A stretch of DNA of 57,063 bases from Alkalinema sp. RU_4_3 (GTDB lineage: Bacteria; Cyanobacteriota; Cyanobacteriia; Leptolyngbyales; Leptolyngbyaceae), in contig JAAUSA010000006.1 in NCBI GenBank assembly GCA_012031975.1, positions 1 through 57,063 of the forward strand, in the 5' to 3' direction. The translations under genes and the position numbers were made by a program. Shown here in pieces: positions 1-57,063 of this stretch. The notes under the pieces were generated by a model. It was given only the letters and a program-made list of their open reading frames with translations, did not search any database and was not told the DNA's origin. Positions within the stretch are counted from its first letter, which is position 1. Each line of letters opens with the position of its first letter.

Positions 1-2
1 AA

Positions 3-534
3 TACCTGGCCCTGGAAGAGGTGTCGGAGTTTCGGAGTGAATACATTGATGGACAGATTTTCCTATGTCTGGTGGTACCCCTGAGCATAATCGGCTGGTT
101 GGCAACGTTTACAGGTATTTAGATGATGTTGCGGATCAGCGCCAGGACCTAAGCGTCTTCTTTACGGATATGCGCTTTGGGTGCCCAGTGCTCGGACCCA
201 TACCTACCCTGATGTGATGGTTGTCCTCGGTCCTTTGCAGATGCTCGATGCCCGCAAGGATACGATTACCAATCCAGTGCTAATCGTTGAGGTTTTATCC
301 AGCTCTACCAAGGATTACGATCGCGGTGAGAAGTTTCGCTTCTATCGATCGATTCCCAGTTTTGTAGAGTATGTTTTGGTGGACCAATACTCGATTCACG
401 TTGAGCATTTTGTGCGGAATGCCCAGGGGCAGTGGGTGTTGACGGATTATGACGATCGATCGGCTGTGATTTCTTTGACTTCGATCGGGTGTGAATTGGC
501 GATCGAGTCGATCTGTCGCAAGGTTTTAGTGTGA
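3..534 (+). pseudogene. Uma2 family (DUF820) endonuclease-like protein, two frameshifts, 5' end outside window
   Basis: Three consecutive reading frames spell one Uma2 protein. Positions 3-60 give YLALEEVSEFRSEYIDGQIF. From 62 another frame gives PMSGGTPEHNRLVGNVYRYL. From 181 a third gives the C-terminal half with TYPDVMVV, NPVLIVEVLSSST, DYDRGEKFRFYRSIPSFVEY and VLVDQ. These are the usual Uma2 PD-(D/E)XK-like core elements (D in YPD, E-V in LIVEVLS). Each junction (near 60 and 178) needs one extra base, at a T run and at TTTGGG. Uma2 genes are greatly expanded in cyanobacteria and their role is poorly known. The gene may be intact with two consensus errors. The start codon lies upstream of the window. 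Confidence 0.8.
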
Positions 535-553
535 ACGCTGTCGCTAGAGAAGT

Positions 554-946
554 CTACCCGATTACGTGGCGGAAGTTTGTTGCGATCGCCGATCGCATGG
601 CCGAAGCGTATTCTTGATTTGCCTGAGAATAGTGATTAAATCGTTCTTTCGCCTGTCGAGCAAGGTTTTGAAGGTCAAGATTTTCAGGTCTCCGCGCAGC
701 CTCCTGAATCACAAACCAGAGATCGCGCGCAATCTGCAACCGCTGCAACCGGGCCTCCCTCAATCCATCTCGCTTATCCAATCTCAAGGCATCGATCGTC
801 GTTTTACCCCGGAGATTGCCATCGATCGCGAACGGCACTTCCCCCCGAAACCTATCTTGCTCAGTTTTCTGCTTCCCATCGATATTTAACTTATCCGGCG
901 GCACAACGGGCTTCTCAATCTTGATCACAAATCTATCTCCAATCAA
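554..946 (-). CDS. Small partner of the adjacent ATPase, possibly a reduced HNH (TIGR02646/PtuB-like) protein
   Basis: A 130-aa protein whose ATG overlaps the stop of the upstream ATPase gene (943), so the two were translationally coupled. The N-terminus (VIKIEKPVVPPDKL) and a C-terminal block (GKTTIDALRLDKRDGLREAR) are reminiscent of the ends of TIGR02646/PtuB-type HNH nucleases that follow PtuA-like ATPases. The Cys/His-containing HNH core normally between them is absent. Either the core has been deleted or this is another small partner family; the resemblance is from memory and unproven. Composition and HIP1 use match the neighbours. No membrane segment or signal peptide is visible. Confidence 0.45.
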   Translation of the reverse strand: MIGDRFVIKIEKPVVPPDKLNIDGKQKTEQDRFRGEVPFAIDGNLRGKTTIDALRLDKRDGLREARLQRLQIARDLWFVIQEAARRPENLDLQNLARQAKERFNHYSQANQEYASAMRSAIATNFRHVIG

Positions 947-1859
947 GCCTGATTCATCAACAGCGCAGCCCGACGAATAATATCCATCGCCTCAATGTCC
1001 TGACTTGACTCCGCAGTCGGCAACGAACCAATCTTTTGGGCCAAGGTGGACAACTCTGCCTCATCTTCCACTGTCAAATGGGCCTTCGAGAGAATCTCCT
1101 CTCGCCGCTGAAGAGCTGATTCAATCTGAGGCGGACGCGACGTTGGTAGCTCAAACACGCTAGTCAGCACCTGATCCACCCGCCAATTCCGAATAATCTC
1201 TGGGTCGTTGTCAATCACAACGCGATCGCCCTCTCTCCGCAGCAATACAATATTCGCCTCCTGGGCTGCCTGCACCACCAAAGGACTATGGGCCGTAACG
1301 ATGAACTGGGTATTTGGGAAGCGATCGCTCAAAAAGTCCATGATTGTCCGCTGCCACTTGGGATGCAGATGCAGGTCGATCTCATCGACAAGTACGATCG
1401 CAGGTTCTGCCAAAGGGTCAGGACTCTGGGGATAGCGCCGAAACAACCGCACAGCTAGGTCTACCATCCAGCGATCGCAGTTCGATATCCCAAGCCCAAA
1501 TTATTAATATTAACCCATCCATAGGGCGTCAGAAATTCTGCCCTAGGACGAGGATTTTCTTCGTCGGCAGGTGCGATCCGAATGTCTTCAATATCTGGCA
1601 GAATTCGTTTGAGGATTTCGATGATTTGTGAAAGTTGATGGTTTAGTCGGTCTCGTAAACCACCAGCCGCAGTCCAAGCTGCATAATCAGTCTGCAATAA
1701 CCACTCCTCTGCATTAATTAGAGGAGTTCCTTCATTAAACAAACTCAAGGAATTAGGCGATTCTAAACTTTCTGCTAAGGAGAACTTACCCAAATTACGA
1801 ATAGCTCCATAGCCATAGCAGATTAAACTTGAAAGGGCGATCGCGCGATCGCCCCAGCA
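943..1859 (-). pseudogene. AAA/ABC-type ATPase (PtuA/OLD-like), 5'-truncated and frameshifted
   Basis: The C-terminal two-thirds of a predicted ATP-binding protein. Reading starts just after a stop at 1860-1862 with CYGYGAIRNLG, a signature block of these ATPases, and runs to GYRTAIA. One missing T near 1465 then shifts the frame into MVDLAVRLF, Walker B/D-loop VDEIDLHLHPKW and the switch motif FIVTAHSPLVV. The N-terminal P-loop (roughly 150 residues) is absent and the sequence abuts the 3' end of ahcY, so this is truly truncated. In the family, such ATPases pair with HNH proteins (Septu) or act as defence ATPases; here the downstream gene at 554-946 would be the partner. Without Walker A it should not hydrolyse ATP. 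Confidence 0.75.
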
Positions 1860-1866
1860 CTAAACC

Positions 1867-3277
1867 TTAGTACTTGTAGCTTTCAGCCTTGTAAGGACCG
1901 CTCAAAGGCACATTGATGTACTTGGCCTGAGTCTCCGTCAGTTGGGTAATCACCCCACCGAAACCTTCCACCATGTAACGTGCCACCTCTTCATCCAGAT
2001 GCTTCGGCAGAATCGTCACAGTCAGGGCTTCAGCTTGCTTGTCAGCAGGCAGGTCAGCGAACTTGCGCTCAAACAGGAAGATCTGAGCCAACACCTGGTT
2101 CGCAAAGGAGCCATCCATAATCCGAGAAGGGTGACCCGTCGCATTACCCAAGTTCACCAAACGACCCTCCGACAGCAGCAGCAAGAAATCGCTCTTGTCA
2201 TCGCTACGGTACACCTGATGCACCTGGGGCTTCACCTCTTCCCAACGCCATTCCCGACGCATGAACGCCGTGTCAATTTCGTTGTCGAAGTGACCAATGT
2301 TGCAAACCACAGCGCCCGCTTTGACAGCGCGCAACATGTTCTCGTCGCAAACATTCACGTTCCCGGTCGTCGTCACCAACAGGTCGGTGTTGCCCAACAG
2401 GTCAGTGTTGATCGAAGCTGCGGTGCCATCGTTCTTACCATTCTTGTAAGGCGAGACCACTTCAAAGCCATCCATGCAAGCCTGCATTGCGCAGATCGGA
2501 TCGATCTCAGTCACCTTCACGATCATGCCTTCCTGGCGCAGAGAAGCAGCGGAACCCTTGCCCACGTCGCCGTAGCCAATCACCAGGGCCTTCTTACCCG
2601 CCATCAGGTGGTCCGTACCGCGCTTGATCGCATCGTTCAAGCTGTGGCGGCAACCATACTTGTTGTCGTTCTTGGCCTTGGTGACAGCGTCATTCACGTT
2701 GATCGCCGGGATCTTCAGTTCGCCAGCTTCCAGCATCTCGAACAGACGGTGGACACCTGTGGTGGTTTCTTCCGTGACGCCGTGGATGGTCTTGAGCATC
2801 TGAGGATAGACCTGGTGGATGTGACCCGTGAGGTCGCCGCCATCGTCCAGAATCATGTTGGCATCCCACAGACCGCCTTTGCCGTCATGGATCGTCTGCT
2901 CAATACACCACATGTACTCTTCCTCGGTTTCACCTTTCCAGGCAAAGACAGGGGTGCCAGCGGCAGCGATCGCCGCCGCTGCATGGTCCTGGGTCGAGAA
3001 GATGTTGCAGGAAGACCAGCGCACTTCAGCGCCCAAGATTTGCAGGGTTTCGATCAAGACAGCGGTCTGAATCGTCATATGGATACAGCCGATGATCTTG
3101 GCACCAGCCGGAGGGCTTGGTGGCGCTGTACTTCGCACGGATCTTCATCAGCGCGGGCATTTCGCTCTCAGCGATCAAAATCTCCTTGCGGCCCCACTCT
3201 GCCAGGGAAATATCAGCAACTTTATAGTCTTGGGCAGTCGCAGCGGACTGTTCACGTTCAATAACTGACGTACTCAT
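1867..3277 (-). CDS. ahcY: Adenosylhomocysteinase (S-adenosylhomocysteine hydrolase), one frameshift near the N-terminus
   Basis: Reversibly hydrolyses S-adenosylhomocysteine to adenosine and homocysteine, closing the methyl cycle; a cytosolic NAD+-dependent tetramer. Visible motifs: [29 protein letters not shown], the NAD-binding loop [25 protein letters not shown], and the C-terminal end YKAESYKY. It has the roughly 40-residue insert of the long (about 469 aa) form. The N-terminal 55 residues (start ATG at 3277, [10 protein letters not shown]) are in a different frame from the rest. The sequence KYSATKP continues as AGAKIIGC only if one base near 3120 is removed. Total length minus one base is exactly 470 codons. 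Loss of this enzyme would be severe, so a sequence error is likely. It is monocistronic with a 300-bp leader region. Confidence 0.95.
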
Positions 3278-3582
3278 CTAAATCCTTCTCCGTTTTTTTG
3301 TTAGCCTGTAAAGACGTGTTTGTGGCGCACCTTTAAGCAGTACGGGAATGGACCGAGACTTCGGCTTTCCTTACCTATAAGAACAAGTACAACCCTAGGT
3401 GTTTACATCTCGCAAACTACCTAAGCAACACTTCACATATTTCTTATCATAATATGTTTTGGGAGTAAATGCACCCTACATTATGCTGAGATCTTCCTGG
3501 CCCCCCGAGCCGCCCCCTGAGTGCGGGCCTCGACCCTAGAATCTTGTTAGACTAGGAGCCCAACCCTACGATCGCGCCCCCC
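3278..3582. other. Divergent promoter region between ahcY and a small zinc-ribbon gene
   Basis: About 300 bp without a gene. It must hold the ahcY promoter (minus strand) and the promoter of the 52-aa gene (plus strand). An A/G-rich stretch (AAGGATTT on the minus strand) precedes the ahcY ATG. I looked for a SAH-riboswitch-like structure upstream of ahcY and did not recognise one. Confidence 0.4.
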
Positions 3583-3741
3583 ATGACAGAATCCACCACC
3601 CACAAACCCACCGATGACGGAGGGCCGATCGCCGACCCTCCCCCCAGCCCGCCCGAAAAAATCCTCTGTCCCCACTGCCAACGCACCGCCACCAACGGCA
3701 TCAAATGCCAAGGCATCTGCGTCGCCGACAGCGATTACTAG
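3583..3741 (+). CDS. 52-aa zinc-ribbon-like protein ending CVADSDY
   Basis: A short gene: ATG at 3583, TAG at 3739-3741. The N-terminal half is a disordered Pro/Asp-rich segment. The C-terminal half carries CPHCQRTATNGIKCQGICVA followed by DSDY, with four cysteines (CxxC then CxxxC) that could bind one zinc or metal ion. I recall similar short proteins with this ending in many cyanobacteria, none with a known function. It converges on the minus-strand gene ending at 3748, with only 6 bp between stops. The strong C-terminal conservation I remember makes it a real gene rather than a chance frame. Confidence 0.7.
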   Translation: MTESTTHKPTDDGGPIADPPPSPPEKILCPHCQRTATNGIKCQGICVADSDY

Positions 3742-3747
3742 ATTGAG

Positions 3748-4359
3748 TCACCGCGTCGCCATCCACTTCAAGATCGCCAAAATCTCCTCGATCGGCTGCA
3801 ACGAGTAGTCCCGCAAATCCAACGTAATCACCCGCCCCTCCAACTGCATAAACCGCCACTGCGTCCTACTCGTCACCACCCCGAACACGACAGGAATCGC
3901 TCGCCCCCGACTGTTATTAAACTCCTACGCCGCAATCATCTCCGCCATACATTGCCCCAGCCCCAACTTCAAATCCGCCTTTTTCGCCTCCACCAAAACG
4001 ATCGCCGGAGCCTCCATCACCAACTGCTCCGCCGACTGACAAACCATAAAATCACAAACCCCATTCAACCCGCGATCTGGATCGACATTGAACTCTTCCC
4101 CCGAAAACACACTGATCTCCTGATCCAGTAGCCGTCGAACCTCCAGCAAAATCGGATTGATAATCGCCTCCGATCGCGCCTTTTCCGTACCAACGGCGAT
4201 CGCCCAGGGCAAATCCTCCAGAATCCCCAACACCCTTGGACTAGCCGTGATAGGCGTCAGATTAGTGGGGATAAATCGCTTCCCCTCCTGGAGAACAATG
4301 CCGAACTCTTCCTTAATCTGGGAAATCGTGAAGCTACTGTAGGGCATAGAAATCGCCAA
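3748..4359 (-). pseudogene. Restriction-endonuclease-like (PD-(D/E)XK) cyanobacterial protein with an in-frame amber stop
   Basis: The frame starts MAISMPYSSFTISQIKEEFG and includes GVCDFMVCQS then IVLVEAKKADLKLGLGQCMA, an arrangement (D ... ExK) typical of PD-(D/E)XK-like proteins abundant in cyanobacteria and often annotated as type I restriction R-like. A TAG at about 3925 interrupts MAEMIAA, then the same frame continues without shift for about 58 codons (EFNNSRGRAIPVVFGVVTS ... ILKWMATR) to a TGA at 3748. CAG to TAG is a single transition. The full span is exactly 204 codons. It could be a true nonsense mutation or a base-call error. Function unknown; no partner gene is evident. Confidence 0.7.
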
Positions 4360-4575
4360 GTTCCTTCCTTGTAGGATGATGATTCATTAGGATCCGAAAG
4401 GTATCATAGATCTGTTTCGATGGCTTATATGCCTTCCCCCCTACGATCCCAATCCTGCAGCTAAATCCAAGAGCTTCAACTTACCTACATCTTAACCAAT
4501 TGTCTCACTTCTATACGGATACTCATAGATTAGTGATCGAGTTAATATGGAAGAAGAAAGCGCTGATGGTGCCCT

Positions 4576-4911
4576 ATGAATCTACCCAATGGTGAAGCAG
4601 CCCAATTGGGTGACAAGTTGGAGCGTTACTGTCTCAATCCCACTCATCCTAAAGGAAAAGATAAAGCAAACCTATTTCGTTTCCGCCTAGGAATTACCCT
4701 TGAGAACAAAGTCATTCTTGAAAATGCGCTACTAGAAGCTGCTATCTCTGGCACCGCCGTTCTCTATCGAGCCGATGAATACGGTATCCATTATGACATT
4801 CGATTCCAAATGTCCACAGAGACAGGAACCACTGTGGTTCTAAGCTGCTGGATCATTCGTCAAGATGAAGACTTTCCCAGACTCACAAACACATACCCCG
4901 TCGATCGATAG
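4576..4911 (+). CDS. DUF6883 family protein
   Basis: A 111-aa protein starting MNLPNGEAAQLGDKLERYCL. The block CLNPTHPKGKDKA, a central DEYG and the ending CWIIRQDEDFPRLTNTY match the DUF6883 family as I remember it. That domain occurs alone or as the C-terminal part of polymorphic-toxin-like proteins, and is often encoded next to a DUF4926 gene, as here. The downstream gene starts 8 bp after this stop, with GGAGG just before it, so the two form an operon. The activity of DUF6883 is not known to me. An enzymatic (RNase or toxin) role for one of the pair is inference from genetic pairing only. Confidence 0.7.
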   Translation: MNLPNGEAAQLGDKLERYCLNPTHPKGKDKANLFRFRLGITLENKVILENALLEAAISGTAVLYRADEYGIHYDIRFQMSTETGTTVVLSCWIIRQDEDFPRLTNTYPVDR

Positions 4912-4919
4912 GAGGCCCT

Positions 4920-5162
4920 ATGTCAAACATTAATGAATACGACTTAGTAGCTTTGACCGGCGAAAAAGCAGCAACCCACAAGACCAGCCTCAAAACCATC
5001 CAGCTTCAGCGGGGACAAATTGGCACTGTTATTATGCTCCTGGCCCCAGAAGTTTGTCTAGTTGACTTTGCCGACGCCCAAGGCAACACCTATGCCATGG
5101 AAAGCATCCCCATGACTCAACTACTGCTACTTCATCAGGAACCGATCGCGATCCCAGCCTGA
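4920..5162 (+). CDS. DUF4926 family protein, partner of the DUF6883 gene
   Basis: An 80-aa protein. The family pattern is visible as YDLVALT, then RGQIGTVIMLLAPEVCLVDF, then ADAQGNTYAM and a terminal QLLLLH. It is probably a small beta-barrel (SH3-like) fold, as the alternating hydrophobic pattern around RGQIGTV suggests. An AGGAGGC ribosome-binding site sits between the upstream stop (4911) and this ATG. The tight two-gene unit resembles a toxin-antitoxin or effector-immunity arrangement, but neither protein has an assigned role. The gene converges with a minus-strand membrane protein ending at 5202. Confidence 0.7.
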   Translation: MSNINEYDLVALTGEKAATHKTSLKTIQLQRGQIGTVIMLLAPEVCLVDFADAQGNTYAMESIPMTQLLLLHQEPIAIPA

Positions 5163-5201
5163 TGCGGCCATAGTGGAGCGACAGCACTGTGGGTCGTTCG
5201 C

Positions 5202-5534
5202 CTAATTTTTCATAGACCATGCGATTGCTCTGATCAGTTTAACCCCAGCCAACACCAGCAGGCAATAAACCCCACCAATCAGCCAGCCATAAAAAATCAT
5301 CGTCAAAGCTGTCTCATCGCACTGGTTCCATGGGAGATGCGCTGGGACTCTGTAGCGGTTGTTGTACCAGCTCGTACATTCGAACTCACTCCACAAAGCC
5401 CCCACAATCCAAAATACTAACGTCCCCAAGATAATCCCCAACCACCTACGCTTGACCAACCACACTAGCAAAATCGGCGGCCCATAGGACGTGACAAATT
5501 CCAAGAAATTGAAAACCTGTTGCATGATATCCAT
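5202..5534 (-). CDS. Small hypothetical membrane protein
   Basis: A 110-aa protein of unknown function. Two or three hydrophobic segments are apparent: around residues 15-26 (YGPPILLVWLV), 31-47 (LGIILGTLVFWIVGALW) and 80-103 (MIFYGWLIGGVYCLLVLAGV). The loop between the second and third carries two cysteines (EFECTSW and WNQCDE) that could pair outside the membrane. No recognised domain. A REP-like repeat begins just upstream of its start. It is transcribed alone, converging with the DUF4926 gene. Confidence 0.55.
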   Translation of the reverse strand: MDIMQQVFNFLEFVTSYGPPILLVWLVKRRWLGIILGTLVFWIVGALWSEFECTSWYNNRYRVPAHLPWNQCDETALTMIFYGWLIGGVYCLLVLAGVKLIRAIAWSMKN

Positions 5535-5544
5535 TTAAATTGCA

Positions 5545-5600
5545 GTCCGCGTAGGCGGACCTTGGTTTGTATAGCAGCGGTTTCAACCGCCGCTCCTACC
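5545..5600. repeat. REP-like double hairpin, copy A
   Basis: Contains GTCCGCgtagGCGGAC (5545-5560, 6-bp stem) followed after about 17 nt by GCGGTTtcAACCGC. The same layout recurs at 44835-44880, where the second stem is GCGATTtcAATCGC. The paired change G:C to A:T keeps the stem. It lies between the starts and ends of minus-strand genes (5202-5534 and menB). Confidence 0.7.
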
Positions 5601-5616
5601 CGCCATGAACAAGACC

Positions 5617-6447
5617 CTAAGGCAACCAAGGATACTGCCGAAAATCCGGAGCCCGCTTCTCCAAAAAAGCCTGCTTCCCTTCCCGACCTTCCTCCGTCAT
5701 GTAATACAACATCGTCGCATTCCCCGCCAATTCCTGAAGCCCCGCCTGCCCATCACAGTCCGCATTTAAAGCAGCCTTCAAACAGCGGATCGCAATCGGA
5801 CTCTTCTGCAAAATCTCCTGCGCCCAAATCACACCTTCCGCCTCCAACTGCTCAATCGGCACCACCCTATTCACCAACCCCATATCCAGCGCCTCCTGCG
5901 CATCATACTGCCGACATAAATACCAAATCTCCCGCGCCTTCTTCTGCCCCACAATCCGCGCCATATAACTCGCCCCAAACCCCCCATCAAAACTCCCCAC
6001 CTTCGGCCCCGTCTGCCCAAACACCGCATTCTCCGCCGCGATCGATCAAATCACACAATAAATGCAACACATGCCCCCCACCGATCGCATAGCCCGCCAC
6101 CAACGCAATAATCGCCTTCGGCATCGATCGAATCAACCGCTGCAAATCCAACACATTTAATCTCGGCGTACCCTCCTCGTCGATATAGCCGCCTTCGCCC
6201 CGCACCGACTGATCGCCCCCGCACAAAACGCATACTTCCCATCCGTATGTGGCCCCGCCCCCATCAACAAAACCACCCCAATGCGCTGATCCTCCCGTGC
6301 ATTGCTAAACGCCTCGTACAGCTCCATCACCGTTTTGGGCCGAAAGGCATTGCGCTTATGGGGCCGATTAATCACAATCTTCGCCATCCCCTCCGCCTTG
6401 AAATACTCAATATCTTCGTAGGATTTAACGCGCTGCCAGTCAGTCAT
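5617..6447 (-). CDS. menB: 1,4-dihydroxy-2-naphthoyl-CoA synthase (MenB), two compensating frameshifts
   Basis: Ring-closing Dieckmann-type enzyme of phylloquinone (photosystem I quinone) synthesis; crotonase fold, cytosolic. Three frames join into one 276-aa MenB. The first gives [15 protein letters not shown] and [15 protein letters not shown]. The second gives [20 protein letters not shown] and [16 protein letters not shown]. The third gives [19 protein letters not shown] and ends in RQYPWLP. One G is missing from a G run near 6215 and one T is extra near 6049 (ttgAtCgatcgcg where ACG ATC is expected). The span of 831 nt is exactly 277 codons, as for an intact gene. Since phylloquinone is needed for normal photosystem I, consensus errors are the likely cause. 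Confidence 0.93.
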
Positions 6448-6478
6448 GGGAATTGCAGTAATAGAACCAAGCCGCCCT

Positions 6479-7609
6479 CTATTTTACGGCCTGACGCAAC
6501 CCGACGATCGCTCCTGCCACCACAGAAATCGCCTCCTCCACCTCCGCCATCGTGTTAAACCGCCCCAGCCCAAACCGTAAACTCGCATAGGCCAGCCTCT
6601 CCTCCACCCCCAAAGCCAGCAACACATGGGACGGCTCAATCCTTACCGAACTACAAGCGGATCCAGAAGACACCGCCAACCGATCGCGAATTGCCAGCAT
6701 CAAGCCCGTGCCATCCACCCCCGCCACACTGAAATTCAGATTCCCCGGCAGCCGCTGCGCCCAAGACCCATTCAGCGTCAGCCCCGGCAAATCCCGTAGC
6801 CCCTGCCACAGGCGATCGCGCAAAGCCCCCACCCCCACATCGATCCCCAGGGCCAAAGCTTCCCCAAACCCCACAATCTGCGGCGTATAGAGCGTACCCG
6901 ATCGCCACCCCCTCTCATGCCCTCCCCCATGGAGCTGCGCCGCCAGCCTCACCCTCGGCCCCTTCCGCCGCACATAGAGCGCCCCGATCCCCTTCGGCCC
7001 ATAGACCTTGTGGCCCGTCAGCGACATCAGGTCCACCCAAGTCACATCCAACGGCACCTTGCCGATCGCTTGAGCCGCATCTGTGTGAAACAACACCGAC
7101 CGATCCCGGCACAGACGGCCAATCGCCTCGATCGGCTGCAACACCCCAATCTCATTGTTCGCCGCCATGACGGAGACCAGTATGGTGTCCGATCGCATCG
7201 CCGCCGCCAATTTCTCCACAGAGACCAAACCACTGGGCTCCACAGGCAGCACCGTGATCTCAAACCCCAAGGTCTCCAGATAGCGGCAGGGATCGAGCAC
7301 AGCGCTATGTTCCGTCACCAGGGTTATCAAATGCTTGCCCTTGGAGAAATAGGCCTCCGCCACACCTTTGATCGCCAGATTATTCGCCTCCGTCGCCCCG
7401 CTGGTGAAGATGATCTCCGCAGACTCCGCCCCGATCGCCCCAGCAATCTGCCCCCGCGCCTTTTCCACCGCCGCCGCCGCCGTCCAGCCGTAGGCATGGC
7501 TCACCGAGGCCGGATTGCCAAAGTCCTTCGTGAAATAGGGCAGCATGGCTTCTAGCACCCTAGGGTCCAGGGGCGTCGTGGCATGGTTGTCGAAGTAGAT
7601 AGGGCGCAT
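6479..7609 (-). CDS. Cysteine desulfurase (NifS/IscS family)
   Basis: A PLP enzyme that removes sulfur from cysteine for Fe-S cluster and thiocofactor synthesis. 376 aa, intact. Visible: [10 protein letters not shown] at the N-terminus, [52 protein letters not shown], the PLP lysine in [16 protein letters not shown] and the catalytic cysteine loop [17 protein letters not shown]. The short SGSACSS loop is of the NifS/IscS (class I) type. It lies 31 bp upstream of menB on the same strand, so they may be co-transcribed. It diverges from folK; the 64 bp between them hold both promoters. Confidence 0.93.
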
Positions 7610-7673
7610 GGGGGTTGGCCGACCGGGAAAGTTGCTAGGATAGGCGCTTGATTCTTCGCCTTACTTCCCTATC

Positions 7674-8183
7674 ATGCAGCACACCGCCGCGATCGCCCTA
7701 GGCAGTAACCTGGGTGACTCGCTCCTCACCCTCAATACCGCCGTAGCCCACCTCAACGGCCTAGCAGATCTGCGCGTACTAGCTTGCTCCAGTTGGTATC
7801 GAACGGCACCCATTGGCCCGCCCCAGCCCGACTACCTAAATGGCTGTCTCCTCCTCGCCACAGGCCTTACACCCCAGACCCTCATGCAGCAACTCCTAAG
7901 TGTCGAAACCCACTTTGGCCGGGAGCGTCGGGAGCGCTGGGGTGCGCGGACCCTTGACTTAGACCTGCTGCTGTTTGATGATGTAGTGGTGTGCCATCCG
8001 GATTTGACCATCCCCCATCCGCGCATGAACGATCGCGCCTTCGTGCTCGTCCCCTTGGCGGAGATTGCGGCGGACTGGATCGACCCCACCACGGGCCGAG
8101 CGATCGCCCATCAGGCTGCAACAATCGATCGCACAGGTGTCACCCTCTTTTGTCAAAACGCCCTTTTTATCAAACAGTCATAG
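7674..8183 (+). CDS. folK: 2-amino-4-hydroxy-6-hydroxymethyldihydropteridine diphosphokinase (HPPK)
   Basis: Transfers pyrophosphate from ATP to hydroxymethyl-dihydropterin in folate synthesis. 169 aa, complete. Motifs: IALGSNLGDSLLTLNTAV near the N-terminus, RERWGARTLDLDLLLFDD (the two aspartates bind Mg-ATP) around residues 82-100, and IPHPRMNDRAFVLVPLAEIA. It is followed after 39 bp by a NUDIX gene and then a photolyase gene, all on the plus strand, a plausible operon. The folate product is a precursor of the antenna cofactor of some photolyases, a loose functional link. Confidence 0.95.
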   Translation: MQHTAAIALGSNLGDSLLTLNTAVAHLNGLADLRVLACSSWYRTAPIGPPQPDYLNGCLLLATGLTPQTLMQQLLSVETHFGRERRERWGARTLDLDLLLFDDVVVCHPDLTIPHPRMNDRAFVLVPLAEIAADWIDPTTGRAIAHQAATIDRTGVTLFCQNALFIKQS

Positions 8184-8222
8184 TTTCTACTCAGAAGAAT
8201 ACCCTCTACCCAGGTTAGTTCT

Positions 8223-8774
8223 ATGCCCTACGGTTCCGAGCCACCCCAGTTGCTTCGCCAGAAATTATTTTATAAGGGGCGGAAATTTAATTTTGACGTT
8301 AATCGCTACCGTCTCCCGAACCAATCCGAGGGCGAATGGGAATGCATTCGTCATCCCGGCGGAGCCCTGGCCGTCCCCCTGACCCAGGATCGAAAACTAG
8401 CTATTGTCCGCCAATACCGCTTTGCCACCCAAGGCCGCCTGCTCGAATTTCCGGCGGGCACCATCGAACTCGGCGAAACCCCCGAAAGCACCATCGAACG
8501 GGAAATCCAAGAAGAAGTCGGCTACAAAGCCAGCACCTGGAAAAAGATCGGCGAATTCTTCCTCGCCCCCGGCTACTCCGACGAAATCATCTACGCCTTC
8601 CTCGCCACTGATTTGGAACAACTCCCCCAGCACCTAGCGCAGGACGAAGACGAAGACATCGAAGTCATCCTCATGACCCCCGAAGAAGTCGAACAAGCGA
8701 TCCTCATGGGTGACATGACCGACGCCAAATCGATCGCCGCCTTCACCCTCGCCCGTCCTTTCCTGTTTAATTAA
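8223..8774 (+). CDS. NUDIX hydrolase (ADP-ribose pyrophosphatase-like)
   Basis: A 183-aa protein with the complete NUDIX box [20 protein letters not shown] followed by VGY (G-x5-E-x7-RE-x2-EE-x-G), residues about 80-102. The preceding strand [24 protein letters not shown] is typical of ADP-ribose pyrophosphatases and their relatives, which clear ADP-ribose and other nucleoside diphosphate sugars. It lies 39 bp after folK and 11 bp before the photolyase gene, so it is probably co-transcribed. The substrate cannot be decided from sequence. Intact, with composition like its neighbours. Confidence 0.88.
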
Positions 8775-8785
8775 TCCCGCTCCCA

Positions 8786-10215
8786 ATGCCCGATCTAATT
8801 CTATTTTGGCACCGTCGCGACCTCCGCCTAGCCGACAACACGGGACTCGCCATGGCCCGATCGCGCACCCCAAAAGTAGTCGGCCTCTTCTGCCTAGACC
8901 CGGCTATTCTAAACCGCGACGATATCGCCGATGCTCGTATGGACTATATGCTGGGGTGTTTAAAACATCTCCAGCAACGCTATATAGAATCAGGTAGCGA
9001 ACTCCTCATACTACAGGCCGATCCCACAGAAGCGATTCCCAAACTCGCCAAACAACTCAATGCCAACGCCGTCTATTGGAATTGGGATGTCGAACCCTAC
9101 GCGCAGATTCGTGATAACAAAACAATTAAAGCCCTAAACAGCATCGGCATCGAAGTCCACACCGAATGGGATCAGCTTTTGCACACACCCAGGGACATCG
9201 TCTCCAAAGCAAAGAGCGAACCCTACACCGTATACGGCCCCTTCTGGAAAAACTGGATCACAAAACCAAAACACAATCCCTATCCGGAGTTCGCAGGTGC
9301 CCAAGGGTTGAATGCCGCAGAAAAAGAGCTAGCCAAAAACGCCGGAGCGATCGCCCTCCCCCGTCTCCAGGACCTCGGCTACATTTGGGATAGAGAACAA
9401 ATCCTGGAACCCGGAGAACTGGCCGCAAAGAAACGCCTAGAGGTGTTTGTCAAAACCTCTATCGAAGCCTACGACGATCAGCGTAACTTTCCCGCCGTAT
9501 CCGGTACCTCCACCCTCAGCCCGGCCTTGAAATTTGGGGCGATCGGTATCCGCAACGTCTGGGCCGCTGCCTCGAACGCCATGAAAAAAGCTGAAACCGT
9601 CGAACCCCAAATCGGCATCCGCACCTGGCAGCAGGAATTGGCCTGGCGTGAATTCTATCAGCACGTCATGTATCACTTTCCCAGCCTCGCCGATGGCCCC
9701 TACCGCGACGCCTTCAAAGCCTTTCCCTGGGAAACCAACGAAACCCATTTCCAGGCCTGGTGCGAGGGCAAAACAGGCTACCCGATCGTCGATGCCGCCA
9801 TGCGCCAGCTCAACGAAACGGGCTGGATGCACAACCGCTGTCGGATGATCGTCGCCAGCTTCCTCACCAAGGATCTCATCCTCGACTGGCGGCAGGGCGA
9901 AAAGTACTTCATGCAGCGCCTCGTAGACGGCGACCTATCGGCCAACAATGGTGGCTGGCAATGGAGCGCCTCCAGCGGCATGGACCCCAAACCCCTCCGA
10001 ATATTCAACCCCGCCAGCCAGGCCCAAAAGTTCGATGCCCAGGCCGAATACATCCGCCACTGGGTGCCAGAACTGCGCCGCGTTGAGACCAAAGCCCTGA
10101 TCTCTGGGGCGATCGAACCCTCGGATCGCCCCACCTACCCAAGACCCATCGTCGATCACAGCATTCAGCAGCGCAAATTCAAGAACGCTACGCTGCCCAA
10201 AAGGCCGAGGTCTAA
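8786..10215 (+). CDS. phr: Deoxyribodipyrimidine photolyase (class I CPD photolyase/cryptochrome family), frameshift at the extreme 3' end
   Basis: Repairs UV-induced pyrimidine dimers using light; FAD cofactor plus an antenna pigment. The N-terminal Rossmann domain begins [19 protein letters not shown]. The FAD-binding domain shows [55 protein letters not shown] and [12 protein letters not shown], the classic FAD and substrate contacts. After RKFK the frame as given runs on into antisense sequence of the next gene. Adding one base near 10185 instead yields RYAAQKAEV and a stop at 10213-10215, giving 476 aa, normal for the family. I annotate this shorter end. It is tail-to-tail with a CheW-like gene ending at 10217. 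Confidence 0.92.
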
Positions 10216-10216
10216 A

Positions 10217-10665
10217 CTACGCCAACTCCAACAGCCGCTCCGGCTCGATCAAAACACCGTCTCCGTAGACTTCACCATGGCCAACGAGAAAATATGGCTC
10301 GCCATATCCAAATTATACAACCGTCGATATTCCGTCGAAATCGGCCGAAGCGCTGTCTCCGCCACCGTTGTAATCGTGGGCAAAGCCGCCATCGGCAGGG
10401 CAAAATTCTTATAGGGCATTTGGATTAAGGCAATATGCGTCTCAGGCTCAGGATTCGCTTCGCCATACATCCATTCATAGAGACGAATCACCGTCGCATC
10501 ATAATCATCAATCCGAACGCGATCGCCATCATTATTAAGATCGATCTCCAAATCCTTTGTCCTGGCGACCTTTCGTACACTATCCATCGGCAGCGCCAGG
10601 GAAAAGTTCTTGAACGGAGCCACCAAAATACGCAGGGTCGTTGTTGTGGTAGAAGTAGTTGTCAT
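10217..10665 (-). CDS. CheW-like domain protein, frameshift near the C-terminus
   Basis: A small protein of about 149 aa beginning [20 protein letters not shown], after which two parallel beta-barrel halves can be seen ([16 protein letters not shown] and [15 protein letters not shown]). The tail reads [14 protein letters not shown], and adding one T near 10245 continues it as [12 protein letters not shown] and stop, the usual end of a CheW domain. I chose ATG 10665 over an upstream ATG (10698) because the family-like region starts there. It lies 55 bp downstream of the cheA-like gene and probably belongs to the same taxis operon, as an extra coupling or scaffold protein. CheW assignment is by pattern; sequence identity to the other CheW here is low. 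Confidence 0.55.
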
Positions 10666-10720
10666 AACAGGGTGTAGTAAAAGAACCGAACACATCAAAC
10701 ACTCAACGTATCAAACCAAT

Positions 10721-13700
10721 CTAATCAACCGCCACCATCAGCGCCTCCTCTAATTCACCCCCCCGCCGGAACATTTGAAAGCGCTCCGTCAAGCAGCTCT
10801 CCAGGGTCTTGACCAATTCATGCTCCATAAAGGGCTTGGTTAAATAGGTCGTCGCACCCATGTATTTGGCGATCTGACGGTGCTTCTCATTGCTTCGAGA
10901 AGTCAGCATGACGATCGGCAGCTTCTCCTTCGGATAGTTAGGACGGCAGTGGGTCAGGAACTCAAAGCCATTCATCCGAGGCATTTCAATGTCACAGAAG
11001 ACCAAGTGAATATTGGCATCCTGCTGCAACTGCTCCAGCCCTTCGCGCCCATCGCGGGCCTGAAGCACGCGGTAGCCCGACTTCTTCAGCACAGAAGACA
11101 ATGTCTGACGCGAAGTCAGCGAGTCATCAATCACCAAAATCGTCGTTTCGCCAGTCTTGGCGGGGGCCACTTCAGGGAGACCGGGCTTCGCGACCTGGGG
11201 TTTGGCCACCGGGGCAACGGGTTTTGCGGCGGGGGTTCTGTTGGTCACCGAGGACTTCTTATATTCCACCAGGGTTCTCGCATCGATCACAGGCAGCAAT
11301 GTCCCGTCACCGAGCAAGGTACAACCGTAGAGATAATCAGGGGGCGCAATGCCTCGGCCAAAGGGTTTGATCGCTAATTCTTGCTCGTACAGAATCTGGT
11401 CGGCCTGAATTGCGATAGTCTGGGAGTCTCCGGCGATCAGCAGGAGGGGAATTTTGCCGTTGGTGGGCAGGGTGAGGGCCTTGGGATGCTCGGCGATCGT
11501 CTGGGGCAACTGATAATTCTGTTGGAAAATCGACTGCGGATAGATCGGAATGAACTGTTCCTGCCAGTGGTAGAACTGCCCACCCTTGAGGGTTTGGATA
11601 TCGCCGACGGGGGCGGCCACGATCGCCACCAAACTATCCACCGCCACCGCCATCAGGCGCGACTGCACGCTGAATACCAGCAGTTTGGTAATCGTCAGGG
11701 TGAGTGGTAGGCGCAGGGTAAAGGTGGTGCCTTTGCCCGCCTCCGATGTGATGCTGATGTTGCCCTTCAGGCCCCGCACCTGGGTACGGACAGCGTCTAA
11801 GCCCACGCCGCGACCGGACAGCTCACTGACTTTATCCGCCGTGGAGAACCCAGGGGAGAACATCAGGTCGTAGATCTGTTCTTCGTTCAGCAGCTTTGCC
11901 TCATCCGCCGTGACGATGCCCTTTTGGATCGCCTTGGCGCGAATTTTTCCAGGTTGATGCCGCGACCGTCGTCGCTGACTTCGATGTAGATTTGGCTGCT
12001 TCGGTGGTAGGCGCGGATTTCGATTGTGGCCTGTTCCGGCTTATTCTGGGCGAGTCTATCGACCGTCGCCTCAATCCCATGGTCAAACCCATTGCGCACC
12101 AAATGCACCAGGGGATCGAACAGTTTCTCCAACATGGCCTTGTCCACCAAGGTGTTGGTTCCGCTGAGTTTGATGGTGGTGGGTTTGTTGTATTTGCTCG
12201 ATAGGTCGCGGATCATCCGGGGGAAACGCTGGAGGACATCTCCGATCGGAATCATGCGTGCCCAGAGCAAGTCGTTTCGGACCTGTTTGAGGGTTTGTTG
12301 CTTGTGGCGCTGGATTTTTTGGGACTGTTGGGCCAAGAGGGTGATGTCGCGCATCGCTTCGCTGAGCTGGGCGATCTCGTCCACGGCTTCCTGGATCATC
12401 AGGTCGAAGTCGTTGTAGGCATCCATCTGCAGGGGATCGAAGTCTGCCCCCGGCATTAATACAGGGTTGTCCCAGTCCTGGCCAGCCCCCGATGGTGACG
12501 CTTTTGTGCCCTGCATGCGGGCGCGATCGGTTTGGCTCGTGTCCATTAAGCCCTGCAGCTGCTTGGTCACTTTCTCAAATCGGCCAAATCGCAGCAATGC
12601 ACTGCCGAGCACCGACTGAATTTGCTGACTCTGCATCAGCGCACTATTTTCCTGGGTGACCAATTCACCGATCAGGTTATTGAGCCGATCGAGTCGGCCC
12701 AGGTCCACCCGAATGGTGTTGGAGAAGGCCGGGGTATTGGCCGAATTGGCTGCAGGCGCCGATCGCCTGGTTTTATTTTTGGTGGCTGTGCCATCGGGGG
12801 CCGTTTCGATCGAGGTCTTGCTGCCACCCATGTCAAGTTCCACCGATCCCCCTAATTCGGTTGGAGCAGGCTCAGCCGGAGTGGTTTCGGGCGCTGGGAG
12901 ACTGGTTTGCAGGGCGGTTTCGACTTGGAAGGCGGTGTCTTCCTCAAAGATTAGGGGCGTCAGAGGGGGAAGAATCGTCGCTGCTGGCTGATTGGGGATC
13001 GCCTGGGAGGGTGTAGTAGGCCGCTCGATCACCTGGACAGTGGTGTCCTCTTCATCAATGAGGGAGGCCATCCGTCCCTGGATGGTGGTGTCCTCTTCCT
13101 CAATCAGCGCCCCTGTCTCGATCGCAAAGCCCTTCTCTTCTACCGCTGCGGTTTGATCAGCTTCACCGAGGCTATTCCAGGTGAAGAATCTGGCGGGCGG
13201 CTCGGCATTTTCAGGGGTTTCGGCCACCGCTGGGCTGGCGTCTAGGCTATCTGCGCTGACGGGGGTAATGGTTGAGAAGATATCCCAACCGGCATCGTCG
13301 GCACCATTGTCAAAGCTGTTTTCAACGGCGTCATCAGCGCTGTTTTCAGAGATGTTTTCAGCAGGGTCTTCAACGGGTTCAACGTTATCCGCTGCCAAGG
13401 GGGCTTCACGTTCCACAGATAATGCCGTGACGGCTTCAGGTTCAGCTTCTTCCCCAAAGGACCAGCCTAGGTCCTCGTCGCTATCTGCCAGGGCCTCACT
13501 GGTTGGGGTGATCGCTACGCTACCCATCCCCTCGCCGTCAAACTGGTCTCTCAAATCATTGAAGACCGAGAAATCATCGTCGGTGAAGGCAATGGATTCT
13601 TCGAAATTAGCAGCGGGTTCCGGGGCGGGCGGCGAGAAGGTCGGGATCACCGACTCCTGCGGCATATCTGCCTCGATCGCTGCTTCAAAGGCAGCGGGCA

Positions 13701-14891
13701 ACTGATCGAGTTCATCACTAAACAAATCCATGGAACTAGAGAAGCTAGTATCCACTGCCAGATCATTAGCAACATCACCAGTCCCCAGGGCCTCTAAATC
13801 AAACCCACTGTCACCGATCGCTGCGTCAGGCTCCTCTGCAAATAGATCGAACAGCGCATTGGCCACGGGTGAGGTTTTGAGGGGGATCGTTTCGATGGCC
13901 AGGGGTTCAGCGGCTGGCGGGGTCGCATCGAAACTGTCAAACAGATTTTCTTCCAGCGCCTGGGGTTCTGCCGCCACAGGTGCTGCATCAATGACAAACG
14001 CGCTGAAGCTATCTTCGTCCTCATCATCGGAGAAGAAGTCCATCAGGGCTGTGTTGTCTAGGGCCGCCGGGGCCGCTGTCGGTTGGATCGCGGTGGTGCC
14101 CGCGCCCGGTTTTGTCCAGGCGAGTAGTGCTTCGCTCGGACTGCCCCCGGTGCCCCGCTCTCCAGCGAGCACGGCAATTTGGGAGGCTTTGAAATTATCG
14201 TAGGCCAGTTGACCGATGGTTTGGCTTCCTGGGGATAGAGTTCTAGGGCATCCTGGGTGGCCTTGGCGATCGCCACAAATCCCGTGAAATTCACCAATTC
14301 ACCCACGCCTAAAAAGACCTGGGCTTGGGCGCGCAGTTCGCCTGCAACCTCTGGGTGGGAGGGGTTTTCTAACACATTGGCGATGCGGACCAGGCCCTCT
14401 TCGATGTCGCCCATGAAGATGACTTGGACAATGTCCACCCCAAGTTCGGCGGCAGTGGGCAATTCATTATTGGCTTCCATGGCATCGCCGAGGCGTTCCA
14501 CCAGTCTTTCGTAGACGGGCTGGAATTTTTCGACCCAGGGTTCACCGTCATTGGTGCCCGTTTCGATCTGCTGCATCAGCGGATTGCGCAGGCAGTCATA
14601 GCCTTCGAGGAGCAGTTCTTCCAGCTCCATATCGACCAAGACATCGTCCTGGTAGAGTGCCCGTAGGACATCTTCTAGCTGGTGGGCGATCACTTGAATC
14701 GAATCCATGCCGCCAATGCTGGCCGCGCCCCCCTTAATTGAGTGAGCTGCCCGCATCAATGTATGAATTTGGGGGACACTGTGGTCTTCGCGTAGTTTTA
14801 GCAAGCCCTCTTCCAGGGCCTGCAAAAACTCCACCGATTCTTGGATGAAGAACTGATAGGCTTGGTCACGAATTTCAGGAGAACTCAGCAT
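10721..14891 (-). CDS. Hybrid chemotaxis histidine kinase CheA (PilL/PixL type), two frameshifts
   Basis: The kinase of a type IV pilus taxis pathway, about 1390 aa when two single-base losses are restored (near 14215, an A run in GCCAAAC, and near 11950, an A run in GGAAAAATT). Order: N-terminal HPt with phospho-acceptor His in AAHSIKGGAASIGG (about residue 48); a long acidic, Asp/Ala-rich linker (about residues 280-700); dimerisation helix starting IRVDLGRLDRLNNLIGELV; HATPase N-box LVHLVRNGFDHGIE, DDGRGI and SGRGVGLDAV; a CheW domain; and a C-terminal receiver TTILVIDDSLTSRQ with phospho-Asp in VFCDIEMPRM and Lys in YLTKPF. Gene order matches pixG-H-I-J-L and pilG-H-I-J-L of Synechocystis. 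Which of the two it is cannot be settled from order alone. Confidence 0.92.
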
Positions 14892-15036
14892 GGGCGGTAG
14901 ATGGTAGATCTGAAGGGATATTCAGTCTGAGGTAGGGGGGCTCGGGGGGAGGGGCGATCGCGTATGGAGGGGCGATCGGGCGTAAATGCTGTTTGGGGTT
15001 TAGTGGTGGTTTTGAATCGATCGTTCTGGGTTGAGA

Positions 15037-15063
15037 TAGGGGGCGCGGGATGCGCGCCCCTAC
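15037..15063. repeat. Short GC-rich palindrome, family copy 1
   Basis: GGGGCGC...GCGCCCC stem followed by TACC, between the end of the receptor gene and the start of cheA. Related palindromes occur at 34574-34592, 34743-34761 and 53227-53245. It may end or attenuate transcription between the two genes. Confidence 0.5.
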
Positions 15064-15089
15064 CAGAGATCGGATACCAAACCCGGATT

Positions 15090-18000
15090 CTATTTGACCT
15101 TAAACTGTGCGACGCTGACCTGGAGCGTTTGGGCCACCTTCAGCAGTTCGCCGAAGGAGTCTGCCACGCTTTCGGACTGTTCTGCGGTGGTGGTCACGTT
15201 GGCGGCCACTTGACGCATGGTCTGGGTCACGGTGGAGGAGGTTTCGGTCTGGGCGGCGGCGGCCAGGGAGATCTCTCGGACCAGGTCGTTAATCTGGAGC
15301 GAAACGTTGTTGATTTGACCCAATTGCTGGCGGGTTTCTTCCACCAGTTTTGTACCTTCGACCACCTGCTCCGTACCTGCTTCCATGGCCGAGGCCACCT
15401 CACTGGTCTGGAGCTGGATTTCTTCCACCAACTGTTCGATTTCCGCTGTTGCAGCAGCGGACTGCTGGGCCAGCGATCGCACCTCTTCCGCAACCACCGC
15501 GAAGCCTCGGCCTTCTTCTCCGGCTCGGGATGCTTCAATGGCCGCGTTTAGTGCGAGCAGGTTGGTCTGGGCGGCGAAGTCACTAATTAGGCTGACCACC
15601 TTGGAAATCTTCTGGGAAGCTTCCCCGAGGCGTTTCACTTTCTTAGAGGTTTCAGACACCGTTTCGCGGATGGTGGAGATCCCTGCCACAGTACGGTTCA
15701 TCGCCTGGTCTCCGGCCTCTAGGGTACGGGCCGCGATCTGCACGCCCTGTTCGGCCTGTTGGGCGCGTCTTGCCACACCCTGAATCGATTCCATCATCGA
15801 GTCGATGTCTTCCAACACGCCGCCAATGGAGGTGGCCTGGCGCTTGGATTCAACGGATAGGGCCGAGACCGCTGCTTCGTTGTCCGTGGCGGTGGTGGCC
15901 ACGGAGGAGGAGGCGGACTGCACATCTCCCACAATCTGTCGTAGGGCTCGGATAATCGCGTTGTAGGAGTCAGCGATCGTACCCACTTCGTCCGGTGTCA
16001 CCGTGGCTCGAATGGTCAGGTCCCCTTTACTAACGGGGTCCACTTCCATCAGCAGTTCCAGGGCTCGCTTCTGGAGGAATTCCTTTGCGGCCTTCTGTTC
16101 GTCGGCGCGTCCATCGGCTTCTTCGCGGGCTTCGATGCGGGCTTTCTCGGTGTATTCCAAGAGGTAGGCCTGGTCAAGGGCGTAGCCCAACTGGGTGGAG
16201 AGCTGACGGACCAAGTCGATTTCCTCAGTGGACCAGTGACGGGCCTTGGTGCATTGGTGGATGCAGAAGAGCCCGATCAGGTTCTGATCTTGGATAATCG
16301 GTGCGATGATGCTGGCATTGATTTGGCAGTCCTCCAGCATTTTGCGATGGCAGTCGCTGATGTTGGCGGTGTAGATGTCATCGATCGCCCGCACAGCCCC
16401 CGGCTGATAGCGCTCCAGCATGTCGGTGGTGCAGCCATCCTCGAATTCCCGGCCCGTGAGCACCTTGATGCCCTTGGTGAAGGATTCTGCTTCGATCGTG
16501 CCCTTGTTATAGACCCCATCGGCGAACATATAGGCCACAACGCGCTCCGCTTGCATGGCCAGGCGGGTTCCGTCGGTGATCACCTGGAGGATTTCACCCG
16601 TTGTACCTGCCTGACGGGCTTCGGTAATCAGGTTGTTAATCAACTGAGCATTTTGACGCGATTGTTCCGTATAGGAGAGCAGGTCCGCTTGGTCTAGGGC
16701 AAAGCCTACCTGGGCGGACAGACGACCGATCAAATCGACTTCTTCCTTGGTCCAGTTGCGGGGACCGGAGCATTGGTGGGCGCAGAGCAGGCCGACGAAT
16801 TTATCGCTTTGGAAAATTGGTGCGACTACACTGGCGGCAATTTGGAAGCCGGAGAGCATGTTGCGGTGGCATTCGCTGATTTCGACGTTGCGAATATCAT
16901 TAATCACGCGGGGTTGGCCGCCCTTGTAGCGATTTTCGATTTCGGTGGAGCAACCATCTTCGATTTCCTTGCCCATCAAGGAAGTGAACTTACCTTGGAC
17001 GGATTCAGCCTGAATCTTGCCTTTGCTGTAGCTGCTGTCGAAGAAGTAGGCGACGACGCGATCTCCAGCCACCGCTGTCCGTAGACCCTGGACCGCCGTA
17101 CTGAGAATGTCCTCCCGCTTAAGCGATTGACGCATGACGGAGACCACCTGGGATAGGGCCTGGGCCGACTGGGCCTGGCGCCGCTGCTGGTTGGTGGTTT
17201 CGTTCTGGTCGATCGCAATACCCACTCGGCTCGCGAACTGGGACATGTTTTCAATTTCGTTCTGCTCCCAGATGTGGGGTGCGGCGCAGTGGTGAGCCAC
17301 GAGCAAACCATAGAGCTGACCTTGCTTGAGCACAGGGGTCACTAGGTTTGACTTAATCGCTAGGCGATGCATCAAGTCCAGGTGTTCCGGATGGAAATTG
17401 GCATTGAAGACATCGTTGGTTGGTACAATGCGGTTCTTGCGATAGGCATCGAGGAGACTTTGGGGAATGCAGGCATCTTCAATATGCTCATCCATGGCCT
17501 TCGGGAAGCCCGGCAGGACAGACTCAGCGGCAATGTAGCCACTCCAATCTTCCTTGAATTTGTAGACCACCACGCGATCGGCATTCAGTGCACTGCGGGC
17601 TTCCTTCACCGCAACGGCTAGAATGTCAGCCTCACTATTGGCCTGTTGGACCTTGGCGATCGCCTCAGAAAAGACCCCAGAACGCATCGCTGCCCGCTCC
17701 TGAACCCCAATGAACGCCTGGAGCTGACCTGCCATCTGGTTGATGTTGCTGGACAGGGCACCGAGTTCATCTTCGCTTTCGACTACCAAGCGGGTATTCA
17801 GATTACCTTGACCCAGTTCTGTCACGGCATCAGCGGCCTTAAGCAGTGGCTTCGTGGCGCGGTTGGCCAAGAATGCGGCGACAATGGCCACGATCGCCCC
17901 AGCTCCCAAACCACCCATCAGCAGTAGGTTCCGAAGAGAGTTCACCTCTTTGAAGGCTAGGGCCTCTGGCTGGGCTATAGCAATACCCCAACCAGGGTTA

Positions 18001-18862
18001 GGCATCCCGTTCAGGGCCTGGGTGACCGCGTTACCGATCATGGCAACGGCCCCGTTGTCTATCGCTCTCACATACTGTGGAGCGTCCCCAGGCTTCGATG
18101 GCGTAAGACCTTGGAACTCCTCGGTTACATTGCGGCCGATCTGTTCCTTGTTACCCACGATGAAGATTTTCCGGCGCTATCGTAGAGGTGATAGTCCCCG
18201 CCTTGGGCTTCGTAGTTTTTGAGCATGGCTTCTAGGTATTCCACGGGCATCCGCGTCCGGACGATGCCGATCGTCTTATTCGTGACCGAATCCTTAACCG
18301 GAGCTGCAAAGTGGATCGACAGCTTACCAGAAGTCTTGCTGACTTGAGGCTGGCTGATCACGGGCTTGTCGGTCTTGAGGACTTCTTGGAAATAGTCGCG
18401 ATCGGCATGGTTCCCGAGAAAGTCGCCGCTGGTCTGGACCATGACATTGCCGTTAAGTTCAAACACGGCGATGCTGTCATAGACCCCATAGGTCCGCGAA
18501 TACTGGTCCAACATCTGCTGCTTGTCCTGACGGGACATGATGTTGGCAACTTGACTATTCCTCAAAAAGGGTAGATTCGCGACGGCCTGGACATCCCCAT
18601 AGCGCTCGAACACAAAGCGGTTGACTTTATCAGTCGCTTCCGTTGCCTGAGCCTTTTGGGTGGCTTCAATTTCCTTCTTTAGGGTGTCTTGGGTGATCAG
18701 ATAGGCACCCGTTCCCACCAGGGCCAGGGGCGTTGCACCTAGGGCAATGGCGAGCAAGGTGGCTTTGGTGCGCAGGCTAAACTTGGAAAAGCCTTTGGAT
18801 CTTTTGTCAGACTGGAACGATGCGGAGGTCATGGCAGATGGATTTTCAGGATGGGTGAGCAT
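15090..18862 (-). CDS. Methyl-accepting chemotaxis receptor with three GAF domains (PilJ/PixJ type), one frameshift
   Basis: Membrane sensor feeding the CheA above, 1257 aa when one A is restored near 18167 ([12 protein letters not shown]). Order: TM1 ([20 protein letters not shown]), a periplasmic dCache-like region ([27 protein letters not shown]), TM2 ([20 protein letters not shown]), HAMP, three tandem GAF domains, a second HAMP-like segment ([20 protein letters not shown]) and the MCP signalling hairpin ([20 protein letters not shown]). GAF2 and GAF3 each keep Cys-His ([18 protein letters not shown]) where bilin-binding GAFs have their chromophore cysteine; GAF1 has Glu-His (HPEHLDLM). 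All three keep a D-x-C upstream (EDAC, EDGC, EDGC). Whether bilin is bound is unknown. The first Met at 18862 and a second at 18832 are both possible starts. Confidence 0.92.
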
Positions 18863-18937
18863 GGTGGTAGTGCCTGGGAGCGGGATGGGAAAGAGAGAAG
18901 AGAGAAGAGAGAAGAGACCGTACTGAATTAAGTCGTC

Positions 18938-19420
18938 TTAATCAAAATGTTCCTGGATTGCTGTACTATCCAAAACCAGGAAAACGTCACTGGTCTGCGG
19001 CGCTTTCCAAAGGCCCTGCAAAAACCTATGGGCAGGACTTTGGGGGTTCGAGTCAGTAATCTGGGCGCGATCGCACCAGAGCATCGCCGTCACATGGTCA
19101 ACCACCAAGCCCAAGCTGGTGTCGTGGGTGCGCATGACGATTACGCTGAGGCTGTTCGGCTGGATGGTGCCCGAATAAATCGGTGCATCCCCCAGCAAAT
19201 TACCTAGATCAACCAGCCAAAGTACCTCCCCCCGCCAGTTACAAACCCCCATCACCGAAGCGGGGGTGTCGGGAATCGGTATGACCTGGGTGGCCCCAAT
19301 GGTCAGGGCTTCCACGAGATCAGACGTGGGAAGCATTGCCCGTTGCCCAGAAGCCATGGAAAAGCTTAGGCATTGCAATGCTGTAGATGTGACTTTGGAA
19401 TTGGAAGATTTAACCGTCAT
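18938..19420 (-). CDS. CheW coupling protein (PilI/PixI)
   Basis: A 160-aa single CheW domain linking the receptor to CheA. It reads SMASGQRAMLPTSDLVEALT, then VIPIPDTPASVMGVCNWRGE followed by VLWLVDLGNLLGD, the classic CheW centre, and ends SDVFLVLDSTAIQEHF. Intact. It sits between the receptor (76 bp downstream) and the CheY gene (94 bp upstream), the third gene of the five-gene taxis operon. No unusual features. Confidence 0.9.
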   Translation of the reverse strand: MTVKSSNSKVTSTALQCLSFSMASGQRAMLPTSDLVEALTIGATQVIPIPDTPASVMGVCNWRGEVLWLVDLGNLLGDAPIYSGTIQPNSLSVIVMRTHDTSLGLVVDHVTAMLWCDRAQITDSNPQSPAHRFLQGLWKAPQTSDVFLVLDSTAIQEHFD

Positions 19421-19514
19421 GGCAACAACAAAACCAGCCTATATTAGGCCGAAGCGTTGGGACTCGTAACAAATGAATCGAGAAAAAGCGCAATGCCGAA
19501 AATTAGTCCAGGAA

Positions 19515-19880
19515 TTAACCTTTGACCAATAGCTGTACGGCCCGCAGGAGTTCCTCTTCTTTAATGGGTTTCGTAATGTAGGAAGAAGCACCTTGCTTCA
19601 TTCCCCAGAACTTATCCATTTCGCTGTCTTTCGTAGAACAGAGGACGATCGGAATACCGCTGGTGGCGGGATTGTCCTTCAGCTCGCGGCAGAGTTCAAA
19701 GCCGCTGGCCCCTGGCAAGACGACATCCATAACAATGGCGTCAGGGGTCTGGCTCTCAAGCTTGCTCTTGGCCTCTTCGCTACTGCCCACCCAAATGGTG
19801 GTGAAGCCAGCTTTTTTCAACGTACCAGTGATGATCTCCGCTTGAGTGTGCGTATCTTCTACAACAAGGATGGTTGCCAT
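19515..19880 (-). CDS. CheY-like response regulator (PilH/PixH)
   Basis: A stand-alone receiver domain of 121 aa. Start chosen at ATG 19880 (MATILVVEDTHTQAE) because the receiver fold begins there; an upstream in-frame start adds an unsupported 27 residues. Acidic pocket ED, phospho-acceptor Asp in DAIVMDVVLPGASGFEL, Thr/Ser in VLCSTKD and the conserved Lys in YITKPIKEEELL are all present. In PilG/H systems the two regulators act on the pilus motors PilB/PilT. Second gene of the operon. Confidence 0.9.
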   Translation of the reverse strand: MATILVVEDTHTQAEIITGTLKKAGFTTIWVGSSEEAKSKLESQTPDAIVMDVVLPGASGFELCRELKDNPATSGIPIVLCSTKDSEMDKFWGMKQGASSYITKPIKEEELLRAVQLLVKG

Positions 19881-20089
19881 GGGATTGAGTCTCCTAGATG
19901 GACCTGGTGGATAGTGAATCGAATCTGCAAAATAAACGAAATTCGTAACAACGGTTCTCAAGGGTTGAGAATACAGAAACGAGCTGCCCCAAATGGGAGA
20001 GTAAATTCCTATGGACTCCTACTGATTGTTCCCCAAAAATGATTCCTTGAGTATCAGCAGAAATATATAAGTCATTACCCGAATCATCT

Positions 20090-21343
20090 CTATGCGGGGG
20101 ATAGACTTCCTGAGGCCTTAGCTTCAGCCGCCATCCCTAAATGCTTCTCAATGATTTGTAAAACCTTGATCGCATCGGGGGGCTTAGACATGAAGTCCGA
20201 GGCCCCAGACATCTTGGCGCGCATCCGATCGATTACGCCGTCATGGCCCGTCAAAATGACGATCGGAATACTTTGAAAAGCCGAGGTCTTTCTCAGGAAG
20301 GTGCATAGTTCATAGCCGTTGGTATTGGGCATGACCAAATCTAAGAAAATTAGATCGGGCTTGTCCTGCAACAGCGTTGCAATCCCTTGGAGGGGATTGG
20401 TGATGCTACGAACTTCATAGCCAAAGGGTTCGAGAATTTCCCGAACCTGTTCGCCAATCATGGGGCTATCATCCACACAGGCAATAACTCCCTTCTTGAC
20501 AGGGGCCGTCGGAGCCGCTGCCGCTGCACTGGCTGCTGGCTGACTGGGACTGACCTGAAGCAGCGTCCGTTCCTCGTCCTCTTCCCGAATAAAGGGATTC
20601 GGCAAATCAGGCAGTTCCTTGAGGGAAATCAGCCCTTGGTTCATCAGCGGCAAAATCGATCGCAGGACCTCAGGAAGCGATCGCTTCATTTGGATGGCCA
20701 CGTCCCAGAAGGTCCGTTGCCCCTGCATCAATTTCATCAGCTTCACCGAAATCTCCGCTGGTACCACCAGGGTGAGTTTCTTTGGATCCGTGATCACGGG
20801 CACCATTTCCGGGGTGAAGTTGGGCAGGAGGGCCTGCAATTGGTCAAACCCCGAGTTGCGCCATTGCTCACGCAGCTGTTGGGCCTCGTGAATCACCTGG
20901 GCAATGGACAGGAAGGCCGCCTGTTGGGGCACCTCCAGTCCGGGGTTCCACTCCGTATCGAGCCTTGCATGGCCCACAAACCCAAACACCACTTCCTGGA
21001 CAACGCTTTGAATCGCTGCCTTGGCCTGGGTGGTTGTGATCCGGCCTTGCTGAACGGCCTGTTCGAGCACATCAGCTCCCCAAATCGGTCGGCTAGACTG
21101 TACGGTGCTCAGCCAGCCAGACTGATAGCACTCAGGGCAATGCTGCTGAAACGCACGTTTCCAACGTCTGACTGGGTGGGTGTCGCTATCCGCGTACACC
21201 AACCGCCCAAAGTAGAAGTAGAGTCGCCACTGAGAGAAGGGAGCGTCCTTTAATGTGATTACCAATTCGCCCGTGGACCGTCGCTGACTGAGCATCAGCA
21301 GGTCGTAGGAGATCTTGGTAATCACGGTCATTTCTTGATCCAT
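20090..21343 (-). CDS. PatA-type response regulator (PilG/PixG): PATAN domain plus receiver
   Basis: A 417-aa protein, the first gene of the taxis operon. The N-terminal PATAN/DUF4388 region (about 1-250) starts with TKISYDLLMLSQRRSTGELV and LYFYFGRLVYADSDTHPVRRW. A linker rich in Ala/Pro (QPAASAAAAAPTAPVKK) leads to a C-terminal receiver GVIACVDDSPMIGEQVREIL with phospho-Asp in LIFLDLVMPNTNGYELC and Lys in FMSKPPDAIK. PATAN-REC regulators in cyanobacteria control the direction of type IV pilus motility and cell-type patterning; here it is most likely the PilG/PixG-equivalent output. Upstream lies a 438-bp gene-free stretch with an inverted repeat. Confidence 0.9.
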   Translation of the reverse strand: MDQEMTVITKISYDLLMLSQRRSTGELVITLKDAPFSQWRLYFYFGRLVYADSDTHPVRRWKRAFQQHCPECYQSGWLSTVQSSRPIWGADVLEQAVQQGRITTTQAKAAIQSVVQEVVFGFVGHARLDTEWNPGLEVPQQAAFLSIAQVIHEAQQLREQWRNSGFDQLQALLPNFTPEMVPVITDPKKLTLVVPAEISVKLMKLMQGQRTFWDVAIQMKRSLPEVLRSILPLMNQGLISLKELPDLPNPFIREEDEERTLLQVSPSQPAASAAAAAPTAPVKKGVIACVDDSPMIGEQVREILEPFGYEVRSITNPLQGIATLLQDKPDLIFLDLVMPNTNGYELCTFLRKTSAFQSIPIVILTGHDGVIDRMRAKMSGASDFMSKPPDAIKVLQIIEKHLGMAAEAKASGSLSPA

Positions 21344-21781
21344 AGCTTACCGTCGCTCTTCTAAAGCCAAGGTTGGAAACGTACTTGTGAATGGGTCTGG
21401 GAAACCGGGCAAGGGGATACCTGGGGAGAAGCGGACAAAAAACTGAGGCCTCAAAGGCTTTGGTCTTCTATCAGAATCTCCGGACAAGGGATGACCTGAC
21501 CGGTAGGTATATAAATAAGCCTGTTTATATAGTTGACAGTGCAGCGGCAAAAGATGCAGTGGGATAAATCTTTTTCGGCGATTATTCTTGGATTTCAGGG
21601 ATTTTACGGATGGGTCTGGGCTCCGACCCCAGGATCGATCCCATAAAAAATCCGTCGCTTTTGAGCTATTTCTCGGCGACAGATGACAATTTCGTCAAAA
21701 GTTGGGTTTGTTGGTTGTGCCCGATCGCGGCGGTTGGCGCCGTGGTTTTGCGGGGAGGGCGTCGGAGGCTGGGTTTGGGCG
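21344..21781. promoter_or_regulatory. Leader/promoter region of the taxis operon with an 8-bp inverted repeat
   Basis: 438 bp with no convincing gene. At 21508-21531 lies TATATAAA-8 nt-TTTATATA, a perfect inverted repeat that also supplies -10-like TATA sequences on both strands; it could be an operator or simply the AT-rich promoter core for the minus-strand operon beginning at 21343. Closer to the kinase end, CTGGG-7 nt-CCCAG around 21617-21633 could be a weak terminator for the histidine kinase transcript, but no T run follows. Confidence 0.4.
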
Positions 21782-23261
21782 TTAGGGTTTGTGGGGGGAG
21801 CGGCTGCGTTCGATCGGCAGGAAAATCGTCAGCACTTCGCCCTCTTCCTCCCGCTGGCGGACAATCATCTTGCCGCCCATGGCCTGGAAGAGGTTCTTGG
21901 TGACAGCTAGGTTGAGGCTGATGCTGCCCGTTTCGGGCTGGAACATGAGGATCTGACCCAGGGACTTAAGCAGGGGACTGTGGGGTTTTGAAGCGCCGGC
22001 ATCCTGGGCGGCGCGGGTCTCGACCTGGAGCTTGAGCTGGTGGCCGGCGATCGTGGCCTCCACTTGAATCGTGCTCCCCGAAGGAAGACTGCGGGCCGAT
22101 CGCTCGATCAGGCTCGTCAGCGTCTGATTCAGCATGGTGGGGTCGGTCATGACGCTGGGTAAATGCTGGGGCAGCAGCACCTCTAGGGTGAGTCCCCGCT
22201 GGCTAGCCTGCTTTTGCCAATGGGGGATGCTGTGCTCGAAGAGTTGATCGAGATCGATCGCCGTCAGGGACAGGCCCGACTGCTGAGTGGTTTCGAGTTC
22301 GACGGCGCGGAAAATTAAGCCAAAGCGATTGATCTGCTCCGAGCATTCACGCTCGATCATCTCCAGGCGTTTGACCACGTCGGGGGTGAGTTCGAGGCGT
22401 TTTAGCAGGGACTTGGTCAGGGTTTGAATGGTGGTCAGGGGGGTGCGGACCTCATGGGCAAAGGCTTGCAGGAGATCGACGTCCAGTAGGTTTGCCCCCA
22501 GGGGTTTGCCCAGGTCGCGGGGGGCCGCTGGGTGACCCGCTGAACGGCGGCGGCCAGGGCATTTTCATCCTGGTGGCTGGGGGCCGCTTCCTGGGGTTCC
22601 GGCAGGCAGGCCATCAGGGTCTGGGTGAACTGGCCGATCGCTTCGTAGGGTGGTGCGACGGGGGGGAAACTGGGCGAATCGCCTGGTCCAGGGCCGCCAG
22701 ATGCTGCTCATTCAGCATGACGACCCGCAGCCGGAGAATTTGCCAGATGCGATCGTTGATGTCGGGGTCGAAGGAAAACCAGAACTGGGGCTGCCCTTGG
22801 CTGTTTTGGCTGAGCAGCAGCGTCAGACTAAAGGTGTTCGTGCGCACCATGCAAAACTGCTCCGCCGCCAGACAGTCCTGGGGTACCAGGGTAATGGTGT
22901 GGTGGGGCGCATCGTCGGCATTGGGTTTTGTAAAGGCGGCGACGGCGGCGGGGGCCAGGCGACGGGCGATCCCGAAGGCAGCGGCCAGCGGGTGGGCCGT
23001 GAAGGTCCAGTTGTCAAACTGCTGAAGAATTTCGGGATGGCCGATGATCGGCGCGGGGCCGGAGAGAATTAGACCGCTGCGATCGCCCTCCTCAGGCTTC
23101 GGCAGCGTCTGAAGCAGCAATTCCAGGGCGAGCACGGCGCCGCGCCATTCCCGCTGCGATCGCGCGGTCCGCTGGGCGATCGTCAGACCCAAGTGGGAAC
23201 CCGTCGCCAGCATGGGGCGGTCTAAAACCTGCGATAAACTTGGCAAAACCCAGTCGCCCAT
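21782..23261 (-). CDS. Sensor histidine kinase, cytoplasmic, two frameshifts
   Basis: About 493 aa once one C is restored in each of two C runs (near 22665 and near 22520). The N-terminal part (MGDWVLPSLSQVLDRPMLAT) contains no recognised sensor domain but has a DICT-like look (LVPQDCLAAEQFCMVRTNTF, FWFSFDPDI), a cyanobacterial input region often found in regulators; this is a weak impression. The C-terminal half has the H-box QAFAHEVRTPLTTIQTLTKS (phospho-His) and a divergent ATPase domain ending GEVLTIFLPIERS, without a clear N box. No membrane segment is seen. The gene reads toward the PatA-like operon, and a role in its control is possible but unproven. It is divergent from the DUF1350 gene. 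Confidence 0.75.
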
Positions 23262-23463
23262 GGTGGTTTGGTGCTCAATGACTTATGTCAGAAGGTGAAT
23301 CGAACGCTACGGATCTTTTAGTACATCAATTACCTCTGAGAGTACCCCGAATACCGGGGCTTTGTGAGCCGTAGAACCGAACCGTTTCAGGTGGCAATCT
23401 CCCCACCCATGGGAGATCTGTGGCAGGGTAGGTTAGAAAGCGATCGCACGACAGGTATTGTCC

Positions 23464-24243
23464 ATGGACTGGCAGGAAATTTTTGGCAATTGGGTTTTGG
23501 TACCGCCCCGTCCAGTCGGCGTGGTGCATTTTCTGGGGGGCGCCTTCATTGCCGCTGCCCCCCACATCACCTATCGCCGTCTGCTGGAATACCTGGCCGA
23601 TCGTGGCTTTGTCGTGGTCGCCACGCCCTTTATCAATACCTTTGACCACACCGTGATCGCCGAGGAAGTCCTATGGAGCTTTAACAAGGCCCTGGATCTG
23701 TTGGAGAGGCGATCGCGCATCGAACCTAGGTTGCCCATTTATGGGGTGGGTCACAGCATGGGCTGCAAACTGCATCTGCTGGTTGGGAGCCTGTTTGAAT
23801 CGGTCGAGCGATCGGGCAATGTGCTGATTTCCTTCAATAATTTTGCGGCCAGGGAATCGATCCCGATGTTCTCGCAGTTTAGCCAGCTCGCCCCGACCCC
23901 AGCGATCCCCACGGAATTCAAACCCTCGCCCCAGGAGACCAAGCGCCTGGTGGCCCAGCATTACCAGGTGCAGCGCAATCTGTTGATCAAGTTTTCCAAC
24001 GACAGCCTCGATCAATCCCTGCCGCTGGCGGACCTGTTGGAGAACAGTTTTCCGGGATCGATCGCGACGCAAAGACTCCGAGGCAACCACCTCACCCCCC
24101 TGGGCCAAAATCTCAATACCCGCACCATGGGCCTCGGGGGCTTTGCGCCCATCAATATGATCGGGGACTTTGTGCAGCAGGAGGTGTTTCGGGAATTGGG
24201 CCAGTTGGAGGATGTGATGGGATGCTGGCTGGCCGGGGTTTAA
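23464..24243 (+). CDS. DUF1350 family alpha/beta-hydrolase-like protein
   Basis: 259 aa from the ATG at 23464 (MDWQEIFGNWVLVPPRPVGV). The family pattern VHFLGGAFIAAAPHITYRRLLEYLA and a nucleophile-elbow-like GVGHSMGCKLHLL (about residues 93-105) suggest an alpha/beta hydrolase, conserved in cyanobacteria and plastids. A C-terminal RLRGNHLTPLGQ could supply the catalytic His. The substrate is unknown. A two-codon longer start (23458) is possible. Divergent from the histidine kinase with about 200 bp between. Confidence 0.8.
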   Translation: MDWQEIFGNWVLVPPRPVGVVHFLGGAFIAAAPHITYRRLLEYLADRGFVVVATPFINTFDHTVIAEEVLWSFNKALDLLERRSRIEPRLPIYGVGHSMGCKLHLLVGSLFESVERSGNVLISFNNFAARESIPMFSQFSQLAPTPAIPTEFKPSPQETKRLVAQHYQVQRNLLIKFSNDSLDQSLPLADLLENSFPGSIATQRLRGNHLTPLGQNLNTRTMGLGGFAPINMIGDFVQQEVFRELGQLEDVMGCWLAGV

Positions 24244-24328
24244 ATGGCTGGGCGGATCGATCGCTTGAGTCTTATAATCGGGGGGTTTTGTCTAAAAGCT
24301 GTCCAACTATGAGAAAGGAGTGACTGGG

Positions 24329-24706
24329 GTGAATCAACTGGTGAATCAACAGCTATCGTTATCTGACGCCGTCCCGACCCTAGAACTGATGGAAGTCGAG
24401 GCCGTCCAGAAGGCCTTAAATCGATCGCGCGCCTCGATCTATCGCTATGCCAACACCGATCCCAAGGTGCTCAATCCGCCCTACGATCCCACGCGCCTCA
24501 ATCCCGAACTGCGCAATCAGGAGTCCGAATCCCTGCGGTTCCATCCCAATGAGGTGGCTAGGTTTGCCAGGGATGTATTGCGCATCAAACAGGTGACCAT
24601 TGAGGTGCAGCCCCAGATTCTGGACCATACCGACGGCGTATTGCAGGCGATCTTGGTGGAGTTGCAGCAGATTCGGCAGTTGTTAGAGGATCGATCGTCG
24701 ATCTAA
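24329..24706 (+). CDS. Putative helix-turn-helix protein of unknown role
   Basis: Up to 125 aa from a GTG at 24329. I prefer this start to the GTG at 24320 because AAGGAG (24315-24320) then lies 8 nt upstream. The segment LELMEVEAVQKALNRSRASI followed by YRYANTDP looks like a helix-turn-helix of the MerR or excisionase kind, in which a sequence-specific helix begins SRASIYRY. The C-terminal half (QPQILDHTDGVLQAILVELQ) is helical and may mediate oligomers. Small DNA-binding proteins of this type are common in cyanobacteria without assigned function. Confidence 0.55.
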   Translation: MNQLVNQQLSLSDAVPTLELMEVEAVQKALNRSRASIYRYANTDPKVLNPPYDPTRLNPELRNQESESLRFHPNEVARFARDVLRIKQVTIEVQPQILDHTDGVLQAILVELQQIRQLLEDRSSI

Positions 24707-24908
24707 AAATATGTCGATCTAAATATTCGACTAGAGGATCGCATGCCGTACGGGAATTCCGCCTTTTGGGCGATATTCCTCCCCAGAAAAATTGTTAATA
24801 TAAAGGCAATGCAAGCATTATTGTAGAGTTTCTACCGTGGTTGTTTGTATGGGGCACGATTTTTGGCGGACCAATTCCTTGGTTATCCGATTGCGCTGCC
24901 TCTGTCGA

Positions 24909-25115
24909 ATGAGTTCAACATTTATGCAATCAGGCCTACCGCCTCGTCCGCTCGCTCGTCCACTCTATACGGCTAACATTTTGGGTACGGCGATCGCGCT
25001 CTTTACCCTAGTGGGGCCACTCTTGATCATCAATCGCTATGCCCCGGACCGAACTGGACGAGAGACCGTGGTGCAGACCGCCGTTTCTACCAAGGTTTCT
25101 ACCAAACGGCCCTAA
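24909..25115 (+). CDS. Small single-span membrane protein
   Basis: 68 aa starting at ATG 24909 (MSSTFMQSGLPPRPLARPLY). One transmembrane segment, NILGTAIALFTLVGPLLIIN (about residues 23-42), is flanked by a positively charged N-terminus and RYAPDR after it. A longer frame begins upstream at 24837, but its extra residues look non-biological. No known family; similar one-span proteins occur in other cyanobacteria before DUF3318 genes as far as I remember, but I cannot verify that. Confidence 0.5.
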   Translation: MSSTFMQSGLPPRPLARPLYTANILGTAIALFTLVGPLLIINRYAPDRTGRETVVQTAVSTKVSTKRP

Positions 25116-25260
25116 ATCTGAGGGTTCTATTTCCCCCTCGGGGATCCCAACCGAGTCGGGGGAGATAACCGACTGTTAACCCTGGCTCCTGTGATTCAGG
25201 GTTAAAGCTATGATAGTTTGTACAACTGTTATTCCCACGCCTGACGGAGCCGATCCTACT

Positions 25261-25911
25261 ATGACTTCCTATGCTGCTTCTACGGCTAGAGCCGAGATGA
25301 GTGAACTGCGGCGGCTGAAGAGTTTATTGCCGCCGGAGTTGCAAAGCTGGGTGCTTATTGAGGTGGCCACGGCGGTCAATCCGCCGCTGATTACCTGTGA
25401 GGAAATTGGCCGCGACGAAGTGGAGATTCAAATTGATATGCCGAAGTGGGATCAGCTGGCGATCGACCAGCGCAACCTGCTGTTTTGGCATGAGGTGGGC
25501 CGGGTCCAGGCGGATTCGATTCCGCGCGACGGCTGGGAAATGGCGGCTCTGGCGATCGGCCTGGGCGGTGCCGTTGGCGAACTGTGGGTCCAAGATGGTC
25601 TGCTGCTGGTGCTAGCCATGGGCCTTTCGGGCGTGGCGGGCTGGCGACTGTTCCAAAAGAACAATGGGGAAAAGGCCTCCCTTGAAGATATTGAGGCCGA
25701 TGAACGGGCGATCCAACTGGCCACAAGGTTTGGCTATAGCTTGCCCAATGCCTACAAGAGTCTGGGCAGCGCCTTGAAGATGCTCGTGGAAGACACGCCC
25801 AAGAAAAATCTGCGGCGCCGCTACGAACTGCGCCTATCGGCTTTGAAAAAGAGTGCCGCCAAGGCCAAGGCCAAGTCCCAGGGTAACCAGCAGGAAGTCT
25901 ATGACTACTAA
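25261..25911 (+). CDS. DUF3318 domain protein
   Basis: 216 aa from ATG 25261 (MTSYAASTARAEMSELRRLK), chosen over 25210 because the family starts near LRRLKSLLPPELQSWV. It has FWHEVGRVQADSIPRDGWEM, then two hydrophobic stretches (ALAIGLGGAVGELWVQDGLL and LLVLAMGLSGVAGWRLF) and a Lys/Ala-rich C-terminus. The HEVGR preceding a hydrophobic segment recalls a metalloprotease helix (HExxx) but lacks the second His of HExxH. Restricted to cyanobacteria to my knowledge; function unknown. Followed by the M50 gene after 119 bp. Confidence 0.75.
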   Translation: MTSYAASTARAEMSELRRLKSLLPPELQSWVLIEVATAVNPPLITCEEIGRDEVEIQIDMPKWDQLAIDQRNLLFWHEVGRVQADSIPRDGWEMAALAIGLGGAVGELWVQDGLLLVLAMGLSGVAGWRLFQKNNGEKASLEDIEADERAIQLATRFGYSLPNAYKSLGSALKMLVEDTPKKNLRRRYELRLSALKKSAAKAKAKSQGNQQEVYDY

Positions 25912-26030
25912 TGGAATTTTCGGGGTGGCAAAGGCCCCTCCGCTAGGGAATTGAGGGGAAATACGGGCGATCGCGCCCCCCATACCGGGCACATTGCGAC
26001 AAAGCAATCCTCTCGACCCATTCCCCACCT

Positions 26031-28441
26031 GTGTCTATCCTGTTGGCCCTGATCTATCCTTTTCTGCCTTTGCTCGTGGTCTTCCTGCTGTTGCAGGGCA
26101 CCACGGTGCTGCTTCTGTACAAAAATCTGATGCAGACAAAACTGCGTCAGCCCCGCTACCAGTTGGAGGCCCTAGATTCCCTGCCCTCCTACTATCAAAA
26201 GCTGTTTCAGGCGGCGATCGCCCCCATGACGGCCCTGGGGTTTGAGCAGGTTGGGGCGGTGCGGGTCCAGAAGATGGTGGCCTTGGATCTGGAGACCGAG
26301 GACCGAGTGCTGTGGTTTTACCATTCGGAAACGGGGACCTACGCGGAGGTGGATCTGCGCTTTCCCGTTGAAAGTAGTGATGCCTGGAACATCAGCTTGA
26401 TGACGGCGCTCTCCGATGGCCAGTGGCTACTGACCCTAAATGGCCAGATTCATGGGGTGGTGGGGTCCTTTCCCCAGACGATTTTGCAGGACAGCTATAG
26501 TCCGGACTGGGAGACCCAGTGGCAGATGCATCGCGATCGCCTAACCTGTCTGCCGGAGCCCCTGGCCTTGGCGCCGGAACAGTTCGCGGCAGCATTGGAG
26601 CAGTTCTACGACAGTTATTTCGACGCCCTCGTGCAAAAACGCTGCTTCAAACGCAGCGGCGACAGCTTTTACTTCCGCCCCCTCTCGGCCCTGAGGACCG
26701 CCTGGCAGGTCAAGCGCGGCAATAGCAAAGTGGCAAAACGCCGCAGCCAGCGCCAGGCCCTCTTGGTCAAACAGCCCGAGCTGCAAGTCGAGCTGCCCCT
26801 GGAGATCCAGGCCCTGGGGTTCCACCGGATGCGGGCGATCGAGCGGGGCAGCCGGAAGTTGAAGTGGGGCAAGTGGTTTTTGCTGGGCAGTTTGGTTCTG
26901 TTTTTGGTCCTAGGCTTCGCCTTGCCCTACAGCTCGGGTCTGTTTTTAAATGGGCCGGGGAACTGGGTGTTTAACCTGATGTTTGTGCTGGTGTTCCATG
27001 AGTTGGGCCATTTTGGGGCCATGAAGCTGTTTGGCTACCAGGATGTGACGATGTTTTTCCTGCCCTTGATGGGGGCGGCGGTGTCGGGGCGCAAGGTGGA
27101 TGCGAGTCTGGCCCAGAAGGTTTGGATGCTGCTGGCGGGACCCCTGCCGGGGCTACTCCTAGGGTTTGGGTTACTGGTGGGGCAAGTCAAGGCGGCTGAG
27201 AGTCTGGCCTGGATGCTGATTGCGATCAATTTGGCGAACTTACTGCCGATCTTGCCCTTGGATGGCGGGAAGATCGCCCATTTAGTTTTATTCTCGCGGT
27301 TTCCCGTCCTGGATGTGATCTTCCGAGGCACAGGTGTGTTTTTTCTCGGACTCTTGGGGGTGTTTGGCAGTCCTTTGTTATTGGTGCTGGCCGTGGTCGT
27401 GGCGATCGGTATCCCCAACAGCTATCGCACCGCCCAGCTCGATCGCGATCTACGGGGCTACGTCCGCAATGCACCGGAGATGGATCCCGACGATGTCTTG
27501 ATCACGGCCTTCCGTCAGATGCGATCGGCGGGCTACGACAAGCTGCCCTTTGCAAAACGGGACGCCATGGCGAATGAACTCCTAGAGCGCTACCACGAGG
27601 GCAAAACTTCGATCGTCAAGCGCTGGCTATTGGGCGGCTTGTACAGTTTGACCCTGTTGGGTGGGGTTTCGGGCACAATCCTGGCCGTCGCCCCTAAGAT
27701 GTCACCGATGTTCCAGGCGATGTTTCAGTCTGGGAAGGGGCGCGATCGAGCGGTCCAAACCAGCATGCGTGAACACCTTCAGCAGAGGATCGACCAGGTC
27801 ACCCAACAGATCCAGGCCAAACCCCAGGAGGCTCGCCTCTATAGGCAGCGGGCCGGAATGTATCTCTCACTGGCCTCAACTGTGGCGGAGGAATCTGCGG
27901 CGGTCGAATCCGAAGAAGGTCCCTGGGATGAATCACGGTTGCAGGCCACCCGACAGGAAGTCGTCACCCCAGAGGGGCGGCCATTCCTAGTGAAGGCCCT
28001 CGCCGACTACGGAAGCGCGATCGCCCTCGCCCCGAAATCCGAAACCTACCGCCAACGCGCCAATCTCCACCGCCGCCTACAAAACCACAGCGCCGAAATT
28101 GCCGACTACAGCGCCATTCTCAAACGCCTGCCGAACGATCAACCGAGCCTAGCTGATCGCGCCCAGGCCTACGCCCGTCGGGGTCAACTGGCCCAGGCCA
28201 GACTCGACCTCGACGCCCTGATCAAACTCGACAATCAACGGGGCGACTACTACCTCCAACGGGCCAACCTGCGCCACCAGCTCAAGGACTATCGGGGCGC
28301 GATCGCCGATTCTGATGCCGCCCTACAACTGGATGCCCAAAACGCCGCTGCCTACGAAATCCGCAGCTACGCCCGCAAAGCCCTAGGCGACAGCAAACTG
28401 GCAGCCGCTGATTTCCAAAATCCCAGGCCCTACGCGAATAA
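26031..28441 (+). CDS. M50 family site-2-type membrane metalloprotease with C-terminal TPR repeats, one frameshift near the end
   Basis: 803 aa, GTG start at 26031 (SILLALIYPFLPLLVVFLLL is the first membrane segment). The central part is a multi-span membrane domain with the zinc motif HELGH (about residues 323-327, in FVLVFHELGHFGAMKLFG) and LPILPLDGGKIAH (D about 411), the S2P second metal ligand. Then come a further membrane span (about 545-560) and at least three TPR units (ALADYGSAIALAPKS, AEIADYSAILKRLPN, GAIADSDAALQLDAQN). At 28420 one A is missing; restoring it changes FQNPRPYANK to FQKSQALRE and a stop at 28441. Without it the frame reads into gshA. The substrate is unknown; S2P proteases release membrane-held regulators. 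Confidence 0.85.
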
Positions 28442-28511
28442 GCGCGAACCCCACAGCCCCCTTTTTCCGCCATACTGGGAAGGATCTGTTGGCCGGAAAA
28501 GGGGAGCAACC

Positions 28512-29646
28512 ATGCTGCTATCAAAAGGATTTGAAATCGAAGTCTACACCGGGACAGCCACCGGAGAAATTATCGGCCTGTCCGACAAAATTGTCGGCAC
28601 CTTGCCCGGTTTTGTCCGCGAACCCGACAGCCGCAATGTGGAATACACCACCTCACCCAGCTACCGCTACGAGCGATCGCTCTGCGATCTGCTCACCCCT
28701 CGCTACGACCTGCGCAACTATCTCAAAACCCTGGGCGACTACACCCTCGTCCCCGGCAGTACCCTCCCCTTAAGCGGGGCGGAACGCTTCTGGCGATCGG
28801 ACCCCGGCAACCCCTACCACACCTACATTGAGCAAACCTACGGCACCAATGTGGTCACGGCCAGCGTCCATATCAACCTAGGCATCGCGGATCCAGAACT
28901 CCTGATGCGGGCCTGTCGCCTAGTGCGCGTCGAAGCCCCCCTTTATCTCGCCCTCAGCGCCTCCTCACCCTTCTTCAGCGGCAAGGTCACAGGCAGCCAC
29001 TCCACAAGATGGGCCTTGTTCCCCAAAACCCCCAAGCAGGTGCCGCTGTTTACCTCCCACGCCCATTTCATCCGTTGGACCGAAGAACAGCTCCAACTGG
29101 GCACCATGCAAAACGTCCGCCACCTCTGGTCCTCCGTCCGCCCCAACGGCGATCGCCGCCCCCTACAACCTGAATCGCCTGGAACTGCGGATCTGCGATC
29201 TCGTCAGCAACCCCATCGATCTGCTGGCGATCACCGCTCTGCTTGAATCCCGCCTGGCCCAATTGATCGCCGATCCCAACTTGGATCCCCTTCAGCAAAG
29301 CCAGCTCTCCCCCGAAGAACTAGCCGCCCTCGCCGACCAAAACGAAATTGCCGCTGCCCAAAACAGTCTGAATGCCCAGTTGTGCCATTGGGAAGACGGT
29401 CGGAACATTTCGGCCCGCGATTGGATCGACCTTATATATAAGGATGTCTGGCCCACGGCCAAGGCCAATGGAATTAGCTGTTTTCTGATGCCGATCGCCC
29501 GCATTCTCCGCGAAGGCAACGAGGCCCTGCGCTGGATTGAGCAGATTGAAGCGGGCAAGACCCCCCAGCAAGTGGTGGAGACGGCCATTCTCGCCATGCA
29601 CCAGGAAGAGCAAAATCTCCAAGGCGAACTTTGTCAGCCTGTATAG
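28512..29646 (+). CDS. gshA: Glutamate-cysteine ligase, cyanobacterial type, one frameshift
   Basis: First step of glutathione synthesis (gamma-glutamylcysteine from glutamate, cysteine and ATP). Starts at ATG 28512 after GGGGAGCAACC. Visible: LLSKGFEIEVYTGT, REPDSRNVEYTTSPSYRYE, PGSTLPLSGAERFWRSDPGN, YIEQTYGTNVVTASVHINLG, FTSHAHFIRWTEEQL. At about 29163 a C is extra: RRP is followed by YNLNRLELRICDLVSNPIDL only after dropping it. The second half then reads CHWEDGRNISARDWIDLIYK and MPIARILREGNEALRW, ending at 29646. Total 377 aa, the expected size. It follows the M50 gene by 70 bp. Glutathione is essential or near-essential in cyanobacteria, so the shift is probably an error. Confidence 0.9.
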
Positions 29647-29868
29647 ACCCCAAGAAAATGTGGATCCACACTGTTTAATTGCCCCCTAATCTTTTTTCTC
29701 TCGTTACAAGAACATAACAATCTTTAATATTTTCCCTCAAACTTCCGTTGCATTAGCGATCCCTATCAATGGAGATGGCAAATTATCCGGACGGAGTCTA
29801 TGTTTCGGCGAGGGAGGTAGATTTTTGGGGTGTTTACGTTCGTTGTTGTTTTGTTGCGTTGAGTTTTT

Positions 29869-30330
29869 ATGCCGCAAATTGTTCTGGTTAATCCGTTGAT
29901 TCCGCCAAATACTGGCAATATCGCCCGCACCTGTGCGGCTACAGGCACCGCCCTCCATCTTGTTGGCCCCCTGGGCTTTGAGCTGAGCGATCGCTACCTC
30001 AAGCGGGCGGGCCTAGACTATTGGCCCCATGTCAACCTGACAGTCCATGAATCCATTGAGACCTTCTACCTAGCTCAGCAGGAAATCGGGGGCCGTCTAC
30101 TGGGTTTCACAACTAAAGGGCGATGTAGTTATTTAGAGTACCCTTACCAGGAGAATGACTGGTTGTTGTTTGGCAGTGAGACGGAGGGGTTGCCGAAGGC
30201 GATTTTGGAGCGTTGCGCGCAGACGCTGTTTCTCCCAATGGCCCAGTCCGCCGTCCGTAGCCTGAATTTGTCGGTCAGTGTGGCGGTCTCCCTTTTCGAG
30301 GCGAAACGCCAGTTGGGCCACTGGTCCTAA
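29869..30330 (+). CDS. trmL: tRNA (cytidine/uridine(34)-2'-O)-methyltransferase
   Basis: 153-aa SPOUT methyltransferase that modifies the wobble base of tRNA-Leu species. Family blocks: IVLVNPLIPPNTGNIARTCA at the N-terminus, LHLVGPLGFELSDRYLKRAG, DYWPHV, then the SAM-binding knot LLFGSETEGLPKAIL and LFLPMAQSAVRSLNLSVSVA. Length is typical and the gene is intact. The 222 bp between gshA and this gene are gene-free. A good rho-independent terminator follows at 30390. Confidence 0.93.
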   Translation: MPQIVLVNPLIPPNTGNIARTCAATGTALHLVGPLGFELSDRYLKRAGLDYWPHVNLTVHESIETFYLAQQEIGGRLLGFTTKGRCSYLEYPYQENDWLLFGSETEGLPKAILERCAQTLFLPMAQSAVRSLNLSVSVAVSLFEAKRQLGHWS

Positions 30331-30389
30331 GGCCTGTTTGGAGCAGGGAAATTGTATATGAGTATCTATATATATAAGGTGTGAACAGA

Positions 30390-30427
30390 GGGCAGGCCAA
30401 GGGATAACTTTGGCCTGCCCTTTGTCT
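30390..30427 (+). terminator. Rho-independent terminator after trmL
   Basis: Perfect 11-bp stem GGGCAGGCCAA / TTGGCCTGCCC (30390-30400 with 30410-30420), 9-nt loop, then TTTGTCT. Confidence 0.85.
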
Positions 30428-30656
30428 AAAAGGCCTATTAGGCAAGGCTTTCATGGCATATCAGTCACTTAGGCTACAAATTGGGATGGATTTCGATAAA
30501 AAATTCCTATCGGAAAATCCGCAGTTTCACCTATTCCGTTTTGTGGGTTACCGCCTAGGCCTATCCCCAAACCCTCCAGGGGCGAGGCACTGTTTGGCCT
30601 GCGTCTTTTCTCGGAGGCGATCGCTGAAAGCCTTGCTGAATAGGCTTTTATTTTGA
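30425..30656. repeat. Roughly 230-bp segment bounded by imperfect inverted repeats (MITE-like)
   Basis: The left end AAAGGCCTATTAGGCAAGGC (about 30429-30448) and the right end, read in reverse (about 30632-30655), AAAGCCTATTCAGCAAGGCT, match over about 21 positions with one or two differences. The segment between has no recognisable gene; a 67-aa open frame (30453-30656) in it looks non-biological. Size and architecture suit a small non-autonomous transposable element. I could not find a clear target-site duplication. Confidence 0.45.
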
Positions 30657-31237
30657 GTAAAAGATTTCAAGTTCCCCAATCCCATGGGTCAAATCCTTGG
30701 CAAAATCAGAATTCAATCCGGTGGATCCACAAAACCTTTCTCCGGAACTTGCGGATTTGGAGGGTGTTGCAGTTGTGCCATAAGTTGGCATACTACCTCT
30801 ATCGCTTTACGGGAAAATTCTTTAAGAGATGCTTAAGGTTTTCTAAACCTTGCAGCTTCAAAAGATTTTGCCGAAAGAGATTTGGGGTGTATGATTTCGC
30901 TCATCAAAAGTTAGGTTGTCGAGTTTCGATCGTTTAGCTTGAGCATAGTTGAGGGTTAGGAGTAGCATCCAGGCGTTAGCCCAGGGCTCTGCTAACTGAG
31001 TTTGGAGATTACTAACTTTCTTTGACTTGTGTAAACTTGTCTAAAGTTTGAAAGCAGTGTAATCTTGCGTACATTGTATGGTTTCTCTCTAGGGGAAACT
31101 TTACGCTGGTATTGTTTCTTGCCCAGCAAGAAATAATCCGCCCATGTGGTGTGGGCTTAACTGTTCAGGTTACAAGGCTCGTTGAGTGATCGACTCGAAA
31201 GGACAGTTAAACGCTGGACACTTAGGAGGTCGTTTTT
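30657..31237 (+). promoter_or_regulatory. Long gene-free leader upstream of the LysM/M23 gene
   Basis: About 580 bp with no believable gene. It contains several short palindromes: TGCCATAAGTTGGCA near 30776, and AAATCCGCA / TGCGGATTT in opposite orientation around 30515 and 30753. An AT-rich promoter-like zone lies at 31000-31090. AGGAGGT (31225-31231) is the ribosome-binding site for the TTG at 31238. Long leaders before cell-wall hydrolases in bacteria are often regulatory (for example ydaO/c-di-AMP riboswitches), but the ydaO consensus is not recognisable here. Confidence 0.4.
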
Positions 31238-33019
31238 TTGGAACGCACAATGTCATCCCAATCTGGTTCAAGTCCGTTATCGGGCAATTCAGAAGGTCGA
31301 AGTTCCCTTGTGGACATTCAAACAACCACCCTGTCAGGGCAGAAAGATTCCTACTCCCATCCGATGGCAGTAGTTCGTGTTGTGGTATCAGCTGGTGTCG
31401 GCTTGGCGCTTGTCTCTCCTTGCAGAGCCGCCTTGGCCAATGCGGCTGGAGTCAATCCATCTACACCTCAAGTATTGACGGTATCGGCTCAACCGAGTGC
31501 CGTATCCCTACCGGTGGCAGCCCCTCAAGCTGTAACTGTACCGGTGGTGCCAACCCTGGCTTCTGTGACTGAAACCATTCCGGCAGGTCAGACCCTCACT
31601 CAGGTGGCCGACTTTTACAAAGTCAATCCCGATGTGCTGGCGACCGAGAACCAAATGCCTAAGGTTTCGGTCTTGAAGGAAGGTCAGGTGATTCGAGTCA
31701 ATGTGGGCGCGCAGATGCCAACGAAGCAGGTGGCCGTGGTTGCCCCTCAGTTGGCCGATGGGAAACTGTCCCAGGTTAATCAGGTTAAAACGGTTGTGGC
31801 TCTGTCCCCATCGGGTGATGTGACAGGTGCGGATCAACAGCAGGCGGAGTGGGTTCGTGAGAAGTCTGAGCAACCGGGTCAGGCAGCGGCGGTGGAATCA
31901 ACCTATCGGGTTGGTCCTGGCGATACGCTGACTTCGATCGCACGCAACCATGGCGTGTCCTACCGTGAATTGGCGGATCTCAATGCCATCACGAATCCCA
32001 ACCAGCTCTTGGCTAACCAAGTTCTGAAGCTGCCCGTGAAGACCGTTGCCAATGGTTTGGAGGCGGCGGATCGCAAGGTGGTGGCGACGGCGATTGCCCC
32101 TGAGGCCCTGCGTCAGCAGTTGGTCAATCCGGCTTCTTCTCCTTCCGTGAATTTTGCAGCGCCCCAGGGTGTTCTGCAGGATGCATCGGCGCCTAAGTCT
32201 CAAGCGAGTGCGTTTGTGACCCAGGCTGAGTTGGTGCAGCAGGCCCAGCAGGCCCAGCCCCAACTGACGGGTTCCTTGGCCACGGAGGTGCGGAATCTGC
32301 GCCAGAAGTTCCAGGAGCGGACAATTGTTCCGGCGGTGGTGGTGCCTCGGGTGCCGACTTCTGCTCCGGCGTTTGTTTCGACCTCTGCGGCTCAGTCGGA
32401 GGAGGCTAAGCGTTCTAAGCAATTGGCCATGGCCTTGCAGGATGCGGCGACCAATACACCGAAGCGCGAGGAGAATGAAATCCCTGTGCCAGCGGTGCCT
32501 TCTAAGCAGTTGGTGGCGCGCTCCAGCCTGGGTGCGGGTGAATATGCCCCCGTCGATGGCGGTGTCCGTCGCTTGGTGGCCCCTAGTCTACCGGGTTTGG
32601 GTCGTGAGGATGCCTATCTTCCGGGTTCCCAGGCGATGACGGGCTATATTTGGCCCGCCAAAGGTGAATTCACTTCGCCCTATGGACCTCGTTGGGGTCG
32701 GATGCACCGGGGTATTGATGTAGCGGCTCCCACGGGCACGCCTGTGGTGGCTTCGGCTCCGGGTGTGGTGTCGGAAGTGGGTTGGGATGGCTACGGCTAT
32801 GGTAATTATGTTGAGATTACCCATCCTGATGGTGCTGTGACGCTGTACGGCCATAACGATCGCGTGTTGGTCCGTGAGGGTCAGGTTGTGGCCCAGGGTG
32901 AGCAGATTTCTGAGATGGGCAGTACGGGTCGGAGCACTGGCCCCCATGTTCACTTTGAGATCCATCTGGCGGGTCGTGGTGCGGTGAATCCCATCGCCTA
33001 TCTCGATCGCCAAGGTTAA
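31238..33019 (+). CDS. Secreted LysM plus M23 (LytM) peptidoglycan endopeptidase
   Basis: 593 aa from a TTG at 31238, 6 nt after AGGAGGT; ATG 31250 is the alternative. A membrane/signal segment AVVRVVVSAGVGLALVSPCR followed by AALA lies unusually deep (about residues 44-67). Two LysM-like repeats: PAGQTLTQVADFYKVNPDVL (about 109-150) and VGPGDTLTSIARNHGVSYRE (about 226-270). Then a long Gln/Ala/Pro-rich spacer. The C-terminal M23 domain shows SPYGPRWGRMHRGIDVAAPT (zinc His and Asp), YGHN and HVHFEIH (second and third zinc His), all catalytic residues present. It probably remodels peptidoglycan or activates amidases at division. A terminator follows. Confidence 0.92.
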   Translation: MERTMSSQSGSSPLSGNSEGRSSLVDIQTTTLSGQKDSYSHPMAVVRVVVSAGVGLALVSPCRAALANAAGVNPSTPQVLTVSAQPSAVSLPVAAPQAVTVPVVPTLASVTETIPAGQTLTQVADFYKVNPDVLATENQMPKVSVLKEGQVIRVNVGAQMPTKQVAVVAPQLADGKLSQVNQVKTVVALSPSGDVTGADQQQAEWVREKSEQPGQAAAVESTYRVGPGDTLTSIARNHGVSYRELADLNAITNPNQLLANQVLKLPVKTVANGLEAADRKVVATAIAPEALRQQLVNPASSPSVNFAAPQGVLQDASAPKSQASAFVTQAELVQQAQQAQPQLTGSLATEVRNLRQKFQERTIVPAVVVPRVPTSAPAFVSTSAAQSEEAKRSKQLAMALQDAATNTPKREENEIPVPAVPSKQLVARSSLGAGEYAPVDGGVRRLVAPSLPGLGREDAYLPGSQAMTGYIWPAKGEFTSPYGPRWGRMHRGIDVAAPTGTPVVASAPGVVSEVGWDGYGYGNYVEITHPDGAVTLYGHNDRVLVREGQVVAQGEQISEMGSTGRSTGPHVHFEIHLAGRGAVNPIAYLDRQG

Positions 33020-33041
33020 GGTTCTGATTTGAAGAGTACTA

Positions 33042-33075
33042 AAAAAGGGTGATGCAACCAGCATCACCTTTTTAG
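33042..33075 (+). terminator. Rho-independent terminator after the M23 gene
   Basis: AAAAAGGGTGATGC-AACCA-GCATCACCTTTTT: a GC-containing stem with A/T tails. It could also work on the minus strand. Confidence 0.8.
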
Positions 33076-33089
33076 TTAGAGGATTGGAA

Positions 33090-33117
33090 TTGTCTGGGAA
33101 CTGTGGTAGTGTATATA
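33090..33117 (+). promoter_or_regulatory. Promoter of the tRNA(CAU) gene
   Basis: TTGTCT (33090-33095), 16-bp spacer, TATATA (33112-33117), 8 nt before the tRNA 5' end. Confidence 0.6.
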
Positions 33118-33125
33118 ACTGTTAC

Positions 33126-33197
33126 GGCTCCATAGCTCAGCGGTAGAGCAGGGGACTCATAAGCCCAAGGTCGCAAGTTCAAATCTCGCTGGAGCCA
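33126..33197 (+). tRNA. tRNA with CAU anticodon (elongator Met, or Ile2 if lysidine-modified)
   Basis: 72 nt. Acceptor GGCTCCA (33126-33132) pairs with TGGAGCC (33190-33196), discriminator A. D arm AGCTCAGCGGTAGAGC, anticodon stem-loop GGGACTCATAAGCCC with anticodon CAT, T arm ending GTTCAAATC. CCA is not encoded. It is not the initiator type, since the first pair is G:C. Distinguishing tRNA-Met from tRNA-Ile(k2CAU) needs comparison of identity elements across the genome. Confidence 0.92.
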
Positions 33198-33203
33198 TTT
33201 AAT

Positions 33204-33707
33204 TTAATACTTTTCCCCACCAGGTAGTTGCTTGATTCGTTTGTCAACGAGTTCCGAGAGATTTTTGGTACTGTTGGTGTAGGTGAGGCGGAGGAAGTCC
33301 TGGGCCATGAGGGTGACTAGGGTGCGATCGAGCTGTTCGGAGAGGCTTGATGGGCTGTAGATGCCGCCACAGACTAGGACGGCGGCGGGGCGGATGGCGT
33401 CTTCGATGGCTTCTTCAATGTAGGGTGCCCATTCGTCTTCGTTGATGTAGTGGGTCGGCTGGGAGTCACCTCGGTTGAGTTTTTGGATGTTGCGCAGGGA
33501 TTGCCATAGATCGGCGACGAGGTGGTTGGTGATTTGTTGTTCGATTTGGCTTTGGATGAGGGGGAGGACGAATCGCACGAGGTTGTGCTCGATTTGGTGA
33601 AGCATGGTGCGACGGTTGCTGGCTTCAAGGCAGTCAAGCATGGTGATCGCGTCTTCGTAGCGGCCATCGAGGAGACTATTTCTAAGATCCATCAGTTGCT
33701 GGGTCAT
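33204..33707 (-). CDS. DUF29-like cyanobacterial protein
   Basis: 167 aa beginning MTQQLMDLRNSLLDGRYEDA. Strongly helical; it includes HYINEDEWAPYIEEAIEDAI and the ending LSELVDKRIKQLPGGEKY. I recall many cyanobacterial paralogues with this pattern (short helical proteins ending in LPGGE) annotated as DUF29 family; the precise family label is not certain. No catalytic motif is visible. Its stop lies 6 bp after the tRNA 3' end on the opposite strand. Confidence 0.6.
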   Translation of the reverse strand: MTQQLMDLRNSLLDGRYEDAITMLDCLEASNRRTMLHQIEHNLVRFVLPLIQSQIEQQITNHLVADLWQSLRNIQKLNRGDSQPTHYINEDEWAPYIEEAIEDAIRPAAVLVCGGIYSPSSLSEQLDRTLVTLMAQDFLRLTYTNSTKNLSELVDKRIKQLPGGEKY

Positions 33708-33862
33708 GGAATTGGGCGGATCTCGGGGATTTACGCCTATGGTAGCGAATTGGACTGGGGGGATGTCTCCGTAGGGTTTCGGATCTCAGGGTTTTTTTGC
33801 CAGATTTCCGGGGCAGGGTGATAGTAGACTGGCTATTGGCCAATTTACATAGGGTTTGAGTT

Positions 33863-34573
33863 ATGAGTGCTGCAATGGATCCCGTGACTTTGATGAAGCA
33901 GATGGTGGGTTATGCGGCGGCGGATCGGGTTCAGTCTAATTCGGTGGTGGGACTGGGGACGGGTTCGACGACGGCCTTTGCGATTGAGGGGATTGGGAAG
34001 CGGTTGCAGTCGGGGGAATTGGTGAATGTGAAGGGGGTGCCGACGTCTTTTCAGGCGATCGTGTTGGCGCGGCAGTTTGGGATTCCATTGATTGGATTGG
34101 ATGAGGCGGATCATATTGCGGTGGCCATAGATGGGGCCGATGAGGTGGACCCGCAGAAGAATTTGATCAAGGGGGGCGGGGCGGCCCATACCCAGGAGAA
34201 GATTGTCGATTGTTTGGCGGATCTATTTATTGTGGTGGTGGATAGTAGCAAGATTGTTCAGAAGTTGGGTTCGACGTTTTTATTGCCCGTTGAGGTGTTG
34301 CCGATGGCGGTGGTGCCGGTGATGCGGCAGATTGAGAAGCTGGGTGGGAAGCCTGTGCTACGTATGGGGGCGAAGAAGGCGGGGCCTGTGGTGACGGATA
34401 ATGGCAATCTGGTGATCGATGTGAAGTATGAGGCGATCGAGGATCCGTTGGCCTTGGAGAAGACGCTGAATAATATTCCTGGGGTGCTGGAGAATGGCAT
34501 TTTTGCGGGGGTGACGGATGTGGTGTTGATCGGCGAAATTGTGGATGGCAAGCCGATCGTCCGCGAAATGTAG
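33863..34573 (+). CDS. rpiA: Ribose-5-phosphate isomerase A
   Basis: Interconverts ribose-5-phosphate and ribulose-5-phosphate in the Calvin and pentose phosphate cycles. 236 aa, complete. Motifs: [60 protein letters not shown] (active-site Asp and Lys) and a C-terminal [15 protein letters not shown]. Two palindromic elements follow the stop and may end transcription. Monocistronic. Confidence 0.95.
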
Positions 34574-34592
34574 GGGCGTGGGCACCACGCCC
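34574..34592. repeat. Short GC-rich palindrome, family copy 2
   Basis: GGGCGTGG-GCA-CCACGCCC: an 8-bp stem closed by a 3-nt loop, starting at the rpiA stop codon. Same architecture as copies at 34743 and 53227. Confidence 0.6.
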
Positions 34593-34663
34593 TTGACTCA
34601 CCATCCCACAGTTAACCCATCACCATTAATCGATCGCAATTAACCCAACAATTTGCGTAGAAA

Positions 34664-34697
34664 AAGACCTGGGTGGCGATCGTGCCCCAGGTCTTTG
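34664..34697. terminator. Bidirectional terminator between rpiA and parR
   Basis: AAAGACCTGGG and CCCAGGTCTTT form an 11-bp stem around a 12-nt loop that contains CGATCG. It serves rpiA on the plus strand and possibly parMR on the minus strand. Confidence 0.7.
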
Positions 34698-34742
34698 GTT
34701 TAGGTAGGTTTGGTAGGGCTTATTTGTTGCTGCTGGGCGTGG

Positions 34743-34761
34743 GGGCGCATGTAATGCGCCC
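34743..34761. repeat. Short GC-rich palindrome, family copy 3
   Basis: GGGCGCAT-GTA-ATGCGCCC: 8-bp perfect stem, 3-nt loop, just beyond the 3' end of parR. Confidence 0.6.
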
Positions 34762-34775
34762 GTACTACCATGCTT

Positions 34776-35057
34776 CTAGATGCCGAGGAGAGCGTCTAGT
34801 TCGTCGAGGGCTTCACAGTTGGGTTTTGGGGTTTTGGGTTGGGGGTTGGGGGGTTTGGAGGTTTTTGTTCCATCATGGGGTGGATGAGGGGGGTGCTTTG
34901 GCGTCCGTAGAGGTAGTCGTCGGCGTATTTGCGGAAGACGGCTTCGATGGCGGCACGGGAGTTTTAATCCCCAGGCTTGGGCGATTTCTTCGGCTTTGCT
35001 GATGATGTCGGCACTGAGACGGAGTTTGTTGTCGGGTTTTAGTTTGCTGTCATACAT
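34776..35057 (-). CDS. ParR-like partner of ParM, two compensating frameshifts
   Basis: A 93-aa protein that overlaps the end of parM by 19 bp. It begins MYDSKLKPDNKLRLSADIIS (a strand-helix start recalling ribbon-helix-helix ParR proteins), then KAEEIAQAWGLKL. After one extra C near 35000 is removed the frame gives RAAIEAVFRKYADDYLYGRQ, then a Pro/Asn-rich linker, and returns to the first frame at NCEALDELDALLGI near 34830. The span is exactly 94 codons. A short acidic C-terminal helix after a disordered linker is how ParR-type adaptors contact their actin-like filament. Genetic coupling to parM supports the call; DNA binding is inferred. Confidence 0.65.
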   Translation of the reverse strand: MYDSKLKPDNKLRLSADIISKAEEIAQAWGLKLPCRHRSRLPQIRRRLPLRTPKHPPHPPHDGTKTSKPPNPQPKTPKPNCEALDELDALLGI

Positions 35058-36061
35058 AGCTGGATGTCCTCCTGGGGATATAGGCCGCGTACGTTGGCGA
35101 ATTGGGGGTCGGGCATGATCGCAAAGAGGGGAAATCCGGCGAAGCGATCGGCGATCAAATGGGAGCTGCCGCCAGTGACGAGGAATTTGGTGACGCGGGG
35201 CATGAAGGGGGTGTACTGAGATTTGACGGTGCGGAAGATGTTTTTGTACCAGGGGTCGAGGTATTCGTCGAGCCATTCGCGCCAGTTGTGTCCGGTGTCG
35301 GCGTAGGTGTGGCCCATGCGGAAGCCATCCATGATTAGGCCCGGATCGGCGGTAGTGCCGAGGGCGTCGGTGAGGCGGTGGTCGAAGCTGATGGAGGTGG
35401 CCAGGTCGTAGGATCCGCCCCGGTCCATGACGTTTTCGTCGATCACTTCGCCGTCGGCGTCGATCAGGCGGCTGAGCCAGGTGCCGCCGCCGAGGTCGAT
35501 GACGATGGTGTAGCCGCTGCCGGTCAGGAGTCCCTGCCGTTGAGCGCAGCGGTAGGAGCCGAGGCCTTCGCGCTCTAAGGTGATCGATTCGACGTTGATT
35601 TCGTAGGGGATGTCGTTGCGGATGAATTCGTGGGGGCCGAGGAGCTGGTCGCGGATCAGGCTGTGGTGGCGATCGGGGTCGGGGGTGGAGAGGTGGAGGT
35701 CGAGGCTGAGGCGACAGGTGCCGTCGGGGTCCTGGGGGGCGCTTTCGATGCAGGCGTAGAGGTGAAGGCGGGAGAGTTCGACTTTGTTTTCGACGACGGT
35801 TTGCTGTTGGCGGCGGTATTTGTAGGCTTGCATGCCGAAGTGGTAGCGTTTGCCGTCGGGGAGTTCGATGAGGGGGGAGGTTTCGTTGTATTTGACGGGG
35901 TTGCGGCCTGTGGGGAGCTGGTAGCGCATGGAGCGGATGGCTTTGGGGTTGCGTTGGCCGTTCCAGTATTTGAGGTCGTAGTTGCCGGCGTCGAGGGCGA
36001 GGATGCGGTGGTGGCTGGTGGTGGTAGTTTTTGAGGTGGGTGGGGTGATGGTGGCGGTCAT
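35039..36061 (-). CDS. ParM/StbA-type bacterial actin ATPase
   Basis: 340 aa from ATG 36061, 9 nt after AGGAGG; a longer frame from 36121 lacks such a site. Actin-fold signatures: phosphate-1 RILALDAGNYDLKYWNG, phosphate-2 TIVIDLGGGTWLSRLIDADG, adenosine-binding FLVTGGSSHLIADRF. In plasmids ParM filaments push DNA copies apart through ParR. Here the pair is on the chromosome, 9 kb from rbcL. I recall a report that chromosomal ParM/ParR homologues in Anabaena were repurposed as a membrane-linked cell-shape cytoskeleton (named CorM/CorR), so segregation should not be assumed. Intact. A promoter with palindromic GTAC repeats lies upstream. Confidence 0.85.
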   Translation of the reverse strand: MTATITPPTSKTTTTSHHRILALDAGNYDLKYWNGQRNPKAIRSMRYQLPTGRNPVKYNETSPLIELPDGKRYHFGMQAYKYRRQQQTVVENKVELSRLHLYACIESAPQDPDGTCRLSLDLHLSTPDPDRHHSLIRDQLLGPHEFIRNDIPYEINVESITLEREGLGSYRCAQRQGLLTGSGYTIVIDLGGGTWLSRLIDADGEVIDENVMDRGGSYDLATSISFDHRLTDALGTTADPGLIMDGFRMGHTYADTGHNWREWLDEYLDPWYKNIFRTVKSQYTPFMPRVTKFLVTGGSSHLIADRFAGFPLFAIMPDPQFANVRGLYPQEDIQLCMTAN

Positions 36062-36137
36062 GAAGTACGTTCCTCCTGGGTTTTTGCTTGCTTTTGGGGG
36101 TCGGGTTGTCCCCAGTTGCATTCGTTTTGGGTTTTTG

Positions 36138-36176
36138 GTACATCTGTACGTTAGCGAGGTTTTGGATGGTTGTCAA
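36138..36176 (-). promoter_or_regulatory. Promoter of parMR with adjacent GTAC palindrome
   Basis: On the minus strand TTGACA (36176-36171), 17-bp spacer and TAACGT (36153-36148). Directly downstream is GTACAGATGTAC (36149-36138), an inverted repeat, and a third GTAC-containing sequence (TTTGTACTAA, 36181-36190) lies upstream. This is a plausible autoregulatory site for ParR; the transcript leader would be about 75 nt. Confidence 0.55.
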
Positions 36177-36283
36177 TATATTTGTACTAAGTTTTTGGTC
36201 TGGGAAGTTTTTGGGGTGGGGGGTAGACGTGGGGGTGGGGTTTCGCTATACTGTGGTGGTGCTGGAGACGGCATCTGCTTTTC

Positions 36284-36355
<72 letters not shown>

Positions 36356-36429
36356 TCTCTTAAATACATTTCTAGAGCTGCTTTCACTGATTGAGGAGAG
36401 TGGCTTTCGTGATTTTCGGTCCGCCTGAC

Positions 36430-36676
36430 ATGATCGGCTGGGGCGCTCAGACCGACTCAGATCATCAAAAAGTGGTATGGATTTGGTACGCCATGGCAAA
36501 GCACTTTGGTCAAGGTTGAAACGATCGATGAGCGTTGGAATCCGATTTCTCAGGAAATTGTCTACGAATCGATGGTGAATCTGCGTCCTCGGCAAAATCA
36601 ATCGATGCAAATTCTGAATCCCGATATTCGTAAATCTGTGCAAACGATCATTCATCAACTTCTGGGGGCGGCATGA
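36430..36676 (+). CDS. Small unknown protein, probable one-base frameshift
   Basis: ATG at 36430 starts MIGWGAQTDSDHQK; removing one A from an A5 run at about 36470 joins it to WYGFGTPWQSTLVKVETIDE and a further stretch that ends NPDIRKSVQTIIHQLLGAA and TGA at 36676. The total is then 81 aa. The second part has strong protein-like character (balanced composition, amphipathic end) and its stop overlaps the next start (ATGA), indicating translational coupling. I do not recognise the family. It could be part of a small gene module, phage-derived or otherwise. Confidence 0.4.
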
Positions 36677-37020
36677 ATAATTGGAGTGAAGCTGAATTGC
36701 AATTTCGTTGTGAACGTCTGTCAGTGCGCTTAGAGCGTTTGACAGAGAACTTTTTGCGGATTGCTGATTTGTGTCGGCGGGGAAATGATGGAGATGAGGT
36801 GTTAGGTTTAGTGCAGGTTTGTCGGTCTTTTTTGGAGTTGACGGCGATCGATTTGGATTTTGATAATGCTTATGCGCTGGCGCAGATGCAACGGCAGTTT
36901 TCGCAATGGTATCGTCATTGGGAGGCGGTTTGGGGAGATGAGGCAAAGCGGTTGGAGATGGGTACGATCGTGCAAGGTTGGATGGAGTCAGTGCGGCAGA
37001 TGGCTGGAGTTTTGGTTTAG
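36673..37020 (+). CDS. Unknown 115-aa helical protein
   Basis: Starts MNNWSEAELQFRCERLSVRL with an ATG overlapping the stop of the preceding small gene. Almost entirely helical and leucine-rich (RLERLTENFLRIADLC, GLVQVCRSFLELTAIDLDFD), with several Trp late in the protein (FSQWYRHWEAVWGDE). It looks like a protein-interaction or adaptor module; no family recognised. Together with the previous gene and perhaps a third frame downstream it forms a compact module after tRNA-Val. Confidence 0.5.
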   Translation: MNNWSEAELQFRCERLSVRLERLTENFLRIADLCRRGNDGDEVLGLVQVCRSFLELTAIDLDFDNAYALAQMQRQFSQWYRHWEAVWGDEAKRLEMGTIVQGWMESVRQMAGVLV

Positions 37021-37375
37021 GGGTACGATCGGTGCCGTTGTTAAATCCGCAGGTGGAGTTGCCGGAGTTTGGGTTCTTTCAGGTGGTGAAGGTGAAGACG
37101 TGAAGCCGATGCCGCTCCATGACCATTGGGTAACTACTGTGAGCGGTGAGGTTGAAGCTCGTCAAATTAGGTCTTGTATGGCCGAAGTGAGCTAGTTGGT
37201 AGAGAGTTTGGGCGTGATGTAAGAAATAGTGACATAGCAGAAACATCCGTGTTATGCCAGGGCTTCAAATAGAGTTGAATAACTAGGCTTTATGAAAGTC
37301 CCTTTCTACAGTACACTTGTCTGTATCAATCTGTGAAAACCTATAATATTCTAAGTGACAGTTGGAAACTAAGCT
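37021..37375. other. Gap with a possible third small frame and the upstream region of the GHKL gene
   Basis: No confident gene. From about 37031 the frame VPLLNPQVELPEFGFFQVVK, joined after one base to VKPMPLHDHWVTTVSGEVEA and ending MAEVS at 37195, has a protein-like look and could be a third member of the preceding module. Beyond 37200 the sequence turns AT-rich, like the following gene. It should hold that gene's promoter; AACCTATAATATTC (37339-37352) contains a good -10 box. Confidence 0.3.
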
Positions 37376-39369
37376 ATGGCTATTAAAACGAAAGCACATT
37401 CCTTTTCAGGTTCCACAAATATTACCAATACTAGTATTAAGAAGCACTTCAAGAAATATGAGCCTTGGCAAGTTATTGCCGAAATGATTTGGAATGGTTT
37501 AGATGCCAGAGCAACAAGGATCGATGTCAATGTGGAACGAAATGAATTAGGCGGATTTCATTTGATTTCAATCTTAGATAATGGTGATGGGATAGACTTT
37601 GAGCATTTAGAAGATAATTTTGAGAAGTTTGATGACACTATTAAAAATGATGTTGGTCAACATGGTTCTAATGGTAGAGGACGGTTGTCTTTTTATAGAA
37701 TTGCAAATGAAGCAGCTTGGCATACAACATTTAAAGGTAAAAGTGCATCAATCTACATCAGCTCTTCTAGTTTGAAGGATTTTCATGGTGAGTATTTCAA
37801 TGATGACAAACAGCACCCCATACTAAAAAACTTGGATAAGGGGACCTGTGTTAAGCTAACGGAGTTTAGCAAGAAGAAAACATCTTTCAATGTTGAAACC
37901 TTGCCTCAAAAGCTCGAAGCTGAATTTGGCTGGTTTCTTGCATTGCAAAGGATAGGAAAATTTTTATCAATGGGAAACAGCTTAATATTCCAGGGCATGT
38001 AATTCATGAATTTTCTGCTTCTATCCTTAATAAGGAATTTAAAATTGCTATCATTCGATGGCATGAAAAGCCTCGTTCAGAAAAGTCATACAACTATCTA
38101 TTAAACTCTCAAAGCCGAATCGTGCATAAAAAGTTGAGTACTTTTAATAACAAGGCAAAATTTCATGTTAGTGTGTATGCCTCTTCTTCCTGGGCTGATG
38201 ATTTTGACCCAGGTGATCCTAATTTATTCGTCTCTGCTGAAAATACTACTCAGTCAAAGGTTTGGAAAAATCTTTTAGAGTATCTTGCAGAAAAGACAAG
38301 AGCTATTTATGAGGATTTTCTTAGAGAATTTGCAGAGGAGCAGATTATTGAATGGGAAAGTAATGGCGTATTTCCAAGCTATCCTGATGAGGATGCTGAC
38401 ACTGCTCGATGGAGAACAGAAAACATTAAGGAGTTAATTAGGAATATCTATGTAGCGGATCCAACAGTGCTAAACTCTCTAAATGCAAAGCAACAGAAAA
38501 TAATTGTTAGACTTTTAGACAAGCTAATGATTTCCAATGAAAATGATGCTTTGCTGGAGATTTTAGAGAGTGTTCTTGATTTGGATGATCAGCATGTGAA
38601 ATCTCTGTCCGAACAATTGCAGAGAACTACTCTAGAGCATATTGTTAGTACAATAGAAGTGCTTCAAAAACGTGAAATTGCGATTCAAAAGTTGCGAGAA
38701 GTGATGAATAATCACTACAAGGAAGTTTTGGAAACTCCAGACTTGCAGAAAGTCATAGAAGCCAATACTTGGCTTTTCGGCTCTCAATATTCGATATTGG
38801 GTGCTGAAGAAGATGATTTCATCTCAATCGCGAAGAAATTCCGAGATGAGATTCCAGATATTCACACTATCACCGAAGATGATTTAGAAGATCCTAAAGA
38901 GATTGATGGAGTTCGCAAGCAGGTTGATTTATTCTTGGCACGTAAGGTTCCTGAGTATGATCATACTGGCAACGAATATTACAAATGTGTAATCATAGAA
39001 ATCAAAAGACCAGGAATTGCTCTAAATGACAAACATCTTAGGCAAATTGACGAGTATGCTAGAGTGCTTAGTCGTCAACCAGAGTATCAGAGTGATTTAA
39101 TCAAATTTGAAATTATACTGGTAGGGCGTACGATTTCAAACGGCAGTTTTGACATTAAAAATCGGCTGAAGGACAATGAAGACAAGGGTGAATACGGTTT
39201 GGTTTCAACAGGAAAGCATAAACGTTATGTTAAGAGCTGGTACACTATTTTTAATCAGTTTGAACTAACAAATCGATATTTACTAGACCGTCTTAAGACA
39301 AAGCGCGAAGACCTATCTGGTAAAACTAGTAATCAGCTTATTGCTGATTTGCAGCAACCTAATCAATAA
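37376..39369 (+). CDS. GHKL (MutL/MORC/Hsp90-like) ATPase fused to a PD-(D/E)XK (Shedu/Mrr-like) nuclease, one frameshift
   Basis: 664 aa after restoring one base near 37967 (an AAAATTTTT run). The N-terminal ATPase has N box AEMIWNGLDARA (E36, N40), G1 ILDNGDGID (D68) and G2 lid GQHGSNGRGRLSFYRIA (about 94-110). A middle region follows (FHVSVYASSSWADDF) with a long helical, partly coiled-coil section (QLQRTTLEHIVSTIEVLQKR). The C-terminal nuclease-like domain shows EANTWLFGSQY, then RKQVDLFLARK (Asp about 517) and CVIIEIKRPG (Glu about 541, Lys about 543), i.e. D...ExK. GHKL ATPases linked to restriction nucleases are known as prokaryotic relatives of MORC and are thought to be anti-phage. 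The gene is visibly AT-rich compared with its neighbours, suggesting transfer. Confidence 0.8.
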
Positions 39370-39381
39370 AATGCTGCAAGC

Positions 39382-39546
39382 CTAAATTCCTGGTAGGCGC
39401 TGTAAGATTGTTCGACTTGCCAGCATTTCAAATTGAGCTTGCATTGCTCTAGCTGCTATTCTATCCGACACTAGAATTCCTGCCTCGATATTACGTTGGT
39501 GTACGGCTTCGGTGAAATTGGCGGATGTGATTAATTGGAACAGACA
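39382..39546 (-). pseudogene. C-terminal remnant of a phospholipase-D-like (DrmC-type) nuclease
   Basis: About 55 residues in one frame: LFQLITSANFTEAVHQRNIE, AGILVSDRIAARAMQAQFE and a tail ILQRLPGI. The N-(F)-T-E-A following a serine/alanine turn and RNIE-x-G are the C-terminal end of PLD-superfamily proteins of the DrmC (DISARM) kind. The HKD motifs that precede it are missing; upstream is unrelated repeat sequence (39563-39619). It converges with the GHKL gene, 12 bp between stops. Confidence 0.6.
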
Positions 39547-39562
39547 GAAGTGACCTATGTAA

Positions 39563-39619
39563 CCGATCGTCCTCACAAGAAACTCAATGCTCGATCGCTA
39601 CCACCACTTTCGTAATCTG
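39563..39619. repeat. 57-bp dispersed repeat, copy 1
   Basis: Nearly identical (53 of 57 positions) to 41001-41057, same orientation. It starts CCGATCGTCCTCACA and ends CACTTTCGTAATCTG. Both copies sit at junctions between gene fragments. Confidence 0.8.
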
Positions 39620-39743
39620 GCGTATTCTCGATCACCTGTACCACCCGATCGATCCTCGATGAAGTCTTTGTATCGTTGGCGAAGCCTCTCCTCAGGAGAA
39701 TCGGTTAGACTAGACAAGTCCTTACCACACGGTCAATCGCCCG

Positions 39744-40061
39744 ATGGACTTTACATTACTCGTCAAGACAATGCCCTCCGGGCAAATCGAAGCCTCAGTC
39801 CTGGAGATGCCCTCCTGCCGAGTCCAAGCCGACTCACGGGATAGTGCGATCGAAGCCCTGAGATTCAACCTCGCGGCAGAGATTCAAGATGCCGAGGTTG
39901 TGAACTGCCAAATGCCGATTCGCGGTGCCAAGCCCTCGTGGCTGAAGTTTGCAGGCATCTTTGAGCACAATGCGGATTTTGCTGAAATTGTGGACGAGAT
40001 CCAGGCCCAGCGTGATGCCTGGGGCGAGGGGGAAATGGATGAATCGGAATACCTGCGATAG
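39744..40061 (+). CDS. HicB-like/VapB-type antitoxin without a toxin gene
   Basis: 105 aa starting MDFTLLVKTMPSGQIEASVL. The first 60 residues resemble the HicB-type partial RNase H fold (VLEMPSCRVQADSRDSAIEA). The end WLKFAGIFEHNADFAEIVDE and IQAQRDAWG is the toxin-binding tail usual in cyanobacterial antitoxins paired with PIN (VapC) toxins. No PIN gene follows: the next 170 bp have no gene and then HigBA begins. It is therefore an orphan antitoxin, possibly left after toxin loss. Confidence 0.6.
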   Translation: MDFTLLVKTMPSGQIEASVLEMPSCRVQADSRDSAIEALRFNLAAEIQDAEVVNCQMPIRGAKPSWLKFAGIFEHNADFAEIVDEIQAQRDAWGEGEMDESEYLR

Positions 40062-40205
40062 CCATGTTTATCCCGAACTCCCGTTGACCTCTGGTCGGTC
40101 GGAGACCATCGCCCACCCAAACTCCGCCCTCTGCCAAGCTCCCTTCACCCACAACGAAATCACCCAAGGCTTCCGAAAAGTGAGGGAATGTGCCAAATTT
40201 AGAGG

Positions 40206-40232
40206 TAGCATGAATACCGTGCTATCATGCTA
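40206..40232 (+). promoter_or_regulatory. Operator-like inverted repeat before higBA
   Basis: TAGCATG-13 nt-CATGCTA (40206-40212 and 40226-40232) immediately before the toxin ATG (40236), overlapping the probable -10/start region. HigA-type antitoxins autorepress through such palindromes. Confidence 0.55.
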
Positions 40233-40235
40233 TGT

Positions 40236-40529
40236 ATGATCGTTGACTTCAAAAACCAAGGAACAGAAGACGTTTTTAACGGGGAAAGTAGCAAGGTTGC
40301 CCGGAAGATTTGTCCCGTTTCGGTTTGGCGAGTTGCTGTGCGGAAGTTGGATCAGCTTGATTCAGTGACAACATTGGATGAGCTAAATGTGCCGCCAGGT
40401 AATCGACTAGAGGCGTTGGCGGGCGATCGTAAAGGGCAGCATAGTATTCGGGTGAATGACCAGTACAGAATTTGTTTTGTTTGGACAGAGCAAGGGCCAC
40501 AGGATGTTGAAATTACTGATTATCATTGA
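40236..40529 (+). CDS. higB: HigB/RelE-family toxin
   Basis: 97 aa from ATG 40236 (MIVDFKNQGTEDVFNGESSK); a start 9 bp upstream is less likely. RelE-fold features: ARKICPVSVWRVAVRKLDQL, LEALAGDRKGQHSIRVNDQY and RICFVWTEQGPQDVEITDYH, with the terminal ITDYH typical of HigB mRNA interferases that cut translating mRNA at the ribosome. Toxin-before-antitoxin order is the HigBA hallmark. The antitoxin follows after 18 bp. Confidence 0.88.
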   Translation: MIVDFKNQGTEDVFNGESSKVARKICPVSVWRVAVRKLDQLDSVTTLDELNVPPGNRLEALAGDRKGQHSIRVNDQYRICFVWTEQGPQDVEITDYH

Positions 40530-40547
40530 GTTTTAGGGAGGGTTGTT

Positions 40548-40847
40548 ATGGTACGAATTCCTACATATCGATCGCCAACGCATCCAGGGGAAATGTTGCT
40601 GGAGGAGTTTTTGCAGCCCATGGGGCTGAGTCAGCGGGAACTGGCGGAGGCAATTCAGGTACCTTATCAACGGGTCAATGAAATTATTAATGGCCGCAGG
40701 GGGATTACGCCGAGTACGGCACTGCGGCTGGCGAAGTTTTTTGGGATGTCAGCGGATTTTTGGATGAATCTTCAGTTGCGTTGGGATTTGTATTTTGCTC
40801 AAAAGGATGAGAAAACGGTGCTGGAGTCGATTCGGCAATACCGATGA
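40548..40847 (+). CDS. higA: HigA-family antitoxin
   Basis: 99 aa with an XRE helix-turn-helix: PTHPGEMLLEEFLQPMGLSQ, RELAEAIQVPYQRVNEIING and RRGITPSTALRLAKFFGMSA. The starting HPGEMLLEEF block is diagnostic of HigA. It neutralises HigB and should repress the operon through the palindrome at 40206-40232. GGGAGG lies upstream of the ATG. Intact. Confidence 0.92.
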   Translation: MVRIPTYRSPTHPGEMLLEEFLQPMGLSQRELAEAIQVPYQRVNEIINGRRGITPSTALRLAKFFGMSADFWMNLQLRWDLYFAQKDEKTVLESIRQYR

Positions 40848-40903
40848 CCTTGAGGTTTTCAGTTATGAATCAATCTGGCGACCACAGCTCCATATCGCCG
40901 AAA

Positions 40904-40978
40904 TGGCCAACACACCAAGACGCGGGCCAGATGTTCACGGAAGCCGCGATCGACCGGGCCTTCGACCTCACCCAAGCA
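40904..40978 (+). pseudogene. Fragment of an AAA-ATPase/nuclease gene like that at 43174
   Basis: A 25-codon stretch reads HQDAGQMFTEAAIDRAFDLT, close to TTATGQIFTDAAIELVFNLT in the intact protein at 43174-44745. Neither side extends the similarity in any frame. A relic of a second copy, adjacent to the 57-bp repeat copy at 41001. Confidence 0.6.
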
Positions 40979-41000
40979 CCCTCCCCACCACCAAAAGCCA

Positions 41001-41057
41001 CCGATCGTCCTCACAGGCAATCCAATGCTCGATCGCTACCACCACTTTCGTAATCTG
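41001..41057. repeat. 57-bp dispersed repeat, copy 2
   Basis: Direct repeat of 39563-39619 with four mismatches clustered near position 5-11 of the internal CACAAGAAACTC segment. It lies between the AAA fragment and a broken Uma2 gene. Confidence 0.8.
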
Positions 41058-41248
41058 ACCACCGGGAGATATCAGTCCCAGGCGATCGATCGCCTGAGCC
41101 CCGGAAGATTGACAGATGACAATCGATTTGGCGGGCTTAGTGCAGCTAGAGCATCATCGGTTTATACTGTGGAAGCGCGATCGTCGATGGAGCCTGTTCT
41201 GTGGTTCAAGCATGTATTCCCCCATTGGAATCCAACCCGCCTAAGCCA

Positions 41249-41842
41249 ATGTCCTTGGTGGAATTCTTGGCTTGGGAGGGCGGCGGCGATCGACTGTATG
41301 AGCTAATTGAAGGAATGCCCCATGCCGATTTATGATCCGACAGCTGACCATGAAGATGTGGCAGATCTGATCTGTGATTGCTGAAGGCGCACTGTTTGGC
41401 CCAGAATCTGCCCTATGTGGTTAAGCGATCGAAGTTGGTGGCTGTGTCTCAGGAAAGCAAGGTCACAGCGAGACGGGCCGATATTGTGGTGTTTGAACAG
41501 GCGACTTGGGAGGGAATGAAGGGATTATCGAGTTCGGCGATGGCCTATACTGCTCCACCGTTAGTGATTGAGGTGGTTTCGACGAATTGGCGGGATGATT
41601 ATCTGACAAAATTGGCGGAGTATGAATCGATTGGGGTACGGGAATATTGGATCGTAGACTATGCGGGGCTGGGCGGTGTGCGCTATCTCGGTCGGCCAAA
41701 ACGGTCTATGCTATCGATTTATACGATGGATGGCGAGGAATATGGGGAGCCGCTGCGGTTTCGGGGAGATGAGCCCATTGTTTCGCAGGTGATGACGGGG
41801 CTATCGGTAACGGCGGACCAGCTTTTGGGTGGGATTGCCTGA
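41249..41842 (+). pseudogene. Uma2 family (DUF820) protein, two compensating frameshifts
   Basis: ATG 41249 begins MSLVEFLAWEGGGDRLYELI, then EGMP. After dropping one C near 41322 the frame continues MPIYDPTADHEDVADLIC, and after adding a base near 41380 it becomes LLKAHCLAQNLPYVVKRSKL through to 41842. The last part has VTARRADIVVF, PPLVIEVVSTNWRDDYLTKL and EYESIGVREYWIVDYAGLGG, the standard Uma2 active-site region (D, E-V). The span is exactly 198 codons, so the gene may be intact in the cell. Confidence 0.75.
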
Positions 41843-41886
41843 TAGGGGGAATGGGGTTTCATCGGAGATCGATGCTCTCCCAGAGT

Positions 41887-42933
41887 TCATCGTAGTTGCG
41901 ATCGTCCCCGTAGGATCGCCTGATGCAGCTTTTGCTCAAGAATCGGCTTGGGCAGTAGCTCCGTCAAATATTCTGCCACCCGAATTTGTCCCTCCTCTAG
42001 TTGCAACAGTTCAATTTGTTCCTGATTTTTGTCGCTGCACAGAATTAATCCGATCGGTGCTTCTTCCCATTCCTTCCGTTCGTACCGATCGAGCCAGCGC
42101 AGATACAGCTCCATCTGGCCTTTGTTTTCGGCACTAAACTTGCCCAATTTGAGGTCGATCGCCACCAATCGCCGCAAGCTTCGATGGAAAAATAGCAAAT
42201 CCAGATGAAAATCTTCACCGCCAATGCTCATGCGCTTTTGCCGCGCTACAAACGTAAAATCTGAACCTAACTCCAGTAGAAATCGTTCTATCTCCCGTAG
42301 AATCGACAGTTCCAAATCTTGTTCACTGTAGGTATCCGCTAAATTCAAGAAATCCAGCAGATATGGATCCCGAAACACCAGGTCAGGCGTCATCGTGCCC
42401 TCATTTCGCAACGCTTCCAACTCCTGCTGGATCAACACCTCCGGTTTCCGCGAAATGGCAGTACGCTCATAGAGCATTCCCTGCACCTTGGCCCGCAATG
42501 TCCGCACCGTCCAATGTTCCAACCGACACATTTCAGCGTAGAACTCCCGCTGGAGGGTATCTTTTAAATAAATGATTTCCAGAAAATGTGACCAAGCCAA
42601 TTGTGCAGACAATGTTTGCACAATGTCTCGATCGGGAAAAACTTCGGCGAACCGCATCATATTGAAGATATTCCGCCGCCCAAATCCTCTGCCATAATCA
42701 CGACTCAATATCCGGCTGACTGCTTCAACGACCTGCTCCCCGTAGCCTGCTCGCTCCTCCTGGAGAATATCTCGCCGGATGCGATCGCCAATATGCCAGT
42801 GCAGCATCACCAACTCGGCATTGACCGTTTGCGCCACCCGGCTCCTTGCCGTGTCAATCAACTCGCGCAATTCTAACACCAACTGGGCCGGAGTAGATTC
42901 TAATGGCAAATTATTCTGATCAGAGTTTCCCAT
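41887..42933 (-). CDS. DUF1016 (YhcG-type) PD-(D/E)XK nuclease
   Basis: 348 aa, intact. The N-terminal DUF1016 helical domain has LIDTARSRVAQTVNAELVML, HWHIGDRIRRDIL and YGEQVVEAVSRILSRDYGRG (about residues 25-95). The C-terminal nuclease domain has VFRDPYLLDFLNLADTYSEQ, then GGEDFHLDLLFFHRSLRRLV and AIDLKLGKFSAENKGQM, with D...D/E-x-K catalytic pattern (HLDLLFF, AIDLKLG). YhcG-like proteins are found in defence islands and next to restriction genes; the biological role is unsettled. It sits in the accessory island beside an AAA-nuclease gene and a broken Uma2 gene. Confidence 0.88.
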   Translation of the reverse strand: MGNSDQNNLPLESTPAQLVLELRELIDTARSRVAQTVNAELVMLHWHIGDRIRRDILQEERAGYGEQVVEAVSRILSRDYGRGFGRRNIFNMMRFAEVFPDRDIVQTLSAQLAWSHFLEIIYLKDTLQREFYAEMCRLEHWTVRTLRAKVQGMLYERTAISRKPEVLIQQELEALRNEGTMTPDLVFRDPYLLDFLNLADTYSEQDLELSILREIERFLLELGSDFTFVARQKRMSIGGEDFHLDLLFFHRSLRRLVAIDLKLGKFSAENKGQMELYLRWLDRYERKEWEEAPIGLILCSDKNQEQIELLQLEEGQIRVAEYLTELLPKPILEQKLHQAILRGRSQLR

Positions 42934-43051
42934 GCTGGCCTGAATCGCTATGTACCTACATCTTAGTCGAGATGGGTCGCCAGTTGTATAATCAACGTGG
43001 GTGCCAGCAACCTTGCCGTCCGATCTGTAACACTAGCGCTCCGAGTCTCCC

Positions 43052-43141
43052 ATGAGTGAATACCAGTCTTACGAATTCCAGGCGATCGATCAGGCTGCGA
43101 TCGATCGCCTACAAAATCCGGGTCTGCTAATAATAGGATAA
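43052..43141 (+). pseudogene. N-terminal fragment of a common cyanobacterial unknown protein
   Basis: ATG 43052 gives MSEYQSYEFQAIDQAAIDRL and a stop at 43139-43141. I recall a widespread cyanobacterial protein beginning MSEYQYYEFLAIDRPL; only about 15 residues of it remain here. Too short to act. It is a relic within the island. Confidence 0.45.
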
Positions 43142-43173
43142 TAGCTGAGGAAAGTGTTCAGTCGGGCACTTAT

Positions 43174-44745
43174 CTATCCGTAGATTACTGTGACGTTCAA
43201 ACCCTTTGGTGTTGAGCTGGACTCCGTGCGCATCCGTTCAGCGATGGGTTTTGCATCTTGGCGACGATCGAAAATCACCAGCCAACCTGTCGATAAATTT
43301 AACCGTTCTAAATATCCTTCGATTTGTTCTAGGCCTGCTTCTAAAGGATTGGGACGGCGATCGCGATGCACCTTGAGTTCGATCCCCAGTGTGACTTCAC
43401 CATATTGTAGACAGAGATCCATGCGATCGCTCCCAATGGCATATTCCCGCTCCAATGTCCCCCCACCATTGATCACCCGATGTAAAAACGCCATCATCAC
43501 CAAATGCGGCGCAATTTCATGGTAGGACGCACTGCGTAATAACGGCTCACCATGCTGTTTCCAAAAGGCTAGAAATGCCTTTAACAATGCGTCGGCATCG
43601 AGACTGCCATCGGCATTTAACCAAGTCGGTGCAATCATTGGCAAACTATCCTGGGGGCCTTGGGCGAGGACACGGGGTAAAACTTCGCGATAGATCGGAT
43701 TAGCAATTACCAATCCACCGGCGGGATCCCGGCGCACTAGGCCGAGATCTAGTAGAAATTGGCGATCGTCATTAGAGGTTTCTTCCAAGGCCTGTCCGGC
43801 TAGCATGGGCTCAATAATTGCCCGCACTCGGTTCTCCCGCAACCGCTCGGCTAGACTATCAAGATGGGTATCCTGCCTACGAATCAGGATTTCTTTTGCG
43901 GTTTGAATATGGTTTGGCGTAATGCTCACGGTGGTATCAGTGACTAATTCTTCCACCACTTCCTTAGCTAAAGCATTGACCAACCAAGGTTGACCTTGGG
44001 TTAGATTAAAAACTAGCTCGATTGCTGCATCTGTGAAAATCTGCCCAGTTGCTGTGGTGTGCTGCCCATAGAGGCTAGTCACTTCTTCGAGATTAAAATT
44101 TCGTAGGGTGAACGATCGCACTTTGATATTAAAGGGACTGGCTGTGCCTAGGCGGTCACTGCCGCCAGCGGCGACTTTATAATCTCGCACATCCCGCAGG
44201 CCAATTAGGGCCAAGGACTGGGGAAACCCCTGGGGGCGGCGGGGATAGCCATCGCGTAACTGTCGCAACACGGCAATTAATGTGTCATCCCGCAGGGCAT
44301 CAATTTCATCGATAAATATCACCAGCGGACGGACGGACTGTTCAGCCCAGAGACTTAGGGCTTGGCCAATATGCTCACAGTCGGCCCAACTGGGCGGGCG
44401 GAGTTCTGGAGGTAGCCAATGGCGGGCCGCATCCTGCCATGCAGCCAGTATCGCTCTTTCAGCCCGTTCCGGTGCCTGGGAATAGGCAGCCCCAACCTCG
44501 GCGGATACCATTAAGGCGGTGTAGGTGCCGGAGGCGGTTAGTTCCTGGGCTAGGGTCAACATGGCGGTGGTTTTGCCAGTTTGCCGGGGAGCATGGATGA
44601 TGAAGTAACCCTGCTGGGTGATCAATTTTGCAATTTCAGGTAGACGCTGCTGAGAGGGCAACAGGTAATGAATGTCAGGCTTACAGGGGCCTGCAGTGTT
44701 GAACCAGCGCATGGGATTGGGCTCCGAACTGGGTAGCCTGTTCAT
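43174..44745 (-). CDS. AAA-family ATPase with C-terminal PD-(D/E)XK-like domain
   Basis: 523 aa from ATG 44745 (MNRLPSSEPNPMRWFNTAGP); a start at 44712 (MRWFNTAGP) is equally good, and the longer frame to 44820 is unlikely. P-loop YFIIHAPRQTGKTTAMLTLA, Walker B LVIFIDEIDALRDDTL and an arginine-rich sensor region (LIGLRDVRDYK) form the ATPase. A winged-helix-like part (ENRVRAIIEPMLAG) follows. The end has GSDRMDLCLQYGEVTLGIEL then KVHRDRRPNPLEAGLEQIEG, i.e. D...E-x-K of the nuclease fold. These AAA plus DUF4143/PD-(D/E)XK-like proteins are frequent in cyanobacterial genomes, with no known role. A relic of a second copy is at 40904. Confidence 0.8.
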   Translation of the reverse strand: MNRLPSSEPNPMRWFNTAGPCKPDIHYLLPSQQRLPEIAKLITQQGYFIIHAPRQTGKTTAMLTLAQELTASGTYTALMVSAEVGAAYSQAPERAERAILAAWQDAARHWLPPELRPPSWADCEHIGQALSLWAEQSVRPLVIFIDEIDALRDDTLIAVLRQLRDGYPRRPQGFPQSLALIGLRDVRDYKVAAGGSDRLGTASPFNIKVRSFTLRNFNLEEVTSLYGQHTTATGQIFTDAAIELVFNLTQGQPWLVNALAKEVVEELVTDTTVSITPNHIQTAKEILIRRQDTHLDSLAERLRENRVRAIIEPMLAGQALEETSNDDRQFLLDLGLVRRDPAGGLVIANPIYREVLPRVLAQGPQDSLPMIAPTWLNADGSLDADALLKAFLAFWKQHGEPLLRSASYHEIAPHLVMMAFLHRVINGGGTLEREYAIGSDRMDLCLQYGEVTLGIELKVHRDRRPNPLEAGLEQIEGYLERLNLSTGWLVIFDRRQDAKPIAERMRTESSSTPKGLNVTVIYG

Positions 44746-44834
44746 TATAGGCCATGGCTTCAGGGGGGATGGGTTTATGCCCGCGTTGATACAAAACCTG
44801 CCTTCGCAGGTTACGAACATAATGATTGATGCCT

Positions 44835-44880
44835 GTCCGCGTAGGCGGACATTGTTCGTGTAGCAGCGATTTCAATCGCC
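44835..44880. repeat. REP-like double hairpin, copy B
   Basis: GTCCGCgtagGCGGAC (44835-44850) then GCGATTtcAATCGC (about 44866-44879), matching copy A at 5545-5600 with a compensated stem change. It lies in the intergenic space between the AAA gene and a small membrane protein. A nearby AACCTGCcttcGCAGGTT (about 44798-44815) is another hairpin. Confidence 0.7.
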
Positions 44881-44929
44881 CGTGCCCCATACCCCGATCG
44901 CCCCCGATCGCTCCATCTGACATAAACCC

Positions 44930-45154
44930 TCACAACCGCTTAAAATCTCGACAGGCGATCGCCTCCTCCGTACAGGCCCGGTAGGGATGGACCGTACATT
45001 TCAAACTGTAATCCTGGGTAAAAAACTGACAGTCCGAACAGGGAATCCGGTGCATCTTCTGCGTCGTCTCTCGAACCGACTCGATCGCACTCCACAACCC
45101 CAAGCTCAAAAGCCCAGTCAAACCCCAAGCCAATCCAGCAAACACCCATGTCAT
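44930..45154 (-). CDS. Small membrane protein with a cysteine-rich tail
   Basis: 74 aa. One transmembrane segment (WVFAGLAWGLTGLLSLGLWS, residues 3-22) is followed by a soluble tail with CSDCQFF, YSLKCTVHPYRACTEEAIAC and RDF. The five cysteines (CxxC plus three) could bind a metal or an Fe-S cluster. I recall comparable cyanobacterial proteins ending in CRDF but know no function. It lies 155 bp upstream of the rbcS end, same strand. Confidence 0.6.
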   Translation of the reverse strand: MTWVFAGLAWGLTGLLSLGLWSAIESVRETTQKMHRIPCSDCQFFTQDYSLKCTVHPYRACTEEAIACRDFKRL

Positions 45155-45249
45155 AAACCCTAGCTCCGTTCGTCTACCTTGAAATGTGAGACTATCGGTG
45201 GTTTTTAAACAACTAAACTTAAAGCAAATTCTATAGATCTAGTTTAACA

Positions 45250-45290
45250 AAAAAACGCAGGCCCACCACATAGATGGATCTGCGTTTTTT
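45250..45290 (-). terminator. Rho-independent terminator of the rbcLXS operon
   Basis: AAAAAACGCAG (45250-45260) pairs with CTGCGTTTTTT (45280-45290); on the minus strand the stem is followed by a T run. 19 bp after the rbcS stop. Confidence 0.85.
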
Positions 45291-45308
45291 CTGACGCCGA
45301 ACTGCTAC

Positions 45309-45653
45309 TTAGTAGCGGTAGCCGCCGCCTTGACCGGGCTTGTGCACGATGAAGCTCATCACCTGGCACTGCTTGATGTTGTCAAAGGCCACAACGCGAA
45401 TGAAGGAGGTGGGGAACTGGGACTTGCACTGCTGCACCTCAGCCAACACTTCCTGGGGAGAATTGCACTTGAACAAGGGCAACTTCCACATGGTCCAGTA
45501 GGACTGCTTAGGATCGGGGTTCTCATTGAACTCGATGCAAGGGAAATAGCCTTGTTCCATCGTGTACTCAATTTGACGAGCGATCTGCGCATCGGTCAAA
45601 GGAGGCAGGTAGGAAAAAGTTTCGTAACGTTGCTCGATTGGCAGGGTCTTCAT
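45309..45653 (-). CDS. rbcS: Ribulose bisphosphate carboxylase small subunit
   Basis: 114 aa, intact. [52 protein letters not shown] and [20 protein letters not shown] are standard for cyanobacterial form IB small subunits. It caps the L8 core in the carboxysome. Third gene of rbcL-rbcX-rbcS, with 59 bp after rbcX; the same arrangement is found in many cyanobacteria. Confidence 0.98.
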
Positions 45654-45712
45654 GGCTTCCTCTTAAAGTCCAAGTAATGCGAAAAATAAGGGTTTGACTG
45701 GCTCAAATTCCA

Positions 45713-46105
45713 TTAAGCCGAATCACCACCGTCAGGCAAACTATCCTCCGTTGGAATCTTCTCCGTACTCACCTGAGTCATGCGCTCAAGCTGCTGCGAT
45801 CGCAACAGACGATTGGCCTGCTGCATCTCACTGGTCAACATCTCCGGCAGAAAATCCGCCAGTTCGATCGCCAAGGTCTCCCGCACCGTCAAAATCCTAA
45901 AGGCCAGATCCGCCCGCTCCGCAAACAGTCGGCGCATAAACGCTTCACCGTCTTTGATGCTTTCGCTAGAAGCAAACTGATGTAACCAATAGGCTCGTTT
46001 CGGCTCGGTCTCGTCTAGCTGCTCATAGACCACACGCACGGCCTGATAGGTCAAATAACTAATCAGTGTACGCGTCGTATCCTTAGCAATCTTCTTAAGA
46101 TCCAT
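45713..46105 (-). CDS. rbcX: Rubisco assembly chaperone RbcX
   Basis: 130 aa, intact. The helical homodimer binds the C-terminal tail of RbcL during L8 assembly. Recognised by MDLKKIAKDTTRTLISYLTY, QAVRVVYEQLDETEPKRAYW and GEAFMRRLFAERADLAFRIL. The C-terminus is a flexible acidic tail, as usual. It lies between rbcL (95 bp upstream) and rbcS. Confidence 0.96.
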   Translation of the reverse strand: MDLKKIAKDTTRTLISYLTYQAVRVVYEQLDETEPKRAYWLHQFASSESIKDGEAFMRRLFAERADLAFRILTVRETLAIELADFLPEMLTSEMQQANRLLRSQQLERMTQVSTEKIPTEDSLPDGGDSA

Positions 46106-46200
46106 ACAGAGTAAGGGGAAAGCGACATCCGATTAACCCCAGTTTAAGGGATATTCCCAGCATCGCCCGCCCCATTCCTAGGAAGGGCAGAATTGTCCAA

Positions 46201-47631
46201 TTAGATGGTGTCTTGAGCTTCAAACTCAAACTTGATTTCCTTCCACAGTTCGCAGGCAACTGACAGTTCAGGAGACCACTTGCAAGCTTCACGGATGATG
46301 TCGCCGCCTTCACGCATAAGGTCGCGACCTTCGTTACGGGCTTGGACGCAAGCTTCCAGAGCATCACGGTTGGCCTTCGCACCAGGAGCATTACCCCAAG
46401 GGTGTCCAGAAGTACCACCACCAAACTGCAGCACGGAGTCGTCGCCGAAGATGTCAACCAGTGCGGGCATGTGCCACACGTGGATACCACCGGAAGCAAC
46501 GGCCATCACGCCGGGCATGGAGGCCCAATCCTGGGTGAAGTACACACCACGGGAGCGATCCTGCTCAATGTAGTTCTCACGCAGCAGATCGATGAACCCC
46601 AAGGTGACGGCTTTGTCGCCTTCGAGTTTACCCACAACGGTACCCGTGTGGATGTGGTCACCACCGGACATCCGCAGGCACTTTGACAGCACGCGGAAGT
46701 GGATACCATGGTTCTTCTGACGGTCAATCACGGCGTGCATTGCGCGGTGAATGTGCAGAAGGACGCCGTTGTCGCGGCACCAGTGGGACAGGGAGGTGTT
46801 AGCGGTGAAACCTGCGGTCAGGAAGTCATGCATGATGATCGGCATTTCGAGTTCTTTGGCGTACTCGGCGCGCTTCAGCATTTCTTCGCAAGTTGCAGCG
46901 GTCACGTTCAGGTAGTGACCTTTGATTTCGCCGGTTTCAGCCTGGGCCTTGTGGATCGCATCCGCCACGAACAAGAAGCGATCTCTCCAGCGCTGGAAGG
47001 GCTGGGAGTTGATGTTCTCGTCATCTTTGGTGAAGTCCAAACCGCCGCGAAGTGCTTCGTACACTGCACGACCGTAGTTCTTGGCCGATAGACCCAACTT
47101 GGGCTTAATCGTACAACCCAACATTGGACGGCCATACTTGTTGAGGCGATCGCGCTCAACTTGGATACCGTGGGGAGGACCTTGGAAGGTCTTGAGGTAG
47201 GCGACGGAGATCCGCAGATCTTCCAGGCGCAGGGATTTCAAAGCTTTGAAACCAAACACGTTACCGACCAAAGAGGTCAGCAGGTTGGTGACGGAACCTT
47301 CCTCGAACAGGTCGAGGGGGTAAGCGATGTAGCAGATATATTGGTTCTCTTCGCCAGGAACGGGTTCGATGTCATAGCAACGGCCCTTGTAGCGATCGAG
47401 GTCGGTCAGCAAGTCGGTCCAGACTGTGGTCCAAGTACCCGTCGAGGACTCGGCGGCAACTGCTGCTGCTGCTTCTTCCGGTGGGACGCCAGGCTGAGGC
47501 ACCATCCGGAACGCGGCTAGGATGTCAGTATCCTTTGGCGTGTAGTCAGGTGTGTAATAGGTCAGTTTATAGTCCTGAACCCCGGCGTTGTAGCCACCTT
47601 TCGTTTGAGTACGCGATTGTGCGTAAGACAT
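46201..47631 (-). CDS. rbcL: Ribulose bisphosphate carboxylase large subunit (form IB)
   Basis: 476 aa from ATG 47631 ([20 protein letters not shown]); an upstream frame adds a non-homologous 11 residues. Active-site elements: [20 protein letters not shown] (first catalytic Lys), [20 protein letters not shown] (carbamylated Lys plus Asp/Glu for Mg), [33 protein letters not shown] (with loop 6 start) and [20 protein letters not shown]. Intact in all parts, in contrast to many neighbours. Ribosome-binding site GGAAGGG 5-10 nt upstream of the ATG. Confidence 0.99.
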
Positions 47632-48098
47632 ATTCTCCCTTCCTGTGGATAAATTCGAAGCCACCTAGATTGATGCTGCTGGGAAACCCCTGGCACAACC
47701 TCTGCCCTCCGGCGTCTGGACCTAGCTTGAACGAAACCCCGTTATGGCGGTTACTTCCGAGCATCGGTTAATGTTCGTATGTGATCATATCAGGATTGGT
47801 CGTGCAATCTAATTTAGAGTTTCTGTGCAGATGGATAAATCTTTGTTATGAATCGAGGTGGAGAAGGCTGGACCGGGTTGAAGGGCTAGATTTGCTCTCC
47901 TGACAAAGTTTTGTGAATCATTAAGACATTCTGTAAGGGTTTCTTACAGATTCTACTTATAGGCTCCGGTTATGGGTGCGTCCTAGATCATGGATGGGCT
48001 ATTTCCTTGACAAAGAAACGCTGAAGTGGATCGTTTTTTAGCTTGGGTCCCTTGAAGTCAAGGGGGTTAACATTCCGTTACATCGATCTTGGATGTCC
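47632..48098 (-). promoter_or_regulatory. Upstream region of rbcL with an inverted repeat
   Basis: 467 bp with no gene, containing the rbcL promoter and leader on the minus strand. CTGTAAG-5 nt-CTTACAG (47931-47937 and 47943-47949) is a perfect inverted repeat about 300 bp upstream of the ATG. It is a candidate operator (RbcR-type LysR regulators control rbc genes), though it does not fit the T-N11-A rule cleanly. The MBL gene upstream reads in the same direction. Confidence 0.45.
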
Positions 48099-48992
48099 CT
48101 AGTCCCAGTCGCCTGATTTCACCCCGGTGTTCATCCAGTCAATACATCGCTGGAGTTCGGATTGCATGGTGGTTTTGTCAGTATTAAATCGTCTGCCGTG
48201 GCCGGGGAGAATCCACTCGAATTCGTATTGCTTTAGTTTCTCCATGGATTTGATCTGTTCGGGCCAGGAGTACCAGCAGGCTTCGCGGAAGCCGACCAGG
48301 TGGTTTTGCTGGCGGGATAGGGCTAGGTGATCGCCCGTGAAGAGGATTTGGTTGCGGTAGAGCAGGACGGTGTGGCCTTGGGTATGGCCGGGTACGGTGA
48401 TGATTTTCAGGTCTGGGGCCAGATCAAAGGGGCCAGCGCCTTCGAGCTGCTGTTCGACGCTGCGGGTGCCTTCGTTGACTTCTTGCTTGTGGAGGATGCG
48501 ATCGCACCCAAAATGGTCATGGAACTTCTGATGGTCAGCCACATCATCGCGGTGGGTCAAGTATAGGTAACGAACCCCGCCTAGGGCCTCGATCTGTTTG
48601 ACTAGCGGCGGCGTGAACCGGGGGGAATCCACGAGGATGTTGCCTTCCGATCGCACAATCAAATAGCTGGCTGCCCCAAAGGAGTTTTCTGCATGGTAGC
48701 CGCAGTGGTAGATGTTATCCAAGACGGGAATGGGGATCGAGGCCTGGGCCGATTTGATGTCCGTGGGTTTTTCGACAGTGCCAATCGAGGCCGTGGGGCA
48801 AGATAATAGGGCCTGCATGGCGAGGAGGCGATCTGCGTCAGTTTCGGGCTGGTGATGGACGGCGGATTGGCTGCCCTGGCGACTGAAGGTGTCGGGGGCC
48901 ATCCAGCGGCAGGTGTCGCAGTCGATGCAGCTGGTATCAACGTAGAAGTTGCCTGGGGTGTTTTGGGGGCGGCGGTGGGTCAGGTGGGCCAT
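48099..48992 (-). CDS. Metallo-beta-lactamase-fold hydrolase with N-terminal ferredoxin-like cluster region
   Basis: 297 aa from ATG 48992 (MAHLTHRRPQNTPGNFYVDT); an upstream frame to 49061 is less convincing. The N-terminus has YVDTSCIDCDTCRWMAPDTF with a later LLSCPTASIG, four cysteines as in a single [4Fe-4S] ferredoxin domain. The MBL domain has a modified first zinc motif (YLTHRDDVADHQKFHDHF, i.e. THRDDVADH), PGHTQGHTVLLY, FTGDHLALSR and WILPGHGRRFNT. Such ferredoxin-MBL fusions occur in cyanobacteria and in plants (chloroplast FDX-like/MBL), with unknown substrate. It sits upstream of rbcL in the same direction. Confidence 0.85.
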   Translation of the reverse strand: MAHLTHRRPQNTPGNFYVDTSCIDCDTCRWMAPDTFSRQGSQSAVHHQPETDADRLLAMQALLSCPTASIGTVEKPTDIKSAQASIPIPVLDNIYHCGYHAENSFGAASYLIVRSEGNILVDSPRFTPPLVKQIEALGGVRYLYLTHRDDVADHQKFHDHFGCDRILHKQEVNEGTRSVEQQLEGAGPFDLAPDLKIITVPGHTQGHTVLLYRNQILFTGDHLALSRQQNHLVGFREACWYSWPEQIKSMEKLKQYEFEWILPGHGRRFNTDKTTMQSELQRCIDWMNTGVKSGDWD

Positions 48993-49404
48993 GGAGGTTT
49001 CTTGTTGGAGTTTGGATATTTTAGTGCCGGGGCAATCAGCTGCAAAATGCTCAATTTTCAATTTCCATAGGCTAAAACGACTGGGGCGGTGATCGAAGCG
49101 ATTACCTGGCTAAACTTACCTGAATCCGCTTTTATCGCTGGATAATCAGGATGATGCGATGTAGATGCATTATGCAACTTGAACAACTTCTAGGTTTAGT
49201 TGCTCGCCCTTGAGAGGTGCTTTAGAAAAGACCCGAATTTATGGTAGCAGGCATTGCTTCGTGGTGTAGCTGGTGACTGCAATATCCTCCTATGGAAATA
49301 GCTGTACCCTCGATCGATCCCTCTCCTCAGGTAGATCCCCCAGACAAATTCATCCCATACTATAGAAATATCACCGTTCCAACTATGTTGCGATCGCCCT
49401 AGCT
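48993..49404. other. Gene-free stretch between the nagZ-like and MBL genes
   Basis: About 410 bp; it holds the MBL gene promoter on the minus strand and the 3' flank of the glycosidase gene. I see no gene, strong hairpin or repeat in it. Confidence 0.5.
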
Positions 49405-51015
49405 CTACGCAAACATCCCATCCTTTCCCTTATCCCCCAACCGATCGCCCCACAATTCACCCAGGGCGATCGCCTGTCCATCCCCCATCTGCCCATAGCA
49501 AAACACCCAACTCACCTCATCCGCAATCAACACCTTCAATTCCGCCGCCACATAGGGACTCCCATAGACCACCACCGCCCGCAATCGCCCCGAATCCCCC
49601 AACCATTTCAGCCAGAGCTTCGCGCAATCCACCGCCGCCTCAATCCCCCGCAGTGGATTGCCCCGCAGGAAAATTTGAATCACCGTATCTTGGGGCAGCC
49701 AATCCCTCGGCAATTCACCCGAACCCATCGCACAGTCAATTATTTTAGTTTCGCCGCCCTTGCCCTGGGGAATGGCGATCGCCGGAGCCGTCCGATGGAT
49801 AAACGGCGACGCCAACAGATTATCCGTAAAGATAATATTGCGCCAACCCGGCTGTAGATCGAAAAATGGCGATCGCCTGACTTCTAAGGACCCGTACATA
49901 ATCTCCTCCACAGCCTGCGCTGCCTCATCTTGGGCCTGGGTCTTTTGGAGCCATTCAGCATTGACTGGACTCGTCTGCAAGACAAGTGATTCTTTTAACT
50001 TAAAGATTCTTGCCACCGATGCTTCAATTTGCGATCGCCCAATCCTCCCAGTATTTACTGCTTCAATCACCGCCTCGATCGCCCCCTCCGCTTCCAGCGG
50101 CATCATAATCACATCATTGCCTGCTTCAATTGCCCGAACCACGGCCTCCCCATTGCCATAGCCATCGGCGATCGCCCCCATCACCATGGCATCCGTCACC
50201 ACCACACCTTCAAACCCCAATTCCCCCCGTAACAGTTCTCCCATCACCGCCTTCGAGAATGTCGTCGGTCCTTCATCTAAGGCAGGTACGATCAAATGGC
50301 CGCCCATTACCGTATCAACACCGTTGTCGATCGCATGGCGAAAGGGTTTGAGTTCAACGGCTTTGAGGCGATCGCGATCGTGGGCGATCACCGGTAAATT
50401 CCAATGGGAGTCCGTGGCGGTGTCCCCATGGCCCGGAAAATGTTTCGCCGTCGTCAAGGCCCCCGCCTGCTTGGCACCCTTAATGTAGGCCGCTGTCAAC
50501 ACACTGACGGTCTCCGAGGTTTCGCCAAAGGCCCGCACGTTGATCACAGGATTGGCTGGATTATTGTTCACATCCACCGTGGGGGTGAGGAGCCAGTTGA
50601 TGCCGATCGCCAAAGCTTCCTTCGCTGTCGCCTGCCCCATCGCTTCTGCCATGGCCACGGCCCCCGCCAAGTCTGTCTTCGCCATTCCCCCCAAGGCCAT
50701 CGGTGGTGGAAACCAGGTTGCCCCGCCAAAGCGCTGACCCACCCCTTCTTCAATGTCAGCACAAATTAATAGTGGCAACGCCGCCCAAGCCTGCATCTGC
50801 TGATTTTTTAAGGCTACTTCCGCCGCACTGCCCCCCAGTAAAATCACCCCACCGACGCCGTAGGTCTGAATCAGCTTCTGCAACCGGGCTAGATCGGCCT
50901 CCCATTGGGGGTATTGGAGCTGGCGATCGAACAAGAACCCCGTGGTTCGCACCACCATAAGCTGGGCGACAAGTTTTTCAAGGGGTAGATCCGTTGGATT
51001 GGGGAATCGGGTCAT
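49405..51015 (-). CDS. Glycoside hydrolase family 3 (beta-N-acetylhexosaminidase, NagZ-like)
   Basis: 536 aa, intact. The (beta/alpha)8 domain has the GH3 signature TTAKHFPGHGDTATDSHWNL with the Lys/His-Phe-Pro-Gly-His-Gly-Asp loop of NagZ, an early ICADIEEGVGQRFGGATWFP, and the nucleophile Asp in GFEGVVVTDAMVMGAIADGY. A second domain of about 180 residues follows (RRSPFFDLQPGWRNIIFTDN), longer than in proteobacterial NagZ (about 340 aa), as in other cyanobacterial and Gram-positive versions. It releases GlcNAc from peptidoglycan fragments in cell-wall recycling. Confidence 0.9.
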   Translation of the reverse strand: MTRFPNPTDLPLEKLVAQLMVVRTTGFLFDRQLQYPQWEADLARLQKLIQTYGVGGVILLGGSAAEVALKNQQMQAWAALPLLICADIEEGVGQRFGGATWFPPPMALGGMAKTDLAGAVAMAEAMGQATAKEALAIGINWLLTPTVDVNNNPANPVINVRAFGETSETVSVLTAAYIKGAKQAGALTTAKHFPGHGDTATDSHWNLPVIAHDRDRLKAVELKPFRHAIDNGVDTVMGGHLIVPALDEGPTTFSKAVMGELLRGELGFEGVVVTDAMVMGAIADGYGNGEAVVRAIEAGNDVIMMPLEAEGAIEAVIEAVNTGRIGRSQIEASVARIFKLKESLVLQTSPVNAEWLQKTQAQDEAAQAVEEIMYGSLEVRRSPFFDLQPGWRNIIFTDNLLASPFIHRTAPAIAIPQGKGGETKIIDCAMGSGELPRDWLPQDTVIQIFLRGNPLRGIEAAVDCAKLWLKWLGDSGRLRAVVVYGSPYVAAELKVLIADEVSWVFCYGQMGDGQAIALGELWGDRLGDKGKDGMFA

Positions 51016-51131
51016 AGGTTAATTCTAGGGAACGCAGATGCCCATTGTATCCCTCGGGTGCTCTGACTCTCTTCAAGAAAGATGATTTGCCTGTTTCAAT
51101 TGGATGATCTCTCGATCGACAACCCCGAAGC

Positions 51132-51275
51132 CTCAACAATCAGGTCGTCAATAACCGCATTAAAGTCATGAAGCGACGGTGCTATGGCATCTTTAAGGTC
51201 AAACACATTTTTCAGCGCCTAACCCTTGACCTTCATGGCTATGAGCGATTTGGGCCAACTTTGAACAAGGCCTAA
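51132..51275 (+). pseudogene. C-terminal remnant of an ISL3-family transposase
   Basis: The frame reads NNQVVNNRIKVMKRRCYGIF then KVKHIFQRLTLDLHGYERFG and a TAA at 51273. NNRIK-V-KRR-YG-F and the FQR-LDL-GY end are the usual C-terminus of ISL3 transposases. Nothing upstream continues it; no terminal inverted repeat was found. IS debris next to a broken toxin-antitoxin pair. Confidence 0.75.
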
Positions 51276-51302
51276 TATAGCTAAACCCATATCTAGTGCC
51301 TC

Positions 51303-51509
51303 TCACGGGAGATCCGGTAGAGCCGCTTTCAGCCGATCCAGTAATTTCAGCCAATAGTTGATCTCCCGATCGTGACAGCGGAATTTATCATGATTGGGAA
51401 AAAAGTACTTGAAAGAAAAGCTGATCCCTTTAGGATTAACCTTGCCTGAGCGAATCTCACGCTGACTGGAACCTGTCGGTTGAGAGAGTTTAATCTTCTT
51501 CTTCGGCAC
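51303..51509 (-). pseudogene. Truncated partner (probable toxin) of the Panacea-domain antitoxin
   Basis: 68 aa beginning MPKKKIKLSQPTGSSQREIR and reading FSFKYFFPNHDKFRCHDREI then YWLKLLDRLKAALPDLP, with the start codon overlapping the end of the DUF4065 gene. I recall longer cyanobacterial proteins (about 130-150 aa) with this N-terminus encoded after Panacea/SocA genes as the toxin. Here a TGA at 51303 follows the LLDRL helix and no homologous continuation is seen; the ISL3 relic is only 28 bp away. Probably truncated by insertion or deletion. Confidence 0.5.
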
Positions 51510-51956
51510 GGGCTGTGTAATACTCCTGCATCCAGTCTTTGAGGATGATATTGGTTGACGGCTGATCAGGCATCAGTCCTTCTCTAGCCCTTTGCCAAGG
51601 TGCTTCCATATGAGTCATTTGCTCTAATGTATAAGCATCACAGCCAAAATACTCGTCGGCAACTTCTCTTAGGTAAGGGAGGACAGATTGAGGTAAAGCC
51701 AAAGTGACTTCTTCCTGGATTGGCTTCCAAGAAAAGTGCTTGTAGTGGTGGTAGAGTTCAGGGATGACCGGACCGTGAATCCATGCTTCAAAGTCTTCAT
51801 CGAAAAGTGGCTTTTCATGAAGGGCTAGATGCCACGCCTGAGCGTAATAGACAAGTTTTTGTAGCTTTAAATTGCTAATGAAGGAGCCTGTTTCATTAGC
51901 TAGCCAGATGAAGTAGTTGCGATCGCGAAGGAATTAAGGGCCAATGATTCGGACAT
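51490..51956 (-). CDS. Panacea (DUF4065, SocA-like) antitoxin, one frameshift
   Basis: 155 aa when one base is added near 51919: MSESLALNSFAIA joins NYFIWLANETGSFISNLKLQ. Then come KLVYYAQAWHLALHEKPLFD, EDFEAWIHGPVIPELYHHYK and the ending LKDWMQEYYTARAEEED. LKLQKLVYYAQAWHLA and EAWIHGPV are the diagnostic Panacea blocks. Panacea domains neutralise many unrelated toxins, with or without a proteolytic chaperone role (SocA acts through ClpXP). The putative toxin gene downstream is cut short, so the pair is probably non-functional. Confidence 0.75.
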
Positions 51957-52125
51957 ATTGCTCAACCTCCTCAAAGCTATAACTACTCTATTAATCTAAT
52001 AGATCAGGTGTATCTTCGACAATGGTGTTTCCCACATTTTATCGGTGCTTTATATACTCAGTGGATCCGTCGCATCTACTTTGCTATATGTAGCGTTAGC
52101 AGGGCTTCGAGGGGCTAGATATAGT

Positions 52126-52311
52126 TTAAGGAGAAGACTTTTTAGGTGGCTTGTCCGGTGCCCAAGGCCCGACGATAGTCTTCGACTGACCCGAGGTCAA
52201 CGCAACCCCATTTTTCTCTTTCTCGGCGAGTTCTAGGTTCAGGGCGAGGAGGGCTGCTAGGAGGCCATTGGTTTGGCTGAAGCTGTGGGCTCTGAGGGCA
52301 ATATTGTCCAA
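52126..52311 (-). pseudogene. Gene tail, copy 1, of an unidentified protein (LALNLELAEKEKNG type)
   Basis: The frame reads DNIALRAHSFSQTNGLLAAL then LALNLELAEKEKNGVA and, after eight extra codons, IVGPWAPDKPPK. A second, shorter copy is at 53014-53103. The DNA between 52142-52237 and 53022-53093 is almost identical apart from a 24-bp (in-frame) gap. I do not know the parent family; only the C-terminal end is present, so it is a fragment. Confidence 0.5.
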
Positions 52312-52333
52312 GGTCTTTGTGCTCGAAAATACT

Positions 52334-52746
52334 TCAAGGCATGATTACTGGAATAATAGCATTACGATTGCGACGATAAATTAGAAAATCGCTGTCTAGG
52401 GTGAAAATCTTGGCTGATTGATTTAACTCTGACATCCTAATGAGACAGGCATCCGCTAAAGACATGGGCACCGATCGATAGCGCTGCATCAAGGCTCGAA
52501 GGGCTGAAGTCTCGCGATTGAGGCTAAATTCGATTTGGATAATGCCGTCTTCTAGTAGCTGCATTAGGGCGTCAGCACCTAGCGATCGCGACATAATAGA
52601 AAATAGGCCTCAGCGATGACTGCTTCACAGGAAAGTAGGGGCAAGTCAATGTCAGTAAGAATTTTGACTGCCCAAGCATGGTGTGTGTCATTGGGGTTGA
52701 GATAGGCAATGAGTGGGCCTGTATCAATCAGAACTGGCTGCTTCAT
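52334..52746 (-). CDS. vapC: VapC-type PIN-domain toxin, one frameshift
   Basis: 137 aa after restoring one base near 52592. The first part is MKQPVLIDTGPLIAYLNPND (first acidic residue D), HHAWAVKILTDIDLPLLSCE, AVIAEAYFLL (E), and after the shift SRSLGADALMQLLEDGIIQI, MSLADACLIRMSEL (D) and IFTLDSDFLIYRRN (D). The four acidic residues of PIN RNases are all there. The ATG overlaps the antitoxin stop (ATGA). If the shift is real the toxin is dead; if it is a sequence error the pair is active. Confidence 0.8.
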
Positions 52747-52982
52747 TGGCCAAATCCTTCCATGTAGGCTGGATTCGTGGAGAGATCTGCTGGGGCATTT
52801 TGCATGCAGCCTGCAACTTGTTTGAGCTTTGCTCGCATGGCTTCTAGGTTGGGTGTGGGGCGATCGTCTATGATCGTTATCTGCTGTTTCTGGCTGAGGG
52901 ATTCGACGAAGTCTAAGACAATGGTTTGCTGTTCGTCGGGCAGGTTGGCCAGTGCGGCGATGACTTTTTCGGCAACTGTCAT
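52743..52982 (-). CDS. vapB: VapB-type antitoxin (DUF2281-like)
   Basis: 79 aa: MTVAEKVIAALANLPDEQQT, IVLDFVESLSQKQQ and a C-terminal toxin-binding segment MQNAPADLSTNPAYMEGFGQ, typical of small cyanobacterial antitoxins encoded ahead of PIN toxins. The N-terminal part lacks the clear ribbon-helix-helix or AbrB fold of classical VapB but matches the EKVIEALxxLPxxxQxxVLDFVE pattern of the DUF2281 group. It overlaps vapC by 4 nt. Confidence 0.75.
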   Translation of the reverse strand: MTVAEKVIAALANLPDEQQTIVLDFVESLSQKQQITIIDDRPTPNLEAMRAKLKQVAGCMQNAPADLSTNPAYMEGFGQ

Positions 52983-53013
52983 GGGTGGGCCTCTTTATCG
53001 CTTGTATGGGGCC

Positions 53014-53103
53014 ATTATAGCTTAGGTGGCTTGTCCGGTGCCCAAGGCCCAACGATCGCAACCCCATTTTTCTCTTTCTCGGCGAGTTCTAGGCTGAGAG
53101 CGC
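53014..53103 (-). pseudogene. Gene tail, copy 2, of the same unidentified protein
   Basis: The frame ALSLELAEKEKNGVAIVGPW then APDKPPKL and TAA (53014-53016) repeats the end of the fragment at 52126-52311. The two copies flank vapBC as direct repeats. Confidence 0.5.
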
Positions 53104-53226
53104 GGCTGATCATTTACCAGCGGCTGGCAGTTTCTGCTGATGGGCTTAAATAAGCTCGGTGGGAAGTTCAATATGCAGCTTTTCAGAAAGCTCTAAAACG
53201 TTATTAAAAAAGATCGTGTAAGCCTT

Positions 53227-53245
53227 GGGTGCATGCAATGCGCCC
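53227..53245. repeat. Short GC-rich palindrome, family copy 4
   Basis: GGGTGCAT-GCA-ATGCGCCC: 8-bp stem (one T.G wobble), 3-nt loop, followed by CCTAC as in copy 1. It overlaps the end of a gene tail (53246-53344). Confidence 0.6.
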
Positions 53246-53344
53246 CTACGGGATTTTTTTGATATCCCACAAATCCACGCCAATCAAATTCAACAACCGA
53301 TCGCCAAATCCACGCTCCACCATCTCACTAGCACTCCCCCACAG
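53246..53344 (-). pseudogene. C-terminal tail of an unidentified gene
   Basis: The minus strand reads LWGSASEMVERGFGDRLLNL then IGVDLWDIKKIP and TAG. Clean protein-like composition and a natural stop suggest the real end of a gene, but upstream sequence (from 53345) is GC-rich and unrelated. The family is not recognised. Confidence 0.4.
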
Positions 53345-53762
53345 ATCAAACTTTCGTGAGGGGGGTCTGGGGGGACGGCGGTAACGTCCTCCCAGAAGCG
53401 GGGGTGCGGGGGTAAGGCCCCCGTTGGCCTTGGCCGACCGTAGGTCATCGTCTTTCCCTCAAACAGATGTGATCCAAACTCTCAAAACCTGTAAACAAAC
53501 AGACCGTGCTTCTAACAGACAACACTATTATCAACAACTGAGTTCACCCAAAGAATGATGAATTGCTAACAGAGTTATCAACAGATTTTGGAGAGGTAGA
53601 AATTTTGTAGACTTTCAGCAGAGGAAGGCATAGAAGAAACATGATTGAGAACCGATGTCCCTCGTTATACCGCAAAAACACTTAACTGAGCACGATTACG
53701 TTCTTCAGAGACGATCGCGCCCATAAGCGTCATGCTCCTCAACATAGATCGGCCCAATATTC
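53345..53762. other. Gene-free stretch with two TTATCAACA sequences
   Basis: About 420 bp with no gene. Its first 100 bp are GC-rich palindromic sequence. TTATCAACA occurs at 53528-53536 and 53575-53583, in the same orientation 47 bp apart; the sequence is close to a DnaA box (TTATCCACA). Two boxes without a dnaA/dnaN neighbour do not make an origin. Confidence 0.3.
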
Positions 53763-54563
53763 TCACCTCGCCGCCGCCTTCACCTCCTCCAAATAGTCCA
53801 AACTCACCCGCTGACTATTCAACCCCCGCGTCGCCATCTGCGGTCCATGGTAATCACTCCCCCCCGTCACCAACAAATCATAGCGATCGCACCAATCCAA
53901 CAACTTCCGCCGATCCGACGGCGAATGATTCGGGTGGAACACCTCCAACCCGCACAATCCCGCCTCCACCATCGCAGGCAAGGCCTCCTCAATATCCCCG
54001 CCCCGCCACAAAAACGCATGTGCCCATACCGGAACGCCGCCACATTCTCTTAACAAACGAATCCCCTCCAGCACATCAAACGGCTCGTAGGGCTCAAAAC
54101 CCGGCTGCCCCTCCGCCAAAAAGCGATCGAAGGCCTCCTTCTTCGAGGCCACATAGCCCGCCGCCATCATCGCCGCCGCCACATGGGGCCGCCCCGGCAT
54201 CCGATCGGGACCCACATCCGGCAACACCACCGGATAGCCCAAGGCCGCCAATTTCTCCACCATCTTCCCCGCCCGCCGCTTGCGGCCATCCATCCGCTCC
54301 TGCAACGGACCATTCAACAGCTCACGCTTGGGATAAAAGCCCAGCATATGGAGCGATCGCCCCCCCGAAATCGTACTCAGCTCCACCCCCGGCACAATCT
54401 CCATATCGTCCCCCGCCGCCGCCCTTGCCTCATCCCATCCCCCTAGCGTGTCATGGTCCGTAATCGCCAACGCCGTAATCCCCGCCGAGCGTGCCGCATT
54501 CACCAGCTCCGTCGGCGTCAAAGTCCCATCAGAAAACGTCGTATGACAATGCAGATCTAACAT
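53763..54563 (-). CDS. PHP-domain phosphoesterase (RNase AM/YciV-like)
   Basis: 266 aa from ATG 54563 (MLDLHCHTTFSDGTLTPTEL). Metal ligands of the PHP fold: LHCHTTFSDG, ALAITDHDTLGGW, EIVPGVELST, GRPHVAAAM, VPVWAHAFLW, GLEVFHPNHS and LLVTGGSDYHGP. The family removes phosphate from 3',5'-bisphosphonucleotides and trims 5' ends of rRNA in E. coli. Intact. A second PHP protein starts at 56548 on the other strand but is of a different subfamily. Confidence 0.88.
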   Translation of the reverse strand: MLDLHCHTTFSDGTLTPTELVNAARSAGITALAITDHDTLGGWDEARAAAGDDMEIVPGVELSTISGGRSLHMLGFYPKRELLNGPLQERMDGRKRRAGKMVEKLAALGYPVVLPDVGPDRMPGRPHVAAAMMAAGYVASKKEAFDRFLAEGQPGFEPYEPFDVLEGIRLLRECGGVPVWAHAFLWRGGDIEEALPAMVEAGLCGLEVFHPNHSPSDRRKLLDWCDRYDLLVTGGSDYHGPQMATRGLNSQRVSLDYLEEVKAAAR

Positions 54564-54692
54564 GCGTACCAAACTCCCAAAAAGCTACCCCTCTAACCTA
54601 ACCTAAACCTAAGCAAACGCCCCTGCATAACTCACCCGGTTTGTGCCCTATAGATGCCTGTACCCCCGCAAGAAGGACAGGAGCATCCGGCA

Positions 54693-54848
54693 ATGTTTAC
54701 CAAACTCCTCATCAAAACCGCCCTCTTCATCGCCACGGAAGCCCTCCTGAATTGCTCGAACCTGGACACTCTGGCTGACTACTCCGAATTTCTCCAAGAC
54801 AGCCTCCACTCAGACATCCTTCGCAACACCCCCGCGATCGTCGCTTAG
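54693..54848 (+). CDS. 51-aa hypothetical protein
   Basis: Starts MFTKLLIKTALFIATEALLN, 11 nt after AGGAG; the longer frame from 54654 is less likely. The N-terminal half is hydrophobic and may be a short membrane or amphipathic helix; the rest is polar (NCSNLDTLADYSEFLQDSLH). No family known. Supported only by its ribosome-binding site and coding look. Confidence 0.4.
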   Translation: MFTKLLIKTALFIATEALLNCSNLDTLADYSEFLQDSLHSDILRNTPAIVA

Positions 54849-54918
54849 AGACACCAGAAAGCCCTGATTCCCTACAGAATCAGGGCTGACATTTAATCCA
54901 GACTTCAGACTTCGCCTT

Positions 54919-55494
54919 CTACAGCTTGCCGTACACCTTGCCCATCGCCTCCTGGACCTGGCGATAGCTCGAATCCTTCATCATCTGCTCCTGAATCTCC
55001 CCATACTTGTTCATCAACTTGGAATCATAGTTGCCATTGGCCGCCGCCATCTGCTGCTGCAATTCCCGCTGCTGGGCCTGCAAGCGCCGCACATTATCCG
55101 AGTAGGGCATCCGCGCCTCCAACTGCTGGGTATAGGCGTCATACTCCGCCGGGGTCTTCGCCGTCCGCATCTTCGCCTGGAACCCCTTCATCTCCGCCAA
55201 TAGCTGATCCGGCACGCCGTCGCGATCGAGATCCACCGTCAGATCGATCACATTGGACTTCTTCCCCACCCCGCAAAGCTTATCGAGACTCTGCATCGAT
55301 CGATTGCCGATCTGGATATAGCACAGCGGTGTCGGCTCCCCGGCAAAACTGGGGATGCGAGGGGCCACCACATTCGGCCCTCGCTGGGCCTTCGGGATCG
55401 CTGGACGAATAAATTGAGCCGCATGGGCAGGCACCTGGGCGCCCAGGGCCAAGACAGAAAGACTTAACGGGATTAAGAAAGAAGCTGTACGCAT
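54919..55494 (-). CDS. Secreted hypothetical protein with signal peptide
   Basis: 191 aa. Signal peptide MRTASFLIPLSLSVLALGAQ ending VPAHAAQ. The mature part has CYIQIGNRSMQSLDKLCG (two Cys), an EF-hand-like Ca-binding loop in DLTVDLDRDGVPDQLL, and a long helical Gln-rich C-terminal half (VRRLQAQQRELQQQMAAANG). Similar cyanobacterial proteins with CYxxxxxGxxxxLDxLCG exist as unknowns in the periplasm. No catalytic site is visible. Confidence 0.7.
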   Translation of the reverse strand: MRTASFLIPLSLSVLALGAQVPAHAAQFIRPAIPKAQRGPNVVAPRIPSFAGEPTPLCYIQIGNRSMQSLDKLCGVGKKSNVIDLTVDLDRDGVPDQLLAEMKGFQAKMRTAKTPAEYDAYTQQLEARMPYSDNVRRLQAQQRELQQQMAAANGNYDSKLMNKYGEIQEQMMKDSSYRQVQEAMGKVYGKL

Positions 55495-55668
55495 AGGAGA
55501 ACCGCTCGCGGCATGAACAATCTGGACAAGTATCCTGTACCTATCTACATAGCCACGGTATGCAATTACGGAGGGTTTTGAAAGATTGTCCCGGAAAAAA
55601 TCATCAGAAGTCCACAGATATTCGGTAGATTAAAGGCATCGTAAAGACTTGAAGCTAGGAAAACACCC

Positions 55669-56376
55669 ATGGCAGGCCAACTTGTACTCGTTGATGATGA
55701 ACCCGGTTTGCGGGAAGCCGTTCAGGCCTACTTAGAAGACAGTGGCTTCACCGTCCATACGGCCACCAATGGTAAGGACGGCTGGGAAGTGGTCCAGCGT
55801 GTCATGCCCGACGTGGTGATCAGCGACGTGATGATGCCCCAGGTCGATGGCTACGCCTTCCTCAATACCCTTAGGAGTGACGATCGCTTCCAGGCCCTGC
55901 CTGTGATCTTCCTGACCGCCCGAGGCATGACCACCGATCGCATCCAGGGCTACGAAGCAGGCTGTGACGCCTACCTGCCCAAACCCTTCGATCCCGACGA
56001 ACTCGTGGCCATCGTCAAAAGCCTAATCAACCGCCAGTCCAAGCTCCAGGCCGCCGCCATGGACGACGAAACCATCAGCATCCAGGAGCTGGCCCGCCAA
56101 ATGGCCGAAATTCGGGCGCTGATCCAGCAAAAAGGCATCATCGGCAACAGCCAGCCCACCGTCAAACATGACTTCACCCCCCGAGAACAGAGCGTCCTCG
56201 AACTGGTCGTCGATGGCCTGATGAACAAGGAGATCGCCCGCCGCCTCGAAACCAGCGTCCGCAACGTCGAAAAATACGTCAGCCGCCTCTTCGGCAAAAC
56301 TGGCACCAACAGCCGCACCGAACTCGTTCGCTACGCCCTAGAAAACCACCTGATCCCCCCCCGCGATCGCAGCTAA
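55669..56376 (+). CDS. NarL/LuxR-type response regulator, Ycf29/Rre1-like
   Basis: 235 aa, intact. The receiver domain begins GQLVLVDDEPGLREAVQAYL with phospho-Asp in VVISDVMMPQVDGYAF, Thr in VIFLTARGMT and Lys in AYLPKPFDPDELV. A helical linker leads to a LuxR helix-turn-helix (FTPREQSVLELVVDGLMNKE, IARRLETSVRNVEKYVSRLF). The VDDEPGLREAVQAYLEDSGF start and overall layout match cyanobacterial Rre1 and the plastid ycf29 product, stress regulators in partnership with Hik2/Hik34. The subfamily call is from memory. Confidence 0.8.
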   Translation: MAGQLVLVDDEPGLREAVQAYLEDSGFTVHTATNGKDGWEVVQRVMPDVVISDVMMPQVDGYAFLNTLRSDDRFQALPVIFLTARGMTTDRIQGYEAGCDAYLPKPFDPDELVAIVKSLINRQSKLQAAAMDDETISIQELARQMAEIRALIQQKGIIGNSQPTVKHDFTPREQSVLELVVDGLMNKEIARRLETSVRNVEKYVSRLFGKTGTNSRTELVRYALENHLIPPRDRS

Positions 56377-56547
56377 CCCACCTCACCCAGGGCGCCCCCA
56401 CCGCGCCCTGACCTATGGCAACCATCAGGGAGACTCATTGCCTTTTTCCCCATTTTTGCAAACCCTGGACTAAAGTAGACAGAACGACATCTTAAAAATA
56501 AACTTTTGTAAACTTCAGTCCACCATCCGCAAAACTGAGGAAACTAA

Positions 56548-57063
56548 GTGGTTCTATCCGCCCCAGCCTTGTACAATCCTGCTTCTACCCAGGATACAGC
56601 TGCTCTGCGTCGGGTCTTTGCATCGATCGACGCCCAAAGCTGCCCCTGTACCTACAACTTCCACATGCACACGAACCATTCTGATGGTCAGTTGCGCCCA
56701 GATATCCTCATGGCCCAGGTCCTAGAAATCGGTCTCCAGGGCTTCGCCATCACCGACCACCACCAGACCTCCGGCTTCTACGCGGCCCTCGACTATCTGA
56801 TCTACTGGAGCAAGCAGCCCCAAAATGCCAATCGCCCCGTTCCCCAGCTCTGGACGGGCATGGAAATTACCGCTCAGCTTTTAGACGTAGAAGTTCATAT
56901 CCTGGGCTATGGCTTCGATCCCCAGCACCCAGCCATCGCGCCCTACATCATAGGCACCGCGCCCCAGGGTGCCATGGCCCAGGCCGATCGCGTCATTGCC
57001 GCCTTCCAGCAGGCCGGAGGCCTAACAGTCCTCGCCCACCCGGCCCGCTATCGCAAAGACAGA
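56548..57063 (+). CDS. PHP-domain protein, 3' end outside window
   Basis: GTG 56548 opens VVLSAPALYNPASTQDTAAL; 172 codons are present to the window edge. PHP motifs: CTYNFHMHTNHSDGQLRPDI, GFAITDHHQTSGFY, LWTGMEITAQLLDVEVHILG and LTVLAHPARYRKD. This subfamily, with a proline/alanine start and the insert around YLIYWSKQPQ, is common in cyanobacteria (PHP domain-containing metal-dependent phosphoesterase, substrate unknown). GAGGAAA lies 6 nt upstream of the GTG. Confidence 0.8.
   Translation, partial: MVLSAPALYNPASTQDTAALRRVFASIDAQSCPCTYNFHMHTNHSDGQLRPDILMAQVLEIGLQGFAITDHHQTSGFYAALDYLIYWSKQPQNANRPVPQLWTGMEITAQLLDVEVHILGYGFDPQHPAIAPYIIGTAPQGAMAQADRVIAAFQQAGGLTVLAHPARYRKDR

Follow-up and report, generated by a model that had tools for sequence, protein, structure and literature searches.

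A split GHKL ATPase-PD-(D/E)XK nuclease gene, probably of the paraMORC3/GHKL-Shedu kind, in Alkalinema sp. RU_4_3

The window, a stretch of 57,063 nucleotides of the Alkalinema sp. RU_4_3 draft genome, carries at 37376-39369 two overlapping frames that encode an N-terminal GHKL ATPase and a C-terminal PD-(D/E)XK nuclease. The gene is genuine and conserved, is of a defence type and belongs to a known kind, but it is broken or mis-sequenced in the Alkalinema genome; it is probably a member of the paraMORC3/GHKL-Shedu kind of single-protein phage-restriction nucleases. This explanation is the best supported by the two domains and their intact motifs, the MORC-like fold of a relative, the SduA_C-like nuclease and the prophage and defence setting of the family.

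The two frames, the slip between them and their surroundings

The N-terminal half is encoded by ORF 1 (positions 37376 to 38002; 208 aa as read; all features of the gene lie on the plus strand), and the second frame, P0002 (positions 37945 to 39369; 474 aa), contains the rest of an S5 domain, a helical middle region and the nuclease. ORF 1 and the second frame up to its stop at 39369 together account for the interval that the earlier note, made from the sequence, had assigned to a single gene. The second frame comprises 481 open codons to this stop, and an open run of 475 codons would be expected by chance with p ~4e-17 at the local base composition. The family-like sequence of ORF 1 stops at about residue 190, the point of the frame slip; its residues 7-190 show 45% identity to prophage relatives (blastp), P0002 shows 43-47%, and the same relatives align with both frames, over ~190 residues of the first and almost the whole of the second. 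The halves are separated by a -1 slip at approximately 37946-37950 (within 37940 to 37965), a region that the relatives read in one frame. All 64 aligned relatives are uninterrupted and pass through the slip point in a single frame. A programmed frameshift was also considered and rejected, since the relatives need none and inspection of the joint revealed no slippery heptamer of canonical form.

The slip in the window copy has one of two explanations: an error in the draft assembly, or a change that inactivated the gene recently. There is slightly less than an even chance that this particular copy has decayed into a pseudogene, and such decay would be compatible with the family assignment proposed here. 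In favour of decay, the slip lies in the sole copy of the gene in its genome, the adjacent DrmC gene is cut down to a C-terminal remnant of 64 aa, and the neighbouring Uma2-family gene (41378-41842), possibly truncated, begins at profile position 44 and lacks the first 43 positions. Against decay, there is a single lesion across 2 kb of gene, all the invariant catalytic residues are kept, the remaining frame is open for its entire length, and a base-calling error is equally possible because the genome is a 362-contig draft.

The gene has a GC content of 0.36-0.40, compared with ~0.54 in its surroundings, in agreement with its earlier description as an AT-rich gene in a GC-rich setting. Downstream, profile searches recovered the DrmC remnant (8.8e-21), HigB, HigA, Uma2, DUF1016/YhcG and an AAA ATPase, and thereby the neighbours named before (a DrmC relic, HigBA, a DUF1016 nuclease and an AAA gene). 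The AAA ATPase (43174-44820) contains a C-terminal GIELK motif of nuclease appearance and has no clear fit to a PADLOC family. A 58-bp direct repeat (93%) at 39562-39619 and 41000-41057, of which the genome holds just two copies, flanks HigBA. Upstream, a tRNA-Val gene is situated at 36284-36355, directly preceded by a plasmid-partition-like ALP_N actin-like protein gene (35039-36121). The tRNA part of the previously proposed tRNA island border was therefore confirmed; the island border itself was not upheld, since a search for an att-like direct repeat at tRNA-Val found none. No phage genes were detected among the scanned neighbours of the window copy.

Motifs and predicted folds of the ATPase and nuclease halves

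Profile searches identified HATPase_c_3 (E=4e-16) and HATPase_c (7e-8) in ORF 1, the GHKL ATPase core covered by the Pfam HATPase_c_3 stretch spanning residues 28-129 (37457 to 37762). All three motifs of the GHKL superfamily (E..N, DxGxG and the GxxGxG lid) are present. Motif I extends from E36, the general base, to N40 (37481 to 37495), and the equivalent residues E32 and N36 of L101, the closest intact relative, are invariant in the 64 relatives; motif II, D68-N-G-D-G72 (37577 to 37591), has its D, G and G invariant, and the ATP lid HGSNGRGR at residues 96-103 (37661 to 37684) has its G, G, G and R invariant. In L101 numbering, the residues invariant in the 64-relative alignment comprise E32, N36, D64, G66, G68, K86 and the lid glycines. 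The HATPase_c_3 domain is present in all 64 relatives, and the assignment of a GHKL ATPase with N40, D68 and a GxxGxG lid (HGSNGRG at 96-102) in the earlier note is thus borne out.

The ATPase core is followed by a predicted S5/transducer-like domain (37763 to 38184), which is broken by the frame slip and was delimited from the strands of the P0002 model and from Foldseek searches with the intact relative. The AlphaFold model of L101 (pLDDT 87) found its best PDB matches in the MORC4, MORC2 and MORC3 ATPases (Foldseek, E 1e-12 to 1e-11), with Hsp90 and MutL ranking behind, which agrees with the MORC likeness suggested before. This model aligns with the GHKL and S5 modules of both MORC and MutL across 300-420 columns, and its low TM scores are explained by the fact that only the GHKL-S5 half is matched. 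An S5 domain after the GHKL domain is accordingly predicted by the model for L101 and, by homology, would be present in the window protein. The MORC2/3/4 ATPases share this GHKL-S5 fold but lack a nuclease, carrying CW and coiled-coil domains instead.

In the AlphaFold model of P0002, residues 105-256 form a long helical middle region (38257 to 38712; mean pLDDT 89), and the C-terminal half is modelled with a pLDDT of 89. The PD-(D/E)XK nuclease domain, resembling that of Shedu SduA_C, spans 38626 to 39324. A helix with the invariant residues E263 and W276 (ETPDLQKVIEANTWLFGS; 38731 to 38784) provides the leading acidic residue of an E-D-ExK signature, which is completed by the predicted catalytic residues D328 (38926 to 38928) and E352-x-K354 (EIK; 38998 to 39006) and followed by the conserved Q367 (39043 to 39045). 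All 11 C-terminal positions invariant among the 64 relatives, including E263, D328, E352, K354 and Q367, are kept in the window protein; in L101 numbering, the invariant nuclease residues are E449, W462, D514, E538, K540 and Q553.

The earlier note had described this domain as being of Shedu or Mrr appearance, and profile comparison upheld only the first. In a pairwise hhalign run against an SduA_C profile built from 6 sequences only, the nuclease scored 95.3% over 156 columns (E 2.2e-8), and the alignment, which begins at the helix with the leading E and ends at the C-terminal strand, takes in the whole domain. HSDR_N_2 reached 84.9% over 64 columns and Mrr_cat 0.2%, so that no Mrr-type similarity was found. 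The Pfam SduA_C model gave no match to the window protein and matched 2 of the 64 relatives weakly (best E 7.4e-4), and the PADLOC SduA match to the window protein was also weak (E=0.0016). A phmmer search of the PDB with the nuclease half returned chance matches only, and Foldseek with the C-terminal half alone yielded nothing at E<=0.001, the weak matches being MspJI, McrBC and MORC4. Shedu structures were absent from the top 50 Foldseek matches of both this search and that with L101, and the structural check previously recommended for Shedu and MORC thus succeeded, with L101, for MORC alone. A Shedu membership of the window protein is putative and rests on remote homology, since the Pfam Shedu model is silent and VcSduA, the Shedu protein discussed below, was compared through its published description. 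The similarity to SduA covers the whole nuclease domain (95%), whereas classical SduA (SduA_C, DUF4263) has no GHKL module and the window protein falls below the Pfam threshold.

Relatives, their carriers and a prophage branch

Among 386 genomes of the window's phylum that were searched, relatives occur in 4 others. The window half alone as a query against genome contigs retrieved no confirmed relative, and a family alignment was needed; searches with this alignment gave at least 527 relatives from species genomes, the best 80 of which were kept, and 63 loci in viral contigs. Plasmid-borne relatives were found in Deinococcus, rhizobia, Phaeobacter and Streptomyces. Although the GHKL half resembles MutL, the presence in just 4 other genomes of the 386 from the phylum, the carriage on plasmids and prophages and the SduA_C-related nuclease make a DNA-repair or MutL-like housekeeping protein a very improbable reading.

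The genes adjoining the cellular relatives encode HsdS (4/100), DNA methylases, GmrSD, BrxL, TIR, SEFIR, Schlafen-AlbA and Mrr, and those at distances above 6 kb (66) have mainly housekeeping functions; the tally counts models rather than unique proteins and is therefore an indication of defence enrichment, not a measured rate. In a Pasteurella phage, the relative is flanked by tail genes (L013:7906-9864), likely a cargo site. In a Phaeobacter plasmid, there is an overlap of 4 bases between the relative and the end of a type ISP restriction-modification gene (L012:3383-10296), which suggests co-expression.

This overlap, together with a further relative near a DNA methyltransferase gene, would suit a restriction enzyme with a GHKL domain, akin to BbrUII/HgiDII, that would cut site-specifically while a cognate DNA methyltransferase protects self DNA. 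These enzymes are likewise restriction proteins of ~660 aa with a GHKL domain at the N terminus; the NCBIfam BbrUII/HgiDII model hits residues 33-184 in the ATPase half (1e-11), and relatives match PADLOC type II REase models. However, the NCBIfam match (NF050001) involves the GHKL half only and falls short of full length, its 44 bits lie far below the family cut-off of 550, and the nuclease half is unmatched. Moreover, no methyltransferase partner was seen in the window, where genes at 37-45 kb were scanned, or next to those prophage relatives that were inspected, and VcSduA works alone (PMC12137116). An enzyme of this sort is unlikely.

In a quick tree, the window gene groups with sequences from prophages (7 rows, support 100). 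The genome-contig set consisted of the best 80 of at least 527 relatives, those most like a Deinococcus query, and the branch may therefore have cellular members that this set lacks. Most prophage loci of the branch have a CI-type repressor gene immediately upstream in the same orientation; in 16 loci, which include near-duplicates, the distance is 30-363 bp. The CI-adjacent prophage relatives include L102, L105, L106-L109, L111, L112, L113, L115, L116, L118, L146 and L155. PHROGs confirmed the CI repressor in four loci of the branch and identified an integrase, C-type repressor or terminase beside two others. No close copy of the L102 relative was found in E. coli genomes.

A lysogen could express a gene at this site behind CI, and such sites resemble those of lysogen exclusion genes, for which rexAB is the comparison. 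Many nuclease-based defence proteins act by abortive infection, and an effector that, once triggered, degrades DNA generally and kills its host would fit the same position. This alternative is improbable, if a little less so than a methyltransferase-protected restriction enzyme; protection by VcSduA at all phage doses tested is consistent with direct restriction (PMC12137116). Under the preferred reading of a phage-restricting nuclease, we tentatively propose that the window protein is part of a separate branch of GHKL nucleases, with known members that are mostly prophage genes behind CI, and that it might act there as a lysogen-expressed exclusion nuclease against competing phages with a trigger separate from that of chromosomal GHKL-Shedu; this is possible rather than probable.

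Known systems and the proposed mechanism

The earlier note had held that this layout was not a standard named defence system. This was mistaken, as the layout has been published, in 2008 under the name paraMORC3 and again in 2025 as a GHKL-Shedu (type I-D), the latter work also containing the mechanism idea (PMC2292703, PMC12137116); the new detail here is the prophage placement of the nearest relatives behind a CI-type repressor. ParaMORC3 proteins consist of a GHKL domain, an S5 domain and a C-terminal RE-fold domain with E-D-ExK, and are often standalone (Iyer, Abhiman and Aravind 2008, PMC2292703). Compared by description, the window protein shares with them the N-terminal GHKL domain, the S5 domain (by homology) and the C-terminal RE-fold with E-D-ExK, as well as the often standalone, patchy and laterally moved occurrence.

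VcSduA of V. cholerae, in which a GHKL domain is combined with a DUF4263 nuclease, confers protection against both T1-like phages and vibriophage X29, and the E27A and K557A substitutions each abolish protection (PMC12137116). Again compared by description, both are single-gene proteins in which a GHKL domain precedes a Shedu-type PD-(D/E)XK nuclease with the same kinds of catalytic residues. The spacing from the GHKL Glu to the nuclease Lys is 530 residues in VcSduA (E27-K557) versus ~508 here, with 502-516 usual among the relatives, and the Pfam SduA_C signature reported for VcSduA is undetected in the window protein. A search by spacing for a VcSduA-like sequence produced no clear candidate. 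By analogy, the published VcSduA test supports the candidate anti-phage role put forward in the earlier note, whose idea of an ATP-gated clamp coincides with the proposal that the GHKL domain controls the nuclease (PMC12137116).

In this mechanism, the intact protein would dimerise through its GHKL head, ATP binding would close the GHKL-S5 clamp on DNA, and the change would be relayed along the helical middle region, so that the paired C-terminal PD-(D/E)XK domains would then be licensed to cleave incoming phage DNA while sparing the host. The gating, the sensing of a DNA feature and the transfer from VcSduA to the window protein are inferred.

The gene would add a cyanobacterial member to the single-gene ATPase-gated nuclease kind, and its nearest relatives indicate a branch at prophage immunity loci whose proteins are intact. 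This CI-adjacent prophage branch is the part worth following, and whether ATP-driven closure of the GHKL clamp controls DNA cutting is a question that bears also on MORC and MutL.
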